Source of the DNA: Candidatus Poribacteria bacterium
GTDB taxonomy: Bacteria; Poribacteria; WGA-4E; WGA-3G
DNA length: 64,000 nucleotides
Direction: 5' to 3'
Assembly (NCBI GenBank): GCA_026706025.1
Contig: JAPOZO010000063.1
Location: 62,001 to 126,000 of the forward strand
The translations under genes were made by a program, and so were the position numbers. How positions within the stretch are numbered: the first letter of the stretch is position 1; each line of letters opens with the position of its first letter. Shown piece after piece: positions 1 through 64,000 of the stretch. The notes beneath the pieces are model-generated. The model did no database searches. It worked only from the letters and a program-made list of their open reading frames with translations, and was not told where the DNA came from.

Positions 1-661
1 ACTTATAGAAACACGAGAACAGTGCGCGTTCGGCTTCTTCTTCTGTAATTGACGTGGCGAGTTCGGCATCAGTAGGTTGTGTGCCAGCAGCAAGTTCTAT
101 TCGTGGGCAAAAACCGATTTCCGCTGCGCCACCCGGGTGCGCCGGTGCTTTCCAACCCGCGTCAAAGTTCAGTGTCGTTTCAGGCACGTACATCCTGAAC
201 GACACAACTTTCTCTCGGATTCGGTCAATAACCAAGTGTCCAGTAAATTGCGAAGGCGTAAACCACCCATTTTCCATGACGAATTCGGCGTGGATACGGA
301 ACAGAATCTCGGCAAATTCGTTATTGTAAGCACGCAGACATGCCCACAAACCAAAAGAATCTCCATTATTGATGTGCAAATCCAAGCTCGGATTCGGGTG
401 AAGTTGCCTTAGCAACGTTAGCGCGCCTTCTGCTTGAATCTGCCAGCATTCACCCACCGAAACAGCTTCCGATGGCAGAAACGCTTGAAAAACGGAGGCA
501 AGATACTGCTTTTCGGGTTCAGCGACCCGAAAGTTCGCCAACTCGTCCCACTTCACGTGGAAGTTGTATTGCGTGTATTCGATCGGCGCGATGAAGCCTT
601 TGACGTTAACTTCTGTGTCCCTATCAAGATTAAGCGTGATTTTGTTTTCTAAGGTTTCCAT
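1..661 (-). CDS. Selenoprotein-family paralogue 3, N-terminal part (runs off left edge)
   Basis: An open minus-strand frame starts at ATG 661-659 and is uninterrupted to base 1, giving about 220 residues. It begins METLENKITLNLD and aligns along its length with the first halves of the two complete paralogues to the right, sharing GFIAPIE, SVGECWQI, GLWACLRAYN and the IHAEF-E-GWF-PSQ block. The start is 1 base after the TGA stop of the neighbouring copy, so the two are almost certainly translated from one message. The window ends before the position where the other copies have Ser-Cys-TGA, so the thioredoxin-like half and the predicted Sec codon should lie about 40 codons further left. The function of this N-terminal domain is unknown; the family assignment comes only from its paralogues here. 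Confidence 0.85.
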   Translation of the reverse strand, partial: METLENKITLNLDRDTEVNVKGFIAPIEYTQYNFHVKWDELANFRVAEPEKQYLASVFQAFLPSEAVSVGECWQIQAEGALTLLRQLHPNPSLDLHINNGDSFGLWACLRAYNNEFAEILFRIHAEFVMENGWFTPSQFTGHLVIDRIREKVVSFRMYVPETTLNFDAGWKAPAHPGGAAEIGFCPRIELAAGTQPTDAELATSITEEEAERALFSCFYK

Positions 662-662
662 G

Positions 663-2219
663 TCAGTTCTCCTCTACAGAAATTTTTGCGCGAAAGGCAT
701 TGATACACGGTTCATCTTTCGCCCAATGTCCGGTAACACCCAACTTAAAAAATTGACCTCGGTCGAAAGCGTGCGTGATTTGACGGGTGTCACCGGGTTC
801 TCCCCACTCCCAAGTAAGCATGTCTTTAGGAGTTTCTTCTTCTGTGGAGAGTTCGGTATCGCCATCAAACAGATAGAACGCTGCTTCCCCCTCTTCCCTA
901 CCAATTTCAATGTCAACGGTTAGCGTGCCTCCGTTTTCAAATGCCGTGGCATCAATCACAACTACGGTATAATCCTGATGGTTTCCAGCCGTTGGAGTCC
1001 GAAAAATGTCCAACACCGATTGCGAAGTCTGCTCAGGGGTGAGAACAATGTTCCCCAATCCGGGTTGTTTTCCTTCTAAGGCTGCCTTGAGAAACGCGAA
1101 ATAATACTCATGTTTCGACAGTCCGCTACGCTCACTGTCTTTACCGAGGTCATTGACCAGTAGTCTACCCATCAGTTCAAACCCTGGTGATATGACGAAA
1201 CAATCTACCGGTGAACCTTTTTTCGCGCCGATTTTCTCCCCTTTGATCATTGCTTGTGCTAAAGGGTTCGATGTGTCAAAAGTCTTACCCTCGCGTTCGC
1301 GTCTTTTGGCAATCGGTTCCCGCAAACCAGGGATACGTCCTAATTCACAGTTGGGGACCCATGTATTGATGAAATTTTCGTTCAAAAATTCAATAACTTC
1401 GTCTTTGGAGAGCACACGTGCCCTCAGGCTTTTACCGCTCCCTCAGCACGACTCGTCCAAGAGCGGGCCATCTATTGAGATGGCATGGATCGGTTTCTGT
1501 TGTGCAGGAACCATCTTTAACGCTTCTTCCAGCGATACCCAGTTAATTTGCGCCGATTTGTAAAAACGTAACATCAGTGCGTGCAATGCTTCCTCTTGGG
1601 TGATCGCTTCCGTGAATTTAGCATTTTGCAAAACGTCTTGTTCACCTGCACAGAGTTCCATTTGCGGGCAAAATCCGGCATCGGCTGCGCGGAGTCCTTC
1701 TCTAATTCTCCAACGTACATCGAAGTTCAGGGTGGCATCCGGAACGTGCATCTTGAAGGCAACAACTTTCTTTTTTAACCGGTCAATAACCATATATCCG
1801 GCAAGCTGCGATGGCGCAAACCAACCTTTTTCTAAAACGAATTCCGCGTGGATACGGAACAGAATCTCAGCAAACGCATTATTGTAGGCGCGTAGACATG
1901 CCCACAAACCGTAAGAATCCTCGCCACCAATTTCCAAATCCAGTTGTGGACTCGGATTGAGTTGTCGTAACAGCGTTAGTGCGCTTTCTTCTTCAATCTC
2001 CCAGCATTCACCTACAGAGACCGGTTCTTGTGGCAGAAAAGATTGAAAAACCGAAGCAGGATATTGCTTTTCGGGTTCAGCAACACACAGATTCGCTAAT
2101 TCGTCCCACTCTACGTGGTAGTTCCGTTTGGTGTATTCAATCGGAGCGATGAAGCCTTTGACAGACACTTCTGCGTCCGCGTCAAGATTAAGTGCAATTT
2201 TGTTGTTAAAAGTTTTCAT
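663..2219 (-). CDS. Predicted thioredoxin-like selenoprotein, paralogue 1 (in-frame TGA = Sec259)
   Basis: Read through one TGA at 1445-1443, this is a 518-residue protein. Residues 1-258 form an unrecognised N-terminal domain (start ATG 2219, MKTFNNKIALNLD) ending ISIDGPLLDESC. TGA follows the Cys codon and the same frame continues GSGKSLRARVLSKDEVIEFLNENFINTWVPN, with no start codon until GTG 1415. The Ser-Cys-Sec-Gly motif before a helix-like stretch and the later PVDCFVISP strand resemble a thioredoxin-fold redox site, with Sec in a catalytic position. The last 125 or so residues are a strand-rich domain of unknown role. The paralogue at 2647-4236 has TGA at the same place with conserved protein on both sides, which argues against a random stop. 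A conventional annotation would split this into two hypothetical proteins (1443-2219 and 663-1415). No Sec machinery genes are in the window. Substrate unknown. Confidence 0.75.
1404..1445 (-). promoter_or_regulatory. Candidate bacterial SECIS element, copy 1
   Basis: On the message strand the bases from the TGA onward can fold into an outer stem (GAGGG, including the GA of TGA, with CTCTC) and an inner GCC/GGC stem closing a TGAG loop about 16 bases after the TGA. Bacterial SECIS hairpins lie directly downstream of the UGA with a G near the start of the loop, which this fits. The same bases are nearly unchanged in the second copy. The fold was judged by eye, without an energy calculation. 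Confidence 0.45.
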
Positions 2220-2322
2220 TTCTCGTTATGAACTTCCTTTCCGGTATAGGATACCATTGCTATCAGAAGGTGGCAATGATTCGCTTATACACGCCTTTGG
2301 ATGCACTTTTACAGACCCAGTA

Positions 2323-2617
2323 GGTGCGGTTTGCAACCGCACCATAGGTGTCAATTTAGCGGCTTTAATGGCATTTTGTCGAGTAGATATAAACATACTG
2401 AAGAAACACCCTATCAAAAACCCCTTACAGGGCTAAGGTCCTTACTTGATACCGCTGCTATAAACATATCGTCCTTACAGGACTGAAGAGGTTTTTGAAG
2501 TTATCAAGGTTTCCGCGTAGAATCCGGTTCGGTTGCAAACCAAACCTACCGGACCTGGGGGTCGCGACGATTATTTTTTCTAAAATTGACACCTATGGTG
2601 CGGTTTGCAACCGCACC
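2323..2617. mobile_element. MITE-like element with 38-base terminal inverted repeats
   Basis: This fills most of the 427-base gap between two selenoprotein paralogues. Its ends are inverted copies of one about 38-base sequence: each outer end is the palindrome GGTGCGGTTTGCAACCGCACC, followed inward by ATAGGTGTCAATTTAG or its complement, differing by one indel and the order of the central TTGCAA bases. There is no transposase frame inside. The interior holds two CCTTACAGG hairpin-like motifs about 50 bases apart, a layout that recurs as CCCCTACGGGG at 31276-31350. Target-site duplications are not clear. It is probably a non-autonomous element. Confidence 0.6.
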
Positions 2618-2646
2618 GGACTTCGTTAAGAAATTTAGGACACAAC

Positions 2647-4236
2647 CTAAGGGTTTTCCGTTGGTTCTACAGCGATCCTTGCTTGAAAGGCGTTGATACT
2701 CCCTTTCTCATTAAACCAAGTTCCTGTAGCACCCAACTTAAAGACTTTACCACATTCAAAACGATGCCGGATTTCGCCTATCTGTCCGGACGGAACGTCC
2801 CATACAGAAGTGAGTGCTTCATTAGGAATTCCCTTTGTCGGTAGTTCGGTGTTGTTATCAAAGAGATCGAATGACCCCCCCGGTTTTGCAGTGCCCATCC
2901 GAATATTAATGGTGAGTGTGCCACCGTCTTCAAAGGCAGTCGCATTAATTTCAACGACAGTATAATCTTGATACCCGTATCTCGGTGTACGAAGAATATC
3001 CAGTACTTCTTGTTCAGTCTGTTCACGATTGAGCACAACGTTCAAACCGCTTGGAGGCGAGTCTGAAGTTTCATCGGCAAATCCGGGAAGTTTACCATCT
3101 AAAGAATCCTCAAGAAACTTAAGGTAGGCATCCTCTTCTGGAATATCCCTTTGCGAACAGTCATCAAAGAAATCATTTAGCGGGAGTTTCCCCATCACAT
3201 CGAATTCTGGGGCAATAACTAAACAATCCACAGGCGAATGTTCTTTCCACCCTTCCATGATGGCTTTTGCTAACGGGTGTGTTCTGTCAAATGTTTTGGA
3301 TAGATCCTTACGTCTTCGTGCCATGTAGGCTTGTTTTCTGGGCGTGCGTTCTAATTCGACATTGGAAACCCAAACGTTAATGAAGTTTCCATTCAAGAAT
3401 TCGATAACTCGGTCATCAGAGAGGACACCTGCCCTCAGGCCCTTGCCGCTCCCTCAGCAGGACTCATCAGCCAATGGGCCGTCTATTGAGATGGCGTGAA
3501 TTAATTTCACCTGTTCTTCTGCCATCTCCACCGCTTGATATGGGGATACCCAGTTAATTTGTTCTGACTTGTAGAAACGTCCTGCTAACACGCGTTCTGC
3601 TTCTTCTTGGGTGATAGATGTTAAAAATTCTATGTTCTGCGCAACATCTCGCGCCCCAGCACGGAGTTGCATTTGCGAGCAAAAACCTGCATCCGTAATA
3701 GAATAAGATGCCTCTTTGTCTTCTTTCCAACCGATATCGAGGTTCACCGTGCCTTCGGGGACGGACATTTCAAAGAAAGCAATCTTTCCTTTAAGTCGGT
3801 CAATTATAAGATTTCCGGCAAACTGCGAAGGCGTAAGCCAGCCATCCTCTAATTTAAACGCCGCATGAATCCGAAACGCGATGTCGGCGAATCTATCGTT
3901 GTAAGCACGTAGGCATGCCCATAGTCCGATCAAATCTCCCGAACCATCGTCCGTATTCAGATTTAGGACAGTATGTAATTGCCTGAGCAACGCCAGCACG
4001 CCAGATTCCTGGATCTGCCAGCATTCACCCACTGAAACCGGTTCATCTGGCAGAAACGCTTGAAAAACAGATACGTGATGCTGCTTCTCTGGTTCGGCGA
4101 CGCGCAAATTCGCCAATGCCTCCCACTCTATATGGAAATGGGACAGTGTATGTTCAATCGGCGCGATGAAGCCTTTAACGGACACTTCTGCGTCCCCGTC
4201 AAGACTGAGTGTGATTTTGTTGTTCAAAGTTTTCAT
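2647..4236 (-). CDS. Predicted thioredoxin-like selenoprotein, paralogue 2 (in-frame TGA = Sec261)
   Basis: Read through the TGA at 3456-3454 this gives 529 residues. Residues 1-260 (start ATG 4236, MKTLNNKITLSLDGD) match the N-terminal domain of the paralogues. They end ISIDGPLADESC, then TGA, then GSGKGLRAGVLSDDRVIEFLNGNF in the same frame. The downstream half contains a PVDCLVIAP strand like that of copy 1 and a closing strand-rich domain ending FQARIAVEPTENP. Compared with copy 1, it has a longer loop (DETSDSPPSGLN) before the C-terminal domain. ATG is 2 bases after the TAA of guaB, so the two genes are probably cotranscribed. Coupling to guaB does not by itself imply a role in purine synthesis. 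Read as two genes it would be 3454-4236 and 2647-3396. Confidence 0.75.
3415..3456 (-). promoter_or_regulatory. Candidate bacterial SECIS element, copy 2
   Basis: Directly downstream of the TGA the message strand can pair GAGGGA with TCCTCTC (one bulged T) and, inside, GCC with GGC around TGAG. Relative to copy 1 most bases are identical and the differences fall mainly in the spacer and the distal arm. This DNA-level conservation is consistent with a selected RNA structure overlapping code, although recent duplication could also explain it. Confidence 0.45.
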
Positions 4237-4238
4237 TT

Positions 4239-5738
4239 TTATCCGTCTTCCGTTGTTCTTGGGATAATATCGTGAACACCGCCTTCACGGATACTTGCTG
4301 AAGAGACTAACACAAATCTCGCTTTTTGACGAAATTCCGGTAGGGATATCGCCCCACAATTACACATAAGCGACCGGATTTTTGCGAGGGTCGTTTTCAA
4401 ATTATCGTTCATCTTGCCTGCATAAGGCACATAAGCATCAGCACCCTCCTCGAACAGTAATTCTGGACCGCCACCCTCATGGTAGCGTTGCCAATTGGAT
4501 GCTCGCTTTGTGCCTTCTCCCCAGTATTCTTTCACTGTATTCATCCCCAATTTTCTCAGCTTACTCGGACTTTCATCAAATCTTGCGAAATATCTGCCCA
4601 TCATCACGAAATCGGCACCCATAGCAAGTGCCAAACCGATATGATAATCTTGGAAGATACCACCATCTGAGCAAAGCGGCACGTAAACACCGGTTTCCTT
4701 CAAATACAGGTCTCTTTGCCGAGCGACTTCAATGACGGCAGTCGCTTGCCCACAACCGATGCCTTTCTGTTCTCTTGTTATACAAATAGCACCGCCACCG
4801 ATGCCCACCTTTACAAAATCAGCACCGGCTTCTACCAAATACATGAATGCATCTCCGTGAACGACATTCCCGCCGCCCACTTTTACAGCATCACCGTACT
4901 CATTTTTGATAAATCGGATGGTGTCTGATTGCCATTCTGTATACCCTTCGGAAGAATCAACACAAATAACATCAACACCCGCTGCGACCAATGCTGGTAC
5001 TCTCTCTCTGTAATCTCGTGTATTAATTCCGGCACCCACGACAAGTCTTTTCTGGGAATCTACGGATTCAAGTGGATTTTTCTTGTGGTCATCGTAATCC
5101 TTCCTGAAGACCAAATGTACCAGTTTACGATTTTCATCAACGATCGGCAGACAATTTATCTTGTGTTTCCAAATGAGGTCGTTGGCATCCTCAATCGTAA
5201 TTCCCTTTTGACCGACAATCAGTTCAGGAAACGGTGTCATGAATTCGCTTACTTTGGCGTTTAAATCCACTCGACTCAATCTATAATCCTTATCCGTTAT
5301 GAGTCCGAAGAGTTCTCCTGAAGACGAGCCATCTTCGGTTATGGGAATCGTCGAGTGTCCAGTTTCTTCGGTTAGCTTCACGACATCTTCTATTGTATTA
5401 TCACATTTCAAATTTGAGTCGCTGACGACGAAACCGGCTTTGTGGTTTTTAACTGCCCGGACCATCGCTACCTGCTCTTCAATACTTTGGGACCCATAAA
5501 GAAAAGAGACCCCACCCTGTCTCGCCAGTGCAATTGCCAAATTGTGGTCCGAAACGGCTTGCATGATCGCAGAAGCAAACGGAATATTCACTTCCAGAGA
5601 CGGTTGTTGCCCTACTTTAAACTTCACGAGAGGGGTTCTCAGGATAACGTTTTCAGGGATACAATTCTTCGTCGTTAAGTTAGGTAAAAGCAGGTATTCG
5701 CTGAAAGTCCGGCTTGCTTCAGAAAAAAAGTGAGCCAT
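4239..5738 (-). CDS. guaB: Inosine-5'-monophosphate dehydrogenase
   Basis: IMPDH oxidises IMP to XMP with NAD+, the committed step to GTP, in the cytosol. The 499-residue product is the usual family length. It has the (beta/alpha)8 core split by a CBS pair at about residues 95-215 ([19 protein letters not shown] through [11 protein letters not shown]). The catalytic loop is [18 protein letters not shown], with the nucleophilic Cys, and the phosphate-binding stretch follows as CSDGGI and [13 protein letters not shown]. Start ATG 5738 has a strong AGGAGG 8 bases upstream. It reads into selenoprotein paralogue 2 with a 2-base gap. The catalytic loop most resembles the CBS-containing class that carries GIG-GQATA. 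Confidence 0.95.
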
Positions 5739-5764
5739 GATTCATTCCTCCTGTCAAAACAAAA

Positions 5765-5876
5765 ATGGTTATCGGTTGTCAGTACGGTTTGCTCCGCAAA
5801 CCTTTCGGTTGTCGGTTAAGAGGGGTTTGGTTCAACAATATCCCTCTTTAACTGAAGACCGATAACCGATAGTCCA
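5765..5876. repeat. Intergenic palindromic repeat (TTGTCAG/CTGATAAC family)
   Basis: The outer arms GTTATCGGT and ACCGATAAC are perfect complements. Inner arms TTAAGAGGG and CCCTCTTTAA surround a loop containing GGTTTGGTTCAACAATA. A small GGTTTGCTCCGCAAACC hairpin sits in the left half. This is one member of a family seen at more than ten sites in the window. Confidence 0.75.
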
Positions 5877-5900
5877 TTTCCGCTCATGATGATTTTAAGA

Positions 5901-5940
5901 TAAAAACAGGCACTGTTATAGTTAACCTACAAGTGCCTGG
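5901..5940 (-). terminator. Rho-independent terminator after leuD
   Basis: On the minus strand an 8-base perfect stem (CAGGCACT with AGTGCCTG, 17-base loop) is followed at once by TTTTTAT. It lies about 60 bases past the leuD stop and would end the leuC-leuD transcript. Confidence 0.75.
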
Positions 5941-6001
5941 TTTGTTCAAGTCTTTTCTCAGGTGCGCCGAGAGAATGATTAGATCAGTTGCGGTAGAACT
6001 T

Positions 6002-6592
6002 TTATACGCTTCCTCGATTTTCAAACGCTGCAATGTCCGCTTCATATTGCAAAGTCCAACCGATTTCATCGAGTCCGTTGAGCAGGCAGTACTTCTCAAA
6101 ATCACCGATTTCAAAAGTGTGGGCAGTGCCGTCAGAACAAATCACTGATTGCTCTTCCAAGTCTATCATCAACTGGTAGCTCTCGGTGTCTTGTGCCTCT
6201 TGACTGAGCGAGGCGATAACATCCGCAGGTAGTGCTATAGGGAGGATGCCGTTCTTGTAGCAGTTGTTACGGAAGATGTCGGCGAATGAGGGGGCGAGAA
6301 TCGCCTTGAAGCCGTACTGCTGGAGTGCCCACGGTGCGTGTTCACGGGAGCTGCCACAACCGAAATTCGCACCGGCGATGAGAATACTCGCCCCTGCGTA
6401 GCGCGGGAGGTTCAGCACGAATTCTGGGTTCGGATCTCCGTTTTCAAGGTAACGCCAATCATTAAAGAGAAATTCACCGAAACCCGTCCGTTCAATCCGT
6501 TTCAAAAATTGCTTCGGGATAATCTGGTCGGTATCAACATTAATCCGGTCGAGTGGGACAACAAACCCAACGTGTTCTTTAAATGCTTCCAT
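6002..6592 (-). CDS. leuD: 3-isopropylmalate dehydratase small subunit
   Basis: The small subunit of isopropylmalate isomerase supplies the swivelling domain that closes over the Fe-S site of LeuC; the complex converts 2-isopropylmalate to 3-isopropylmalate in leucine synthesis. At 196 residues it is the normal length. The signature is clear: [15 protein letters not shown] near the N-terminus, then [16 protein letters not shown] and [16 protein letters not shown]. The start is ATG 6592 behind AAAAGGAGAAAATAGAAG. leuC lies upstream on the same strand, but the two are separated by a decayed toxin-antitoxin locus instead of the usual short spacer. Confidence 0.96.
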
Positions 6593-6606
6593 TCTTCTAT
6601 TTTCTC

Positions 6607-6678
6607 CTTTTGGTGTTTTTGGCTATTTTCAGTTTCCAACAAGGCTTCAAGGGAAATATTGGTATCCGCGAGGTACAC
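6607..6678 (-). pseudogene. PIN-domain (VapC-type) toxin remnant
   Basis: GTG 6678 overlaps the stop of the antitoxin remnant by one base, the usual toxin-antitoxin arrangement. It opens VYLADTNISLEALLE, matching the first strand of PIN-domain ribonucleases with the invariant Asp of DTN. After about 15 codons the resemblance ends, because the frame enters the Shine-Dalgarno and start of leuD. The remaining three acidic active-site residues are therefore absent and the gene cannot make a working toxin. Confidence 0.65.
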
Positions 6679-6883
6679 TAATCCCTCCAATCTGACGCTT
6701 TTTTCTGGAGTTCGAGGGCTGTAAACTGGTCACGATACGCTTTTAATCCGCCAACCCATTTCAAGTTTGGTTTTTTCTTCCGTTTTGAACTTTTTTCGTT
6801 CGTAGGAAATCAATGAAATGAATGACTTCTTCTTGGAGTTCCGGAGGAAGCTCCCTGATTTTTTCAATAATGGTAGATTCCAT
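6678..6883 (-). pseudogene. Frameshifted DUF2281-type antitoxin
   Basis: ATG 6883 starts MESTIIEKIRELPPELQEEVIHFIDFLRTKK, the standard opening of DUF2281 antitoxins. The frame then closes early (GRKNQT, stop). One frame over, the typical C-terminal end follows: KPNLKWVGGLKAYRDQFTALELQKKASDWRD and TAG at 6680-6678. The break falls in an A-run near 6770, so a single-base indel inactivated it. It sits between leuC and leuD with a truncated PIN toxin downstream. Confidence 0.75.
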
Positions 6884-6960
6884 TGTTACCCGGTATTTTT
6901 CTTGATAGTGAGGACGTTGTTGGTACGCTCTTGGCCATCTCGTGCAAGCCCGTATTTGAC

Positions 6961-8364
6961 CTATCCAAACGTTCGGATGTCTACAAATCGGCCTGTAACC
7001 GCCGTTGCGGCAGCCATCTGTGGACTGACGAGGTGCGTGCGTCCACCTTTACCCTGTCTGCCTTCAAAATTCCGGTTCGATGTGCTGGCACAGCGTTGGC
7101 CTGGACTCAGGGTGTCAGGATTCATGCCGAGGCACATGCTACAACCGGCTTCGCGCCACTCAAAACCCGCTTCACGAAAAACCTTGTCAAGCCCTTCCGC
7201 CTCTGCCTGGCGTTTGACCGCTTGCGAACCGGGAACGACCATCGCACTCACGTTCTCTGCGACTTTCTTGCCTTTGGCGACTTCAGCAGCAGCCCGCAGA
7301 TCACTGATTCGGGAGTTGGTGCAGCTACCGATGAAAACCCTATCGACAGGAATATCTGTTATCGGGGTACCGGGTTGGAGATCCATATATTCCAAGGCGT
7401 GTTCTGCAGCGCGCTTGTCGTCGGTTGTATCCATGTCCGTAGGATTCGGGACACGTCCTGTCACATCGGTTACCATACCGGGGTTTGTGCCCCATGTCAC
7501 TTGTGGTGCGATGTCTGCTGCGTCAAGTTGTAGCGTTCTGTCATAGGTTGCGCCGTCGTCAGTGGGGAGTTGCTTCCACTGTTCAACCGCCGCATCAAAA
7601 TCTGCGCCTTTCGGTGCAAAACGTTTGCCTGCGATATATTCATAAGTGCTATCGTCAGGTGCGATCATACCGGCGCGTGCGCCTGCCTCAATGGACATGT
7701 TGCAGACAGTCATCCGTTCTTCAATGCTGAGTGTGCTGATCGCCGAGCCTGTGTATTCGACCACAGCACCGTTGCCCCCATCAATACCGATATGCCCGAT
7801 AATCGAGAGGATGATGTCTTTCGCTGTCACGCCGTAAGGGAGTGTCCCATCAATCCGAATCTCAAAGGTCTCTGATTTCTGTTGCAAGAGGCATTGCGTG
7901 GCGAGTACATGCTCAATCTCGCTGGTACCGATGCCGAAGGCAAGCGCGCCAAGTGCACCATGCGTTGAGGTATGGCTATCACCGCATACGATGGTTGTGC
8001 CGGGCTGCGTGATACCGAGTTCCGGTCCGATGACGTGCACGATACCTTGCTCAGGACTGTCAATGTCATAGAGCGGGATGTCGAACTCAGCACAGTTTTC
8101 CGCCAGTGTCTCCATCTGCTTCGCCGCAATCAAATCAGTAATAGGCAGCGCCCTATCTGTTGTCGGTACGTTGTGATCCATCGTAGCAAACGTCAGATCC
8201 GGACGACGTACCTTCCGATTGTTGAGCCGCAACCCCTCAAATGCTTGTGGGGATGTGACTTCGTGAACGAGGTGCGTGTCAATATAAAGAATCGGCACCT
8301 CGTCTGCGGAAGCACGCACAAGATGCGCCTCCCATATCTTTTCATACATTGTTCGGGTTTTCAT
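6961..8364 (-). CDS. leuC: 3-isopropylmalate dehydratase large subunit
   Basis: The aconitase-family large subunit carries the [4Fe-4S] cluster for isomerising isopropylmalate, with LeuD. Start ATG 8364 ([16 protein letters not shown]) gives 467 residues, matching the family; a TTG 18 bases upstream is possible but less likely. Cluster ligands are visible in [11 protein letters not shown] and GCSMCLGMN. Other signatures are [19 protein letters not shown] and the closing [15 protein letters not shown]. LeuD is on the same strand after a 368-base spacer occupied by a toxin-antitoxin relic. None of the other leucine genes (leuA, leuB) is in the window. Confidence 0.96.
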
Positions 8365-8441
8365 ATTTTTATACGCTTCCAATAAATTAGGCTTGTAGAT
8401 TTCCAGAACTTATAACGCAAAGGCTACTTGCAAGTCATCCT

Positions 8442-9590
8442 TTACTCAAAAGGTTGCAATGTACCGTCTTTGACTATCAGCACTCCCGGCGTATAAACAG
8501 CGTCCCCGTCGGCATTAAAAGAGAACTTACCAAATACTGTGTCAAAGTCCATAATATCCGCCAGCGCATCTCGAATTGCAGTTGAATCGGTTGCTTCGGC
8601 ATTCTTAATCGCCTCCGCTAAAATATAGACAGTGGCATACGACGCGGCAACAAAGGCGTTCGGCTCCATCCCGTAAGTCGCGCTGTAACTCTTAACGAAG
8701 ACTTGATTTCCGGGTGTGTCGTCTGTAGGGAGCCAATCGATAAAAGTGATTGCGCCCTCAGCGGCGGCACCTGCGGCTGCTACCTCAACGTTGGTTAATG
8801 AGCTCACAATAAACGGAGCGGATATGCCGAGTTCGTCCGCTTGAACCAGTATCAACGGTTTTTCGGGCGGCAACGCCGAAACAAAGATTGCATCGGGATT
8901 CAACGCCTGTATTCGGGTTAATTGCGCCGAGAAGTCGGTATCACCACTCTGGAAGGGTTCCGTGGTGAGCACCTCAACACCCTTTGCAGTAAATGCTTCC
9001 TGCAATGCTTTGTCTCTATCTGCGGAGAAGCCATCGGTTTCGTCATACATCGTAGCCACGCGTTGATAGCCGAGCTTCGCGTATGTTACCGGAATGCCTT
9101 TAGCAACCACAACGTCTGTCGCGAGCGGGATCCGAAAGACAAAATCACTGATCGCGCCAAGCCCACGGGCCCCCGCTGTCGGGCTAATTGCGACAACCTG
9201 ATTTTCACCGGCAATCGGAAAAGCCGCCGCCGTCGCGCTTGACGATGCGGGCCCGAGAATAACAGACACGCCGTCTTCATGAATCAGTTTATTGAAAGCA
9301 GCAACCGCCCCCTCTGGCGTACTGGCATCGTCTGCAATAATAAACTTGACTTGGGGATTACCGAGTTGTCCGTTGTTAATTTCACTGAGAGCGAGGTCGA
9401 AACCTTGTTTCATGAGTTCGCCTGCGGAAGCCAAGTGCCCAGTCAAAGGTAAAACGACTCCGATAGTAATCTCGTCGTTTTTATCTTCTACCTGTGGTAT
9501 GGTAGGTTGGACAATTTGTGACACTCGGTCACAAGCGGAAAAGCCTATTATCAAGGTGGCAATTGCCACGATCAACATAAATGATTTCAT
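8442..9590 (-). CDS. Branched-chain amino acid ABC transporter substrate-binding lipoprotein (LivK-like)
   Basis: A 382-residue periplasmic binding protein of the Peripla_BP_6 type. Residues 1-20 are a lipoprotein signal with lipobox GFSAC, so the mature protein should be membrane-anchored. The core starts ITIGVVLPLTGHLASAGELMKQGFDLAL and continues with GVSVILGPASSSATAA and AISPTAGA, the usual ligand-pocket regions. The second lobe ends with FGKFSFNADGDAVY. ATG 9590 has AAAGGAACA upstream. No permease or ATPase genes are adjacent. The ligand (amino acid, amide or other) cannot be told from the sequence. A 160-base palindromic repeat fills the gap to the RNase J gene. Confidence 0.88.
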   Translation of the reverse strand: MKSFMLIVAIATLIIGFSACDRVSQIVQPTIPQVEDKNDEITIGVVLPLTGHLASAGELMKQGFDLALSEINNGQLGNPQVKFIIADDASTPEGAVAAFNKLIHEDGVSVILGPASSSATAAAFPIAGENQVVAISPTAGARGLGAISDFVFRIPLATDVVVAKGIPVTYAKLGYQRVATMYDETDGFSADRDKALQEAFTAKGVEVLTTEPFQSGDTDFSAQLTRIQALNPDAIFVSALPPEKPLILVQADELGISAPFIVSSLTNVEVAAAGAAAEGAITFIDWLPTDDTPGNQVFVKSYSATYGMEPNAFVAASYATVYILAEAIKNAEATDSTAIRDALADIMDFDTVFGKFSFNADGDAVYTPGVLIVKDGTLQPFE

Positions 9591-9612
9591 TCGATATGTT
9601 CCTTTCTTTTCG

Positions 9613-9774
9613 TAGTTGTCAGTCGTCAGTTATAAGTTGTCAGTTAAGAGGGTTTTTGTAACAATACACCCAAACTTGGTGTACGGTATGGAGGGTCGCA
9701 TTCATTTCTACAGATAGTTTTCTCTTAACCGATAACTGGAGACTGACGGCTGATGGCTGAAAGCCGATAGCCAT
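9613..9774. repeat. Intergenic palindromic repeat, long form
   Basis: It opens TTGTCAGTCGTCAGTTATAAG and closes with AACCGATAACTGGAGACTGACGGCTGATGGCTG. The centre carries a CCCAAACTTGG segment that also occurs in the repeat at the right edge of the window. It occupies almost the whole space between the stop of the RNase J gene and the start of the binding-protein gene. Confidence 0.7.
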
Positions 9775-9776
9775 TA

Positions 9777-11558
9777 TCAAACCCGCATAACAACGGGGAA
9801 GATGAGCGGACTCCGTTGCATCTGTTTTGAGAAAAACCGACGGAGCGCGCCTCGGACTTCATCTTGGACAATCTCCGATTCGTGTTTCTGCTCATCACTC
9901 AGGTTTTCGATGACCCTTCGGGTAATTTCTTTCGCTTCTTCTATGAGTTCTTCAGATTTATCCATGTAAACAAAGCCACGCGAGATAATCTCTATCTCTC
10001 CGGCGTTCAAGCCCGTTTTAGAGTCGTTATCGGTAGATTGTGTGTCAGTTCCCGCCGTTTCGTCCGCCACAATGCCCTCTTGCGAACTGGCATCACCTGT
10101 GTCGCTGTGCAGAACAATAATAGGGACGACGATGCCGTCTTCTGAAAGTTGAATCCGGTCGCGTAAGACGATATCCTCAAGCTCAATTTCCGGTTTGCCA
10201 TCAACAAGGACGCGTCCAGAACGTCCCTCGCGTCCAAATACTTCGCACGTCTCAGATGTCAGGTAGATGAGTTCCCCGTCCTCAGCGACCGTGATGTTCT
10301 CGCTTGGAATACCGACAGATTCAGCGAGTTCAGCGTGTCGCACAAGGTTTTGGTATTCACCGTGCATCGGCATAAAGAACTTGGGTTGCAAAAGATTGAG
10401 CATCAATTTGAGATCCTCGCTTGACCCGTGTCCCGATACGTGGACATCGGCATTGCGTTCATGGTATATCTTCGCGCCACGTCTGAGCAGATGGTTCACT
10501 ACATTCCCGATAGCCTTTTCGTTACCGGGGATAATCCGGGCAGAGATGACGACGGTATCGCCCTGTTCTACCTTTAAAAACGGGTGGTTATCAAGTGCCA
10601 TCAATGCCATAGCGGAGCGAGGCTCCCCTTGGCTACCAGTGCTTAAAATCACAACTTCATGCGGTTTGAACATAGACGCGTCGCGGGCATCAATGAGATA
10701 GTCCGGGTTCACATCAAGGTAGCCGAGTTCGGAAGCAGTGCGCACATTGTTGAGAAGCGAACGTCCACTGACAGCAATAAGCCGGCGGTGTATATTTGCC
10801 AGATCAATGAACTGCTGGATACGATGGAGACTCGAAGAAAAAGTGCAGAGAAACAACTTTTGCGCAGTTCTCTGAAAGATATGGTCTATCGTATCATAAA
10901 TACTCCGTTCGGAGGGGGTCTGCCCAGGTCGCTCCGCGTTGGTGCTGTCGGAGACGAGCATCAGCACGCCTTCCGACCCTAAACGCGCCAGCGTCTGGAC
11001 ATCACTCAACTTGCCATCGACAGGTGTCATGTCGAACTTGAAATCGCCCGTATGGACGATAACCCCGACTGGTGTGCGAAGCGCGATGGCTACAGAATCC
11101 GGAATACTGTGCGTAACATGGATGAATTCGGCGGAGAAATCGCCCAATTCAACTGTATCACCCGGCGCAATTGTATTGAGTTGTGCCTTACCGAGGACAC
11201 CGTATTCACGCAGCCTGCCACTTGCAATCGCGAGCGTCAACTGCGTACTGTAAACGGGTACATCCAACTGTCGCAAGACATAGGCTAAAGCACCGATATG
11301 ATCTTCATGTCCATGGGTTAGGAGGATCCCTCGAATCTTCTCTTTTCGTTCAATTAGATAGTGAATATCTGGGAATATCAGATCAACACCGGGCATATCT
11401 GAATTTGGCAGCATGAAACCCGTATCAATGACGATCAGGTCATCTTCGGTTTCGTACACCATCATGTTAAGCCCGAATTCACCTAAGCCTCCCAATGGTA
11501 TGATCGAAACATTTCCGTTAACGATTTCTTCATTATTAACAAGTGTGGAATCTGTCAT
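9777..11558 (-). CDS. rnj: Ribonuclease J
   Basis: A metallo-beta-lactamase/beta-CASP ribonuclease with endo- and 5'-3' exonuclease activity, central to mRNA decay and rRNA processing in organisms lacking RNase E. The 593-residue product has the zinc-binding HGHEDHIG motif near residue 80, HTGDFKFD, SDSTNAERPG, the beta-CASP SGRSL and GSQGEPRSAM motifs, and HVSGHGSSEDLK. A roughly 35-residue Ser/Thr/Asp-rich insertion (from SDTGDASSQ to TDNDSKTG) interrupts the C-terminal domain just before IISRGFVYMDKSEE. Start ATG 11558 has no clear Shine-Dalgarno; a repeat ends 4 bases before it and a threefold 101-base tandem array fills its upstream region. Confidence 0.93.
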   Translation of the reverse strand: MTDSTLVNNEEIVNGNVSIIPLGGLGEFGLNMMVYETEDDLIVIDTGFMLPNSDMPGVDLIFPDIHYLIERKEKIRGILLTHGHEDHIGALAYVLRQLDVPVYSTQLTLAIASGRLREYGVLGKAQLNTIAPGDTVELGDFSAEFIHVTHSIPDSVAIALRTPVGVIVHTGDFKFDMTPVDGKLSDVQTLARLGSEGVLMLVSDSTNAERPGQTPSERSIYDTIDHIFQRTAQKLFLCTFSSSLHRIQQFIDLANIHRRLIAVSGRSLLNNVRTASELGYLDVNPDYLIDARDASMFKPHEVVILSTGSQGEPRSAMALMALDNHPFLKVEQGDTVVISARIIPGNEKAIGNVVNHLLRRGAKIYHERNADVHVSGHGSSEDLKLMLNLLQPKFFMPMHGEYQNLVRHAELAESVGIPSENITVAEDGELIYLTSETCEVFGREGRSGRVLVDGKPEIELEDIVLRDRIQLSEDGIVVPIIVLHSDTGDASSQEGIVADETAGTDTQSTDNDSKTGLNAGEIEIISRGFVYMDKSEELIEEAKEITRRVIENLSDEQKHESEIVQDEVRGALRRFFSKQMQRSPLIFPVVMRV

Positions 11559-11560
11559 AA

Positions 11561-11864
11561 AATAGTTGTCAGTTGTCAGTTGTCAGTTATCAGTTAAAGA
11601 GGGTTCTGATTAACCGATATCCTCTTTGTAACCCTCGCCACTCCAATTTTCTAACGCCGTTAATAGTTGTCAGTTGTCAGTTGTCAGTTATCAGTTAAAG
11701 AGGGTTCTGATTAACCGATATCCTCTTTGTAACCCTCGCCACTCCAATTTTCTAACGCCGTTAATAGTTGTCAGTTGTCAGTTGTCAGTTATCAGTTAAA
11801 GAGGGTTCTGATTAACCGATATCCTCTTTGTAACCTTCGCCACTCCAATTTTCTAACGCCGTTA
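11561..11864. repeat. Three tandem copies of a 101-base palindromic unit upstream of the RNase J gene
   Basis: Three near-identical units repeat with exact period 101 (the same bases at 11662, 11763 and 11864). Each begins with serial TTGTCAG/TTATCAG words, holds the inverted pair TAAAGAGG...CCTCTTTG and ends ACTCCAATTTTCTAACGCCG. Copies 1 and 2 look identical; copy 3 shows a C-to-T change (AACCTTCGCC). A further degraded stretch with CTCTCACTGTGAGGC continues to about 11940. The whole 397-base gap contains no gene. Confidence 0.9.
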
Positions 11865-11955
11865 AAGGAAGATTTTCAGCAATCCGAAACCCAAAACTGA
11901 TAACTGCTCTCACTGTGAGGCACGATAACTGAAAACTATTCCCTACTGGTGTTCT

Positions 11956-12981
11956 TTATCGCCAGTGGAGATCGAAATAGTCGTGCGTCGTTGAGGTTAT
12001 CTGCTGCATTTCTCCAGTTTCAATGTCTAAGATAAAAATTTCGCTGGTGCGTCGTCCGTCCGGATTTTTACCGATAAATGCGACTTGGTTTCCGTCCGGA
12101 CTCCATGTTGCGTCGCGTCCTGGGTAAAGACTGAGGTTCAGATAACTTTTAAACCGTCCTTGCTCTATAGTGGCAACGCAGATCTCGCCTGATGTATAAA
12201 ACAAAAGTTTTTTGCCATCAGGCGACCATTCTTCAATGTTGCCACACGGCGGTTCGTCGCGTTGCAGAAACCATTTTCTACTCATACTGACGACTTCCGG
12301 TTCCGCAAGCGCGAGGATCCCTTCGGTTTTAAACGCGATCCATTTACGGTCTGGCGACCACTCGGGCCAGCGTGTTCCCTTTGGCAAGACTTCAAGCAAT
12401 CTCCTTTTCGGTTCTTTAATTTTTTCGCCTTTCGCGTCCCAATGTAGCCATCCCATTGCCCACTGCTCGCTCCGCCACCGCTTTATTTTTCCATCAACCG
12501 TCACTTCCCAATTTTCCAGCCGATCTTTCGGACGGTCAATCTCTACGACAACCAGAAGTGCGTGACTTAACGGAGACCACCAGAAATCGTGGATATCATA
12601 CTGTTTCTTGATGAGTCGCTTGTTCTTGGTCCCATCTGCCCACATTACGTATAACGATTTTGCCCCGTCTACCCCGGATATGTAAGCAATTCGTTCCCGA
12701 TCCGGTGACCATCGCGGGTTCCGCGAAACCGCATCATCCGTGAGTCGGCGAAAATCTGTGCCGTCTGGATTCATCGTACAGATGTTATACTGATAGAATT
12801 CCCACCAATTTGCTGTTCCTCGGACTCTCTGAAGCGTCCGTGTTACAGCGCGGAAACCGTCTTCATTCAGAAACGGCTCACGGATGGCAAAGACGAATTT
12901 ATCCGCACCCACCTCTGCAAACCCAACACGACCTATTATGAAAACTAATATGAGCACGCCCGTTACCCGTCCGATACGCAT
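11956..12981 (-). CDS. TolB-like beta-propeller exported protein
   Basis: Start ATG 12981 (MRIGRVTGVLILVFIIG) is chosen because AAGGTGG lies 6 bases upstream and a signal peptide follows at once; longer upstream reading runs through a repeat. The 341-residue product has an export signal ending near VGFAEVG and then repeated WD40-like/TolB blades with the SPD motif: PRWSPDRERIAYIS, PEWSPDRKWIAF, EEWSPDGKKLLFY and ATWSPDGNQVAFIG. Such propellers bind proteins or sense periplasmic ligands; no catalytic residues are visible. It lies just downstream of leuS on the same strand, separated by a palindromic repeat. Its specific role is unknown. Confidence 0.8.
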   Translation of the reverse strand: MRIGRVTGVLILVFIIGRVGFAEVGADKFVFAIREPFLNEDGFRAVTRTLQRVRGTANWWEFYQYNICTMNPDGTDFRRLTDDAVSRNPRWSPDRERIAYISGVDGAKSLYVMWADGTKNKRLIKKQYDIHDFWWSPLSHALLVVVEIDRPKDRLENWEVTVDGKIKRWRSEQWAMGWLHWDAKGEKIKEPKRRLLEVLPKGTRWPEWSPDRKWIAFKTEGILALAEPEVVSMSRKWFLQRDEPPCGNIEEWSPDGKKLLFYTSGEICVATIEQGRFKSYLNLSLYPGRDATWSPDGNQVAFIGKNPDGRRTSEIFILDIETGEMQQITSTTHDYFDLHWR

Positions 12982-12997
12982 AGGTCCACCTTTTTGA

Positions 12998-13114
12998 TAG
13001 TACTCAGTTATCAGAAGAATGGTTATCGGTTTTCGGTTTGCCTCGCAGTGAGAGTCTTCGGTAAAAGATGTTTTGATTAAATCACACCGCTCTTTAACTG
13101 ATAACTGACAACCG
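12998..13114. repeat. Intergenic palindromic repeat
   Basis: Outer arms CTCAGTTATCAG and CTGATAACTGACAACC surround TTTGCCTCGCAGTGAGAGTC, a core also found at 39247 and 60922 and, inverted, near 11906. It fills the gap between the leuS stop and the TolB-like gene and ends directly at the leuS TAA. Confidence 0.7.
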
Positions 13115-15667
13115 TTAAACAACGATATTGATAAGGCGATTCGGGACGACGATAACCTTCCGAACCGGTTTTCCCTCAATAAACCGTTGAACGCGTTCAT
13201 CTGCGAGTGCGGCTTCTTCAATCTCTTTATCAGTCGCATCGGCAGGCAGTTGGAGCCGGTTGCGGAGTTTTCCATTGACTTGCGCGATTATGGTTACGGT
13301 GGCACTCGTCAGAACGGATTCATCGTGTGTGGGCCACTGCGCATGCGCTATAAATCCTGTTTCGCCGAGACGATGCCACAACTCTTGCGCGATGTGCGGG
13401 GCGTAAGGCGAAAGCAGATGCAAGAAAATTTTCAAAGCCTCTTTCGGTAGCGTTTTCGTCTGCGTAGCAGTGTTAACGAAGATCATCATCTGGCTAATCG
13501 CGGTGTTCATCTTATCAATGGACTCGGTATCCTCGGTTACCTGCTTGATGGTCTTATGGAGTTCGCGCCAGAGTTCGGACTCCGTTGTTCCCGGAGCGTC
13601 AGTCAACTTCTCGCGGAGTGCGCCACTATCTTCATCAATCACAAGCCGCCAAACGCGTTGAAGGAACCGATAGACCCCCTCTACGCCAGCGTCTTGCCAC
13701 GGCGTGCTTGCTGTAACCGGCCCGATAAACAGCAGATAGAGACGGAGTGTATCCGCGCCGTAATTGTCAATTACATCGTCTGAGTTGATGACATTAAAGC
13801 GGGATTTGGACATTTTTTCGATCTGCGTTTGGAGCGGTACCCCTGAAGCCTTTGCGACGAATTTATCACCCTTCTGTTCGGCTTCGTTCGGATAGTAGTA
13901 TTTGCCTCTGGCATCTTGGTAAGACTCCGCGAGGATTGTCCCTTGGTTAAGCAGTCCTTGGAACGGCTCTCTTGTAGAGACCAATCCACAGTCGTAAAGC
14001 ACCTTATGCCAAAAGCGCGCGTAGAGTAGATGTAAAACAGCGTGCTCGGCACCGCCCATATAGGAATCAACCGGCATCCAATAGCGTTCAAGTTCGGTAT
14101 CAAAAGGTGCCTCGGTATTGTGCGCATCAAGGAAACGGAGATAATACCAACAGGAGCCTGCCCATTGTGGCATGATGTTCGTTTCCCGCGTCGCTGCGCG
14201 CCCATCTGGTAGTGTCACATTCAACCACTCGGATCCGGCGCGAGCAAGCGGAGGCTGCCCGTCTTCTGTAGGTTTATAGGCATCAATCGGTGGCAGTTCC
14301 ACAGGTAGTTCCTCGTTCGGCAGTTGAACGATGGTGCCATCTTCAAGGTGTACAAGGGGAAAGGGTTCGCCCCAATAGCGTTGTCGAGAGAAGAGCCAAT
14401 CTCGCAAGCGGTATTGCACCTGACGCGACCCTTTGCCTTCACCTTCAAGCCAAGCAATCATCTTCGCCTTCGCCTCAGCAACCTGCAAACCGTTGAGGAA
14501 ATCTGAATTGACGCAGACTCCATCTCCTTCAAAAGGTGCCTCTTCAATTGGCTGATCACCGCCCTTAATGACTTCAAGGATAGGAATACCGAAAGCGGAA
14601 GCGAATTCGTGGTCGCGCGCATCATGACCCGGTACTGCCATGATCGCGCCTGTGCCATAAGTCATGAGGACGTAATCCGCAACCCATATCGGGATAGGCG
14701 TGTTGTTACACGGGTTTATAGCGGATGCCCCTGTGAAAACACCGGTTTTTTCCGTCGCGAGGTCTGTCCGTTGGAGATCAGATTTGTTGATGGCTTCCTT
14801 TACATAGGCACCAACAGCAGATGCGGCATCAGGATGTGTTATTTCGGAGACGAGCGGATGTTCAGGTGCCAATACACAATAGGTTGCACCGAAGAGCGTA
14901 TCTGGACGTGTCGTGAAAACGGTGAACGCCTTATCACTATCCTTGATCTTGAAGGTGATGTCTGCGCCTTCCGATTTACCAATCCAGTGGCGTTGCATCT
15001 CCTTGAGTCCCTCGGGCCAGTCCAATAAATCCAAGTCTTCCAGCAGCTGGTCTGCATAGGCAGTGATTTTGAGCATCCATTGGCGCATCAGACGGCGTTC
15101 AACTGGATCGCCGGTTTCAACATATTTGCCATCTTTCACCTCTTCGTTTGAGAGGACAGTGCCTAACGCTGGACACCAGTTGACGGGTACATCAGCAAGA
15201 TACGCTAAACCTTTTTCATAGAGTCGGAGGAAGATCCATTGCGTCCACCTATAATATTCGGGCACGGAGGTATCAATTTTTCGGGACCAGTCGTAAGAGA
15301 ATCCGATGCGTTGGATCTGTTGCTGAAAGGTTTCCGTATTTCTTTTTGTAATGTGTGCTGGGTGTTCGTTTTCACGCACTGCGGTGCGCTCGGTAGGAAG
15401 CCCGAAGGCATCCCATCCCATCGGGTGCATGACGTGATAGCCCTGCATCCGCCGAAAATTAGCGAACACATCGGTCGGTACATAATTCTTTGCGTGCCCC
15501 ACGTGAAGTCCGGCACCAGAGGTATACGGGAACATGCCAAGCACATAGAATTTCGGTTTGGTTTTCAGTATTTCGATATCGTTTGGAACCTTAAATGCTT
15601 CTTTTTTTCGCCACTCGGCTTGCCAATAGGGTTCTATCTCCGCCGGGGCGTACGGATGGTTCTCCAT
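13115..15667 (-). CDS. leuS: Leucyl-tRNA synthetase
   Basis: A class I synthetase that charges tRNA-Leu. ATG 15667 ([19 protein letters not shown]) is preceded by AAGGAGAAGAACAAGAA, so it is preferred over an in-frame start 72 bases upstream; the product is 850 residues, typical for bacteria. Motifs: the HIGH-type [12 protein letters not shown] near residue 50, [11 protein letters not shown], the editing domain with [12 protein letters not shown] and [14 protein letters not shown], and [11 protein letters not shown] near residue 600. It ends with the usual anticodon-binding region and [14 protein letters not shown]. Its transcript probably continues into the TolB-like gene. Confidence 0.97.
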
Positions 15668-16371
15668 TTCTTGTTCTTCTCCTTTTGCATCCCTGTATAT
15701 CAACTTTACATGTATAAATTTTAACACAAACCTGACCAATTGTCAAGATTACCTGCTGCCAGTCCGGTCATTCAATTTTAAGAAATTATTGGATTGGACA
15801 TCTTTTTTTTTAGGATCCGGTGCGAAATGCTGCGAAAATTTCTGCGTTTTTTCAAAAAACATAACATATATTAAGTATTATCGCCTGTGAAAAGGACAAC
15901 ACCAAAAACCTACACTACAATTGAATGACTCTGCTGTCAGTCCCAGGACTATTCAGTTTTCGGTTTTTTCGTGCGATTTTGGACCCTCGGGGTCCCCACC
16001 CGTTACTGGCAAGGGGGCGGTAGGTGTGAAACCCAACTTGAGACCCACAGGTGCCCGGAAACCGCAACGGTGTTGGGTTTCTCTCGGTTTTCTGTTTGGC
16101 ATGCGCTCTTTAGTGGAAGTTGAGTGTCGTGTTAATTTTCAGCGTTTTGGGGTATCCGTTCAACCCAACCTACGGAACGATACTCCATAGGGTTAGTGTG
16201 TCTGGGAGCCATGAACAAAATATTTACACACCGATTTGTAATAAACTTTTGAAATAATCTTAAAAGTATTGTAAAATATTAACATTATACTTTAATATGT
16301 GAAGAAAAGTATTCCGTCTGCAACATGAAAATTCTAATGACCCCTTTAACGTTCGCTCAACGAGGAACTTT
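15668..16371. other. 704-base gene-free region between divergent leuS and the PhoX-like gene
   Basis: AT-rich DNA flanks both ends; the 16201-16330 stretch (TTTGTAATAAACTTTTGAAATAATC onward) probably holds promoters for the PhoX-like gene. The middle, 15940-16175, has repeated ACCCAAC and GTTGGGTTT words in inverted orientation. No convincing gene was seen: the open frame at 15921-16190 is built from these repeats. Confidence 0.6.
16068..16170. repeat. GTTGGGTTT...AACCCAACC inverted-end repeat, copy A
   Basis: About 100 bases bounded by GTTGGGTTTCTCTCGGTTTT on the left and GTTCAACCCAACCTA on the right. The arms are complementary. A second copy with the same ends but diverged middle is at 17949-18050. 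Confidence 0.65.
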
Positions 16372-17835
16372 ATGAAGAATAAATTATCACGACGGCAGTT
16401 TCTACGTTCTGGCGCGTTTGCGACCGCATCTGCAGCAGTCAGCCTCGGATTTTTAGGGTGCAGCCAAACCCTGATTCAAAAAGTGCCGGGCTTTAGACCC
16501 GAACCACCCTTCCAGTTTACCCCGAGCGCAAACCGGCTTCTTGATCTTCCAGAAGGGTTCACCGCACACGCTTTTTCGCGAACCGGCGAACAGATGGACG
16601 ATGGGCTTTGGGTACCGGGCGGACACGACGGCATGGCAGCTTTCCCCGGTCCTAACGGCAAAACGATCCTCGTCCGAAATCATGAATTGGTCGCTACTGC
16701 CAAAAACGTTGGCCCCTTTGGCTGGAATAACGAAAAGATTGAACGCGCCGCGATTGACAAATTCTACGACGCTGGATCAGGCGAATTACCCTGCCTCGGC
16801 GGGACAACGACACTCGTCTATGATACGCGCACGAAGACGCTGGAGAAACACTTTTTAAGTCTGATAGGGACGATCCGGAATTGCGCCGGTGGGCTAACCC
16901 CTTGGAACACATGGATCACCTGTGAAGAGACTATGCAGAAATCTGAAAAAGAAAACACTTACGAAGCAAACCATGGGTATAATTTTGAAGTTCCTGCTTC
17001 TGCCGACATAGGATTAGCTGACCCAATCCCGTTGAAAGCGATGGGACGCTTCAATCACGAGGCAGTCGCCGTTGATCCGAAAACGGGAATCGTCTATGAA
17101 ACCGAAGACAGAGGAGATAGTTTAATTTACCGGTTTATTCCTGACCAACCGGGAGAACTCGCTGCAGGCGGCAAGCTGCAAGCACTGAAAATTCGAGACC
17201 TCAAAGCGGCAGATACCCGAAACTGGCGAAGTCGAAACCAAAAGATTTTTTGGTGGACGTATAATCCGATACCGGTTGGAGAAACACTTGCAGTTGAATG
17301 GGTAGATATTGAGAACGTAGAATCGCCGTATGATGAGCTCCGTTATCAAGGGGCTGATGATAAAGATGCTGCAAAGTTCGCACGCGGTGAAGGGATCTGG
17401 TACGGCGATAACCAAGGAACGGGAGAGTTCTATATCGCTTGCACAAATGGCGGCATTGAATACAAAGGGCAAATCTGGCGATATATACCGAGTCCTTACG
17501 AAGGCACAAGCCGCGAAGAACAAGAACCGGGGACTATTGAACTCTTTATTGAGCCAAACGACAGCAATCTCATGGAGAATGCTGATAATTTGACGGTCAC
17601 ACCGTGGGGCGATCTCATTATCTGCGAAGACGGTCCAAACGAGGAGTTCTTAATTGGCGTAACCCCCGAAGGGAACCTCTATCGGTTTGCCCGAAATGCT
17701 GGCAACCTGTCTGAACTCGCAGGTGCAACATTCTCACCCGATGGTACGACCCTTTTTGTGAACATCCAGAGTCCTGGGATTACGCTGGCTATTACTGGTC
17801 CTTGGCATGAGATTCGACAGCGCAGCTTGACCTGA
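16372..17835 (+). CDS. PhoX-like (DUF839) Tat-exported protein
   Basis: 487 residues with a twin-arginine signal (SRRQFLRSG) followed by a hydrophobic stretch and a lipobox-like FLGC, so it is exported folded and may be lipid-anchored. The body matches the DUF839/PhoX family, including LVRNHELV, GGTTTLVYD, CAGGLTPWNTWITCEE, GRFNHEAVAVDPKTGIVYETEDRGDS, and the late ENADNLTVTPWGDLIICEDG and FSPDGTTLFVNIQSPG. Characterised PhoX enzymes are Ca/Fe-dependent alkaline phosphatases, but many DUF839 members have not been tested, so phosphatase activity is inferred. Start ATG 16372 has GAGGAACTTT upstream. It has no operon partner. Confidence 0.85.
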   Translation: MKNKLSRRQFLRSGAFATASAAVSLGFLGCSQTLIQKVPGFRPEPPFQFTPSANRLLDLPEGFTAHAFSRTGEQMDDGLWVPGGHDGMAAFPGPNGKTILVRNHELVATAKNVGPFGWNNEKIERAAIDKFYDAGSGELPCLGGTTTLVYDTRTKTLEKHFLSLIGTIRNCAGGLTPWNTWITCEETMQKSEKENTYEANHGYNFEVPASADIGLADPIPLKAMGRFNHEAVAVDPKTGIVYETEDRGDSLIYRFIPDQPGELAAGGKLQALKIRDLKAADTRNWRSRNQKIFWWTYNPIPVGETLAVEWVDIENVESPYDELRYQGADDKDAAKFARGEGIWYGDNQGTGEFYIACTNGGIEYKGQIWRYIPSPYEGTSREEQEPGTIELFIEPNDSNLMENADNLTVTPWGDLIICEDGPNEEFLIGVTPEGNLYRFARNAGNLSELAGATFSPDGTTLFVNIQSPGITLAITGPWHEIRQRSLT

Positions 17836-17948
17836 AACAGACAGGCGAGCCGTTAGAAAAAGTTGATCTCACTTGCGGAGTCGGCTGACTCCCTCGCGGA
17901 CATCTCAATCATCTCACCTAAAAAAGGATACCCCGTCATAGCAAGAAC

Positions 17949-18050
17949 GTTGGGTTTCTCTTGGTATTTTTGCAGGCACTGTGTGTCAGACGAACCTGGG
18001 TTTTCCTTGATTGGAAAGCCCCAGAAGGTGCCCCGTTCAACCCAACCTAA
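17949..18050. repeat. GTTGGGTTT...AACCCAACC inverted-end repeat, copy B
   Basis: Ends GTTGGGTTTCTCTTGG and GTTCAACCCAACCTAA match copy A at 16068. It lies within a 409-base gene-poor stretch (17836-18244) in which nothing else was recognised. Confidence 0.65.
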
Positions 18051-18244
18051 ATAAGCCACCTTTCTTCTAAAATCAACGCCTATAGTGGAAGAGAAAAGCG
18101 CACAAGAAGTGTGAGACCCTAGTGACGCAACTTTTGCGTATGGGCAACAAGCCAAGGATGGTAACGGTTTTCATTTTGGTCACTTCCAAGGGGGCGGCTT
18201 TCCTCCAAAGCCTAAAGACTTGGATTTCCAAACGGTGAAACTTG

Positions 18245-18595
18245 ATGAAAAAATATGTTTCAAGCATATTCGCGTTTTCCTGTAAAGTGTTGATATGCCT
18301 TCTCATTTTCAGTTTATGGTCTCCGATAATAGTCCCTATTCTCTTTTATTTTACTTTCGCAGATGATGACATGAAAGCACAGTTGTTATGGGATTGGAAC
18401 GAGTTCTATGGCTTGGTGAACTCTGCGCAGCGACTTCAAAATGAGGAAATCCCGCTTCGTTTTGAAGATAAAGCCGTTTTAGTTGCAAAAACAGTCAGTG
18501 ATATAGGTTTTCTATGGATTCCTATTGGCATCCTTTGGGGATTTTCAAAGGGGTTATCTTTGTTGTGGCACCGCTATGTAGGGGCAAACATTTGA
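18245..18595 (+). CDS. Small hypothetical membrane protein
   Basis: 116 residues from ATG 18245 (MKKYVSSIFAFSC). A long hydrophobic segment at about residues 6-38 (VLICLLIFSLWSPIIVPILFYFTF) and a second near residues 86-105 (IGFLWIPIGILWGFSKGLSLLW) predict two membrane helices joined by a charged loop containing LRFEDKAVLVAKTVSD. No family is recognised and the Shine-Dalgarno is weak. It stands alone between a repeat and a methylase relic. Confidence 0.5.
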   Translation: MKKYVSSIFAFSCKVLICLLIFSLWSPIIVPILFYFTFADDDMKAQLLWDWNEFYGLVNSAQRLQNEEIPLRFEDKAVLVAKTVSDIGFLWIPIGILWGFSKGLSLLWHRYVGANI

Positions 18596-18727
18596 TTTGA
18601 TTCCTTATCACAAATATGATATTATTTTACTAAGTTGCCCCTATTTCGCGAAGGCTTTTGTAGGAGGGTTTCTAACCCCGATTTGTAATTCTTATATCAT
18701 GAAGTGCGATTAAAGGCAGATCATTGA

Positions 18728-19022
18728 ATGACAGCAATAAAAACAGACCTTAACTGGAAATCGAAAACACAGTGCCGTTTTTCCTAAGTCGCTGCCTGAT
18801 TGGTTTATCAAGTTGTTTACAAAAGAAGATGATTGGGTGCTTGATCCGTTTGCAGGTTCCGGTACGACGTGTCAGGTCGCTCAAAAGTTGTTAAGAAATT
18901 CCGCTGGCATCGAAATTTCGCCTGAGTATTATCAACTGGCACAGGAGAATATTAAGCAAAAGCCACATCTTGAAAACCAATTCCAGACGCAATTCAGTTC
19001 AACCCAATCTACGCCTCGATAG
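18728..19022 (+). pseudogene. DNA methyltransferase (N6/N4 type) C-terminal relic
   Basis: ATG 18728 opens TDLNWKSKTQ, resembling the run-in to the last third of N6/N4 DNA methylases. A frameshift near 18770 is needed to reach KHSAVFPKSLPDWFIKLFTKEDDWVLDPFAGSGTTCQVAQKL, ending 19022. That segment holds the SAM-binding DPFAGSGTT motif and the GIEISPEYYQLAQENI helix. The catalytic DPPY/NPPY-type motif and the target-recognition part are missing, so it is a fragment. The remaining 18599-18727 and 19023-19065 show no genes. Confidence 0.7.
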
Positions 19023-19065
19023 TTCAACTCCCTTAACAAAATCTACATATACTAATAAGCCAACA

Positions 19066-21789
19066 TCAACGTACCCGTCTCTTGGCGGCTAATAGCCGAT
19101 TCATTGATGCTTCTGTTGGCTCGACAGAGACCGTGTCTCCTGTAACGCGTTCGGGTGAAGGCAGAGTGTCCCCTTGTCCACCTACCGATTTGTCTGCAGG
19201 CTGTCCGCGCAATCGTCCGAGAAACTCAGCGAGATGCCTATTTGCTATGCTGTAACGCCGGAGAATCATCTCCAATACAAAGAATAGCGCGGCAGCAATT
19301 AGCAACGCATGTGCAAGCGAAACCTGCTTCTCAATGGGTGTACCTGCGGGTGATGCCATCTGGGTCGGTGTGGGTTCGTAGGTGCCATCAGTCTCCGATG
19401 CAAGCGTTTTCAGCAAGTTGGTATTGACCTCGAATTCGGCGTATTCTGATGGATAAGGGAGTATCAAGGCTTTGGTGCGTTTAGGACCATCGCCTTCACG
19501 CTGAGCAGTGACGATATAAGATCCGCTGTCATGTATCTGAAATGTGCCGTTGTGGCGCGTCAATGTAATCTGTTGCATTTCAATAGGTTCACTTGTTCCG
19601 TTCGGACCGGCAACACGGGCCTCGTAAACGGCTTGTGACGGGGTTCGCGTATCAATATTGACTTCCGCTGCACCGTGGCGGAGCGATACAGTGAGATCAA
19701 AGTCGGCATCCGCATCCGCCGCAGGAAGCACCCAATTGACAGATTGCCCCCAAAACTTTCCGAAATTGTGCCACGGAATCCACTCTTTTGCCCATGCTTT
19801 AACGTCCGATGTCCAGGCAACCGCTTTCCCTAACCCGATATTCCACCCTGCGAGAACGGGTTCATCTTTATGTGAACGGATGAAAACCTGGGCGGTATCT
19901 TTTCCTGTCGTCGCAACGTAGCCGTGAAGTTCTGGCGGCGTGCCGATGCCCTCCACAATTGGTTCACTCGGAACAGTGACAACAGGTTGAAAAGGTTCTT
20001 GAACGATGTAACGCTGCGTTTCTCGGACGGCTTCCGTTAAAACTTTTGGCAGCTCCTGAACATTTTTAACGCGGACTACATTCTCTGTAAGCTGCGTGAG
20101 AAGCTCTACGTTTGCATCGCCAATCGCAATCGCCGTGATACTGATACGTGCTTCGGCAATTTGTTCTGCTAACTTCAAAAAATCGGATTTCGTATCATCA
20201 GATTTACCGTCCGATAAGAGAACGATGTGCTTCCGTTTCGCACTGTCTGCTTCAAGTATTTCGGAGGCTTTGTCAATCGCCTCCATCATCAGCGTTGTTC
20301 CGCCTGTCGGCTTAAGCCTGCCAACGGCTTGAAGTAGCACATTACGATCAGATGTGAGATCTGAGACGACGTGAGCATCTTTGCCTGCGCTGAAACTGAT
20401 GACCCCGGCGATGTCATCCTCTTCAAGATTATCAATACCCGCACTGATCCCTGCAATAGCGAGATCAATTTTACGTCGTTGTCCACCGACATAATTTGCC
20501 ATACTCCCCGACGTATCTAATACAAAAAGAATAGCGACAGTGTCCTTCTGTTCGCGGGGTGTCATTTTTACAGGAAGTACACGTTCCAAGGCAGTATCGG
20601 TATAACCTCCGGGTCCGTAGGCGTGTCCGCCGCCGATAACTATTAACCCGTGCCCGAGGTCACGGACATAATTTTCGATGCTTTGCAGATGCTCCAATGA
20701 GAGGACATCTACGGAAACGTTACTGAGAATGAGGACATCGCTGCGCTTGAGTTCAATGAGATCGGTCGGCATTTCCACGGGTTCCCTAACGTCCACGTCA
20801 AATCCGTTCTCCTGAAGGACGGTTTTCAGGTGTGTAGCCTGTGTGGGATCCTCCTCTACATATAAGACGTGCGGTTTACCCTGAATTTTTACAACGCCAT
20901 ATCCTTGGTTATTCTCAAGAATTTCGTCGCGGACATCCAGTTTTAGTTCATATCTATGGTTTCTCTCTTCGGAAACTGGTGGCACCGGTAAAGAAAGAGA
21001 ATGTGTTCCACTCGGCAAAGTCCACTCAAATGTATCAATCAATGCGCCTTCGTGATAGAGGGTACCGGGCACCTTTGGGAGGCTACCATCGGTTTCAATT
21101 ATGGCACGCATCTCAAAACGCTGCCCTTTGCGGACTTGGGTAGGAACCTGGAGCTGCACGACCCGAATTGCGTCTTTAAGCGTATCAAGCGGTATTGTTG
21201 CTATCTCAACATTATTCGCCGAAAGTAACGGTAGGTAATCCTCCAAGCGTGTACCACCGGCGTTATGAATGCCGTCACTCAACAGCACGATCCGCCGATG
21301 ATAATCGTCTGGCAGCGATGCGATCGCGTGTTTAAGTGCGGTGAGAATATCGGTACCATCGCGTCTAATTGCCTGCTCCGCGAGCGATGCCAGTAGTCCT
21401 TTCGATATGCCTTCCAAGGGTTGATCTTGTTTCTGTCGAATTCCTGTAAGGACAGAGGTTTCCTTCCCAAAACCGATGATGCCGAACAGATCAGTAGGCT
21501 TCAATTTTGCGACAGCGGCGTTGATCTGTTTGACTGCTTCTTCGCGCTGGATAGGTTGAACGCTTTCGGAGGTGTCAATTAGAAATACGACTGCAAGCCG
21601 TTGTTCTTTCTGTGTCCGGTGGAGGCTCGCTAAGGCGAGGATTGCGCATAGCAGCGCGGCACCTCTGAGGAAGAAGGTTACGCTTTTTCGCCACTTCGTC
21701 GTCCCGAGGTGTGCTTGCCGTTGCACAAAGATTAGCGCAGGAATCGCAGCAAGTAAGAGTAAGAAGAAAGGGGATCGGAAATCAAACAT
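19066..21789 (-). CDS. Membrane protein with two VWA domains (BatA/glutamine-amidotransferase-like fold)
   Basis: 907 residues. Two N-terminal membrane helices (residues about 8-24 and 41-58) resemble BatA/YfbK-type aerotolerance proteins. The first VWA domain has the metal site DTSES near residue 72, followed by an Ig-like region. A Rossmann/GATase1-like segment comes next (VLYVEEDP, then GHGLIVIGGGHAYGPGGY), and a second VWA with perfect MIDAS DTSGSM near residue 420 and a LLSDGKSD strand. A final helix (SLAHALLIAAALFFVLEMIL) and basic tail end it. Such proteins usually work with MoxR ATPases, none of which is seen here. ATG 21789 lies directly against a palindromic repeat and lacks a clear Shine-Dalgarno. 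Confidence 0.85.
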   Translation of the reverse strand: MFDFRSPFFLLLLAAIPALIFVQRQAHLGTTKWRKSVTFFLRGAALLCAILALASLHRTQKEQRLAVVFLIDTSESVQPIQREEAVKQINAAVAKLKPTDLFGIIGFGKETSVLTGIRQKQDQPLEGISKGLLASLAEQAIRRDGTDILTALKHAIASLPDDYHRRIVLLSDGIHNAGGTRLEDYLPLLSANNVEIATIPLDTLKDAIRVVQLQVPTQVRKGQRFEMRAIIETDGSLPKVPGTLYHEGALIDTFEWTLPSGTHSLSLPVPPVSEERNHRYELKLDVRDEILENNQGYGVVKIQGKPHVLYVEEDPTQATHLKTVLQENGFDVDVREPVEMPTDLIELKRSDVLILSNVSVDVLSLEHLQSIENYVRDLGHGLIVIGGGHAYGPGGYTDTALERVLPVKMTPREQKDTVAILFVLDTSGSMANYVGGQRRKIDLAIAGISAGIDNLEEDDIAGVISFSAGKDAHVVSDLTSDRNVLLQAVGRLKPTGGTTLMMEAIDKASEILEADSAKRKHIVLLSDGKSDDTKSDFLKLAEQIAEARISITAIAIGDANVELLTQLTENVVRVKNVQELPKVLTEAVRETQRYIVQEPFQPVVTVPSEPIVEGIGTPPELHGYVATTGKDTAQVFIRSHKDEPVLAGWNIGLGKAVAWTSDVKAWAKEWIPWHNFGKFWGQSVNWVLPAADADADFDLTVSLRHGAAEVNIDTRTPSQAVYEARVAGPNGTSEPIEMQQITLTRHNGTFQIHDSGSYIVTAQREGDGPKRTKALILPYPSEYAEFEVNTNLLKTLASETDGTYEPTPTQMASPAGTPIEKQVSLAHALLIAAALFFVLEMILRRYSIANRHLAEFLGRLRGQPADKSVGGQGDTLPSPERVTGDTVSVEPTEASMNRLLAAKRRVR

Positions 21790-21792
21790 TTT

Positions 21793-21890
21793 ATTAGTTG
21801 TCAGTTATCAGTTATCAGTTATAAGTACAAGAGGTTCTTGGTTTATTAACGCTCTGCTTTAACTGACCACCGAAGACTGACGACGCTTTA
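21793..21890. repeat. Intergenic palindromic repeat
   Basis: It starts AGTTGTCAGTTATCAGTTATCAG and ends TTTAACTGACCACCGAAGACTGACGACGC. It fills the gap between the DUF4838 gene's stop and the start of the VWA gene. Confidence 0.65.
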
Positions 21891-21904
21891 ACCCATGAAT
21901 GAGA

Positions 21905-23608
21905 TTATTGGCTGCGGAGTTCCTCAAAATATGCTTCTGCTGCTTGCGTTTCTGCGGCATGTGACATGTTATAGCGTTCACACAGCGCGATGTATTCATC
22001 AATCAATGTGAGACGCTCTTCGGATGGCATTTCGCCGCCTGCTACGAGCATCGCTTTGTAGGCAGGGATAGCGGCTTTTTCGACACGCGCCCGAATTTCA
22101 GGTTTATCGGCAAGTGCTAACGCCTGCTGGAAATAGTCGAAAACTGCTTGTGCACTCTCCGCATCTAAGCCAACATCTTCGGGGGTTGGGAAACACCTCG
22201 GATGGAGTCCCCGCGTCTCTACGTTATCGTGGAGGAAAGTAATATATTCGAGAATTGCTGGTGCCGCGGCTTCGTAGTGGAGGTTTACAAATTCGTTTAA
22301 AAGGGCATCAGCATCAAGGTGCGGATCCCAGATAAGGTGAGAGATGAGGTAATTCCGTAGATCGGAAAATTCGCCTGATAACCCGTTGCCGTTCGCTTGC
22401 ATAAACACGCCTTTGGCGTTATTGCGTAAGAAGTAGCGGACATTCGGAGCAATACTCCGCAGATTTGGGAAAGGCAGATCATAGGAACGGAAATTGGTAT
22501 TATAATTCCAAATCCAGATGTCGTCGCAGATTTTTCCCCATTCGTTGGTATCTTGGCAAAAGGCTCGGTTCTGCTCACAATCCGGGTTATCAATAGCATG
22601 CAGGGTACAACATTCAATACTACAGAGTTGAATTTGCACATTGTGCCGCGGCTTTATCGTCTGGGGTGGTTTGCGAGTATACCAATACGCCAGCGTGCCG
22701 ACTTTGACGTGCGGGTGTGCTTTCTCGATGCGTTCCGCGACAGCATTAACGAAAGTCAGCTGCGACCCCATCGGTGAATCCTCCGCTTCGTTAAGGGTTT
22801 CGCACGCTTCACAGCGACAGTATGCCGCCGTATCCGCTTGACTCACGCTGATATTGGTGGCTTCTGGTCGATCTGTGAGTTGCTGAATTGCGGATGCCGC
22901 AGCAACCTCAATAACTTCGGGATTCGTCACACATAGCTGCGGACCGCCACCGTGGGTATTCATATCCCGTTTTCCGTCCACGAGTGCATAATATTCCGGA
23001 TGGCTCTCACCATAAGTGCTATAAGGTACCAACGCATGAAATGAGTGGTTAATCAGCTGCTGTTGTGTTTTTCCACCGAGATTTTCAGCATCCGTGACGG
23101 TGTTGACTTTCCGTTTCGCCGCGAATGTCGGATCCTCTGAATTCTCTCGGTAATAACTCCAACGGAACGAAAACGGTGGGGAGTAGATATAACTGCCATA
23201 CGGTATTTGCCGGGTAGATGCATCTGGGATATAGGTGTGATCGGCGGTTAAGAACCGGACACCGATCAATTCTTCAAGAAACTGATACACCGCGTAAAGG
23301 ATACCGCGCGGTCTGCCGCCCTTGATCTGAATCTGGCTATCACTAACCGTGATTTCGATGTCTTCATCACCGAGCATAGATGACCCTTTGATTGTAATCC
23401 ACCCGTTATTGGTGTCGGTATTCTCATGGACGGTATCCAGCGGTAATGTTAATCGGGTTGCTTGGTTAAACCATTTTTGAAATTCTTCAGCGGCGTATTT
23501 TTCAGAGGCAGTAGCGTTATCAGAGACAGCAATGCGCCAATGTTGTCTTGCTGAGACCCTTAAACTGCCGCGAGTCGGGTAAAATTCGAGTGTTTTCTGG
23601 GTTGACAT
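21905..23608 (-). CDS. DUF4838 putative glycan-active protein
   Basis: 567 residues without a signal peptide. Residues 20-120 look like the glycoside hydrolase accessory domain of alpha-glucuronidase/GH20-type enzymes (EKYAAEEFQKWFN, then GRPRGILYAVYQFLEELIGVRFLTADHTYIP). The central part is DUF4838: HALVPYSTYGESHPEYYALVDGKRD, CVTNPEVIEVA and a CRCEAC cysteine cluster. The family is common in planctomycete-like and sponge-associated bacteria and is presumed to act on uronic acid-containing glycans, but no catalytic residues are established. An MFS transporter lies 9 bases upstream on the same strand, suggesting uptake and processing in one operon. Confidence 0.78.
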   Translation of the reverse strand: MSTQKTLEFYPTRGSLRVSARQHWRIAVSDNATASEKYAAEEFQKWFNQATRLTLPLDTVHENTDTNNGWITIKGSSMLGDEDIEITVSDSQIQIKGGRPRGILYAVYQFLEELIGVRFLTADHTYIPDASTRQIPYGSYIYSPPFSFRWSYYRENSEDPTFAAKRKVNTVTDAENLGGKTQQQLINHSFHALVPYSTYGESHPEYYALVDGKRDMNTHGGGPQLCVTNPEVIEVAAASAIQQLTDRPEATNISVSQADTAAYCRCEACETLNEAEDSPMGSQLTFVNAVAERIEKAHPHVKVGTLAYWYTRKPPQTIKPRHNVQIQLCSIECCTLHAIDNPDCEQNRAFCQDTNEWGKICDDIWIWNYNTNFRSYDLPFPNLRSIAPNVRYFLRNNAKGVFMQANGNGLSGEFSDLRNYLISHLIWDPHLDADALLNEFVNLHYEAAAPAILEYITFLHDNVETRGLHPRCFPTPEDVGLDAESAQAVFDYFQQALALADKPEIRARVEKAAIPAYKAMLVAGGEMPSEERLTLIDEYIALCERYNMSHAAETQAAEAYFEELRSQ

Positions 23609-23617
23609 AATTGCTCC

Positions 23618-24883
23618 TTATGATGTGTCGGCAGTGGCTTGTTCCACTGCTTGGGCATCTGCCTGATATTTCTGTTCGTTGAACAACACAATGAAGGCGA
23701 TCGCAGCGAGCACTGTTATGACAATGGGAACCATAAATATTTTTGCCCAAGCGTGTCCACCTTCTGGATAAGCGAAGTAATCATGTACCCGTCCACTGAC
23801 GATATGCCCGACCAGCATGCCGAACCCATTTGTGACAAAGAGGAGCAGTGCTTGCGAACTCGCGCGGATGTCCTGCGCACTCAATCGTTCCACAGCAATC
23901 ATACCGCCGACGAAAAAGAACGAATAGCAGATACCGTGCAATGTTTGCGCACCAACAACCAACCACACCGGCTCACCAATGGCGAAGATAGCATACCGAA
24001 CGGGCCACGCAAGGATACCTAAAAAGATAGTAAATCGCATGCCGAACCGGCGCAGACACGGAAAGAGCAGCAGCATGAGCAAAACCTCAGCGACCTGTCC
24101 GAGACTCATTGCCAAGTTAGCACTACTTCCAGCAAGCTCAACGCCATGTTCTGCTTCGGTCAGGAAGAGGTAGGTCAAGTTATAATAGAAAGGGAGTTCA
24201 ATCGCAACAACGAAAGAAATAATTAGAAGCACGGCGAAATTTCGATTTGCGACAAGGGAGAAGGCTTCAAGAAAAGCGTACGGATTCTTTGCCTCCTTAC
24301 TCGGCGGTGTGTTGGGGAGTGTCAAGCAATAGGCACCCATGATGAAGGAAAGTACGGCACCGAAGAGGAGACAGTCGCCAACGTGTGGCAGCGTTGTTTC
24401 TTGCCCTTCCCAGAACCGGAGGTATAGGCTCAGGATCCAGTTAATCGCAATCCAACCGAGCGTTCCGAAGACCCGGATATTTCCGAATTTGTCTGACTGT
24501 CCCATGTGGTGAAAAGCAATGGCGTTGGTCAGTGCGATTGTCGGCATATAGAGGACGGCGTGCAGGAAAATCATACTCCACATCATTGGGAAGGAGGTCT
24601 GCTTCCATGCGACGAAGAGGCAGATACCACCGAGTAGATGAGAGATCGCTGCAAACACCTGTGCTGGCATTAGACGATCCGCAATCCATCCTGCAACGAT
24701 TGGAGAAATTATCGAACCGATAGCCGTCGTGCCAAAGACGTAGCTAATCTGCTTGCCGCTGAATCCGAGGTTTTGCATGTGCCCAGCGATAAGGACTGCC
24801 CACGCGCCCCAGATGGCGAACTGTAGAAACATCATCCCAGATAATCGCGCGAAGGTTCCCAATTCTGTTCGTTTATCTTCCAT
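23618..24883 (-). CDS. MFS transporter, nucleoside:H+ symporter family
   Basis: 421 residues with about twelve membrane helices. It matches the Nuc_H_symport (NupG/XapB-like) branch: an N-terminal LSGMMFLQFAIWGAWAV, GIVAGWIADR-like SPIVAGWIADRLMPAQ, then NIRVFGTLGWIAINWILS and a late HGICYSFFFVGGMIAVER. In E. coli these carry nucleosides, but many environmental homologues sit beside sugar genes and their substrate is unknown. It is followed after 9 bases by the DUF4838 gene, so it may import a glycan breakdown product. The start at ATG 24883 has AGGAGACC upstream. Confidence 0.85.
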   Translation of the reverse strand: MEDKRTELGTFARLSGMMFLQFAIWGAWAVLIAGHMQNLGFSGKQISYVFGTTAIGSIISPIVAGWIADRLMPAQVFAAISHLLGGICLFVAWKQTSFPMMWSMIFLHAVLYMPTIALTNAIAFHHMGQSDKFGNIRVFGTLGWIAINWILSLYLRFWEGQETTLPHVGDCLLFGAVLSFIMGAYCLTLPNTPPSKEAKNPYAFLEAFSLVANRNFAVLLIISFVVAIELPFYYNLTYLFLTEAEHGVELAGSSANLAMSLGQVAEVLLMLLLFPCLRRFGMRFTIFLGILAWPVRYAIFAIGEPVWLVVGAQTLHGICYSFFFVGGMIAVERLSAQDIRASSQALLLFVTNGFGMLVGHIVSGRVHDYFAYPEGGHAWAKIFMVPIVITVLAAIAFIVLFNEQKYQADAQAVEQATADTS

Positions 24884-24941
24884 AAGAGGTCTCCTCTTTT
24901 GTTTGATCCTAAAATTGGTTACGGGACTTCATAATTGTTGC

Positions 24942-25991
24942 TTACCGCCACTGGGCTATCGGTTCTGTTGACTGTACTATGTGCATCCCTGCGTCCGAAG
25001 CCTTGGTAAACGCAGCGTCTGCGGGTTCTGTATAGTCTACGATTCCTGACACGACAACCGGTGAAGTCAGATCATCAACAAGGTAGATTTTCTTGACTAA
25101 TTCTGTATCGGTCTGCTGAATTTCTGTGAGCAGATCGCTGACAGTCCAGGCGACACAGTGGCTTTTCGCTTGCCCCGCAATAATCACTCGATCGTATTCA
25201 AAAAGTGTTTGGAGGAATGGACTATTTTTTTCTGCGATTGGTCTACCGTCCGCATCGTTAAGTACCTCCGGACGTAAGACGGAATAGTTTTCAGTCAACG
25301 GGTTCTGTCCTTTAATTTCGTAATGGATCTGGGTCTTACGGGCGATGGTATGGAAAAAGCAGGCTTCATCGACAGCAGAGACAACGGCATGCCCGATCCC
25401 ACCGAGCATCGCATGGTAGGGCCATATCGCCAGCGGATATTTGCCATCTGCAGTAAGCGTTTTGACGTAATGTTCGCCGTACGCCTTGAGCCATGCGTAT
25501 GGATTCGATTCTGGAACCTGATTCGGTAAATTTAGACTGCCAACAACAGCAGGATTGACGCGCCATCTGCCTGTCTCTATATCTTCTGGCGTAATCAGTG
25601 TCTGCAGTGGTAACGGATGCTCACCGGCATCGTTAATCCAGAAGACTTCATGGAATATCTGCATCGCCGTATGCGTATCGAGTGTGCAAGCGATTTTGGT
25701 GATATGCGGCAGATTGTGATAGATGAACTGACACAAACGCACATTGTCTTCTACAGCACCACTTCCTGACCTACCACCAACAAATAGTTCAAAACCGGGG
25801 ATACAGAATGTATTTTGGACATCGACAAGGAGTAGGCAGGTCCGAAAATTGTCTTCGGATGCTGCGGATATTGAATACTGGTCTGCCCACGCGAGTCCCT
25901 CACGTTGACGTTCTTGATACGGGATTCGCCAGACCTTGTCTACCTGATTAACATCAAAGTGTTGCGGGAGTGGGAGTTGCGATGCAGACAT
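24942..25991 (-). CDS. Isochorismatase/nicotinamidase-family cysteine hydrolase
   Basis: 349 residues, longer than the 180-220 of simple nicotinamidases because of insertions. The fold is indicated by LLLVDVQNTFCIPGFELFVGG (catalytic Asp and first strand), CTLDTHTAMQIFHEVFW, and the nucleophile motif AGQAKSHCVAWTVSDLL. The family hydrolyses amides or vinyl ethers such as nicotinamide or isochorismate; the large insert between the two catalytic regions leaves the substrate open. ATG 25991 has AAAAGGATAG upstream. It is codirectional with the MFS and DUF4838 genes. Confidence 0.82.
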   Translation of the reverse strand: MSASQLPLPQHFDVNQVDKVWRIPYQERQREGLAWADQYSISAASEDNFRTCLLLVDVQNTFCIPGFELFVGGRSGSGAVEDNVRLCQFIYHNLPHITKIACTLDTHTAMQIFHEVFWINDAGEHPLPLQTLITPEDIETGRWRVNPAVVGSLNLPNQVPESNPYAWLKAYGEHYVKTLTADGKYPLAIWPYHAMLGGIGHAVVSAVDEACFFHTIARKTQIHYEIKGQNPLTENYSVLRPEVLNDADGRPIAEKNSPFLQTLFEYDRVIIAGQAKSHCVAWTVSDLLTEIQQTDTELVKKIYLVDDLTSPVVVSGIVDYTEPADAAFTKASDAGMHIVQSTEPIAQWR

Positions 25992-26010
25992 TGTTCTATC
26001 CTTTTTTAGA

Positions 26011-26142
26011 GTCGTCAGTTATCAGAGGAATGGCTATCGGAAACCATCAGCTGTCGGTTGTCAGAAGAATGGCTATCGATAAAGAAGCATTTAGTTTAAC
26101 CAGAACCGCTCTTTGCTGACGGCTGATAGCTATTCTTCTGAT
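26011..26142. repeat. Intergenic palindromic repeat
   Basis: It contains GTCGTCAGTTATCAG, two copies of AGAGGAATGGCTATCG-like words (GAATGGCTATCG twice) and the complementary GCTGACGGCTGATAGCTATTCTTCTGAT. It lies between divergent genes. Confidence 0.65.
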
Positions 26143-26275
26143 ATTGGGAATTTTATAGAATTTCTCGGTTTTTATCAACAAAAATCGGTTGATATATGTT
26201 ATGCATATACGGTAGAATAGCGTAACATTCTCCGGTTAGCATCTTTTAGTACCCTAAAGTTTGTAGGAAAAACAA

Positions 26276-26875
26276 ATGAAAAAGTTTTTTAAGCCACTCC
26301 CAGATTTAGAAGAGCGGCTTGATCAGGTCAATGAGCGGGTTCGACGGGCACGCCGAACTTTGGATTGGCGAACTCGCGAAGCACGTATCCCGCTTGACAT
26401 TCAAGAGGACTTCGGTGTCTCTGAATTGCAAGGCGATGTGATGCTCGTTTCACGTGATGACTATTTACATAACAAAGTCAGGAACCTCATCCGATCCGAA
26501 GGCTATGGGTGTGATTTTCCAGAGCGAAGCTCGGAAGCCATCGGTATGTTAAAAATGCGCAAATATCAGATGATAATTGCCGACTACACCCGCCGCTCGC
26601 GAGGGAGACTCTTTGAATATGTCAGGCGGTATCAGCCGCATATCAAAATTGTCTCGATTGTTCGTAATAACGACGAAGGAAGACAGGTCATGAGAGCTGG
26701 CAGCTACAGCTACCTGTTAGGGCGGGGTTTTGATCCAGAGCAGTTACGTACCTGTATAATAAGTGCTCTTAAATTAAAGCATCGCGCCTGTTGGTTGTTA
26801 ACAAACGGCGAGCGTTGTAACCGGTCCTGTGTTGATGATTTCCAATCCGATGAAGATTTCGCGGAAATTGAATGA
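26276..26875 (+). CDS. Receiver-like domain protein with C-terminal C-x8-C-x3-C motif, copy A
   Basis: 199 residues: a basic helical N-terminus (LEERLDQVNERVRRARRTLDWRTRE), then a domain with response-regulator receiver layout. The acidic pair is in VSRDDY, the phospho-acceptor-like Asp in MIIADYT, and the Ser position in IVSIV. The usual beta-5 Lys is replaced in YLLGRGFDPEQL. After this comes ACWLLTNGERCNRSCV, three Cys spaced C-x8-C-x3-C, which could bind metal. Its TGA overlaps the ATG of copy B (ATGA), so they are translationally coupled. No kinase is nearby. It could be a regulator, an adaptor or a metal-dependent sensor; function unknown. Confidence 0.75.
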   Translation: MKKFFKPLPDLEERLDQVNERVRRARRTLDWRTREARIPLDIQEDFGVSELQGDVMLVSRDDYLHNKVRNLIRSEGYGCDFPERSSEAIGMLKMRKYQMIIADYTRRSRGRLFEYVRRYQPHIKIVSIVRNNDEGRQVMRAGSYSYLLGRGFDPEQLRTCIISALKLKHRACWLLTNGERCNRSCVDDFQSDEDFAEIE

Positions 26876-27465
26876 AAAAACGCGCCGACACCCACCCCAT
26901 CTTACAACAGCGACTGAAACAGGTAGAACGTCAAGCACATGTTGCCCGTTACCAACTTCAGCGCAAAGTTGAGACAGCACTTGGACCGCTTGATATTCAA
27001 AGAAACCGTGGCATTTCACAAGTCCAAGGGGATGTGCTATTTATTAGTTATCACGCGAATGTCCGGCGTAGGGTGGAAGATGTGCTCCGCGGTGAAGGCT
27101 ACCGATACGATGTCGTTAGTGCTGAAGATGCGCCCCGTTTTCTACAACTCGCGCGGTATCGCTTGGTGATTTTCGATTGGACTTCGCGCGGATATTGGCG
27201 GATTTTTAACGATGTACGTCGGGATAAGAAGCACATCAAAATCATTGTCCTTGTCACGAGCGAAGCACGCGCACGCGCAACAATGGAAGGCGGCGGCTAT
27301 AGTTACATCTGGGGTGAAGACTTCGATCCTGAGCAGTTGCGTACATGTCTACGAAGCGCGTTACAACTACGGCACCCAGTTTGTGCATTACTTAAAGATA
27401 ACGAACCTTGCAATCGTTCTTGTGTTTATGATTATGAACCGGGGTCGTCAGTTCATATTGCTTAA
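26872..27465 (+). CDS. Receiver-like domain protein with C-terminal C-x8-C-x3-C motif, copy B
   Basis: 197 residues and clearly a duplicate of copy A: the same N-terminal helix (LKQVERQAHVARYQLQRKVE), the LDIQRNRGISQVQGDVLFIS linker, a receiver-like fold with Asp in LVIFDWT and Thr in VLVTSE, and the conserved EDFDPEQLRTCLRSALQLRH. It has lost the acidic pair of copy A (SRDDY is SYHAN here), so phosphorylation is less likely. The C-terminal cysteine motif is retained exactly (CALLKDNEPCNRSC), suggesting that part is essential. The ATG lies within the stop of copy A. A heterodimer is a reasonable guess but is not shown. Confidence 0.75.
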   Translation: MKKRADTHPILQQRLKQVERQAHVARYQLQRKVETALGPLDIQRNRGISQVQGDVLFISYHANVRRRVEDVLRGEGYRYDVVSAEDAPRFLQLARYRLVIFDWTSRGYWRIFNDVRRDKKHIKIIVLVTSEARARATMEGGGYSYIWGEDFDPEQLRTCLRSALQLRHPVCALLKDNEPCNRSCVYDYEPGSSVHIA

Positions 27466-27504
27466 ATTTAGAGCAAGTTTTCGATACTCGGAAACTACAC
27501 CAAA

Positions 27505-28083
27505 ATGGCAACAAACTTAGAATTCAAAGCACACTGTCCGTCGCTTGAAACCCTCTATCCGAGGTTGGCTGATTTAGAGGCGACACACTGTGAAACCGTC
27601 TATCAAATTGATACCTATTTTTATGTGACGCAGGTAAAAGACGCTGCGATATTAGAAACCTGTAAACCGCGTCTTAAATTGCGTGAGATTAGCGAGGCAC
27701 GCCATCGCGTGCCCTCGCAAGATGAAACAGATGAAGCGTGGCTTATCTACTATGAGCGTCCGAATCAAAGCGAATCTCGTTATAGTCAGTACCAACTCAG
27801 CAAGGTTAGCGACCCGTCAACCCTCAAAACGCTGCTAACCGTTGCCTTGGGAGTTGAAACGATTGTCCAAAAACAGCGAGAGGTCTGGATGTTCAAAAAT
27901 ACCCGTATCCATCTCGATACAGTTGCCAATTTAGGACAGTTTATCGAATTGGAAACGGTGTTTCAGGGACAAACAGAAGTCGAAGCAGCAAATGAACACC
28001 AGTACGTTAAAAGGATACTTCATTTAGGCACTGCTGACCCAGTTGCTGTCTCCTATAGCGACCTTGTTATGCAAAAGCCGTAA
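27505..28083 (+). CDS. CYTH-domain protein (class IV adenylate cyclase / triphosphatase family)
   Basis: 192 residues. CYTH enzymes form a beta-barrel tunnel that binds triphosphates; members include CyaB adenylate cyclase, thiamine triphosphatase and tripolyphosphatases. Seen here: the opening LEFKA (a shortened ExExK), YQIDTYFYV, then PRLKLREI and, late, the barrel-closing REVWMFKNTRIHLDTVANLGQFIELETVF. That last block, with HLD-V-LG-F-E-E, is the strongest match, typical of CyaB-like proteins. It lies 39 bases after the receiver-like pair on the same strand. Which triphosphate it uses cannot be judged. Confidence 0.8.
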   Translation: MATNLEFKAHCPSLETLYPRLADLEATHCETVYQIDTYFYVTQVKDAAILETCKPRLKLREISEARHRVPSQDETDEAWLIYYERPNQSESRYSQYQLSKVSDPSTLKTLLTVALGVETIVQKQREVWMFKNTRIHLDTVANLGQFIELETVFQGQTEVEAANEHQYVKRILHLGTADPVAVSYSDLVMQKP

Positions 28084-28256
28084 CCGAATATCAGCGGTAT
28101 TGCGTAAGTTCTAAATTTTCATTTCACTATAAAATCTTAACTCACTACCCAAACACACGCCCATTTCCTGCAGAATTATGCACCCGTTTTACGCCTAAGT
28201 AGCGTCACCAGATTTGAAAACAGAATGATGAAACTACTCTTTTTTGGAGGCGACGC

Positions 28257-31250
28257 ATGAAAAATGACGATGCTGAACTCATTCAACGCGTCCTTGAAGG
28301 CGACGATGATGCCTTCTCTGTGCTTGTGAGAAAATACCAGAAACAGGTGCACGCGTTGGCGTGGCGGAAAATCGGGGATTTCCACACCGCAGAGGAGATT
28401 ACACAGGACACGTTCCTGAAAGCATACAAGAAACTTGCAACACTCAAGGAACCGCAGCGTTTTGACAGTTGGCTTTATGTCATCGCCGCGAATCGCTGTA
28501 GCTCTTGGCTCCGAAAAAAGCGGGTGTGGACGCAGCCACTTGAGGAGCTTGAGGAGACAGACAACGCGCACGTACAAACAGGTACATATTCGGGATACGT
28601 CGCTGCGGAAAACGAGCGCACAACCGCAGAAGCACAGCGCGATGTCGTCAAAAAGTTGCTCGCGAGACTCCAAGAGAGTGAACGCACTGTCATCACGCTC
28701 CACTACTTCGGAGAAATGTCGTGCACAGAGATTAGCGCGTTTTTAGGGGTATCCGCAAATACAATTAAGAGTCGTCTCCGTCGGGCACAGCAGCGTCTAA
28801 AGAGAGAAGAACCGATGATCAGAGCGGCTTTGGATAACTTCAAAATCACCCCGAATCTCACAGAGAATATTATGCGAGAGGTCGCCCGTATTAAACCCGC
28901 TACACCGTCCAGTAGCAAGCCTTTCGCACCGTGGACAATCGCCGCTTCTACAGTAGCAGTGGTGTTACTAATGTTAGGTATTGGAAATCAACAACACGCA
29001 ATCCGTTTTCAACAACCCTATAGCCTTGATGCCGCATCGGAGATGACGGTTGAACTGATTGAGACACCCATCGTGCTGAATATTGCATCAAAACCCGATA
29101 TACGGACGCAGATCGGAAGCACCAACACACCCAACAAAAGCAGCAAATCTGGACAACCATTTAAGGATACCCAAGCATTCGTCAAAGAAGCACACGCTGA
29201 CGAATTTGTTGATGATTACACAAAATGGGAACTCCCCAAAGCGGCGAAAGCGCGCCTCGGAAAAGGCGGTATCAACGCGCTTCAATTCTCACCCGATGGT
29301 ACACAAATTGCTGTCGGAAGTAACATCGGTGTGTGGCTTTACGATGCAGAAACAGGAAAAGAAATTAATATGTTCCCAGGCATGTGTGAGTCCATTGTTT
29401 TTTCACCGGATGGGCAATTCATCGCAAGTAGCGGGAGCCGCCCCGGACTTCAGTTGTGGGAGATAGTTACTGGTCAGAAAATGTCCCATATTGAGAAACT
29501 ACTTCCTGCCGCGGCACTGCATTTCTCTGAGGATAGCAAAACAGTTGTCAGTTTGGGGAACTGGACAAACACCATTGACAAGTTAGATATTGAAACAGGT
29601 GAGGCAAATGTGAAGAAAATCAAAGAAATGGTAAAGAGAGCAAATTCGTCTCAATCTTACGCCCTCACAGCGGATAAATTTGCGGTCGGTAGGCAGGACG
29701 GAAAGATCGAACTGGGAAGCACAATGACCGGTGAAAAATTCTCTACCCTCAGTGGACATACAGGCGGAATCCAGGAACGGTTACCCCCCGCAGCAGATGA
29801 GGAGATCCCGCCAGCAGGAGAGATTCGGTGGCAGTTTTCAGACGGTACCCCTAACTCCGTGTTAGCCTTAGCATTTTCACCCGATGGAACAAAACTCGCC
29901 AGTGGAAGTAAGGATAAAACGGTGCGATTATGGGATACTTTCACCAACGACGAATTGGTTACCCTCCGAAAACATACAGGTTCGACAAACGCTTTAGCAT
30001 TCTCACCGGATGGGAAAATGCTCGCAAGTGGGAGCACCGATAAGACCGTGCAGTTGTGGGATGCTGCGACCGGCGCGCACCTCGCAACGTTCGATGAGCA
30101 TATTAGCGGTATTGCAGCACTCACATTTTCGCCAGACGGACGTACCCTCGCAAGCGGAAGTACAGATGGTACAATCCAATTTTGGGACACAACCACCAAA
30201 ACATTGTTACCGATTCGTCTCACAGAACACATGGAGTGGGTGAAAGCAGTCTCCTTCCTTGAAGACAATTCTATGCTCGCCAGCGTTGACTTTAACGGCG
30301 TAATTACTTTGTGGGACCTAAAGACATCGCAAAAAACCGCGGTTCAAACGATAGGACCTCGGCATTTCTTAATGACTTCAGCGTTTTCACCGCATGGAAC
30401 GAAACTCGTTAGCACCGGTGCAAAATCCGCCACATTCCTCAACATAGGTCCCAGTAAGCTTGTCACCACGCAGGAGCCAGATCATCTGGTCCGTCTGACA
30501 GATGTTCGTACGGGACGTGAATTAGCAACCCTAACAAAGACAGTTGGCGGAATGAATCAAGAAGTAGGTATGGCTTTTTCGCCTGACGGAAAAGTGGTAG
30601 CCTTCCACGGTTCGGGTGGGATTCATGTATGGCAGACAGAAACGAGGGATGTTCTTACTATCCGATTCTTAGAACAAAACAATAATGACGCGATGGTCGA
30701 GCAGCACATGGTGGCTCAACTGCTAAACGAAGTCACGGTTCTGATGTTCTCACCAGATGGCAAAAAACTTGTTAGTGGAACCATGGGCGGAAAGGTTCAG
30801 ATGTGGGATCCAGAAACGGGTGTTGAGTTAGCACCCTTCCTTGCTGGACAGGAGCTGCCTGCCGATTTTACCGTGAGTTATGAAGATCCGATTACAGCGT
30901 TGGCGTTCTCTCCAAATGGGGCATTACTCGCTGTCGGAAGTCAACAAAAAATCCGTTTATTGGGTAGCAGTAAGCAGCCTCGCGTTAAAGATGTTCCACG
31001 CGGCACCAAGTCGTTAGCGTTCTCACCTGATGATACTGTTCTCCTTGCAGGACTTAGAAACGGTGGAATTGAATTATTGGATATGACAACAGGGGAAAAA
31101 ATTACCACACTCAATGGGCATACCGCAACAGTGGAGACGTTAGTATTCTCACCCGATGCAAAGACGCTCGTTAGTACTGGACAAGACGGAACTATTCTTT
31201 TGTGGGATTGGGAGGAAGCCATCAAGGGCTCATCTGCAATGGAGGAATAA
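28257..31250 (+). CDS. ECF sigma factor fused to a membrane helix and a WD40 propeller
   Basis: 997 residues. Residues 1-85 are sigma region 2 (AFSVLVRKYQKQVHALAWR, then AEEITQDTFLKAYKKL, RFDSWLYVIAANR). Residues 130-182 are region 4 with helix-turn-helix (LQESERTVITLHYFGEMSCTEISAFLGVS, KSRLRRAQQRLK). A single membrane helix at about 225-243 follows, then a linker, then WD40 repeats from about 338 to the end, many with FSPDG, LASGS and VRLWD. The topology would put the promoter-binding part inside the cell and the propeller outside the cytoplasm, as a one-piece transmembrane regulator. GGAGG precedes ATG 28257. No separate anti-sigma gene adjoins, which fits built-in control. Related fusions are known in planctomycetes; the signal is unknown. 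Confidence 0.88.
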   Translation: MKNDDAELIQRVLEGDDDAFSVLVRKYQKQVHALAWRKIGDFHTAEEITQDTFLKAYKKLATLKEPQRFDSWLYVIAANRCSSWLRKKRVWTQPLEELEETDNAHVQTGTYSGYVAAENERTTAEAQRDVVKKLLARLQESERTVITLHYFGEMSCTEISAFLGVSANTIKSRLRRAQQRLKREEPMIRAALDNFKITPNLTENIMREVARIKPATPSSSKPFAPWTIAASTVAVVLLMLGIGNQQHAIRFQQPYSLDAASEMTVELIETPIVLNIASKPDIRTQIGSTNTPNKSSKSGQPFKDTQAFVKEAHADEFVDDYTKWELPKAAKARLGKGGINALQFSPDGTQIAVGSNIGVWLYDAETGKEINMFPGMCESIVFSPDGQFIASSGSRPGLQLWEIVTGQKMSHIEKLLPAAALHFSEDSKTVVSLGNWTNTIDKLDIETGEANVKKIKEMVKRANSSQSYALTADKFAVGRQDGKIELGSTMTGEKFSTLSGHTGGIQERLPPAADEEIPPAGEIRWQFSDGTPNSVLALAFSPDGTKLASGSKDKTVRLWDTFTNDELVTLRKHTGSTNALAFSPDGKMLASGSTDKTVQLWDAATGAHLATFDEHISGIAALTFSPDGRTLASGSTDGTIQFWDTTTKTLLPIRLTEHMEWVKAVSFLEDNSMLASVDFNGVITLWDLKTSQKTAVQTIGPRHFLMTSAFSPHGTKLVSTGAKSATFLNIGPSKLVTTQEPDHLVRLTDVRTGRELATLTKTVGGMNQEVGMAFSPDGKVVAFHGSGGIHVWQTETRDVLTIRFLEQNNNDAMVEQHMVAQLLNEVTVLMFSPDGKKLVSGTMGGKVQMWDPETGVELAPFLAGQELPADFTVSYEDPITALAFSPNGALLAVGSQQKIRLLGSSKQPRVKDVPRGTKSLAFSPDDTVLLAGLRNGGIELLDMTTGEKITTLNGHTATVETLVFSPDAKTLVSTGQDGTILLWDWEEAIKGSSAMEE

Positions 31251-31275
31251 CAAGAAAATAGTTATCGGTTGTCAG

Positions 31276-31528
31276 ATGCCGCCCCTACGGGGCTTGGATT
31301 CTTTGGTCTTCACGTTGCTACACAGATACCACCCCTACGGGGTTCAAGAGGGTTTTGGCGTATACACGGTTTGTGGCTATGATCTGGTGCGGTTGATTGA
31401 AGATTAATTTATTAATTCGGTAATTTTTGGGGAAGTTCGGTTAGGTTAGGAATGCAGGTCGCATTTGGGTGTGTACACCGCAAAACCGAACCTACCGGGC
31501 CTGGAGAAAATATAGAATTACCGATTTA
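31276..31528. repeat. CCCCTACGGGG hairpin pair plus inverted-end repeat
   Basis: Two CCCCTACGGGG hairpins about 55 bases apart with AAGAGGGTTT after the second mirror the interior of the element at 2323-2617. Next, 31416-31528 has complementary arms AATTCGGTAATTTT and AATTACCGATTT, and inside them GTTCGGTTAGGTT and AACCGAACCTACC. This accounts for most of the 327-base gene-free gap after the sigma-WD40 gene. Confidence 0.6.
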
Positions 31529-31577
31529 TTTTCTTTAACTTCATGAAACCGCACCTACCGGATTTACGATTACCCCT

Positions 31578-32684
31578 CTAAAACCTAATCCTGAGAGACA
31601 TGCGGTGGCTGCCCCCTAATGCCGGATGGTTTGCAAATGCGTAGTCTAACCCCGCGCCTGCCCCGGTGACGAACCGGAGGTTCAACCCAACGCCTGCCGT
31701 CAAACGTCGAGTGCGTTCAATTCCTTTACGCTCATCAAAGCCAATACGCAACGAAAGTAGATCAAAGAGTGTCCATTCAGCACCGCCATGCAACTCAACG
31801 CCATCCTTGATATAGGTATCCAAAGCTAAGATAAGGGTGCTATGGAAAATGGCAAGTGTGTGTGTCGTTGCAATGCCGATTTTCAGATGCGGTGGTATCG
31901 TCTCGGTGTGGGATGTCAGGTCTGCTGATGGCGGCGGTGTGTTCCAATAGATTTTTGTCCGAAAAACATCGCTGGCTTGCAGTCCGAGCGTCAGACGATG
32001 CGATTTTTCTGGATTTGTCATCGCAACGAAACCGATGTCTGCACCGCCACCGATGGCGTTTGTTGTCCGATATCCGCTCATGTAGAGCAGCTTGAGTGTG
32101 CTACCGAGACGGAGATCAATACCGTGAAAAGAAGGGAGCATCCAACCAGATGCAAGGAGGAAGGCGTTATCCGTACTATTGAAAGTCCCAATTACTTTTG
32201 GACGGTTCGTGGGTCCGACAGGACGCGTGACTACCGGTAGACTGGTAATAGGAATATCGTCAACGCCAACGCGTAGCCAACTTATACCGATCGCACCTCG
32301 TTTTTTAATCGGATGGACATAACTCACAAAGTCATACGCGTCCTCTCCATTGAGTGTGGAATGCATGAAACTAACTTCGTATCGGGTGAGGTATCCCAAT
32401 CCAGCAGGATTCCAATAAGCCGCGTAGGCATTGTCACTCAGTGCAGTCCCCGCACCACCCATAGCAAGTGCGCGAGCACCGACACCAAGCGTTAGGAAGT
32501 CCGCGGTATACTTCGCATCCGCAGATGGAATAGTTACTACACAGAACGCAATTATAGATAGAACAAAAAGTTTGCAAGTGTCTCTAAAGTGTTCTAAAGT
32601 CCGGAAGTGAGGGAGGGGATTTTGAATAACTTTAGCACACTTTATGGACTTCAGCACACTTTTAAACATTGATTTATGTTTCAT
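31578..32684 (-). CDS. PorV/PorQ-family outer-membrane beta-barrel protein
   Basis: 368 residues. After a signal (CKLFVLSIIAFCVVTIPSADA) the mature part begins with the family hallmark FLTLGVGARALAMGGAGTALSDNAYAAYWNPAGLGYL, then strand-rich barrel sequence ending RMSLRIRF. In Bacteroidetes PorV is the type IX secretion shuttle protein that works with the sortase PorU. Here a PorU-like gene lies directly upstream on the same strand (27-base gap). The start is uncertain: ATG 32684 or 32669 puts about 30 residues with a palindromic DNA repeat before the signal peptide, and neither has a good Shine-Dalgarno. Confidence 0.85.
   Translation of the reverse strand: MKHKSMFKSVLKSIKCAKVIQNPLPHFRTLEHFRDTCKLFVLSIIAFCVVTIPSADAKYTADFLTLGVGARALAMGGAGTALSDNAYAAYWNPAGLGYLTRYEVSFMHSTLNGEDAYDFVSYVHPIKKRGAIGISWLRVGVDDIPITSLPVVTRPVGPTNRPKVIGTFNSTDNAFLLASGWMLPSFHGIDLRLGSTLKLLYMSGYRTTNAIGGGADIGFVAMTNPEKSHRLTLGLQASDVFRTKIYWNTPPPSADLTSHTETIPPHLKIGIATTHTLAIFHSTLILALDTYIKDGVELHGGAEWTLFDLLSLRIGFDERKGIERTRRLTAGVGLNLRFVTGAGAGLDYAFANHPALGGSHRMSLRIRF
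32583..32645. repeat. Palindromic repeat within the PorV-like N-terminal coding region
   Basis: Arms TCTAAAGTGTTCTAAAGT and ACTTTAGCACACTTTA are near-complementary (about 16 paired bases) around a GC-rich centre with GGAAGTGAGGGAGGGG. It lies between the start codon and the signal-peptide core of the PorV-like gene, where it is read as code (SIKCAKVIQNPLPHFRTLEH). Confidence 0.6.
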
Positions 32685-32710
32685 TGTTTTGGGTTATCGG
32701 TTGAAAACTA

Positions 32711-35700
32711 TCAACGGAGTTTCATCATTTTGAGTATCTCGGTAATGTCTTTTTCACCTTCACGTTGGATTTTGAGTTTGGCGTAGTAAACACCATTTGC
32801 GACTTCAACCCCATCTGCATCCCTACCATCCCATTCCACCATCAAGAACCCCGGTGTCGCTGGTATAGAGAGTTCCCGAATTAATCTTCCACTCAATGTA
32901 TAGATTTTCACATCAATCGAGTCAGCAGGTGCCGTTAGTTCACACGTGATCGTAGTTTTGCGCGGAAATGGGTTTGGATAATTCAGAAACGATAGCAGCT
33001 GCAAGTCGTCATGAACCCGAAATGTGATGCGTTTCGTGTCAGTATTCCCGTGTACATCGCTCGCTGTCAAGCGAAGTTCGTACTCGCGTGGCTCAAGTTC
33101 TGGAGACGGATATGTCAAAACAAGTTGATTGGAACCCGGATGATACGTCAATTGATAGGCTTCTGGTAGAATACGTTCAAACTCTCCTGATACTCTCCCC
33201 AACTCTAACAGCAAGGGTCGTGTCAGATAATCAAGCCCACTTGGGTCGGTTAACGTCGCACCAATAAGAGGTTCGGGGTCTGTTGCATCACCCGGCACGA
33301 AGTGCTGCTGGTTCCCAATAGTGAGTTGGATATCTGGTGGCACAGTGTCGTCGCTGTACACGAGTGTGACCGGTCCCAGTCTGTCGGTTGTCGCCCGAAT
33401 GATACCAATGGGTCGGGTTTCAAAACTAAATCTATCACCAGGCGTGAAAGGACGTTCCCCTTGTGTAAGTTGAAAACGTAAACCGTAAGGTTCGTAGACA
33501 AACGGCTGCCCGGCTGTCCCTCGGAGGGGTATACCCTCGGATTGGGAGCGCAAGATCCCGGTTTTCTCACCTTCAATTTGAAACTCGGTATCTGTCAGAA
33601 AGAGGACAAACCACCGATCTTCAGGCATAGCCGTATCCGGTGGAAGTTCAATGTAGTTAATGGTCCCGCTGCCGTGATTGGTGTCTCTGAACCCGGATGC
33701 ATACCAACGTAATTCTTGTTGCGAGGGGTCTTCAGCGTTCGTTGCCCCTTCCAAGGGTTGGTTGAGCGCGGTAATATTGAATGCCCAGATATCGCCAAAC
33801 CTAAAAGGTTGCTCAAAGTCCTGTTCCATGTTAAGGGATAAGCCGTGTTTCCAGTTCGGAAAGTCTACACTAAAACTGACAAGCTGCTCTGCTGGCGAAA
33901 TAACTTCCAACGCTCCAAGATTCTGTGAGTCCTCTGTGAAAGGCGCGAGTAGAAGTCGGTAGGTTCGAGGTCCAGTAAAGAAGAGGACATATTTGCCGGT
34001 CCGTGTGCCTTCCGGTTGAATACGGACATCATTGAGCCGAGTTATGCCAACATTTTCCTTACTCATGTTTGCCACATGCAGGCGTTTTTGTAGCGCGCCT
34101 GAAGCATCGGTCAGCTGCTGAGAGGGGAGTCTCACCCAGTTTCCAAGCACGGAACTAAACATATAGACCCCCATCTCACGTACGCGAGCGATAACTGCGG
34201 TATCAATCGTGGAGGCGACCCCTAATCCCTCGGTTACCTCCTCCGAACTCCCTAACAATTCTTCGGCGAGTTGGGTACTGAGAGTCCCAAAATCAAAGCT
34301 TAAGTCAATTGCCACTGGAGAAGCAAGGAGAAAGTCTGCCTCCTGTCGGAAACCATCAACGGTTGATTGTTGATTGCTGATTGCCAATTCGTAACCATAC
34401 GTGACTTTCCCAGGCAGCGGTGCCCGCTTAGACACGTCGGTAATCTGATTTATAGTTTCTTTGCTTGGGTGTTTCTTCGCGTCAGATGTCCCTGTTCCTA
34501 TAGCAGCGAACCTCTGTTTATCCAAAGGACGAATTGAAAGCACAGTTTCCGTGTCCCGAAGTACATCGGGCGGTGCAGTGACAACACAGTTTCTATCCAA
34601 ACTGATAATTTGACCCGCTGCAGTGCCGACCACCCCCATATTAACAGAGATCCGCCGGTAAGCGATATTATCTTTTTCGTCGTTTTCAAGTACCTCACCG
34701 GGCTGGTCGGCTTCAGTTCTTGTCGCATCGACATAGGCAAATATATCGTGTGTGCCAAGCGGCAATTGATCTGTCAGATTTAAAGTTGCAGTTGCGATCG
34801 GCAAAGTATTCAGTGGATCTGGCTCATAGACATCCTTCTTTGAAGTTTCCGTAGGGGTTGGGTTGCCCAATCCGTTCGGACGAGGGGACTTCGCCCCGAC
34901 TAACGGTGTGCGCTGTATCCAGTCTTCAGGTCTAATCCGAGCAGTTCCGAGCGATCTGGCATCGCCATCAACAAGCATATCGTCGTCAACATCCGGATTA
35001 CCGCTAAAAAAAACGACCTCTATAGGGTTCTGTACCTCTGGTCCCTCTATCTGCACATCCGCCGACAGATACCACTGCTTCCTTTCGGAGTTGTAGCCGT
35101 ACCCAATAACATCCTCTCGCCCTACCTGCACAACGGAGAGATTCGGATAGACGTAAGGATAATACTCAAGTCTGTCGCTTACGGTTATATTACCATCTGA
35201 ATCTGTAACCCGAATTTCGTATCGGACGACGGAGCCGTCCGTCGGTGCATTTAGCGGTTCAGGCGTTGTCCACCACGCGCCCCCGCTTGTTTTTTCTGCA
35301 GTAACGGGTGCCTCCCTCGGAATGAGCTCTACTATTTCCCACTGACGAGCCGCTAAATTACGCCACTCCAAGACCACTAAGAGCGATTGTTCATTTTCAT
35401 CGGAAACCTGAACAGAGATACGAAACTTGTCGTCGCCGATTAATTCTGGATGGATATCAAGAATCTTTGGAACATTAACTGTAAAACCGTCGCCACCGAC
35501 TGCGACAGTGTTTTTGCTTGGGTGTTTCTTCGCGTCGCTTTGTGCATAGTACTCAACATGTGCATCTCCGCTGGCGATATTTCGTGGAACGGTGAAAGTC
35601 ACAGCCGGATAAGCACCGCGACTCACAGTAAGCGTTTTTGTCAAAGACACATCACCGGTGTAGTATTCAACGGGACCAGCGACACCTTGAGAGACAGCAG

Positions 35701-38700
35701 TCTTACCTGGAAATAGTGCTTTGACAGTCAGTGTTCCGTCAAAATCGGTGTCCCGAACAAACCGTTTTGTTCGACGCGATGCATCGTAAGTGGCAGTCTG
35801 AATGTACCCGGGTGCTATTCGGAGCGTATCTCCGGGGGCAACAGTCTTTGTTTCAATAGCAGGACGAATCTCACCATTCGCAATAGCAATTTGTAAGGCA
35901 GGATCCCCGAAAAGTGTGTATTCCATCATCACATCAATCTGCCCTGTGCCTTCCGTCATCAAAAGTTCGACCTTTGAGTCAAAACTCAATGGACCGAGTT
36001 GTCGTACATTCCGTTTAAAAATCATATCAAAGATGATACGATTCAGGGCATCGTTGCCGCTGCCGTAAGTGAGGCGTGTCGCACTCAACATGCCGATGAT
36101 CCCGCCTCTCTCTTTGCGTAACAACTTCTCTGCCATGCTCGGTTCACCCGGTTTATCAAAATAACCGTTGTAACAACTCAGGACTAACATGAAAGGAATC
36201 TTGCCAGTTTCCTCTACCTGATCAACAGATACATTGTCAAAAATGATTTCGTGTGCCCAGACAGTGTTTCCGCCGTGTCCGGCATATTGCGCTATGACAG
36301 CACCCTCCCCGAGTGCTTCTATTATTCTATCTTTTGCGACACGCTGCGGGAAGACATCGGGGTAATCCTCAGGCTTTGCCTCAACCTCGTCAGTAATATC
36401 TTCAAGGAAAATCTCAATGGTTTCGTAGCCTAAGCGCGTATGGTCTTTCGCGATCTCATTGAGACTTTTCCTAAAAATAAAATCTCCAGAATTGCTGACT
36501 TCGTCGTCAGCAACAGAAATAATCTTCCGCCGCCAGTCCCCATTCAGAGGGGATTGTTCATAATCCAAAATTTTATTAACAATTGCATCGGCTTGGCTGA
36601 CGGTCTCGGCACTGAGTCTGCCGATATACATATCGGTAAATTCATCGTGTCCGGAGATCGTAACATACCAGTGATCTGACGCGGTTCGTCCGAAGGAATC
36701 TGTTCGGATGTAGTGTGTTGGAATGTAACCATCAAGCTCTGGGGGTTCCGTGTGAATTTCTGTGTCAATACCACGAAAATCATAGGTGCCGTCGCCGAGG
36801 AGGACAACGTAAGTTGGTGCCGGTGGTGTCCAAGATTGATACGCATGCGTCAGAAAATCTTTGATTGCTTTCGGGTTGACGCCACCGTCCCCGTAAGTGT
36901 TGTAAATATCGTCAGTTGTTACAACTTTGGTTCGGTGTCCGCCACCTCCGGATGTTTCACGCCATCCGGCTAACCTCTCTGCCGCAGCAAGGAATTTGCG
37001 ATGTGTTATGACCACATAATCTGCCCCGTGTGTTGCAGTCGCTAAGTCTGTAGGTTCGACGATTTCAATACGCTCGGGCTGCCGTAACGCCGTATCAGAG
37101 ACTGCGATAAATTGGGTTTTACGGGTATCAGGTACCTGAAACAGAGCGTTATACATGCCTGTACGTGTTACATCCGTCTCTATAGCAAAACCGCGCAGCC
37201 GAGCCGTGAGGTACGTACCATCTGTTTCAAATATATGAATACCCGGGTCTCGGAACGCCTCAATTTTGTACTGGAGTTTACGCCCGCCTGGCAGTTGCGT
37301 GCGCGAAGTATCATCTTCGGTAGGTGATCTGAACCAGAGTTCATCTGCAACAGCGCGGAAGAGGCGGGTATACTCGACAGAAAAACGATTGAGATAGACA
37401 TGATACGGATATCGAGTGGTATCTTCGTCAACATTATCATCAACACGCGCGAGAGATAAGACGTTCAGCTCGCCTTTCGTGTCGTCCTTGAGTATATTCC
37501 AAGTTCGTAAGAACCTGTCAACAGTGAGCGTATCTTGCTGATTCCATTCCGCGACTTCAATGCGGACCCCGTTAACAGAGACTAAAATCTGATGTGGGAC
37601 GGGTGTGCCGCCCTGCAATTCAACAGAGATATGTGATGGATCGAAACTTTTTGCGACATCATACAACGGAAATTCAAGGCGCATCTCGGCGGCATCACCC
37701 CCATTTTTGATGCCATCCCAGTACCAGAAATCATTTTCCTCAAACCACTTGTGTTTATCATCGTTATAGACAAATTCAAGATTATTTGTTAGGTAATCCT
37801 CTTCAAAATTCACCTTAGAACGGAAAGTAGGAATTTGCGTTGCCGTTGGGTCCGTTGGACTGGCTGCCAGCTGCGGCACCCGCGTCCGGACACGGCTACC
37901 GTCAAGTGCCAGCCAATAAATGTTCCAACGGCTGTACGGATTTCTCGGCTTATTTCCAAGAAAAAAGATAGTATCGCCCGGATCAAACTTTCCGTCTTCT
38001 ACCCCGGTGATGTAGATCGGAATATCTCTGTTCCCTTGCGTTATGCGAAACCTTGCTGGGTTTGTACCGATGAGTTCCACCCCCCAGTCGCGCGCGAGGG
38101 ATTCTGCTGTCACGGCATAGATACCGGTCTCTCCGACGAACAATTTGTAGCGTGGGTTTCGATTACCGTTGTTAGAAACAAGCGTCGGTGCTGCAGGCAC
38201 CTGTGGTTGGGGTGCCCGAAAATGAGCAGCTTGCTCAGCATTGAGGAGTTGATGCGACAAGGCGCGTTCAAAAGCCTCTGATTCGGCGGGAATGGCTGTC
38301 GGCAATCGCGCTTGCTTCGCAGTGAGAACTCTCAGCAAAGAGGTTTCTGATGAAGTTACGCTCTCTATCTGACGGTTGACGGCTGATAGCTGATGGCTAC
38401 CATAAGAAAAACGGATGCTCACTGTGAAACGTGAATACAGACGCAGTTGTCGGGTTTTTGGGGAATACTGCACAGGGTATAACGCCAATGCGATGATACG
38501 TTGGCTGCGGATATAGCCCTCCCGTATAATACGGGCAAGCGGTAATCCAGGGTATGAAGGGTCACCGGTATTCGACTGATACGCGCTTCCACTTTCCACC
38601 CAACGTTGCGATGAAGAAGTTACCAGTGGCCAGTTCGCTTCGCTTCCAGTGGTCAGAGAAGAGCCCTCTTGTAACTGGTAACTGGTAACTGAAACCGGCA

Positions 38701-39076
38701 AAAGACGTACACCAGGGCGGGACTCGGTAGGCGCAGCTGAAACATCAACCGCTTCAATTGTAGCCGTCGCGGGTATACCCAGCATTAACCGTGTAACTGG
38801 AACTTTGGGATTGCCGGGTTCAGCAGTGAAGTGACAGTCGGCGTAATGTGCCTCGTGATAGCGGACATTGTCTCGGACTGTTTCAGAGACAGTGAGTTCA
38901 GGTAAGGTGAACTGAAGCGTGATGCCTTCGGCTGACGTAGATTGTGTAACACGCGCAGACGCGCTGGAAGACCAGAGGAAAAAGAAAAGGATGGGGATGC
39001 ATAGCATGACCCCGAGCCGTACTCTGATACACCCGGGTTTGTTCTTCTCTTTTGTGTTTTTTAAATATAATTGCAT
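32711..39076 (-). CDS. PorU-like C25-family (gingipain-type) secretion-system protease, 2121 residues
   Basis: A signal peptide (LCIPILFFFLWSSSASA) is followed by an N-terminal beta region with an early ESVTSS-type insert. A peptidase C25 domain spans about residues 685-1060: YVVITHRKFLAAAERLAGWRE, YVVLLGDGTYDF, catalytic His in QYAGHGG near residue 932 and catalytic Cys in VLSCYNGYF near 970, then LFGDPALQ. Long Ig/beta-rich regions follow. The last 100 residues (FLNYPNPFPRKTTITCEL through VANGVYYAKLKI) are a type IX sorting-type FlgD-like domain. PorU in Bacteroidetes removes sorting tails and attaches cargo to the surface; both catalytic residues are present, and a PorV-like barrel is next in the operon. 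Twice the usual PorU size. Several repeat-derived inserts lie in the code. ATG 39076 abuts a repeat end. Confidence 0.85.
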   Translation of the reverse strand: MQLYLKNTKEKNKPGCIRVRLGVMLCIPILFFFLWSSSASARVTQSTSAEGITLQFTLPELTVSETVRDNVRYHEAHYADCHFTAEPGNPKVPVTRLMLGIPATATIEAVDVSAAPTESRPGVRLLPVSVTSYQLQEGSSLTTGSEANWPLVTSSSQRWVESGSAYQSNTGDPSYPGLPLARIIREGYIRSQRIIALALYPVQYSPKTRQLRLYSRFTVSIRFSYGSHQLSAVNRQIESVTSSETSLLRVLTAKQARLPTAIPAESEAFERALSHQLLNAEQAAHFRAPQPQVPAAPTLVSNNGNRNPRYKLFVGETGIYAVTAESLARDWGVELIGTNPARFRITQGNRDIPIYITGVEDGKFDPGDTIFFLGNKPRNPYSRWNIYWLALDGSRVRTRVPQLAASPTDPTATQIPTFRSKVNFEEDYLTNNLEFVYNDDKHKWFEENDFWYWDGIKNGGDAAEMRLEFPLYDVAKSFDPSHISVELQGGTPVPHQILVSVNGVRIEVAEWNQQDTLTVDRFLRTWNILKDDTKGELNVLSLARVDDNVDEDTTRYPYHVYLNRFSVEYTRLFRAVADELWFRSPTEDDTSRTQLPGGRKLQYKIEAFRDPGIHIFETDGTYLTARLRGFAIETDVTRTGMYNALFQVPDTRKTQFIAVSDTALRQPERIEIVEPTDLATATHGADYVVITHRKFLAAAERLAGWRETSGGGGHRTKVVTTDDIYNTYGDGGVNPKAIKDFLTHAYQSWTPPAPTYVVLLGDGTYDFRGIDTEIHTEPPELDGYIPTHYIRTDSFGRTASDHWYVTISGHDEFTDMYIGRLSAETVSQADAIVNKILDYEQSPLNGDWRRKIISVADDEVSNSGDFIFRKSLNEIAKDHTRLGYETIEIFLEDITDEVEAKPEDYPDVFPQRVAKDRIIEALGEGAVIAQYAGHGGNTVWAHEIIFDNVSVDQVEETGKIPFMLVLSCYNGYFDKPGEPSMAEKLLRKERGGIIGMLSATRLTYGSGNDALNRIIFDMIFKRNVRQLGPLSFDSKVELLMTEGTGQIDVMMEYTLFGDPALQIAIANGEIRPAIETKTVAPGDTLRIAPGYIQTATYDASRRTKRFVRDTDFDGTLTVKALFPGKTAVSQGVAGPVEYYTGDVSLTKTLTVSRGAYPAVTFTVPRNIASGDAHVEYYAQSDAKKHPSKNTVAVGGDGFTVNVPKILDIHPELIGDDKFRISVQVSDENEQSLLVVLEWRNLAARQWEIVELIPREAPVTAEKTSGGAWWTTPEPLNAPTDGSVVRYEIRVTDSDGNITVSDRLEYYPYVYPNLSVVQVGREDVIGYGYNSERKQWYLSADVQIEGPEVQNPIEVVFFSGNPDVDDDMLVDGDARSLGTARIRPEDWIQRTPLVGAKSPRPNGLGNPTPTETSKKDVYEPDPLNTLPIATATLNLTDQLPLGTHDIFAYVDATRTEADQPGEVLENDEKDNIAYRRISVNMGVVGTAAGQIISLDRNCVVTAPPDVLRDTETVLSIRPLDKQRFAAIGTGTSDAKKHPSKETINQITDVSKRAPLPGKVTYGYELAISNQQSTVDGFRQEADFLLASPVAIDLSFDFGTLSTQLAEELLGSSEEVTEGLGVASTIDTAVIARVREMGVYMFSSVLGNWVRLPSQQLTDASGALQKRLHVANMSKENVGITRLNDVRIQPEGTRTGKYVLFFTGPRTYRLLLAPFTEDSQNLGALEVISPAEQLVSFSVDFPNWKHGLSLNMEQDFEQPFRFGDIWAFNITALNQPLEGATNAEDPSQQELRWYASGFRDTNHGSGTINYIELPPDTAMPEDRWFVLFLTDTEFQIEGEKTGILRSQSEGIPLRGTAGQPFVYEPYGLRFQLTQGERPFTPGDRFSFETRPIGIIRATTDRLGPVTLVYSDDTVPPDIQLTIGNQQHFVPGDATDPEPLIGATLTDPSGLDYLTRPLLLELGRVSGEFERILPEAYQLTYHPGSNQLVLTYPSPELEPREYELRLTASDVHGNTDTKRITFRVHDDLQLLSFLNYPNPFPRKTTITCELTAPADSIDVKIYTLSGRLIRELSIPATPGFLMVEWDGRDADGVEVANGVYYAKLKIQREGEKDITEILKMMKLR
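34461..34484. repeat. 24-base direct repeat inside the PorU-like gene, copy 1
   Basis: The plus-strand word TTTGCTTGGGTGTTTCTTCG followed by CGTC is identical to that at 35513-35536. Read as protein in both places it gives SDAKKHPSK, one copy between DKQRFAAIGTG and QITDVS. Exact identity over 24 bases in an otherwise diverged gene points to a small mobile or recombined word. Confidence 0.75.
35513..35536. repeat. 24-base direct repeat inside the PorU-like gene, copy 2
   Basis: Second exact copy of the word at 34461-34484, about 1.05 kb away, again in the frame that reads SDAKKHPSK, here after VEYYAQ and before TVAVGGDG. Confidence 0.75.
38371..38400. repeat. Intergenic-repeat arm captured in the PorU-like coding sequence
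   Basis: GACGGTTGACGGCTGATAGC then TGATGGCTAC is the end arm of the palindromic repeat family found between genes elsewhere (for example ACTGACGGCTGATGGCTG at 9742). Here it is read as GSHQLSAVNRQIE with no break in frame. Confidence 0.65.
38619..38689. repeat. Palindromic insert in the PorU-like coding sequence
   Basis: Arms GTTACCAGT (38619-38627) and ACTGGTAAC (38674-38682, with a second copy to 38689) enclose TTCGCTTCGCTTCCAGTGG-type sequence. It encodes a Ser/Thr/Gln-rich stretch (VTSYQLQEGSSLTTGSEANW) in frame. Confidence 0.65.
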
Positions 39077-39330
39077 TTTTTAGGGTTGTCAGTTCAAATT
39101 TGAAAAGCGAATCGGAACCTTGCTAACGAAAATGTTGTCTATTACCTTATATGTGTTTTGTGAGAGGTAATTTCTTCACTTTTTTCTATCTGAGCGCAAG
39201 TTGCTACGGACAAGATTTCAACGATGCGGTTTTCTGCGTTTTTGTACCGTAAACTCGCCTCGCAGTGAGAGTTGCGGACGCACACATACAGACTAACAGT
39301 CTATGCGACAAACAAAAGGGACAACTTCGG

Positions 39331-40314
39331 TCATTTGACTTTCAAAAGAATCTTACCGAAATTGCGATTTGCTTCCATATATTCATGCGCTTGTCGCGCT
39401 TCTGCTAACGGAAAAACGGTGTCAATTACAGGTTGAAGGGCACCACGTTTTAATTCTGGTAACCATCGCTCAACAAAACGCTGTGTGATAGCGATTTTTT
39501 CCGCAATAGATTGTGGTCGCATGACTGAACCGATGATCTTGAGTCGATTGCGCATTACTGTACCAAGATTAATTTCCGTGGTTGAACCACCGATCAATCC
39601 AACTTGCAACAGCCTACCTTTTGTTTTAAGTATAGAAAGATTCCGCTCAAGATAGGGAGCACCAATAAAATCTAAGACGACATCCACACCTTGTCCATCT
39701 GTTAAACGCGCAATTTCCGCGACGAAGTCAGCAGTTTTGTAGTTGATTCCCTCTACTGCTCCGAGTGCATTGCATTTCTCAATCTTTTCCGGCGTTCCCG
39801 CAGTGACAAAAACGTTAGCACCTGCATGATGGGATATTTGGACACCAGCACTGCCGACACCACTTCCGCCAGCATGAATTAGAATTGTCTCGCCAGCCGA
39901 TAATTCACCTAAAGTGAAGATATTTTCGTTTGCGGTAAAAAACACTTCAGGAACTGCAGCAGCTTGCTCAAAACTCCACTTGTCAGGTATCGGCATTGCC
40001 ATACGGTAATCGATAACAGCTTGCTCAGCGTAACCGCCACCACCGACGAGTCCAAAAACGCGATCGCCTTTGGTTACACCCTCTACAGCACTTCCCATTG
40101 CTGAAACGGTGCCAGCAATTTCTAAGCCGAGTATCTCGGATTCACCCGGCGGTGGTGGATATCCGCCGCGCCGCTGAAGCGTGTCGGCTCGATTTAAAGC
40201 AGTGGCATGAACATCCACCACAAGTTGTGTTTCAGTCGGTTGCGGCGACGGTGCTTCGCCTAATTGGAGTACCTCTGGTCCCCCATCGCCTGTTCTGATA
40301 ATTGCTTTCACCAT
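39331..40314 (-). CDS. NAD(P)H:quinone oxidoreductase, zinc-independent MDR family (PIG3-like)
   Basis: 327 residues, full family length. Medium-chain dehydrogenase/reductase with GroES-like N-terminus (ALNRADTLQRRGGYPPPPG, LGLEIAGTV) and Rossmann domain with the nucleotide motif HAGGSGVGSAGVQ. The PIG3/TP53I3-type signatures YPPPPG and the NRADTLQR stretch are clear, and the zinc-binding Cys/His residues of alcohol dehydrogenases are absent. It would reduce quinones or enones with NADPH. The start is ATG 40314; GAGGTAA precedes it. It has no obvious operon partner: the PorU-like gene follows after a 254-base spacer with repeat fragments (CTCGCAGTGAGAG at 39248). Confidence 0.92.
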   Translation of the reverse strand: MVKAIIRTGDGGPEVLQLGEAPSPQPTETQLVVDVHATALNRADTLQRRGGYPPPPGESEILGLEIAGTVSAMGSAVEGVTKGDRVFGLVGGGGYAEQAVIDYRMAMPIPDKWSFEQAAAVPEVFFTANENIFTLGELSAGETILIHAGGSGVGSAGVQISHHAGANVFVTAGTPEKIEKCNALGAVEGINYKTADFVAEIARLTDGQGVDVVLDFIGAPYLERNLSILKTKGRLLQVGLIGGSTTEINLGTVMRNRLKIIGSVMRPQSIAEKIAITQRFVERWLPELKRGALQPVIDTVFPLAEARQAHEYMEANRNFGKILLKVK

Positions 40315-40560
40315 TTACCTCGCTTTCTGAATCATGATAAATTTAAGTGACATGACTGGACGGATACGCCCCATGTTCAGCGAGGTCCCCGTGCCTCGCT
40401 GTCCTTACCCAGCAACTTGGTGCACCGCTAATTATTGATTTCGCTATAACAATCTCTATTGTAAAAAAGAAAGGGATTACAACTTTTTAGGCTTATTAAC
40501 GTCTAAATGAATAGGATAGCATACAAAAAGACTAAATTTAACCGAAGAGAGGCACGTAAG

Positions 40561-41040
40561 ATGGCAAAAAAAAACACAAATACGCCGAAAAAGTCGGCAT
40601 CTCGTCGATTCAACCCTGTGAAAGCGAAGTTGGAATCCATAAACGAATGCTTTGAGCAATTACAGAACGGGCTGCCTGAAAGTCAAGAAGCGTATGTTGA
40701 TGGGGACAGAATCACACATTCCTACGTTAAAAGCTGCTTCCTCATGATTATCCAACGCGCCGTGGATATCAACAATGTTATCATTGAATTTAAGGGGCAA
40801 ACACCACCGCAACAAAAACATCACAGTTTTTTGACACTCCATCAAGACAACGCGATTGACAAAAAGACACTGGATTTTTTCATCAAAGCCCTAAGTTACT
40901 ATGAAAACATCATCAACCCTTATCAAGAGCTCACGCCCTCCGAATTGTACGATGTCTCCCAGGATCTTCTGAAGTACGGTGAAGCATACACGGATCAACT
41001 CGAAAATTACTTCGTCAATTTCTCACCTTCAGTAAAATAG
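40561..41040 (+). CDS. HepT-like (DUF86) protein with altered active-site motif
   Basis: ATG 40561 (MAKKNTNTPKKSASRRF) is chosen because AGAGG sits 8 bases upstream; an in-frame ATG at 40507 lacks one. 159 residues, mostly helical. VKSCFLMIIQRAVDINNVIIEF resembles the dimer helix of HepT/DUF86 toxin RNases (SYL-AIEAAIDI-N-II). HepT then has R-x4-H-x-Y in RN-LVH-Y; here the matching place reads YENIINPY, so Arg and His are gone. No MntA-type antitoxin is adjacent. It may be an inactivated or repurposed relative, or an unrelated helical protein. Its stop codon lies inside a strong hairpin. Confidence 0.5.
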   Translation: MAKKNTNTPKKSASRRFNPVKAKLESINECFEQLQNGLPESQEAYVDGDRITHSYVKSCFLMIIQRAVDINNVIIEFKGQTPPQQKHHSFLTLHQDNAIDKKTLDFFIKALSYYENIINPYQELTPSELYDVSQDLLKYGEAYTDQLENYFVNFSPSVK

Positions 41041-41061
41041 GCGCGGTTGCTCCCGCGCCTA
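41038..41061 (+). terminator. GC-rich terminator hairpin overlapping the HepT-like stop codon
   Basis: TAGGCGCGG and CCGCGCCTA pair perfectly over 9 bases with a 6-base loop, followed by TTATAT. The TAG stop is the first three bases of the stem. The downstream T tract is short, so it may act in both directions. Confidence 0.6.
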
Positions 41062-41106
41062 TTATATCGACATAATTCGTTTGGTTACAGACCGCGCCGA
41101 TACGCC

Positions 41107-41880
41107 TCAATTAAATTCGACGATACCACCAGTCCCTTTTAGTTCGATATCTGGTTTAAGCAGAATCTGCTCTTCGGGTTCCAATTTTAATCCAGTTGGA
41201 TGGAGGCTATAAGCGATCCTGAGCGGGAGATATTTCCCCAAATCGGCATATCTCTCCTCCTCAGTCTTATAGATTTGCTGTTCGCTCATCTGGGTCTGAT
41301 AGGCGTACCAGTACTTGAGGTATGACCGGATGCGGTTACTAAAAATAATCTCACTGGAATTTGTATCAACGACTTTAACTTGGGTACGACCAATCGCAGT
41401 CAGCCGGGTACGAATATAAGTGGATGTACCAGAAATACCGCCTTGTCTACCTTGTTTCATCAGATGTTGGTCAAAGTCGCGCCGAGTTAGACTCGGTTTT
41501 TCAACCATCCCGACGATAACCATATCCGCCTCAAGTGCTTGTCCGAGTTTCGCTGCCAAAGCAGGGTCTTCATAAACTTGCGCCAATGTTAACCCCAATT
41601 CTGTGAGTTTGTCGTCAATAGGCTTAAGTTTGCTCGAACGGTCATAAACCCACTCTGCATTTTTGAATATGATCTCGAGTCGGGTGGCAAGGTTCACGCT
41701 GATTCTTCCACCTAACCTGCTTACCTCTTCTGCCGCGCCTGCCTCAGCGTAGAGTGGGGTAATTACAATGCGCTTCGCTTCGCTTATCGGTGGTGGGGTG
41801 GTAATGTTAGGCTCGGGCATGCAACCTACCATTGCAACACAGAGAAGCGGTATAAACAGAATTGTCAAGAAACGTATCAC
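41107..41880 (-). CDS. Putative outer-membrane lipoprotein, CsgG/LpoB-like
   Basis: Start GTG 41880 (VIRFLTILFIPLLCVAMVGC): AGGAGG lies 9 bases upstream and a lipoprotein signal with lipobox MVGC follows. This is far better than the ATG 246 bases further up, which has no signal. The 257-residue product has RIVITPLY near the mature N-terminus, then NLATRLEIIF and LGQALEADMVIVGMV. The pattern of strand, amphipathic helix and DMVIVG strand resembles CsgG/LpoB-type periplasmic domains. This is a fold-level guess. The upstream 274-base spacer contains two small TTCG-loop hairpins (41985-41997, 42012-42022). Confidence 0.65.
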   Translation of the reverse strand: MIRFLTILFIPLLCVAMVGCMPEPNITTPPPISEAKRIVITPLYAEAGAAEEVSRLGGRISVNLATRLEIIFKNAEWVYDRSSKLKPIDDKLTELGLTLAQVYEDPALAAKLGQALEADMVIVGMVEKPSLTRRDFDQHLMKQGRQGGISGTSTYIRTRLTAIGRTQVKVVDTNSSEIIFSNRIRSYLKYWYAYQTQMSEQQIYKTEEERYADLGKYLPLRIAYSLHPTGLKLEPEEQILLKPDIELKGTGGIVEFN

Positions 41881-42154
41881 TGAAGTGTGCCTCCTATAAT
41901 TTTGGGCATAACTTGAAAGCCAAATTTCCCGGATTGAGAAACCGAAAATTTGTGCTAATTTACATACTCTAAAAAAGTCTTTCTCTCGCTTCGCGAGGAA
42001 ATAAATAGCTCGGTCTTCGACCAAAAGGCTTAGGCTTCCCACACGCGGGTTTGTAATCTCGTTTAACTGTAGGTGAGATATATGAAACACGCCCCCGCAT
42101 ATCGGAAACTGAATTACCAACAGCATACCACAAATTGCCGAAATTAGTCAAGCC

Positions 42155-43117
42155 TTATCCGACAGCCAATGCTCGAACTTCCCCAAATTCGTGTGAGAGT
42201 TTAGTCCATGAATCGCCAGTATCTGTGCTGCGATAGAGTTGACCGCTTACACTACAAGCGATTAGCAGGTCGTTGATTTTCGGATTATGGGCAAATGTCC
42301 AGATTGTGCTGTTCGCAGTTCTGCCGATATCCGCGCGATCCCATGTTTGCCCGGCATCACGGGTTGAAAAGATACCACCTTGGTCGCCCGGGGGACCATT
42401 GCCAGCACCGATGAACACCCTGCCTGAATCGCCGTTGAGAAAGAACGCGGCACGACAGTAAGGCCACGGGTAATGTGCTTTGACATTTAAGGGTGTCCAC
42501 TGTTTGCCCATGTCTGTCGTGACACAAACATCGTTGTTCGTCGCTGCGATGATCGTTTTCGGTGAACCGGGGACGACACAAAGCCCGTGAATGTCCAAAC
42601 TACTGAGTCCTTCGCTGCGCTCTGTCCATGTTTCACCGCCATCATTGCTGAGACGCATCCCATCAATTTCGACCCCAGCATAGAGTGTTTGTGAATCTTC
42701 GGGATCAATCACAAAGGTCGTAACGCGTGGTACAATCGGGATACCTTCACATTCTTCCGCCAAGTCAACATCAAGTTGTTTCCAATTATCGCCACCATCA
42801 GTAGATTTGAAAAGTGCGGAAGGACACGTGCCAGCATAAAGCGTTTCTGGTGTCCTTGAATCGATCGCTATTGACCAAACTTCCCGTCCATCCATAGGAC
42901 TTGGAAGGTGATGCCACGATTCAGCAGCATTGTTTGTTCGGAAGATACCGTTTTCGGTACCCGCATAGAGGGTGTCTGAGTCACTTGGGTTGACAGCTAT
43001 AGCGCGAACATCAGCCTCCGGGAAGAGCCCGTTACTAATTCTGCGCCATGTATCTCCGTTATCCGTACTGTGCCAAACGCTTTGTCCAATAGTTCCTGCA
43101 TAGAGTGTAGCTTGCAT
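42155..43117 (-). CDS. BNR/Asp-box beta-propeller protein (YCF48/sialidase-like)
   Basis: ATG 43117 (MQATLYAGTIGQS) is preceded by AAGGGGGAAAAG; the further-upstream start has none. 320 residues made of a repeated blade with Asp-box motif S-x-D-x-G-x-T-W: STDNGDTW, STDGGDNW, SNDGGETW, TTDMGKQW, TRDAGQTW and STDTGDSW. LYAG recurs before each. There is no signal peptide and no sialidase Arg triad or other catalytic signature, so it is likely a binding propeller. It lies 274 bases upstream of the lipoprotein gene on the same strand. Confidence 0.85.
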   Translation of the reverse strand: MQATLYAGTIGQSVWHSTDNGDTWRRISNGLFPEADVRAIAVNPSDSDTLYAGTENGIFRTNNAAESWHHLPSPMDGREVWSIAIDSRTPETLYAGTCPSALFKSTDGGDNWKQLDVDLAEECEGIPIVPRVTTFVIDPEDSQTLYAGVEIDGMRLSNDGGETWTERSEGLSSLDIHGLCVVPGSPKTIIAATNNDVCVTTDMGKQWTPLNVKAHYPWPYCRAAFFLNGDSGRVFIGAGNGPPGDQGGIFSTRDAGQTWDRADIGRTANSTIWTFAHNPKINDLLIACSVSGQLYRSTDTGDSWTKLSHEFGEVRALAVG

Positions 43118-43371
43118 CTTTTCCCCCTTTTCAAAGAGAAGAACGTGAAAACATAATTTCCTTTTTACTAACAATGAAAACCGAGCTGCAGATCAATTCC
43201 AAAAAAGTCATCAAGCATAAGACTTACGCGATTTTCCTATGAACAACAACCACACGCCGCTGGCAAGGCTTCAAACCTCGTCAGCAATGGAGGATGCGTA
43301 AGTAGTGAAGAAAAAATAGTAACGCTGTTATTTACTGCAGCTTGATGCTAATCCGTCGTGCATATATTATA

Positions 43372-45096
43372 TTACTCGGTTAACGATCCTGTGTCAACAA
43401 TTCGAGAATCAAGTGAAATCTGATATATAACAGATTCTGGTGCTATCTCCGGTTCAAGAAGAAATGAGAGTCGGTATAGGTGACTGCCCTGCACATCTTG
43501 TGTGATTTGGTACATTGCCTGTGTTTCCCTATAGAGGCGTTCCACTTTATTCTCAAAGAGCATCACCGTCACAGTTGGGGTTAACCCAACGAGAGATTCA
43601 CTCGGCTGGGCGATGATGTCCCAGTACCGAGGATGCACAGGATTCGGAAGCGCAGCCGTGATAAAAGTGATATGTGCGCCACGCGCTGCACTATATTGAT
43701 AATTAGAGCTATGTGTCTCAGCGTTGATTGTCTCTGTTTGTAAACTCGGCACTAAGAGTACTTCTGTAACAGCATTCGGCACGACAACGGAACCCGAGTT
43801 ACCCGCAGACAACGTTATCTCTCGCACATGGACATCACCAGTGCTATGAAATTCAATTGCATGCGCAGCACTGTTGACTCCAGAATTACTCGAAAAACCG
43901 AGTGTCAATCCACCAGCGTCCTCAAATCCGATGTAATCTGCTGAAAAGTTCCTGAGTTTTCCGTCCTGTGCGCCACTTGGATAGGAATCGTGCCAGCGAC
44001 GCGGTGAAAGCGTAAGTCTAACAGCATGATAATCAGAGAGGTAGTTTGCCAACTTCCATTGAATAAAGATATCAGAAACCTTCTGTGTAATGCCTTCCAA
44101 GGCAAGCGCATCGGCAATACCAGTGAGCGATGTACCACGGTTTCGGACAATTTCAGCCAGGGTTCCTGTACCACCGTGCTGTTCATGGAGGTAGAGCATC
44201 CATAGGAAAGCGGCACCATAGTGTGGTAGCGCGTCTGCATCCCTTTCGGGCCACGCTATAAGCGAAACAGAAGGCGTTTTTTCAAATGCACCTATATGCT
44301 CCATCACAGAATAGCCACAGAGAAATGATGCGTATCCCGCACAACCCTCATCAACCCAAGTTGCTTCGTGTGGATCGTGCCGCCAATGGATGAGATGTAG
44401 GAACTCGTGCGCAATGACGTTATGAGCGACTTCACTATTTGGGTTAAGCGGTTGTGTGTCAATATACAACATGTCCGCTTCGTTACTACGAATTGGAAAC
44501 CCACGGAACCCTGGTGTCCTAAGTACACCCCGACTTTGATCCGCGGGATTGAAAAATCCTGCCGTGTATTGACTGGCATGATTTGCGTCTTGAATATTGA
44601 GTAGCAGCAAAATAACCCTGCCATTTTCATCAATATCCGGTGGGAATCCGAAGAACCTTGTCAATGTAGGATAAATTCCTTGCTCCGGATTCGCTGGTGT
44701 AGCAACCTCAAAAGCATGCACTATTGATGCTACTGTTTCCACAGTGACTCGTGTGTTCCACTCAGCATCCTCAACAAAGATATAGCAGAAATTGCCGATC
44801 CCCTGTAAAACCGCAGAGACCGTGTATTGTTGCATACTCCTAAAGTCAGGGACAAAGAAGGTCCGTTCTGTACCAATCGGGAGTGCTGGCGCAGCTGGCA
44901 ACGCAGGGGCAGTCAGGTTGCCGGGCATGTCGAGTGGCATTGTGTTCGCACCCGGGTCTCCGTCCGTTGTTGGGAACGGACGGAACGGCATTTTTGTGTC
45001 CGACAATTGCGGTGTGCCACAGAGGTATGCCGAACTTCGACAAGGCGACCCTAACAGCAGTAGCATAAGGATGAAAAACACTATTATATTTTTCAT
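43372..45096 (-). CDS. Secreted zinc metallopeptidase, gluzincin HExxH type (M30-like)
   Basis: ATG 45096 (MKNIIVFFILMLLLLGSPCRSSAYLCG) begins a clear signal peptide; upstream codons come from an insertion-element end. 574 residues. The zinc site is HEFLHLIHW near residue 232, followed about 20 residues later by WVDEG with the likely third ligand Glu. A FGFPPDIDENGRVILLLLNI run before it is typical of hyicolysin-like M30 and related exported peptidases. The C-terminal 200 residues are beta-rich without known motifs. An IS200/IS605 remnant starts about 10 bases upstream of the start codon and probably displaced the native promoter. Confidence 0.75.
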   Translation of the reverse strand: MKNIIVFFILMLLLLGSPCRSSAYLCGTPQLSDTKMPFRPFPTTDGDPGANTMPLDMPGNLTAPALPAAPALPIGTERTFFVPDFRSMQQYTVSAVLQGIGNFCYIFVEDAEWNTRVTVETVASIVHAFEVATPANPEQGIYPTLTRFFGFPPDIDENGRVILLLLNIQDANHASQYTAGFFNPADQSRGVLRTPGFRGFPIRSNEADMLYIDTQPLNPNSEVAHNVIAHEFLHLIHWRHDPHEATWVDEGCAGYASFLCGYSVMEHIGAFEKTPSVSLIAWPERDADALPHYGAAFLWMLYLHEQHGGTGTLAEIVRNRGTSLTGIADALALEGITQKVSDIFIQWKLANYLSDYHAVRLTLSPRRWHDSYPSGAQDGKLRNFSADYIGFEDAGGLTLGFSSNSGVNSAAHAIEFHSTGDVHVREITLSAGNSGSVVVPNAVTEVLLVPSLQTETINAETHSSNYQYSAARGAHITFITAALPNPVHPRYWDIIAQPSESLVGLTPTVTVMLFENKVERLYRETQAMYQITQDVQGSHLYRLSFLLEPEIAPESVIYQISLDSRIVDTGSLTE

Positions 45097-45199
45097 CACT
45101 CTTCGGGCAGGAGACCCCATGCTTTAGCTTGGGGAGGAATGCCCGCTCCTATTTTCCTATTTTTTCTTCACATTTCTATCAAGATGTGGTATGATATAT

Positions 45200-45281
45200 G
45201 TATCACGTTGGCAAGTCTAACAAGAGTTGCTGCTTAGCAACTGACTTGCCTCCCATTTGTTAGGGGTTAGAAGCGTGATAC
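45200..45281 (+). other. Nested three-stem inverted repeat in the tnpB leader
   Basis: Three perfect stems nest around one centre: GTATCACG/CGTGATAC (8 bases), GGCAAGTC/GACTTGCC (8) and AGTTGCT/AGCAACT (7, loop GCTT). It lies just before the tnpB start. It may be a structured leader or a subterminal recognition site for a TnpA; neither is tested. Confidence 0.6.
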
Positions 45282-45291
45282 GTGAAACCCA

Positions 45292-45695
45292 ATGAAAAAG
45301 AAACGAAAAAAGAAACAACGTTGCAGAACGTATAAGTATCAGATACGCGAGCATCCTCAGACTTATGTCGAAGGTTTGACGCGATTGCTACTGAGAAACT
45401 CAACCTTAGAGGTATGAAACGTCTCTGGGGACGCAAAGTCTCCGACCTTTCCTTTGGGCAGTTTGTTGAGATATTGAAGTTTAAGTGTTTCAAACATAAT
45501 CGTGAGTTCCTTCAAACTGGACAATGGGCCCCTACAACAAAACCTTGTTCGGATTGTGGGCATCACAACAAAGACCTTTCTCTTTCAGATAGGCAGTGGA
45601 CGTGTCCTGAATGTGGTTCGCACCACGATAGAGACATCAACGCTGCTATAAACATCTTGAGGGCTGCTCGGGGTCCCTCTGTGGAGCAGATGTAA
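45292..45695 (+). pseudogene. TnpB with central deletion (C-terminal RuvC-III and zinc ribbon retained)
   Basis: ATG 45292 gives MKKKRKKKQRCRTYKYQI, then sequence that shifts frame near 45375. The other frame continues RFDAIATEKLNLRGMKRLWGRKVSDLSFGQFVEILKFK and then the zinc ribbon CSDCGHHNKDLSL...CPECG and the RuvC-III motif HDRDINAAINI. A full TnpB has about 370-400 residues; here some 250 including RuvC-I (the first catalytic Asp) are missing. The 3' part and right end, where tnpB elements encode their guide (omega) RNA, are intact, so an RNA could still be made. The nuclease itself should be dead. Confidence 0.8.
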
Positions 45696-45779
45696 GACGT
45701 TTCCGCGGAAACGCTAACTGCTATGAAGCACAAGCCCCTGCCTTTAGGCAGTGGGTGCCTTGACGGGGAATAACTATTG

Positions 45780-45918
45780 GCGTATTAATCGTCAGTGATT
45801 AGGGCATTCACTTCGCTCATGATCAGCAAGAGGTTTTAGATGACCCAAAACACTTTGCTAATCGCTGACCGCGATGGCTATTCCACTGAACGCTGACTGC
45901 TAAGGACTGATAGCCATA
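45780..45918. repeat. Intergenic palindromic repeat
   Basis: It opens TAATCGTCAGTGATTAGGGC and closes TGAACGCTGACTGCTAAGGACTGATAGCC, with CTAATCGCTGACCGCGATGGC inside. A diverged member of the family, lying directly after the stop of the TPR gene. Confidence 0.55.
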
Positions 45919-45920
45919 AA

Positions 45921-47579
45921 CTATCTGCCGGATTTGATGATGTCAAGTTTCTGGCGGAGTTCGACGTTGTCGGGTTCAATCTGCATGGCATTCTCTAAAG
46001 TCTGCAACGCCTTCTCTTTCAAACCTTTTTCAAGGTATGCCTCAGCGAGATGCAAGAGGATTTCAGGTGTATCGGGTAGGTAGTGATTTGCCTGCTCCAA
46101 ATTCTCTATGGCGGCATCCAATTTTCCCTGCTTAAAATAGACCAGCCCTAAACTGTCAAGATATGCCCCGGATGTTGGTGCGCTTTTGAGTGCACGACGA
46201 ATAAGTGTTGCTGCTTCATCTAATTTAATGCCCTGCTCTGCATAGAGATAACCTAATGCGTTGTACGCATCTGGTAATTCCTCCTGAGAGGGCTGCTCTA
46301 TCGCCTTACGCAGGTAGTTTTCTGCTTGCGTCACATCATCCAGCATCTGGTAAGCTATCCCAATACCTGTAAGCGCAGGGACATATTTGTCATCATAATC
46401 CAAAATTTTTTCAAAGGTATCCACCGCTTTTTGTGCCTGGTTGAATCTAAGGTAAATTTGTGCGAGTGTGTAACGAGTATCCCTGATACGAACAGCCAAT
46501 TCAATACGTTCTGTACTTCTCGCGCGGCTGGTCCGAGTTCCACTTCGCATTGAAAGCGCGCGTTTTTCTAATAAGGCGATAGCACTTGTGATATGATGTT
46601 CAGCCTTTTCAAAATTGCCTTGTGCCTGATAGGCAAGGCTGATACCACTATGTGCGTCAATTTCCGTCAAACCAAGGTTGCGAGGTGAACGGGGGACAGC
46701 ACCACTTTCAAGCGATTCCAAAACAGTTTGAAAGGAGCGCACTGCCGCTGAATCGTCACCGGTCTGAAGGTAAAGTTGACCGAGACGGTTCCAGACCCGT
46801 ATTTCTTCTGGACGGATGGTTATAACCCTCTCGTAGGACAGCAAAGCTTCCTCAAGAAGGTTTTGGACTTCATAGAGTTCTCCGAGTTCCCAATGATATT
46901 CAGCTTTAAATGGTAGGATACGGGTAAGTGCTTTGTAAGACGTGATCGCGAGTCCAATCTTGCCGAGATAGCGCGCGATACCACCAATATAATAATGTGC
47001 TTCACCGTGATCAGGATCCAATTCAATAATTTGTTGTCCGACTGAAAGCATCTCCTCTTCTAATGCCTTGGTACCCCGGTTTCCACGTCCATTTCGATCT
47101 ATAGAAGAGATGTACCGTTCTTTTAATATCTTAGCAAGGATCCATTTCGCCTCTACATTTTCAGGATTAAGTTGAATGGCTTTTCTTGCATCTTCTTCAG
47201 CACCGTTAATATCTTGTAACCTTGGAAGAGATCGAAGCGCAGCACGTTCTGTATAGATGAAACTGATACCCTGTGCAGATAAGACTTTGTCTTCAATGGA
47301 TTCACTGTCAAGCTCCAATTCCTCAATTAAAGCATCGTAGGCGATTTTACTTTTGCGAATGTTGCGTTCGCCGGTTCTGCAATAAGCGGCCCACATCAGT
47401 TTTGCATAGATATCTGCTGCACGTGTCATGTCGGCACTCAACGTTGTGTCAGCATCGGTGAGCGGTACCAACTCAGGTGTTTCATCTGCAAGTACATCTG
47501 TTTGGGCGTGCGAACCACGTCCTAAAGCGAAACTTACCGCGATGAAGACAAAAATCGTGAACATGCCAAGATATTTCAT
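45921..47579 (-). CDS. Exported tetratricopeptide-repeat protein
   Basis: ATG 47579 (MKYLGMFTIFVFIAVSFALGRGSHA) has GGAGGAAAAA upstream and a signal peptide; the longer frame running into gyrA is rejected. 552 residues with at least ten TPR units, for example AEEDARKAIQLNPENVEAKWILAK, AEYHWELGELYEVQNLLEEALLSYERVI, and three near the end (LPDAYNALGYLYAEQG, YLDSLGLVYFKQGKLDAAIENLEQA, LLHLAEAYLEKGLKEKALQTL). TPR domains scaffold protein complexes; this one should act in the periplasm or at the surface. It follows gyrA after 34 bases and may share its transcript. Partner unknown. Confidence 0.85.
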   Translation of the reverse strand: MKYLGMFTIFVFIAVSFALGRGSHAQTDVLADETPELVPLTDADTTLSADMTRAADIYAKLMWAAYCRTGERNIRKSKIAYDALIEELELDSESIEDKVLSAQGISFIYTERAALRSLPRLQDINGAEEDARKAIQLNPENVEAKWILAKILKERYISSIDRNGRGNRGTKALEEEMLSVGQQIIELDPDHGEAHYYIGGIARYLGKIGLAITSYKALTRILPFKAEYHWELGELYEVQNLLEEALLSYERVITIRPEEIRVWNRLGQLYLQTGDDSAAVRSFQTVLESLESGAVPRSPRNLGLTEIDAHSGISLAYQAQGNFEKAEHHITSAIALLEKRALSMRSGTRTSRARSTERIELAVRIRDTRYTLAQIYLRFNQAQKAVDTFEKILDYDDKYVPALTGIGIAYQMLDDVTQAENYLRKAIEQPSQEELPDAYNALGYLYAEQGIKLDEAATLIRRALKSAPTSGAYLDSLGLVYFKQGKLDAAIENLEQANHYLPDTPEILLHLAEAYLEKGLKEKALQTLENAMQIEPDNVELRQKLDIIKSGR

Positions 47580-47613
47580 TTTTTCCTCCGTATGTAACAA
47601 TCCATTATACACC

Positions 47614-50151
47614 CTACGCATCCTCAAGCAGAGAAGACGAAAGTTCAATTTTAGCGGCATCGACAAGTTTTTCGTCGGGTTGAAGTGCCATGATACGCAC
47701 ACCTTGGGTATTGCGCCCGATACGCCGAATGTCGCCAACAGCTGTTCGGGTAACATACCCGTTTGAGCTAATGAGAACAAGCTCATCAATATCGGCAACG
47801 CGTTTTGCAGCGACAACTGCGCCATTTCGGGTCGACTTTCCGATGGCGATGATGCCTTTCCCACCGCGTCTTTGAGAGCGATAAGCAGAGACAGCCGTGC
47901 GCTTGCCATACCCGTTTTCCGTGACAATCAACAAGGTCTCATCTTCCTTAGCTGCTTCTTGTCCGGTTTCGATTTCTTCCGCCTCAGTACCATCGCCGTT
48001 AACAATAACCATTTGCGCTACGAAGTCATCAGCACCGAGTTCTATACCACGTACCCCGCGGGTATTGCGTCCAAGAGGTCTCGCGTCTTTTTCACTGAAC
48101 CGAATAGCGGTACCCTTGTGAGTAACAAGGATGACATCGGAATTACCTTCTGTTACTTGCGCGCCAATAAGTTTGTCACCGTCATCAAGTTTAACAGCAA
48201 TGATTCCATTTGACAGTGTATTCTCAAAACTGGTGAGTGTTGTCTTTTTAACAATGCCTTGCTGTGTCGCCATGAAGACAAATTTATTCGTTGCAACTTC
48301 GCCAGTATCAGCTCCCTCAGTGCCTTGACTGCCTGCTTTCAGATATACCGTAACATAAGCGGTGATGTTTTCGTTTCGTGCCAATCGGAGTAGGTTAACA
48401 ACCGCACGTCCAGCTGACTGGCGGCGCGCTTCAGGTATTTGGTACACTTTCAACGTGTAGCATTTGCCCAAATCTGTGAAAAACAAAATGTTTTGATGAG
48501 CAGTCGCGACGAAGATGTGCTCTAAAAAATCGCCATCCTTTGTTGTAGCTCCCTTAATCCCAACCCCCCCACGATGCTGTTTTCTATAGGTATCCATCGG
48601 CAATCGTTTGATGTAGCCAGCGTGGGATAAAGTAACCACCATCTCTTCGTCAGCGATGAGATCCTCAACCTCAAATTCTTTGACATCGCCGGCAATCTCA
48701 GTGCGGCGCTCGTCACCGAATTTCTCTCTGAGCGTTTCAAGTTCTGTCCGAATAATATCTGTTATCAGCGTCTCACTGGCAAGGATTGCACGGAATTCAG
48801 CGATACGATCTAATATTTCCGTATATTCATTGTGAATACGCTGGCGCTCAAGGCCGGTCAACTGGCGGAGCGTCATCGTGAGAATTTCTCTTGCTTGCTG
48901 CTCACTGAGTTGGTACGTATCCTGAAGTTCTTGCTCCGCTGCTTGCGGGGATTCAGCTGTTTGGACAAGTTCTATAATCGCCTCGAGGTTCTGCAGTGCT
49001 AAGAGATACCCTTCAAGGATATGATTTCTGCGTTCGGCACGAGCGAGTTCAAATTGTGTGCGCCGGCGAACCACATCCCGTCGATGCTGAAGATAATAGT
49101 GTAGAATCTCCTCAAGCGTTAGAACCTTCGGAAGTCCCTCTACAAGGCAGAGAAGGTTCGCACTGAAGTGCGTCTGCATCTTTGAGTGTTTGTACAACTG
49201 ATTCAGGATAACCTGAGCAATTTCTCCGCGTTTAAGGGGGATGACGATGCGAATCTCTTTGTCAGACTCATCCCGGATGTCGCTAATCCCAGTGATAGTT
49301 TTGTTGACTACCAATTGATACATTTGCTCAAGCAACTGATTTTTCTTTACCTGATATGGAATTTCTGTTATGACTATTTGTTCCCGCTCGGTTTCCCCTT
49401 TAGCATCAGAGATTCTTTCTATAATTGCTTTGGCACGGACAGTCATACTTCCTCTACCGGTGGTGTACATCTCCTTGATGCCGCTGGTACCAACGATAAC
49501 CCCCGCAGTCGGAAAGTCGGGACCCATGATGTGTTCCATCAGTGTTTCTGAGTCAGCATCTGGATCTGAGAGTTTGCGGAGCAGTGCCTCAATCACTTCA
49601 CCCAAGTTGTGCGGTGGTATGCGCGTGAGATAACCAACACCAATACCAGTTGTCCCGTTGACAAGTAGGTTAGGGAGGAGACCCGGAAGAACTGTTGGTT
49701 CTTCGACGGAGTCCTTGTAGTTGGGTTGAAAATCAACCACCTGCTTATCAATGTCAGTGAGCATCTCTTCGGCGATGGCTGCAAGTCGGCATTCTGTATA
49801 ACGCATCGCGCCCGGTGGATCGTCGTCAATGCTGCCGAAGTTCCCTTGTCCATCCACGAGCGGATATCGCGTGCTAAATGGTTGTGCTAAACCGACAAGC
49901 GTACCGTAAATGGGTCCATCACCGTGTGGATGATAGTTCTTCATCACCTCCCCTACGACAGCGGCACATTTGTCATAGGGCCGGTTCGCGGTGAGATTTA
50001 TCTCTCCCATAGCATAGATAATCCGACGTGTGCTTGGTTTGAGACCGTCACGGACATCCGGTATTGCGCGATTCGTATTAACACTCATCGCATAGGTGAG
50101 ATATGACGTTTTCAGTTCATTTTCTATGTTGCGTTCTTGGATATTTTCCAT
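47614..50151 (-). CDS. gyrA: DNA gyrase subunit A
   Basis: 845 residues of the type IIA topoisomerase cleavage subunit, which with GyrB introduces negative supercoils. Active-site Tyr is in GAMRYTECRL. The quinolone region reads YHPHGDGPIYGTLVGLAQPFS, so the residues at E. coli positions 83 and 87 (normally Ser and Asp) are both Gly, predicting low quinolone sensitivity. The C-terminal domain has the six pinwheel blades; the GyrA-box (Q-R-R-G-G-K-G) is present as QRRGGKGII, which argues for GyrA over ParC. ATG 50151 has no clear Shine-Dalgarno and a palindromic repeat ends just upstream. gyrB precedes it on the same strand. Confidence 0.95.
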   Translation of the reverse strand: MENIQERNIENELKTSYLTYAMSVNTNRAIPDVRDGLKPSTRRIIYAMGEINLTANRPYDKCAAVVGEVMKNYHPHGDGPIYGTLVGLAQPFSTRYPLVDGQGNFGSIDDDPPGAMRYTECRLAAIAEEMLTDIDKQVVDFQPNYKDSVEEPTVLPGLLPNLLVNGTTGIGVGYLTRIPPHNLGEVIEALLRKLSDPDADSETLMEHIMGPDFPTAGVIVGTSGIKEMYTTGRGSMTVRAKAIIERISDAKGETEREQIVITEIPYQVKKNQLLEQMYQLVVNKTITGISDIRDESDKEIRIVIPLKRGEIAQVILNQLYKHSKMQTHFSANLLCLVEGLPKVLTLEEILHYYLQHRRDVVRRRTQFELARAERRNHILEGYLLALQNLEAIIELVQTAESPQAAEQELQDTYQLSEQQAREILTMTLRQLTGLERQRIHNEYTEILDRIAEFRAILASETLITDIIRTELETLREKFGDERRTEIAGDVKEFEVEDLIADEEMVVTLSHAGYIKRLPMDTYRKQHRGGVGIKGATTKDGDFLEHIFVATAHQNILFFTDLGKCYTLKVYQIPEARRQSAGRAVVNLLRLARNENITAYVTVYLKAGSQGTEGADTGEVATNKFVFMATQQGIVKKTTLTSFENTLSNGIIAVKLDDGDKLIGAQVTEGNSDVILVTHKGTAIRFSEKDARPLGRNTRGVRGIELGADDFVAQMVIVNGDGTEAEEIETGQEAAKEDETLLIVTENGYGKRTAVSAYRSQRRGGKGIIAIGKSTRNGAVVAAKRVADIDELVLISSNGYVTRTAVGDIRRIGRNTQGVRIMALQPDEKLVDAAKIELSSSLLEDA

Positions 50152-50157
50152 ATATTT

Positions 50158-50250
50158 TTTCGGCTATCAGCCGTCGGCTATCCGTTTTCAGTGAAGAGGG
50201 CTGATTGCGTAAAACCCTCCTTTTTGACAGCTGGTGGCTGACGATTTCTT
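50158..50250. repeat. Intergenic palindromic repeat between gyrB and gyrA
   Basis: It begins CGGCTATCAGCCGTCGGCTATC and ends GACAGCTGGTGGCTGACGAT; inner GAAGAGGG and CCCTCC halves can pair. A separate AGCGTTG/CAACGCT hairpin lies at 50268-50293 near the gyrB stop. Confidence 0.6.
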
Positions 50251-50311
50251 TCAATTACGAGCGATACAGCGTTGATAGTTCGTAAACAACGCTTTATCGG
50301 GATGTCCTCCT

Positions 50312-52894
<2,583 letters not shown>

Positions 52895-52950
52895 TTAGCG
52901 ATCTAAAGGCGCAATCCACCCTATTGTTATCGCACTTAGATACTTAAAAT

Positions 52951-52979
52951 AGGATACCTTATTTTAAAAGTTTTGTCAA
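52951..52979 (-). promoter_or_regulatory. Sigma-70-like promoter for gyrB
   Basis: On the minus strand a perfect -35 TTGACA (52979-52974) and a -10 TATCCT (52956-52951) are 17 bases apart. The -35 overlaps the TGA of dciA. It gives gyrB a start of its own downstream of recF-dciA. Confidence 0.7.
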
Positions 52980-53479
52980 GGCTTTTCTTTACGCTGTGTA
53001 ATGAATAATTGCCGCAAGGAAATTTTTAAATCAGTATCCGTCACATCAGCTATTGCCTGCTCAATTTGTTCTAATTCTTTCGAGGTTGGTGTCCGGAGAT
53101 TGCTTGAGCGAGACGTTGATGTTGGGGGCTTTGGCATTTCTGAATCAGTGGAGGCATGTTTCGCGTGATGGGATGTTGCTTGATGTGCTTGGCGTAACTC
53201 TATCCGGAGATCTGTAAGAACGGGCTGCCCTAATTCCGCATTCAGGTCTGCTATAATCCTCTGTTTATGGAATGATAGTTCTGTTCTGTACGGAGGATAT
53301 TCCGTGTAGACTTTCAAAACGCCATCCGACAGCGATACCGGCACTGTTTTCGTCCCAAGTGGTGTTCCGAGACGTTTGCGCCAAAGGACAAAGACTTTCT
53401 GCTCAAGCATCTTGGGCTCAAAGTCGCGGGAGCGGGCGAGTTCAGTGAGGAGATCGCGTAGGTTTTGGGTCTTGCGCAT
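52976..53479 (-). CDS. dciA: DciA (DUF721) helicase-loading factor
   Basis: 167 residues. DciA is the ancestral bacterial loader that helps place DnaB helicase at the origin; it is found where DnaC/DnaI is lacking. The N-terminal DUF721/KH-like domain is recognisable: LRDLLTELAR, VFVLWRKRLGTPLGTKTVPVSLSDGVLKVYT, with hydrophobic strands to TDLRIEL. A disordered Ser/Thr/Pro linker and a C-terminal helix with EQIEQAIADVTDTDLKISLRQLF follow, the region that contacts helicase in related proteins. It sits in its classic place between recF and gyrB. Confidence 0.85.
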   Translation of the reverse strand: MRKTQNLRDLLTELARSRDFEPKMLEQKVFVLWRKRLGTPLGTKTVPVSLSDGVLKVYTEYPPYRTELSFHKQRIIADLNAELGQPVLTDLRIELRQAHQATSHHAKHASTDSEMPKPPTSTSRSSNLRTPTSKELEQIEQAIADVTDTDLKISLRQLFITQRKEKP

Positions 53480-53526
53480 TTTTATACTCGATGGTGTGAC
53501 TTTAGAAGCACACGAGTGGTAGTGTG

Positions 53527-54819
53527 TTAGGAGGACTCATTAGTTTCGGCGGCATAACTTATCTGCGCGTTCTCTACCGTCAAAACATTCGGTTGATCAA
53601 GATGATTTACAAGAGGTTCAGCGTGTGTAGCTGTAATGAAGGTTTGGGCACTTAAATTTTCGAGAACCTCTAATAAGTACCCTATCCGCTTGTAATCTAA
53701 CTCTGAGGTAACATCATCCAATAAAACTATCGGGTCCCTGCCTGTCAGGTGTCGAATCAATTTTAGTTCTGCTAATTTGAGTGCTAATGCAATAGTCCGC
53801 TGCTGCCCTTGTGATCCATAAGATCGTGCTACCTCTCGAAATGCTCCTGTTTCAGGATCCAAATCTTGCGTATCATTTTCACTATGGTAGTAAGTGATAC
53901 GCTCTTCGGGGCCACTCTCCAATTCAATGAGGAAATCATCTCGGTGTGGGCCGACTAAGGTTGTACCTCTCTGTAAATCTGCCTCGCGTGAAGCATTTAA
54001 TGATGTGCCAAAATGTTTGGCTACCTTCTCTTCATCTTCACGGGTAGTCTTAGGTTCCGCTAACAAGTTGGGGGCAGCAGTTTCTGAAGTATTGCATGCG
54101 ATACTGTCGATTGACGTATCGTTCGACACCGATGCCGAACGATACGTCAGCGCGATATCTTCTGAATCGCCGGTAAGTTTTTGGTGGTTTTGGATCGCGT
54201 GCGCTTTCAGTTGATGAAAGATTTCCAATCGCTTTATAGTGATTGCGGTACCATGCATGAGCAGCAATTTATCCCAAGCATCCAATTGCGTTACGCTTGC
54301 GAACGTCGCACGAATCTGCTTTAGCAACTCATTTCGTTGTTTGAGAACGAGATTGTACTTTTGCAAATTTTTCAGGTATTCGTTGTCAATCTGTGAGATT
54401 AGGAGATCTAAGAATCGTCGTCTTTCTGAAGGTCCTCCCTTCACTAATGTCAGCGACTCTGGAGAAAAAAATACAACGTTAAATTGACCAATCCATTCGG
54501 AACGTCTTGGCTGGAGAATACCGTTTTTCTTCAGTCTAAACTGTCCGCGTGCCTGCTTTATCGCCTCAAGAGATGTTACTTCATCACTTCCATTCCTCAG
54601 TGTCCCTTTTAGATAGAATCCTGACTCATGATGCCGAATCAATTCGGCATCATGAGTCGCACGATGAGATTCCGCGGTGCAAAGAAAATAGATTGCTTCA
54701 AGCAAACTGGTTTTTCCCTGGGCATTCCCACCGACGATTAAATTAACAGGTTTAGGGAAGTCTACTTCGCAATTGATATAATTACGGAAATTGCGTAAGA
54801 CGATATGATTTAATAACAT
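53527..54819 (-). CDS. recF: DNA replication/repair protein RecF
   Basis: 430 residues; an SMC-like ATPase that promotes RecA loading at gaps. Walker A GGNAQGKTSLLEA near residue 33, signature SYGSQGQQRTIALALKLAE and Walker B PIVLLDDVTSELD are all present. It is longer than the usual 360-370 because of an insertion around residues 220-280 (SVSNDTSIDSIACNTSETAAPN and on). Part of this insert is a 38-base palindrome in the DNA, and a second near-perfect 36-base palindrome encodes THDAELIRHHES. ATG 54819 opens straight from the origin region without a clear Shine-Dalgarno; its promoter is not identified. Confidence 0.93.
   Translation of the reverse strand: MLLNHIVLRNFRNYINCEVDFPKPVNLIVGGNAQGKTSLLEAIYFLCTAESHRATHDAELIRHHESGFYLKGTLRNGSDEVTSLEAIKQARGQFRLKKNGILQPRRSEWIGQFNVVFFSPESLTLVKGGPSERRRFLDLLISQIDNEYLKNLQKYNLVLKQRNELLKQIRATFASVTQLDAWDKLLLMHGTAITIKRLEIFHQLKAHAIQNHQKLTGDSEDIALTYRSASVSNDTSIDSIACNTSETAAPNLLAEPKTTREDEEKVAKHFGTSLNASREADLQRGTTLVGPHRDDFLIELESGPEERITYYHSENDTQDLDPETGAFREVARSYGSQGQQRTIALALKLAELKLIRHLTGRDPIVLLDDVTSELDYKRIGYLLEVLENLSAQTFITATHAEPLVNHLDQPNVLTVENAQISYAAETNESS
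54112..54149. repeat. 38-base palindrome in recF
   Basis: TGACGTATCGTTCG and CGAACGATACGTCA are perfect 14-base arms around ACACCGATGC. It encodes TYRSASVSNDTS in a part of RecF that looks inserted relative to the family. Confidence 0.85.
54623..54658. repeat. 36-base near-perfect palindrome in recF
   Basis: GACTCATGATGCCGAATC faces AATTCGGCATCATGAGTC; 17 of 18 positions pair. It lies in the conserved DAELIR region of RecF and is read as THDAELIRHHES. Confidence 0.85.
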
Positions 54820-55200
54820 CTTTTTTGAATGTAAATATTTTTATTGAGTCAGGTGCAAAATTGACCAACTTTTAGCACTTATCCACAATCTCTAATATTA
54901 ATACTAATTTCTATATAAATTTATATAGTACTTAGTAGTAGTAGTAGGGGCTGTTGATAAGTGGATAACTCACCTGAAGGCTTATTATCATTGACAAGTA
55001 CCCTGTTGATAACTTGTTGATAAATCAGCGAGTTATCAACAAGTTATCAACAAAACCATACAACAGTCAAGTTATGCACAAGTTATGCACAAGTTATGCA
55101 CAATGTTTTAACATAGTTATCAACAAGTTATCAACAGGTTTAGGATGCGGTATATCGTTTAAAAATGCCTCAAAAACGGAAGATAAAACGCAGAATTTGG
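54820..55200. other. Replication origin (oriC) with phased DnaA boxes, TAG trios and AT-rich unwinding region
   Basis: Between recF and dnaA. DnaA boxes of the TTATNNACA type: TTATCCACA 54879-54887; TGTTGATAA 54952-54960, 55004-55012, 55015-55023; AGTGGATAA 54960-54968 (one mismatch); TTATCAACA 55033-55041, 55044-55052, 55117-55125, 55128-55136; TTATGCACA 55072-55080, 55083-55091, 55094-55102. Within each run the spacing is exactly 11 bases, one helical turn. Left of the boxes come GGGG (54947-54950), five TAG triplets (54933-54947) and an AT-rich stretch (54888-54930). This order matches the DnaA-box / GC-rich / DnaA-trio unwinding element known from Bacillus and others. No gene lies here. 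Confidence 0.9.
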
Positions 55201-56607
55201 CTATCGAAATTGATCAAGCAAAAACACAATTGTTTGCCGTTCATCATCACTTTTTTCGATAGTATCTTCTATCTGTTTACAAGCGTGAATGACAGTAGTA
55301 TGATTTCCCTTATTAAACGCTTGGGCAATGTTTGAATATGACATTTGTGTCAACTCTCTGCACATATACATAGCGATTTGACGCGGCTGCACTAACTCCT
55401 TTGTCCGTTTCTGAGAGACGAGGTCTGTCACGTCAATGCCAAAGTAGTCAGCGACGACCATTTGTATCCCTTTTGATGTGGCTGTTTTACGGTCTCGCAT
55501 TGGTGACGGGGTGCCCACATCGCTCAGCACCTGTCGTGCAAAATCTAAGCTCAAATTTTCCTTGAGTATTGTAGCTTGTGTAACCAATCGTACAAGCGTG
55601 CCTTCGAGTTCTCGGATATTCGTCTCGACAACTTCGGCGATGTAACTGAGTACATCATCAGGTAGGTTGTCAAACCCTTGGTCTTGACATTTCTGCCGGA
55701 GGATAGCGATACGCATCTCGTACTGTGGCATACCAATCTCAGCTACCATGCCGGATTGAAATCGGGATCGAAGGCGAACTTCAAGATTTTCAAGGTTATT
55801 CGGTGTCCGGTCGCTGGTCATGACTATCTGGTTTGAGTTCATGTGGAGGTCATTAAAGGTGTTAAAGAATTCCTCCTGTGTGCCTTCCTTGCGTTGTAAA
55901 AATTGTATGTCATCAATCAAAAGCATATCTGCTGTGCGATACTTTGTGCGGAATCCCTGTGCCGATCCGCGGTTGACGATAGACTCAACGTATTCATTCA
56001 TGAAAGTTTCTGATGTAACGTACAGAACTTTCTTATCGGGTTGGTTTGCTGAGAGTCTATTGCCAATTGCGTGCAAGAGGTGAGTTTTACCCAATCCCAC
56101 CCCGCCGTAAATAAAGAGCGGATTGTAGTCGCGCCCTGGATTTTCTGAAACGGCTAAAGCGGTTGCATGACAGATCCGGTTAGGTGTATCAACGACGAAC
56201 GTATCAAACCGATATCTTGGGTTCAGTCCTGTCTGATTTTGCGGGACGGCGGTAGAAGGGGCGTTAACAAATATTTCACTTTGATTGGCAGATTGATCAG
56301 AAGTATCTTCTACTTCTATTAGATTAGAATCCTCACTGCCGTGAGCCGGAGATTCGTCTACCACAGATTCGTCTATAGTCAGAGTGAGTACACATTGTGC
56401 ACCAATGAGTGTTGCCAACACTCGTTGGATGTCAGTTCGGAAACGCTCTTCAATTCGCGCGCGTGTATACGCTGAAGGTACAGCTATCTTCAATGCGTCT
56501 GCTGTGAGCGAAAGCGGAACTGCTTGATGAAGATAAACATCCTGTTGTGCTGTGTCGTTGAGATTCTCCAGTATTTCTGACCAGATTTCGTTGGGGGTGT
56601 GCCGCAT
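55201..56607 (-). CDS. dnaA: Chromosomal replication initiator DnaA
   Basis: Start ATG 56607 (MRHTPNEIWSEILENL) is taken over an in-frame GTG 27 bases upstream because it begins with the conserved domain I; 468 residues. The AAA+ core begins NPRYRFDTFVVDTPNRICHATALAV, with Walker A GGVGLGKTHLLHAIGN, Walker B LLIDDIQFLQ and sensor MTSDRTPNNL. Domain IV carries the box-binding signature HTTVIHACKQIE after the SQKRTKELVQPRQIAMYMCRELT helix. A Ser/Glu-rich linker (domain II) spans about residues 85-125. The gene reads toward the origin, which sits in the place dnaN usually occupies. Confidence 0.96.
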   Translation of the reverse strand: MRHTPNEIWSEILENLNDTAQQDVYLHQAVPLSLTADALKIAVPSAYTRARIEERFRTDIQRVLATLIGAQCVLTLTIDESVVDESPAHGSEDSNLIEVEDTSDQSANQSEIFVNAPSTAVPQNQTGLNPRYRFDTFVVDTPNRICHATALAVSENPGRDYNPLFIYGGVGLGKTHLLHAIGNRLSANQPDKKVLYVTSETFMNEYVESIVNRGSAQGFRTKYRTADMLLIDDIQFLQRKEGTQEEFFNTFNDLHMNSNQIVMTSDRTPNNLENLEVRLRSRFQSGMVAEIGMPQYEMRIAILRQKCQDQGFDNLPDDVLSYIAEVVETNIRELEGTLVRLVTQATILKENLSLDFARQVLSDVGTPSPMRDRKTATSKGIQMVVADYFGIDVTDLVSQKRTKELVQPRQIAMYMCRELTQMSYSNIAQAFNKGNHTTVIHACKQIEDTIEKSDDERQTIVFLLDQFR

Positions 56608-57037
56608 GAGCGTGTATCCTAGCCTAAATGGCACATGAGCTTTCAGCTTTAATATCAGTTTTAAAGCTTAGCCATTATAATTCCTTAATACTTAATAAAT
56701 GTAAAATAAAAATGAGACTATGCCGGTTAATTAACCGAGAGGTATAATAATAAATAAAATCGTATCATTTTCCTACAGAAATGTCAACACTTTTATCAGA
56801 GAATATTAAATATATTCCAAATCCCTCGGAAGAATATTTTGAACTAAAACCGAAATTTTATCAAGTTATTTTTTCTATGACCAGCAAAAATTACAAGGTC
56901 AAAAAATTTGACAAATGTCGAAAAATAGCGTATCATTTTAAAACGCAACGTAATACCATTCTGACGAATAGAAATACTTATGTGTGTAATGACCTAACAC
57001 ATAAAAGGTAACGCCTACATAGAAAAAGGAGACATTC
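56608..57037. other. Divergent promoter region between dnaA and rpmH
   Basis: 430 AT-rich bases with no convincing gene. It contains a perfect 14-base palindrome CGGTTAATTAACCG at 56724-56737, a possible operator. On the minus strand a TATAAT at 56679-56674 may be the -10 for dnaA, but its best -35 (TTTACA, 56705-56700) is 20 bases away. The rpmH promoter is listed separately. Confidence 0.5.
56908..56936 (+). promoter_or_regulatory. Sigma-70-like promoter for rpmH
   Basis: TTGACA at 56908-56913 and TATCAT at 56931-56936 with a 17-base spacer, about 100 bases before the rpmH start. It is the best -35/-10 pair seen in this spacer. Confidence 0.7.
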
Positions 57038-57172
57038 ATGAAACGCACATATCAACCACATCGACGGAAACGAAAAAATAAACTCGGTTTCCGCAAACGG
57101 ATGTCTACAAGACACGGAAGACAGACCATTGCTCGCCGCCGCGCCAAAGGGCGAAAAGTCTTGAGTGCCTAA
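57038..57172 (+). CDS. rpmH: Ribosomal protein bL34
   Basis: 44 residues: [19 protein letters not shown], continuing [21 protein letters not shown] and ending VLSA. The length and the arginine/lysine-rich sequence are exactly those of bL34, a small protein buried in the large subunit. AAGGAG lies 8 bases upstream of ATG 57038. As in many bacteria it is divergent from dnaA, but the usual next genes rnpA, yidD and yidC are not here; ispH follows. Confidence 0.97.
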
Positions 57173-57183
57173 GAATTCTCAAT

Positions 57184-57213
57184 AAGTAGTATGTGAAGAA
57201 GTAGTATGTGAAG
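57184..57213. repeat. 15-base direct duplication after rpmH
   Basis: AAGTAGTATGTGAAG occurs twice in tandem with no mismatch, 11 bases after the rpmH stop. It may be a slippage product; the surrounding 57173-57351 shows no gene. Confidence 0.7.
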
Positions 57214-57351
57214 TAACATATTGGCGCAGGCACTGTGAATGAGTTTCTTTAATGTTTAAACGGACAGTGAAGCAGTGAAGCGGTCAGATAACAACAATCT
57301 ACAGTTCTGAAGAAGATACCACCACTCCTGTTGCTACGGACGGAAGTGCGA

Positions 57352-58599
57352 ATGCCTCGAACTTTCAAATTACCCCACTTCTATCATAGCCCAATTATCT
57401 CTGTGGTCAAACAAGCGCGCCGTGATATTGATGTTCGGAAGCGGGACCTTGCACCAACACTATTGGATTTCGGACCCGTTCGATTCAAAATAGCGCGACA
57501 CTTCGGCTTCTGCTATGGTGTCGAAAACGCTATTGAAATCGCCTATCAGGCACTCGCAGAAAACCCAGACAAACGTATCTTCTTGTTGTCGGAAATTATC
57601 CATAACCCCCATGTCAATGAAAACCTGAGACAGCGCGGTGTCCAATTCCTAATGGATACTGCTGGCATGCCACTCCTCCCTTTTGACATTTTGATGCCAG
57701 ACGATGTCGTTATCGTACCAGCTTTCGGTACCACCCTTGAGGTGGAGCAAACTCTCAAGGCGCGTGGTGTTACGCTTACTGCTTATAATACGACGTGTCC
57801 GTTCGTGGAAAAAGTTTGGCGGCGGAGTGAGGAGATTGGTAAGCAGGATTACACCGTTGTTATCCACGGAAAGCGTTATCATGAAGAGACTCGGGCGACA
57901 TTTTCCCACGCACAAGCGAGTGCTCCCGTTGTCGTTGTTCGTGATCTTGAAGAAGCGCGAGATTTGGCAAAGGTTATCTCCGGGGAGGCAGACACAGCAT
58001 TCTTCTTTGAAAAGTTCGCTGATCGGTTCTCTCCGGGTTTCGATCCTATTCTGCATCTGAAGCGTATCGGCGTTGTTAACCAGACCACGATGCTCGCGAC
58101 GGAAACCGAGGCAATTGCCAATTTACTGCAAGATACTATTAAGACAACATACGGTGAAGCTGATATGTCTTCGCACTTTGCTGATACGAGAGACACTCTC
58201 TGTTATGCTACTAAAGAGAATCAGGATGCAACACTTGCGCTTATTGCCGATGGCGGCGATATTGCAGTTGTTGTTGGGGGCTATAATTCTTCTAATACGA
58301 GTCATCTCGTGGAACTCTGTCAACAACACCTTCCGACCTATTTCATTCGAGATGCAGATGAACTCCTGAGTCCCAAACGCATTCGCCATCTCGAATTAGA
58401 GACAAAACAGGTCCAAACGACAGAGGATTGGCTTTTTCAGACAAACGAGAATGAAACAGACCAGAAAACATCTACTGATATTGTTCTGACTGCTGGCGCG
58501 TCTTGTCCTGATGTTCTTCTCGATGAAGTTTTGCAAAAAATTGTTAAGTGGTTTCCGAGTACTCGCTCGGTAGAAGAGGTGTTGGAACCTTTTCTATAG
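57352..58599 (+). CDS. ispH: 4-hydroxy-3-methylbut-2-enyl diphosphate reductase (long form)
   Basis: The last enzyme of the MEP pathway, an iron-sulfur protein that makes IPP and DMAPP from HMBPP. Start ATG 57352 (MPRTFKLPHFYHSP) has GGAAG upstream; 415 residues, the length of the cyanobacterial/plastid type, not the 310-residue proteobacterial type. Cluster cysteines are in FGFCYGVENA, NTTCPFVEK and GASCPDVLLDEV. Other motifs are SEIIHNPHVNENL, HGKRYHEET and VVNQTTMLATET, all near expected positions. It ends convergently with hisC, overlapping it by 6 bases (CTATAG is both stops). Confidence 0.94.
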   Translation: MPRTFKLPHFYHSPIISVVKQARRDIDVRKRDLAPTLLDFGPVRFKIARHFGFCYGVENAIEIAYQALAENPDKRIFLLSEIIHNPHVNENLRQRGVQFLMDTAGMPLLPFDILMPDDVVIVPAFGTTLEVEQTLKARGVTLTAYNTTCPFVEKVWRRSEEIGKQDYTVVIHGKRYHEETRATFSHAQASAPVVVVRDLEEARDLAKVISGEADTAFFFEKFADRFSPGFDPILHLKRIGVVNQTTMLATETEAIANLLQDTIKTTYGEADMSSHFADTRDTLCYATKENQDATLALIADGGDIAVVVGGYNSSNTSHLVELCQQHLPTYFIRDADELLSPKRIRHLELETKQVQTTEDWLFQTNENETDQKTSTDIVLTAGASCPDVLLDEVLQKIVKWFPSTRSVEEVLEPFL

Positions 58600-59691
58600 T
58601 GTAGAGAGTGCTTCTAAGAGTCGAGATGTTTGCGCTGGAGTGCCAACGCTGACTCGAACGTGGTTCTGCAGACGTGGTGTATCAAAATATCGGATAAGAA
58701 TCCCTCGTTCAGCTAACGTTGTTTTCAGCACTGCTGCATCTCTTCCAATCACCCGCGAGAGAATGAAATTCGCTTCGCTTGGATACGGTTCCAAAAAGTC
58801 AAACGCCTGCAGCGCCGCATAAAGTCTTCCACGCTCTGCCACAATTTTCTGCACATTCTCCTGCAATTGAGACACATCCGACAACGAAGCCAAAGCAGCT
58901 GTCGCGCCAGCAACGTTTACGTTGTACGGCTGCTTAATCTTCAAAAGATGTGAGAGTATCCAGTGTGGAAAGATACCGTATCCTACCCTCAATCCTGCCA
59001 ATCCTGCCCACTTGCTGAATGTACGCAGCACAATTAAATTCTCATGTTCCAAGACCCAATTCGCACGACTCCCACCAGAAAATTCAATGTAAGCTTCATC
59101 CAGCACGACGATTAACGGCAGTTGAAGTAAATACCGAAGGCATGTATCGTCAAGTATACCGCCATCAGGATTGTTTGGGCTTGTAATAAAAATGAGTTTG
59201 ACATTTTTGTCGTTGGTAGCGAGATCAACTACTGATTCAGTGTCTAACGAAAAATCCTCTTTTCGTTCAAGGTCAATTATTTTTCCGCCGTTGAGTTCTG
59301 TGTCGAAACGGTACATCCCAAATGTCGGAGGGCAGTTAACGACAACATCGCTATGAGCAACGAACAACCTAATTACAAGATCAATCAATTCATCTGCACC
59401 GTGACCTGCAACGATATGGGTCGCATCAACACCTATGTATTGACTCAGTGCTTGACGTAAAGATGAACTGTCAGGGTCTGGATATATGTGATAATAGGTT
59501 TCGTTTGCTAATGCCTGATATACGCGCGCTGAGGGCCCGTAAGGGTTCTCATTCGCATCAAGTTTAATGATGTCCCCAGCCGGGATACCGAGGCGTTGGC
59601 TCAGCACATCAAACGGCACGATGGGCGTGTAAGGTGCCATATCTGCGATGTCTGGGCGGATAAAATTTTTATATTCCGTTTTAGATGGCAT
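58594..59691 (-). CDS. hisC: Histidinol-phosphate aminotransferase
   Basis: 365 residues, a class I/II PLP aminotransferase that converts imidazole-acetol phosphate to histidinol phosphate. Motifs: KLDANENPYGPS near residue 43, GHGADELIDLVIRLF, SPNNPDGG, VVLDEAYIEFS, and the PLP lysine in TFSKWAGLAGLRVGYG. The Arg of the substrate-binding end appears in HVRVSVG. ATG 59691 lies a few bases from a palindromic repeat and has no clear Shine-Dalgarno. Its 3' end overlaps that of ispH. No other his genes are in the window, so its use in histidine synthesis is inferred from family. Confidence 0.92.
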   Translation of the reverse strand: MPSKTEYKNFIRPDIADMAPYTPIVPFDVLSQRLGIPAGDIIKLDANENPYGPSARVYQALANETYYHIYPDPDSSSLRQALSQYIGVDATHIVAGHGADELIDLVIRLFVAHSDVVVNCPPTFGMYRFDTELNGGKIIDLERKEDFSLDTESVVDLATNDKNVKLIFITSPNNPDGGILDDTCLRYLLQLPLIVVLDEAYIEFSGGSRANWVLEHENLIVLRTFSKWAGLAGLRVGYGIFPHWILSHLLKIKQPYNVNVAGATAALASLSDVSQLQENVQKIVAERGRLYAALQAFDFLEPYPSEANFILSRVIGRDAAVLKTTLAERGILIRYFDTPRLQNHVRVSVGTPAQTSRLLEALSTL

Positions 59692-59696
59692 TTTTT

Positions 59697-59797
59697 AGAA
59701 GTCGTCAGTTGTCAGTCGTCAGTGATCAGTTAAGAGATGTATGGTTAATGAAACGCTCTTTTAACTGATGCTTGATAACCGATAACTGACAACTCTT
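59697..59797. repeat. Intergenic palindromic repeat
   Basis: AGTCGTCAGTTGTCAGTCGTCAG on the left, TAACCGATAACTGACAACTC on the right, with inner TTAAGAGA and CTCTTTTAA. It fills the gap between the hydroxyacid dehydrogenase stop and the hisC start. Confidence 0.75.
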
Positions 59798-59802
59798 CAC
59801 TG

Positions 59803-60912
59803 TTACTGGCTCGGACTCGGTGAGGTTCGGACCTCAACTGCTTTCGGGGTCAATGCCCCGAGAGGTGCCTCGCCCTTCAGCACCCGCACAAAGTCATCCA
59901 CAGTCATATCCGCCACGCGTAGGTTGGAATCTTCCGTTCTACCGGCGATATGCGGTGTATGGACAACGTTATCCCGATTCCGCAATTCATCATCGATGGG
60001 GACCGGTTCAATGTCGTAGACATCAAATGCTCCGGCAAGTTCATCCTTTACAATCCGTTCCCGTAGTGCCTCCATATCGACAGCAAAGGCGCGCGTAATT
60101 ATGACAACCAAACTTCCCTTGCGGAGATGGTAGATCCGTTCTCGGTTTAATAGGTGTTTTGCTGAAGGTGTTGGTGGTACTGCTACGAACACGATATCAG
60201 ATGTATCGGCAAGTGTGTCCATATCGGTGCGTTGTACATCCCATTCTTGAAGGAGTTCGTCTGAGACATACGGATCGAAGCCCACTACTGTTGCGCCAAA
60301 AACTCGACACCATTTTGCGATTTTTCCGCCAATCTGTCCGAGGCCGATGACACCAATGTTTTTAGTGCCAAGGTCGCCGTTGACGAAATCTGGATCGTCA
60401 CAGAACTGATGTGCTGCCGGAAGTTTATCAAGGGGCGCGTCGCTTTCACGGGCGTTTAGCGAACCCCACATCGGGTTCTCCCAATCCCAGAGTTTTTCAC
60501 CCTGTGCCATCCGTAGATGCCATTGTGCTGTCCGGCGCAGTGAGGACAGTGCAAGACCGAAGGCGCACTCAGCTACGGATTGCGACCAGGCGCGCGTCGA
60601 TTCAATGACAGGGATACCCCGCGCTTGAAGTGCTTGATATGGAATACCGTGCCCGGAATTATCTGTCATCGCTCCAAACACTTTGAGTTTCGGGGCTGCT
60701 GCGATGCATGCCTCCGTCAGGTTTCCGCCAAAATGGGATATGCCAATAGTCTCGCTTAAATCGACCTGTTCGTGGATAGGGTCTCTGTTATTGTTGTTGA
60801 GCACAAGTGTTACGCCGAGTTCTTCTAACCGGCGGACCATCTGTTCGTGCACATAGGGCCAAGAAACTTCTAAATTCGGATAACGTGTGAATACAAATTC
60901 GGGACTTGCCAT
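59803..60912 (-). CDS. D-2-hydroxyacid dehydrogenase (NAD-dependent)
   Basis: ATG 60912 (MASPEFVFTRYPNLEVSW) is taken; the frame upstream is repeat sequence. 369 residues. Catalytic-domain and Rossmann parts are recognisable: GIPVIESTRAWSQSVAECAFGLALSS, then IGVIGLGQIGGKIAKW for NAD. The catalytic triad is Arg in VVIITRAFAVD, Glu in VYDIEPVP and His in HTPHIAG. The Arg motif is ITRA where most members have NT-RG. Substrate (glycerate, phosphoglycerate, hydroxypyruvate or other) is not deducible. The GAGG 9 bases before the ATG is part of a repeat core (CTCTCACTGCGAGGC). Confidence 0.88.
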   Translation of the reverse strand: MASPEFVFTRYPNLEVSWPYVHEQMVRRLEELGVTLVLNNNNRDPIHEQVDLSETIGISHFGGNLTEACIAAAPKLKVFGAMTDNSGHGIPYQALQARGIPVIESTRAWSQSVAECAFGLALSSLRRTAQWHLRMAQGEKLWDWENPMWGSLNARESDAPLDKLPAAHQFCDDPDFVNGDLGTKNIGVIGLGQIGGKIAKWCRVFGATVVGFDPYVSDELLQEWDVQRTDMDTLADTSDIVFVAVPPTPSAKHLLNRERIYHLRKGSLVVIITRAFAVDMEALRERIVKDELAGAFDVYDIEPVPIDDELRNRDNVVHTPHIAGRTEDSNLRVADMTVDDFVRVLKGEAPLGALTPKAVEVRTSPSPSQ

Positions 60913-60924
60913 AATGGTTTGCCT

Positions 60925-61104
60925 CGCAGTGAGAGTTGTCAGTTGTCGGTTGTCGGTTACGCCTCCTGGGACGCGAGTATCTTCCGATAAGCTTCCAACC
61001 TTTTCTTCCTTTCTCAAGTGAAATTGGCAACGAGTGCCAACCTTCGTTGCGTTATCGTCATCAGAAAACTCTTTAACCGAAAACTGAAAACCGATAACCG
61101 ATAA
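60925..61104. repeat. Intergenic palindromic repeat, long form with GCCTCGCAGTGAGAG core
   Basis: CTCGCAGTGAGAGTTGTCAG then GTTGTCGGTTGTCGGTTACG on the left; AACTCTTTAACCGAAAACTG and ACCGATAACCGATAACTA on the right. The centre contains TTGGCAACGAGTGCCAA, a second small palindrome. It fills the entire space between the GH2 stop and the dehydrogenase gene. Confidence 0.7.
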
Positions 61105-63834
61105 CTATTTCCGACGTATAAGCAGATGCGGTCCAGTCGGGTATCTTCCCATACGTGCGCCGTAGAGCGCGAACCCGCCTGTCGCTTCAGCATCCGCTTT
61201 CACTTCATAGCGGACTCTTAATGTATCTGTCTCGCCATTTAGGACAAGTGATGGATCTACCTTGACATTGTGCAGATACCCGTAGATACCGGGCTGTTCA
61301 TGAATATAAGAGAGTACACCCCGCGCATCCGCAGGGCAATCAGGAATGCAAACCGTTTCAATTTCAGCACCGTTGACTGAAATCGTCACATCAGACGGAT
61401 ATTTCTCTGGCTCCGTTTGACGTGCCCCTCCATAAAAACTGGATGCTTCAAAGATGAGCTCTATCTCTGCAACATCTGCTGCACGAAGTCCTTCTGGCAA
61501 CGAGACCTCATATTCGACGTAACCACTCCCGACTGCAGAGAAAAGCTGCTCTTCGGTTGTCGGTTCGTTCCAAGAGGATTCAGATATGCTATTGGGTGTA
61601 TAGTTGAGGCGGACCGCTCCTGAATCGGTTCGGAATTCGGGATTAGAAACCGATCCTACCGGTGCGTCAACGAAATGCTCGAAATTGATGAAGTTACGGG
61701 CAACGACGGTCCCTGAATGATCTGTTACCCAGATATGGAGCGTGCCGACCGCGGGGTGAATATCGGGGATACGCAGTTCAAGTTCATGCACGTGTTGTAC
61801 CTGATACTGCGGAAATGGAATCTCAACGCTTCCTGAGACATTCCCACGTGTGACGTGTCCGCTCGCTGACATCGTATCCAGTTGCCAGTGGAGGGTTGTA
61901 CCGGTGATGGTTTTGTGTGAGAAGTGGCTCGCGTAGATATCCGCTTTTATCTCATCACCCGGTGCCACCGTTGTTCCGGGTGGATAGTCGATGGCGATAA
62001 AGTCAAGCGTATTGATGTCCAGGTAGTCGTATCCAAACGCCTTTACTGACCTGTCATAGTTCATGAAGCCGTTGTGTTCCCACTCAATGTCCTGTAATTC
62101 AGTATAGATATAGCCACAGATTTTTGGATGGAGTCGGAGTTCATTCGTCAGGTATTTAAAACACCATGAAACATCCTTGTCGCCTGCGCCTGCGGAAATA
62201 CCACCATACTCGCTATTAATCAGTGGCGCATCGCTCTGGACGTTGCCACCGGCATAATTGAACGCTGAGCCCGGATATGTTTCTGCCACAACGTTCGCGA
62301 TGTGTTCCTTCGCGCGGTCATAGTCATTAATATAAAAATGCCATGAGTTGATGTCCGTTTCCACATGATCGTACAGACACGGTGAATTATCTTCGATCAG
62401 GCGGGTTGTATCTAAGGATTTAGCGAGGTGGTACATCTCGCGCACCCATTCCTGTCGATCCGTCATCTCCTTGTACTCGTTACCGCCGAGTCCCCAAGTT
62501 TCGTTGAAATTACACCAAGAGATAATCGACGGGTGATTGTAATCACGCGCAATGTTTCCGCGAAGCGTCTCTACAAATCGTGCCTGTGCTTTCTCCGTGT
62601 AGGTGCCAAAATTCGGAATATCGCACATGAAGAGAAGCCCTAACTTGTCAGCCCAATAGTAGAGACGCGGTTCATCGACTTTGATATGGAGACGCAAAAA
62701 ATTGAATCCGAATTCCTTTGCGCGTTCGACATCCGTACGGATTGCTTCGTCTGTTAGGAACGTGTACACACCTTCCGGGCTAAATGACTGATTAAGGGCA
62801 CCAAGGAGATAGATAGGACGGTTGTTAAGGTAGATATACTGGTAGTCTCCACCCGGGGCTTTTGCGATGGAAACCTTTCGCATCCCAAAGTAAGTGAAAA
62901 TCCGATCAATAACCGTCCCTTCTGCTACCAATTCCAGCGTAACATCGTAGAGGTTTGGGGTGTCTACATCCCACAAACGCAGCTGCTCAGGGGGGATACT
63001 CACTGTGAATTGCGTCTCATTACTGGAAACCTGCTCAGAACCGCTGAGTTCACCGCAATTCCAGCGTAAGGACAACTCGGTATTCTTTGTGTCTCCATCT
63101 ATATTAACAGCAAAGGTAGCCGTAGCGTTATCAATATCAGGGGTGATATGGCACTGTGTAATGTGTGTCGTACTTCTTGGTTCGAGGTAAACGGTTTGCC
63201 AGATACCACTGGTCCGTACATACCAACCTATCTGTTTACCCGCAAGTTGTTCACCGTGATCTTGTGCATCATAAGCGCGAACAACGATGACCGTAGATTC
63301 CCCTGGCGTAAGTGCATCTGTAATATCAAATTCAAAGGGTAGGTATCCGTTTTCGTGCGTGCCTATTTGGTTTCCATTTACCCAGACGGTTGCTTCCCAA
63401 TCAACAGCACCAAAATTCAAAATAACACGTCTGTCGCCCCAATTTTCAGGGATTGAGACGACTTTACGGTACCAGCCGATTGTATGACGCGGTTCGCCGC
63501 GATAATTGCCTTCACGGTCTAAACCGCCACAGGTAACTTCTTCGGGGTTAAGATATGCGTTTTTGCTCAGGTAGTTTACGTTGTCTGCTTGTTCTTCCGC
63601 TCCCCATGCTGCAAGGCTTTCCCAAGGATAGGGGACCTGTATTTGCATTGTCCATGGAGAATCATCAGTCGATTCTGATGAATACCATTGGTTTTGCTCG
63701 CCAATATCATCTGGATCAAATGCGAATTCCCATGTGCCGTTGAGGCAGATCCAGTCGATTCCTTCTGATGTCCCGCGTTGGAAATCCGGACGCGGGTATT
63801 CCGGGCGCGGTGTGTCTGTATTGTTCCCTCTCAT
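61105..63834 (-). CDS. Glycoside hydrolase family 2 enzyme (beta-galactosidase/glucuronidase type)
   Basis: ATG 63834 (MRGNNTDTPRPEYPRPDF) with AAAAGGAAAAAC before it; 909 residues, no signal peptide, so probably cytosolic. The jelly-roll N-domain (WICLNGTWEFAFDPDD, WGDRRVILNFGAVDWEATVWVNG) and Ig-like domain precede the TIM barrel with GVYTFLTDEAIRTDVERAKEFGFNFLRLH. The acid/base Glu is in SWCNFNETWG and the nucleophile Glu in NSEYGG. A C-terminal beta domain ends the protein. Sugar specificity is uncertain. Codirectional with the hydroxyacid dehydrogenase, from which it is separated by repeats. Confidence 0.92.
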   Translation of the reverse strand: MRGNNTDTPRPEYPRPDFQRGTSEGIDWICLNGTWEFAFDPDDIGEQNQWYSSESTDDSPWTMQIQVPYPWESLAAWGAEEQADNVNYLSKNAYLNPEEVTCGGLDREGNYRGEPRHTIGWYRKVVSIPENWGDRRVILNFGAVDWEATVWVNGNQIGTHENGYLPFEFDITDALTPGESTVIVVRAYDAQDHGEQLAGKQIGWYVRTSGIWQTVYLEPRSTTHITQCHITPDIDNATATFAVNIDGDTKNTELSLRWNCGELSGSEQVSSNETQFTVSIPPEQLRLWDVDTPNLYDVTLELVAEGTVIDRIFTYFGMRKVSIAKAPGGDYQYIYLNNRPIYLLGALNQSFSPEGVYTFLTDEAIRTDVERAKEFGFNFLRLHIKVDEPRLYYWADKLGLLFMCDIPNFGTYTEKAQARFVETLRGNIARDYNHPSIISWCNFNETWGLGGNEYKEMTDRQEWVREMYHLAKSLDTTRLIEDNSPCLYDHVETDINSWHFYINDYDRAKEHIANVVAETYPGSAFNYAGGNVQSDAPLINSEYGGISAGAGDKDVSWCFKYLTNELRLHPKICGYIYTELQDIEWEHNGFMNYDRSVKAFGYDYLDINTLDFIAIDYPPGTTVAPGDEIKADIYASHFSHKTITGTTLHWQLDTMSASGHVTRGNVSGSVEIPFPQYQVQHVHELELRIPDIHPAVGTLHIWVTDHSGTVVARNFINFEHFVDAPVGSVSNPEFRTDSGAVRLNYTPNSISESSWNEPTTEEQLFSAVGSGYVEYEVSLPEGLRAADVAEIELIFEASSFYGGARQTEPEKYPSDVTISVNGAEIETVCIPDCPADARGVLSYIHEQPGIYGYLHNVKVDPSLVLNGETDTLRVRYEVKADAEATGGFALYGARMGRYPTGPHLLIRRK

Positions 63835-63849
63835 GTTTTTCCTTTTTTT

Positions 63850-64000
63850 ATAGTTTTCAGTTTTGACCAACAACTCGCGCCTTAGCAAAAGTATCTGTAG
63901 AGGAGTTGTTGGTCAAGGTTATCGGTTATCAGTTAAGAAGCGGTTTGTAATAATCTACCCAAACTTGGAGGACTCCAAGGCATCGTGAATTGTCACAAAA
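63850..64000. repeat. Intergenic palindromic repeat with an internal 14-base inverted pair, cut by the window edge
   Basis: TTGACCAACAACTC (63863-63876) and GAGTTGTTGGTCAA (63903-63916) are perfect arms around 26 bases. Immediately after comes GGTTATCGGTTATCAGTTAAG and then CTACCCAAACTTGGAGG, also seen in the repeat at 9613. It lies just before the GH2 start codon. Confidence 0.7.

Follow-up and report, generated by a model that had tools for sequence, protein, structure and literature searches.

Genes A and B, two tandem paralogues on the minus strand of a Candidatus Poribacteria contig, are almost certainly bacterial selenoprotein genes in which an in-frame TGA encodes selenocysteine (Sec). 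The codon, the downstream hairpin, the Sec machinery, the conservation of the site and the predicted fold were established computationally. The first-pass annotation of this DNA had called the two genes likely unrecognised selenoproteins, a proposal supported by the machinery, the TGA conservation, the SECIS hairpin and the evidence that both halves of each gene belong to one protein; Sec insertion itself we infer.

Tandem genes with an in-frame TGA codon

The window, i.e., the whole 64-kb stretch that was analysed, belongs to a host genome that comprises 6.27 Mb on 103 contigs. Read through its TGA, gene A (663-2219, minus strand) encodes 518 amino acids and ends at a terminal TGA stop (663-665); its Sec codon (1443-1445, minus strand) corresponds to residue 259, within the segment DESC-U-GSGK. 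Gene B (2647-4236, minus strand) encodes 529 amino acids, with the Sec codon (3454-3456, minus strand) at residue 261. The in-frame TGA described for the same site of both paralogues was therefore confirmed, at residues 259 of 518 and 261 of 529. Under the standard code, the two genes are read as ORFs of 258, 250, 260 and 249 amino acids, which are the four short ORFs that standard pipelines had been expected to report. Exactly two TGAs in the window have at least 150 open codons before them and at least 100 after, and these are the TGAs of genes A and B.

The initial description of two tandem paralogues was correct as to both genes but incomplete, since the array consists of four (C63:59466-66236), with one TGA in each. 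The start portion of the third occupies positions 1-661 (minus strand) and runs off the left edge of the window, its TGA (Sec258) being located outside, at approximately G000:C63:61890. Six further paralogues were identified on contigs C56, C34 and C2, and all ten copies in the genome carry one TGA each. The initial argument weighed the TGAs of genes A and B against two independent nonsense mutations at one codon; they are not independent events but were inherited by the paralogues, and the real evidence is the conservation of the codon over 157 distinct homologues.

Based on our own reading of the translations, the gene upstream of gene B on the same strand (window positions 4239-5738) is IMP-dehydrogenase-like; it ends 2 nt before the gene B start, and the two genes are possibly co-transcribed. 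The neighbourhoods of the paralogues, read in the same manner, showed no consistent function and include ABC permeases, WD40 proteins, a sigma factor and a BlaI/BlaR-like pair. In the second selenoprotein cluster, on C56, WD40-repeat-like proteins (L157:10056-11132 and L157:13449-14477) alternate with the selenoprotein genes. A sigma-70-like regulator, also assigned from our own reading (L157:16361-17692, G000:C56), is located beside this cluster, and shares with the selenoproteins the beta-sandwich domain at its C-terminus.

Conservation and distribution of the Sec site

At the aligned site, 174 of 175 genes of relatives carry TGA, and the codon is kept by nearly all of the approximately 158 distinct Poribacteria homologues. 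In 157 distinct genes this is the only in-frame TGA. Among them, pairwise identity is as low as 27%, and the C258-U259-x-x-G262 motif is invariant; the Cys before Sec, the Gly at +3 and the Arg at +7 never vary, while +4 is occupied by either Lys or Arg. Besides these 157 genes, one has TCA at the site and one, L078, has the TGA and a second, later TGA. In this last paralogue (L078:1343-2908), which has an extra C-terminal domain, the second TGA replaces the Arg of an RTP segment and probably reflects either a true nonsense mutation or an error.

An exact motif search of 85 Poribacteria genomes located approximately 340 TGA sites (summed from the table of matches) in 63 genomes, and a reversed control pattern gave no match. 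The TGY version of the motif, which would encode Cys, was not found in the same search, so that the check proposed earlier, for Cys homologues, was negative in these 85 genomes. Homologues with Cys at the Sec site are the usual supporting evidence for bacterial selenoproteins, and most selenoproteins have them; they are not a defining feature, but the failure to find any counts against the selenoprotein reading. Their place as evidence is taken here by the conservation of the SECIS hairpin, by the codon-position evolution downstream of the TGA and by full-length variants with Ser or Gly.

The family is present in 65 of the 85 Poribacteria genomes, where its copy number reaches about a dozen, and is limited to one order within the phylum among the genomes searched. 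With gene A as the sole query, we recovered 69 relatives from the GTDB collection, all of them from Candidatus Poribacteria, and a search of the host phylum gave the same family. Searches of plasmids and of viral contigs did not find the family. Relatives outside Poribacteria may exist.

A conserved SECIS-like hairpin

Downstream of both TGAs, we identified a predicted bacterial SECIS hairpin, at 1408-1425 (minus strand; GAGGGCACGTGTGCTCTC) in gene A and at 3421-3436 (minus strand; GAGGGC AGGT GTCCTC) in gene B. Numbered from the first TGA base (position 0), the hairpin spans +20 to +35 (or +37), with a 6-bp stem and a loop of 4 or 6 nt that begins 23 nt after the UGA and has G at its second position in 148 of 152 sequences. 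The published bacterial SECIS model requires a loop of 3-9 nt, a stem of at least 4 bp, a G in the first two loop positions, a loop located 16-37 nt after the UGA and an MFE of -7.5 or lower (PMC13188914), and the family hairpin agrees with it on every point.

All six pairs form in 148 of the 152 distinct sequences, as compared with a mean of 6.4 and a maximum of 12 in 100 shuffles in which synonymous codons were redrawn from the usage of the genes themselves; the mean local MFE is -8.84 kcal/mol, versus -2.56 +/- 0.17 kcal/mol in the shuffles. Codon choice within the hairpin is markedly biased: the Leu codon at +33 is CTC in 146 of 152 sequences (19% elsewhere), and for the Arg at +21 every sequence uses AGG or AGA (26% elsewhere). 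Additionally, paired changes occur at +23/+32 and +24/+31 (G-C to A-T, and G-T/G-C to A-T), and 20 sequences keep the full stem by means of a 2-nt slide of the 3′ arm. RNAalifold selects the same short hairpin. A longer alternative hairpin (+3 to +37) competes in some sequences, which counts against the proposed fold, but it is less conserved, its lower nine pairs being complete in 69 of 145 sequences versus 141 of 145 for the short hairpin.

Selenocysteine machinery of the host

The first-pass annotation had suggested looking for selA, selB, selC and selD in the same genome, and all four were found above their cut-offs. The tRNA-Sec gene selC (78.1 bits, gathering cut-off 47) adjoins selB (352.8 bits, cut-off 242) on C84, while selA (604 bits) and selD (360 bits) are located on C89 and C56, respectively. 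Rfam and tRNA scans of the 64-kb window gave nothing, the tRNA-Sec having been found genome-wide on another contig. The host selD has an in-frame TGA of its own, in the segment KCAG-U-ASK, a recognised Sec site of SelD (classic GUxSK); it therefore serves as an internal positive control. SelB exceeds the cut-off in 76 of the 85 Poribacteria genomes. Five genomes contain the family with no SelB above the cut-off; since they are 73-83% complete, assembly gaps can explain these cases.

One protein across the TGA codon

The differences between homologues at the three codon positions are similar downstream (0.214/0.147/0.473) and upstream (0.235/0.152/0.503) of the TGA, indicating that both sides are equally constrained as protein. 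In addition, the family includes natural copies with a sense codon at the site. A Ser variant (TCA) in L070/L163 is open over model positions 1-528, and a Gly variant (GGA) in L137 is open over the entire protein; because their reading frames cross both halves, the halves are one protein. The Gly copy (L137; G062:C115:4166-5767) and the Ser copy (L163; G085:C82:175886-177475) are otherwise intact, so that not every copy requires Sec. The Gly copy retains a perfect SECIS-like hairpin, suggesting a recent loss of Sec.

These observations bear on the reading that each locus encodes two proteins, the first ending at the Cys and the second starting at a downstream GTG or TTG, possibly through translational coupling. 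It had been stated that no usual start follows the TGA closely. This does not hold for gene A, where a GTG lies 10 codons downstream, though inside the SECIS hairpin; gene B has a TTG 20 codons downstream, and among the 158 homologues 75 have a TTG at +6 and 53 have a TTG at +20 as their first start. Nevertheless, none of the start codons beyond the TGA is conserved across these homologues, in most of which 34-66 codons separate the TGA from the first ATG, and both the +6 TTG and the +10 GTG fall in or at the hairpin. Moreover, a division at this point would separate the first strand of the thioredoxin fold from the active-site helix, TAA or TAG never replaces UGA in the aligned genes, and the search for relatives with a genuine end at the Cys and a separate gene behind it, with a conserved start of its own, gave none. 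With the Gly and Ser variants being continuous ORFs, we consider two proteins per locus very improbable.

The open frame across the UGA would also be expected if the codon specified another residue, such as Trp, through a reassigned code, or if it were read through independently of a SECIS. This is equally hard to sustain, given that the 64 kb contain only two such TGAs, that TGA terminates ordinary genes here, gene A included, and that the conserved SECIS-like hairpin occurs together with a full Sec machinery. A reading as degenerate pseudogenes in tandem, all having inherited one nonsense codon, finds some support in the large tandem arrays of varying size and in a few partial copies. Nevertheless, the constrained codon-position pattern points to the same purifying selection on downstream as on upstream codons, and the TGA and its flanking residues are invariant across the family, which leaves decay as an extremely improbable explanation. 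Sec-encoding genes, each with a single product, remain the reading that we adopt.

Predicted structure and comparison with known families

The AlphaFold model of the gene A product (37 family sequences; mean pLDDT 88.7) consists of three domains, all encoded on the minus strand: a mostly beta N-terminal domain (residues 1-213; 1581-2219), a thioredoxin-fold domain in which Sec follows the first strand and precedes the first helix (residues 214-388; 1056-1580) and a C-terminal beta-sandwich (residues 389-518; 666-1055). The last has structural matches (Z 9-11) among the pre-peptidase C-terminal and collagen-binding beta-sandwiches and dominated the fold search with the whole model; for this reason, the Sec domain was predicted (pLDDT 90.1) and searched alone. 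In the predicted models and their PDB matches, this domain has a beta-alpha-beta core whose first helix carries the active site at its N-terminal end. Thus, the earlier suggestion of a thioredoxin-like segment with the TGA at a redox-active position is upheld by the predicted fold as regards the position, but the TGA is located inside the domain and not upstream of it. The site is a vicinal Cys-Sec pair (DE[S/A]C-U-GSGK), with Sec at the place that the first Cys of CxxC takes in this fold. An ungapped reading against the DUF255 consensus offers the lead that Sec presumably corresponds to the first Cys and Gly262 to the second. The cis-Pro position that is usual for the fold is occupied by Pro in the main group but not in the shorter subfamily, a point against the proposed reading.

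The best structural matches to the Sec domain are DsbH/Thioredox_DsbH (PF03190) and Thioredoxin_7 oxidoreductases, with the active-site helix starting at the Sec position. DsbH (2ju5) was the top match (Z 11.4, 125 residues, 3.7 A); 7tkv, 3ira and 2kuc scored a Z of approximately 10, a Thioredox_DsbH protein 10.1 and DsbD-gamma 8.9. The best Foldseek E-value, 1.5e-4, was also to a Thioredox_DsbH protein. In sequence comparisons, weak Pfam matches in 7 of 20 members (best E 0.017) remained below the PF03190 gathering cut-off; the relation to the thioredoxin fold therefore rests on structure. Whereas the DsbH group has CxxC, the family has U-G/A-S/T-G directly preceded by Cys, this U-x-x-G with its Cys being invariant in 157 genes, and, unlike in the DsbH group, the Sec domain is fused to two extra beta-rich domains. 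The same fold is found in ERp18/19 (1sen, ERp19, Z 10.7) and AGR2/AGR3 (3ph9, AGR3, Z 10.4; 9i3f, Z 10.1), but these proteins are eukaryotic and have no Sec.

Pfam and NCBIfam scans gave no significant match for the proteins A and B or for the Sec domain, and PDB sequence searches gave nothing or chance matches only. The selenoprotein models of NCBIfam release 20 did not match the Sec domain either. The Sec-containing bacterial SelD shares the decoding route with the family, as the TGA of the host selD illustrates, but the enzyme and its motif are unrelated. Catalogued CU selenoproteins such as KCU-star, SaoC, SaoL and MbdU (PMC13188914, Table 1) have Cys directly before Sec, as in the family, from which they differ in that no NCBIfam model, theirs included, matches its Sec domain. 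The Trx7/PDZ selenoprotein NF041199, listed with a Trx7 domain and Sec, has Sec at the second position of CxxU, whereas it is at the first position in the family, and showed no NCBIfam match to it. A 2026 review tabulated 119 prokaryotic selenoprotein families (PMC13188914), and no entry of this table has the family motif or comes from Poribacteria. Likewise, we found no paper in the open literature that names Poribacteria selenoproteins or contains the motif string. The family may be present, unnamed, in recent machine-learning MAG catalogues or in subscription papers.

Domain composition varies among the members. The basic form seems to be the N-terminal domain followed by the Sec domain (approximately 360 amino acids in G014), to which the C-terminal beta-sandwich seems to have been added in the form found in the window. 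In the paralogue on C2, L027, the Sec domain is continued by domains of the TPR-like and AhpC/TSA-ResA types, and this fusion suggests a role in thiol redox reactions. A simple pattern picked out signal-peptide-like starts in 36 of 159 genes, and a lipobox in some of these, but in neither gene A nor gene B; the paralogues with such starts probably act outside the cytoplasm.

Proposed mechanism and biological meaning

The redox chemistry, the partners and the location of the proteins are those that we infer as follows. SelB would bind the hairpin, with its loop beginning 23 nt downstream of the UGA, and the in-frame UGA would be decoded as Sec by tRNA-Sec together with SelB. The product is a single protein of approximately 520 amino acids, in which, according to the model, the beta-rich N-terminal domain is followed by the DsbH-like thioredoxin-fold domain and by the beta-sandwich at the C-terminus. 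Sec would replace the nucleophilic first Cys of CxxC, with Gly at the second CxxC position and the invariant Cys just before Sec. The selenolate may attack a disulfide or a peroxide, and resolution by the adjacent Cys would give a Cys-Sec selenenylsulfide, to be re-reduced afterwards by some partner. We regard it as rather likely that the proteins are thiol/peroxide oxidoreductases of this type, engaged in thiol/selenol redox reactions.

The vicinal Cys-Sec pair with Gly at the resolving position would represent an unusual thioredoxin-fold chemistry that is directly testable. Since gene callers split every member into two hypothetical ORFs, much of the Poribacteria selenoproteome goes unseen. 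SelA and SelB were found to be enriched in sponge symbionts in a 2017 sponge metagenome study, in which the selenoproteins were not named (PMC5649159), and the family would supply a product for this enrichment in one phylum. Tentatively, and with somewhat less than even confidence, we propose that the family is specific to Poribacteria and multi-copy, reaching about a dozen genes in a genome, with cytoplasmic, exported and lipoprotein forms, that it never has Cys at the catalytic site and works through a thioredoxin fold bearing the vicinal Cys-Sec pair, and that it would be a main reason for sponge-associated Poribacteria to keep the Sec machinery.

Follow-up and report, generated by a model that had tools for sequence, protein, structure and literature searches.

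A conserved, mirrored DnaA-trio-like element at the predicted chromosomal origin of a sponge-associated Candidatus Poribacteria bacterium

Introduction

In the published descriptions of the basal unwinding (BUS) element of Bacillus subtilis, tandem DnaA boxes stand by a GC-rich spacer, together with trios carrying a middle adenine on one strand and an AT-rich core (PMC6669920, PMC8287927, PMC10721633). DnaA is reported to assemble from the boxes onto the trios of one strand and then to hold that strand (PMC10721633); of the two BUS boxes, only the upstream one was required in vitro (PMC8287927). For the other strand, marking via DnaD has been proposed in B. subtilis, through a DnaD recognition element whose sequence is complementary to the trios and whose reader is DnaD (PMC10201434). 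The Poribacteria origin described here resembles the BUS in all the parts listed above and adds to them a second, inverted box and array across the core. It would answer the same problem as the DnaD recognition element, namely the marking of the second strand for the helicase, by means of a separate array beyond the core and without DnaD.

Two further systems bear a likeness to this arrangement. The oriC of Escherichia coli has two oppositely oriented DnaA arrays, and two DnaA subcomplexes are reported to load the two helicases (PMC13220808, PMC8235120); as described there, both arrays belong to the box region and so to a single side of the unwinding element, whereas in the origin described here both sides carry boxes and trios. 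In the origins of Helicobacter pylori and Thermotoga maritima, degenerate trios (AAT, CAG and TAA) occur among TAG units, as they do in the second Poribacteria array; the available sections of that report describe one array and make no mention of a mirrored one (PMC10316083).

The published BUS survey retains a single best candidate per origin (PMC8287927), so that a second element would have been discarded and could not be reported. Our searches of the open PubMed Central literature, with subscription papers and preprints outside its scope, turned up neither a description of a Poribacteria origin nor one of a BUS in paired or inverted form.

Results and Discussion

The window, i.e., the whole stretch of DNA analysed, comprises 64,000 nt of a sponge-associated Candidatus Poribacteria bacterium. 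An earlier note, made from the sequence of this stretch, had placed an array of DnaA boxes between dnaA and recF, and the position of the genes bears this out:

54820..55200, no strand: predicted oriC, dnaA-recF intergenic region, with eleven exact DnaA boxes and a layout kept in relatives
55201..56634, minus strand: dnaA, from Pfam domains (PF00308, PF08299) and alignment
53527..54819, minus strand: recF (SMC_N/AAA), named from position and family
52976..53479, minus strand: dciA, of the helicase-loader family (PF05258) by family match, directly after recF

Past recF, the gene order in the window is dciA, then gyrB and gyrA, and no dnaN is found between dnaA and recF. Upon alignment of the window's DnaA with that of B. 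subtilis, a hydrophobic Val occupies the hand-counted position of the ISM residue I190, and the Arg corresponding to R264 is kept. In the family of the window dnaN is absent from the dnaA-recF interval, while in other Poribacteria, among them G050, G043 and G038 (loci L169, L184 and L190, judged by eye), it seems to follow the origin; this gene thus seems to have moved. In some other families of the phylum (G050-G060, e.g., L191, G060:C1:1336560-1337576), a second, shorter DnaA-like protein is found beside DnaA, with an open frame of about 390-440 aa and 36-41% identity.

The DnaA of the window and the genes around it match metagenome-assembled genomes of Candidatus Poribacteria. For the comparison with relatives, the search took in 38 genomes from the genus of the window, of which 34 yielded DnaA, and 84 from the phylum, of which 73 did. 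Counting the window as well as L002, a copy of it that departs from it by the stop codon only, the dnaA-recF regions gave 35 distinct sequences. The set of 35 origins referred to below consists of 34 distinct dnaA-recF regions (the window being counted once, as L002) plus G010, and covers genus g1 and close relatives. A pattern describing the first trio array caught 60 of 71 origins; among the 11 misses, the array is present by eye in L019, L027, L029, L030, G043 and G077, the others being too short or diverged. The comparison of origins that the earlier note had recommended reveals that relatives share the entire layout of the dnaA-recF region. In dnaA orientation, it consists of reverse-box groups, a forward pair, a conserved spacer of ~33 nt, the tandem TTATCCAC-TTATCCACA, GCCC, (CTA)5 and the AT core.

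Eleven exact TTATNNACA boxes are clustered in 54820-55200, within 258 bp beside dnaA, and six occur in the remaining ~63.6 kb of the window. The spacing of neighbouring exact boxes is 73, 52, 11, 18, 11, 28, 11, 11, 23 and 11 nt; five neighbour pairs are exactly 11 nt apart, in agreement with the previous description of about eleven boxes with 11-base phasing. The phased groups, localized by repeat and box search, are the following:

55004..55023, minus strand: box pair, TTATCAACA twice at 11-nt spacing
55033..55052, plus strand: box pair, TTATCAACA twice at 11-nt spacing
55072..55102, plus strand: box triplet, TTATGCACA three times at 11-nt spacing
55117..55136, plus strand: box pair, TTATCAACA twice at 11-nt spacing

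The cluster occupies the intergenic region adjoining dnaA, as expected of a bacterial oriC. A bipartite origin, with a second box cluster upstream of dnaA, was considered and discarded: no exact box occurs from dnaA to the end of the window. As for the DNA between the groups, the spacer separating the tandem boxes from the next box pair (54969-55003) is conserved across genus g1 and takes in several relatives the form CTTGTCAATGGTGACAAGGGTTTAAGCGAG, an imperfect palindrome; it is possibly a candidate site for a DNA-bending or regulatory protein. In genus g3, phased runs of an apparently altered box, TTATTATCA, replace TTATCCACA at the origins L155, L160 and L153 (G070, G068 and G074), which suggests a co-evolved DnaA specificity.

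The primary unwinding element is made up of four parts:

54933..54947, plus strand: primary DnaA-trio array (TAG)5, trios on the plus strand; from the sequence, conserved in relatives
54948..54951, plus strand: GGGC spacer from the primary trios to the boxes, corresponding to the GC cluster of the BUS; from the sequence
54952..54960, minus strand: primary BUS DnaA box TTATCAACA; from the box search
54960..54968, minus strand: second BUS box TTATCCACT, with one mismatch (a twelfth box); it shares one base with the box at 54952-54960, the starts being 8 nt apart

With the box TTATCAACA, a spacer of 4 nt and TAG repeated five times, this element falls within the published definition of a BUS (box with at most 2 mismatches, spacer 0-16, at least 3 NAN trios), and TAGTAGTAGTAG had 0 occurrences in 100 shuffles. 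The tandem of boxes is kept in relatives, and its 8-nt offset recurs between boxes 6 and 7 of B. subtilis. The (TAG)5 lies beside the boxes, where the earlier note had it. Its regularity, which had been called unusual, is real and is normal for this group, the complement (CTA)5 being exact in 23/35 Poribacteria origins; the reported GGGG consists of GGG plus the last G of the fifth TAG, and the actual spacer to the box is GGGC. Furthermore, the B. subtilis top strand, given as 5'-CTACTATTACTTCTACTA-3' in PMC10201434, is nearly the same sequence as CTACTACTACTACTA in the window. Judged from sequence, the primary element is very like the B. subtilis BUS and reads as an ordinary, well-formed oriC of an already known type.

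Next to the primary trios is the AT-rich DNA:

54907..54932, no strand: AT core between both arrays, part of the window's least stable DNA
54911..54928, no strand: perfect palindrome CTATATAAATTTATATAG of 18 bp inside the AT core, from the repeat search

The least stable 30-, 50- and 70-bp segments of the 64 kb start at 54896, 54892 and 54878, respectively, all at the AT tract by the trios. The AT-rich DNA unwinding element characteristic of a bacterial oriC is accordingly present, and the tract is laid out as in a basal unwinding element, as had been proposed. Based on the gene context, the box cluster, the trios with their GC spacer, the least stable DNA of the window and the layout kept in relatives, the prediction that 54820-55200 is the chromosomal oriC of this bacterium, with an element of the basal unwinding type, is well supported.

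The GC skew, suggested earlier as a check on the position of the origin, was analyzed on 20-kb samples from four complete relatives (40 from G035, 40 from G033, 20 from G036 and 20 from G037), with a mixed outcome. The cumulative minimum is by dnaA in G035 (93 kb) and within 0.6 Mb of it in G037 (0.40 Mb) and G036 (0.57 Mb), while G033 is contrary (2.2 Mb). The contrast between quarter-genome arms across dnaA is positive in 4/4 genomes, with p values of 0.03 in G035, 0.02 in G033, 0.40 in G036 and 0.05 in G037; neither gene-strand bias nor third-position skew gave a clearer picture than GC skew. In the group to which the window belongs, GC skew is a weak signal.

The AT tract runs on into an inverted box-plus-array, which is absent from the earlier note. 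Here the arms 54876-54919 and 54920-54963 form an inverted repeat, 80% complementary and with a gap of 0. The parts of the inverted element are:

54879..54887, plus strand: facing DnaA box TTATCCACA, from the box search
54888..54891, minus strand: 4-nt spacer AGAT, from the sequence
54892..54906, minus strand: second, inverted DnaA-trio-like array TAG TAT TAA TAT TAG, from the repeat search

The two trio arrays are thus on opposite strands and point toward each other across the palindromic AT core. With TTATCCACA, a spacer of 4 and five NAN trios, the inverted element also conforms to the published BUS rule (box, spacer 0-16, at least 3 NAN trios), a lenient rule which alone is weak, since 297 of 2000 shuffled versions of this segment of the window conform to it as well. 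We lean, with moderate confidence, toward the view that the facing elements would direct DnaA filaments onto both strands, each filament marking one strand for helicase loading, likely with DciA and not DnaD.

All 35 origins have the second array, 41-48 nt away from the first spacer. In 25/35 the facing box is exact, and in 31/35 it has at most one mismatch, with a spacer of 3-4 nt; it is lost in four (L010, L013, L027 and L029). A strict facing-element rule (TAG, three NAN, TAG, a spacer of 3-4 nt and a box with one mismatch or none) is obeyed by 25/35 origins and by 0/14,000 dinucleotide shuffles. When the second array alone was subjected to a per-origin shuffle test, it did only modestly better than the shuffles, with p between 0.000 and 0.11 in most origins and 0.78 in L007; in genus g1 this array is degenerate and is usually accompanied by one box, not by a tandem. 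Among 17 hand-picked representatives, pairwise identity averages 0.93 in the first array, falls to 0.67 in the AT core and rises again to 0.79 in the second array and 0.87 in the facing box; beyond this box, the next two 12-nt stretches give 0.46 and 0.32. Conservation therefore ends at the facing box, the flank being unconserved.

This distribution of conserved DNA bears on the possibility that the facing box and array lie outside the origin and serve DnaA in the control of the recF-dciA-gyrB operon. They are indeed on the recF side, with the recF start 59 nt past the box (54819 vs 54879). However, conservation does not extend from the box toward recF, the array faces the origin core at a fairly constant distance from the spacer of the first array, and the dnaA-recF distance varies widely among relatives, from 365 to 560 nt. 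We regard such a control site as the least probable of the explanations considered.

An ordinary one-sided BUS has to be weighed more carefully. According to this explanation, the far side would be an AT-rich unwinding element with easily melting TA steps, the resemblance to an array would be incidental and the box would be merely another DnaA site. Indeed, the second array is degenerate and TA-rich, its single-origin shuffle p-values are modest, it is missing from some Poribacteria, and a single array is described as enough in B. subtilis (PMC8287927). The base composition of the trios, on the other hand, points elsewhere. The array was anchored on TAGTA/TAGTT, which biases toward detection of the first trio, and the test of the middle A was consequently restricted to the inner trios of the 18 distinct second arrays (n=54). 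In these, the middle position is A in 50 and the first position is T in 39, whereas the third base drifts (G 14, A 15, T 16, C 9). Of the 17 inner trios without an intact TA step, 13 retain the middle A and only 2 the first T, as fits trios and not TA steps. A conserved middle adenine is the published DnaA-trio rule (PMC8287927), and we judge from these counts that the rule conserved in the second array is that of the DnaA-trios and not a TA-step rule; the inverted element follows it both in its middle A and in the conservation of array and box. Moreover, array and box are conserved far above the DNA beyond, the box keeps its 3-4 nt from the array, and independent mirrored arrays are found in other families and phyla (see below). 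A one-sided BUS is unlikely in our opinion, even if it is the rival that deserves most attention. Of the original interpretation, the oriC of BUS type stands; it is incomplete in describing a one-sided element, the sequence of the window and its relatives pointing to a two-sided one. That the mirrored second element is a conserved feature, and would represent a new variant of BUS-type origin, is well supported.

The second array could also be read by a protein other than DnaA, e.g., DciA-DnaB, as a strand-specific loading site with a role like that of the B. subtilis DnaD recognition element. In favor of this, the array persists where the facing box is lost (in the 4/35 origins named above and also in G038 and G043), dciA adjoins recF, and DnaD of B. 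subtilis is described as using TnnT motifs opposite the trios (PMC10201434). DnaD itself is ruled out as the reader, since a protein of the DnaD/DnaB_2 family was found in 0/37 genus genomes by a search whose control detects B. subtilis and L. lactis. This absence, the correctly oriented DnaA box next to the array in 31/35 origins and the middle-A rule, which belongs to DnaA, make a reader other than DnaA improbable.

Finally, the symmetry could reflect a cruciform or hairpin, in which the arms would pair within one strand and the palindromic AT core would be extruded, exposing single strands. The arms of the window, including both boxes, fold better than shuffles (z -3.93), z is below -2 in 20/35 origins, and the core contains the perfect 18-bp palindrome. 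Nevertheless, a z of -2 is not reached in 15/35 origins, and the inner trios are TAG, as needed to pair with CTA, in only 9/54. Furthermore, there is no co-variation, the arrays of one genome being complementary at 11.46/15 and those swapped between genomes at 11.50/15. With this result of the compensating-change test, a hairpin or cruciform was rejected as the cause of the symmetry, and we assign it very little probability.

Outside genus g1, mirrored TAG arrays are found at the origins of G043, G038, G041 and G049, which represent four other Poribacteria families; G038 and G043 have the best mirrored arrays, yet the facing box is absent. A weaker second array is seen in some origins of genus g3, with a one-mismatch box in G071 and G075 and as TAATAATATAATTAG in G074, G080 and G083. 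Among the Poribacteria origins compared, a clear second array was not found in G046, G048, G050, G051 and most of family f3. At L178 (G040), the trio run CTACTACTACGACGA has the mirrored partner TCGTAGTCGTCG, with unusual CGA units in both arms, which perhaps indicate a changed trio specificity or an inverted copy.

In other phyla, a second array was found in 0 of the ~20 origins with a recognisable first array, among 51 loci. A strict mirrored pattern, CTACTACTAN{8,38}TAGTANTAG, was also searched genome-wide against a reversed control, the phylum labels of the other-phylum genomes resting on the named locus used as search centre. By our own count, the pattern is no commoner genome-wide than the control, being present in 6/84 Poribacteria genomes (control in 7) and in 10/398 Bacillota genomes (control in about 32). 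What stands out is the location of the matches, which lie at an origin-like locus in 5/6 matching genomes in Poribacteria, 3/10 in Bacillota, 2/2 in Acidobacteriota and 3/3 in Actinomycetota, locations having been determined for the hits of the pattern alone. At dnaA-dnaN, the pattern is found in the Bacillota G326, G420 and G406, with a facing box in each (3/10 matching, 398 genomes), in the Acidobacteriota G559 and G549 (2/2 matching, 247 genomes) and in the Actinomycetota G973 and G783 (2/3 matching, 246 genomes). In the actinomycetote G969 (L212, about 1440-1600), a fully symmetric box-trios-core-trios-box element is comprised between TTATCCACA and TGTGGATAA; neither dnaA nor dnaN occurs in the 2.9 kb seen of this locus, and the element may represent an origin that lies apart from dnaA or belongs to a different replicon. 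Pfam confirmed dnaN at seven and dnaA at three of the other-phylum mirrored loci. The strict pattern is present in 0/16 genomes of the phylum of a Zixibacteria locus and in 0/10 mixed genomes, while a looser search in two Bacillota orders matched 2/5 and 3/13 genomes, the extra three (L207-L209) looking weak. By a rough chance estimate (AT 70%, 31 positions, all genomes assumed to have a first array), ~1.2 mirrored origins are expected in the 907 non-Poribacteria genomes, and 8 were observed, in ~6 lineages; with these figures, the recurrence in other phyla is suggestive only. We propose, as a tentative extension about which we are rather doubtful, that a two-fold symmetric origin core with one helicase per DnaA filament may run through much of Poribacteria and single lineages of Bacillota, Acidobacteriota and Actinomycetota.

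The mechanism we prefer, with DnaA filaments on both strands, can be outlined as follows. DnaA would occupy the phased boxes. Starting at the tandem boxes (54952-54968), it would load onto the (TAG)5 of one strand and open the AT core as in the known BUS. From the inverted box and array beyond the core, a second DnaA filament would form on the opposite strand. Its assembly may come after the first filament has opened the core, an order of events that would explain both the degeneracy of the second array and the occasional loss of its box. Two DnaA filaments running antiparallel, one on each strand, would hold the open bubble, and each would direct one replicative helicase (presumably through the second array for the second helicase), probably aided by DciA and not by DnaD. 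The outcome would be two forks proceeding in opposite directions without DnaD.

These findings suggest that a class of origins has escaped surveys that retain a single best element for each genome. The mirror-image element could explain how two forks start in opposite directions, and a naturally symmetric origin makes this question directly testable, through the loss of one fork or of both upon removal of one array at a time. If our reading is true, bidirectional helicase loading would be solved in these organisms by the symmetry of the DNA, a task for which other bacteria rely on additional proteins, DnaD among them.
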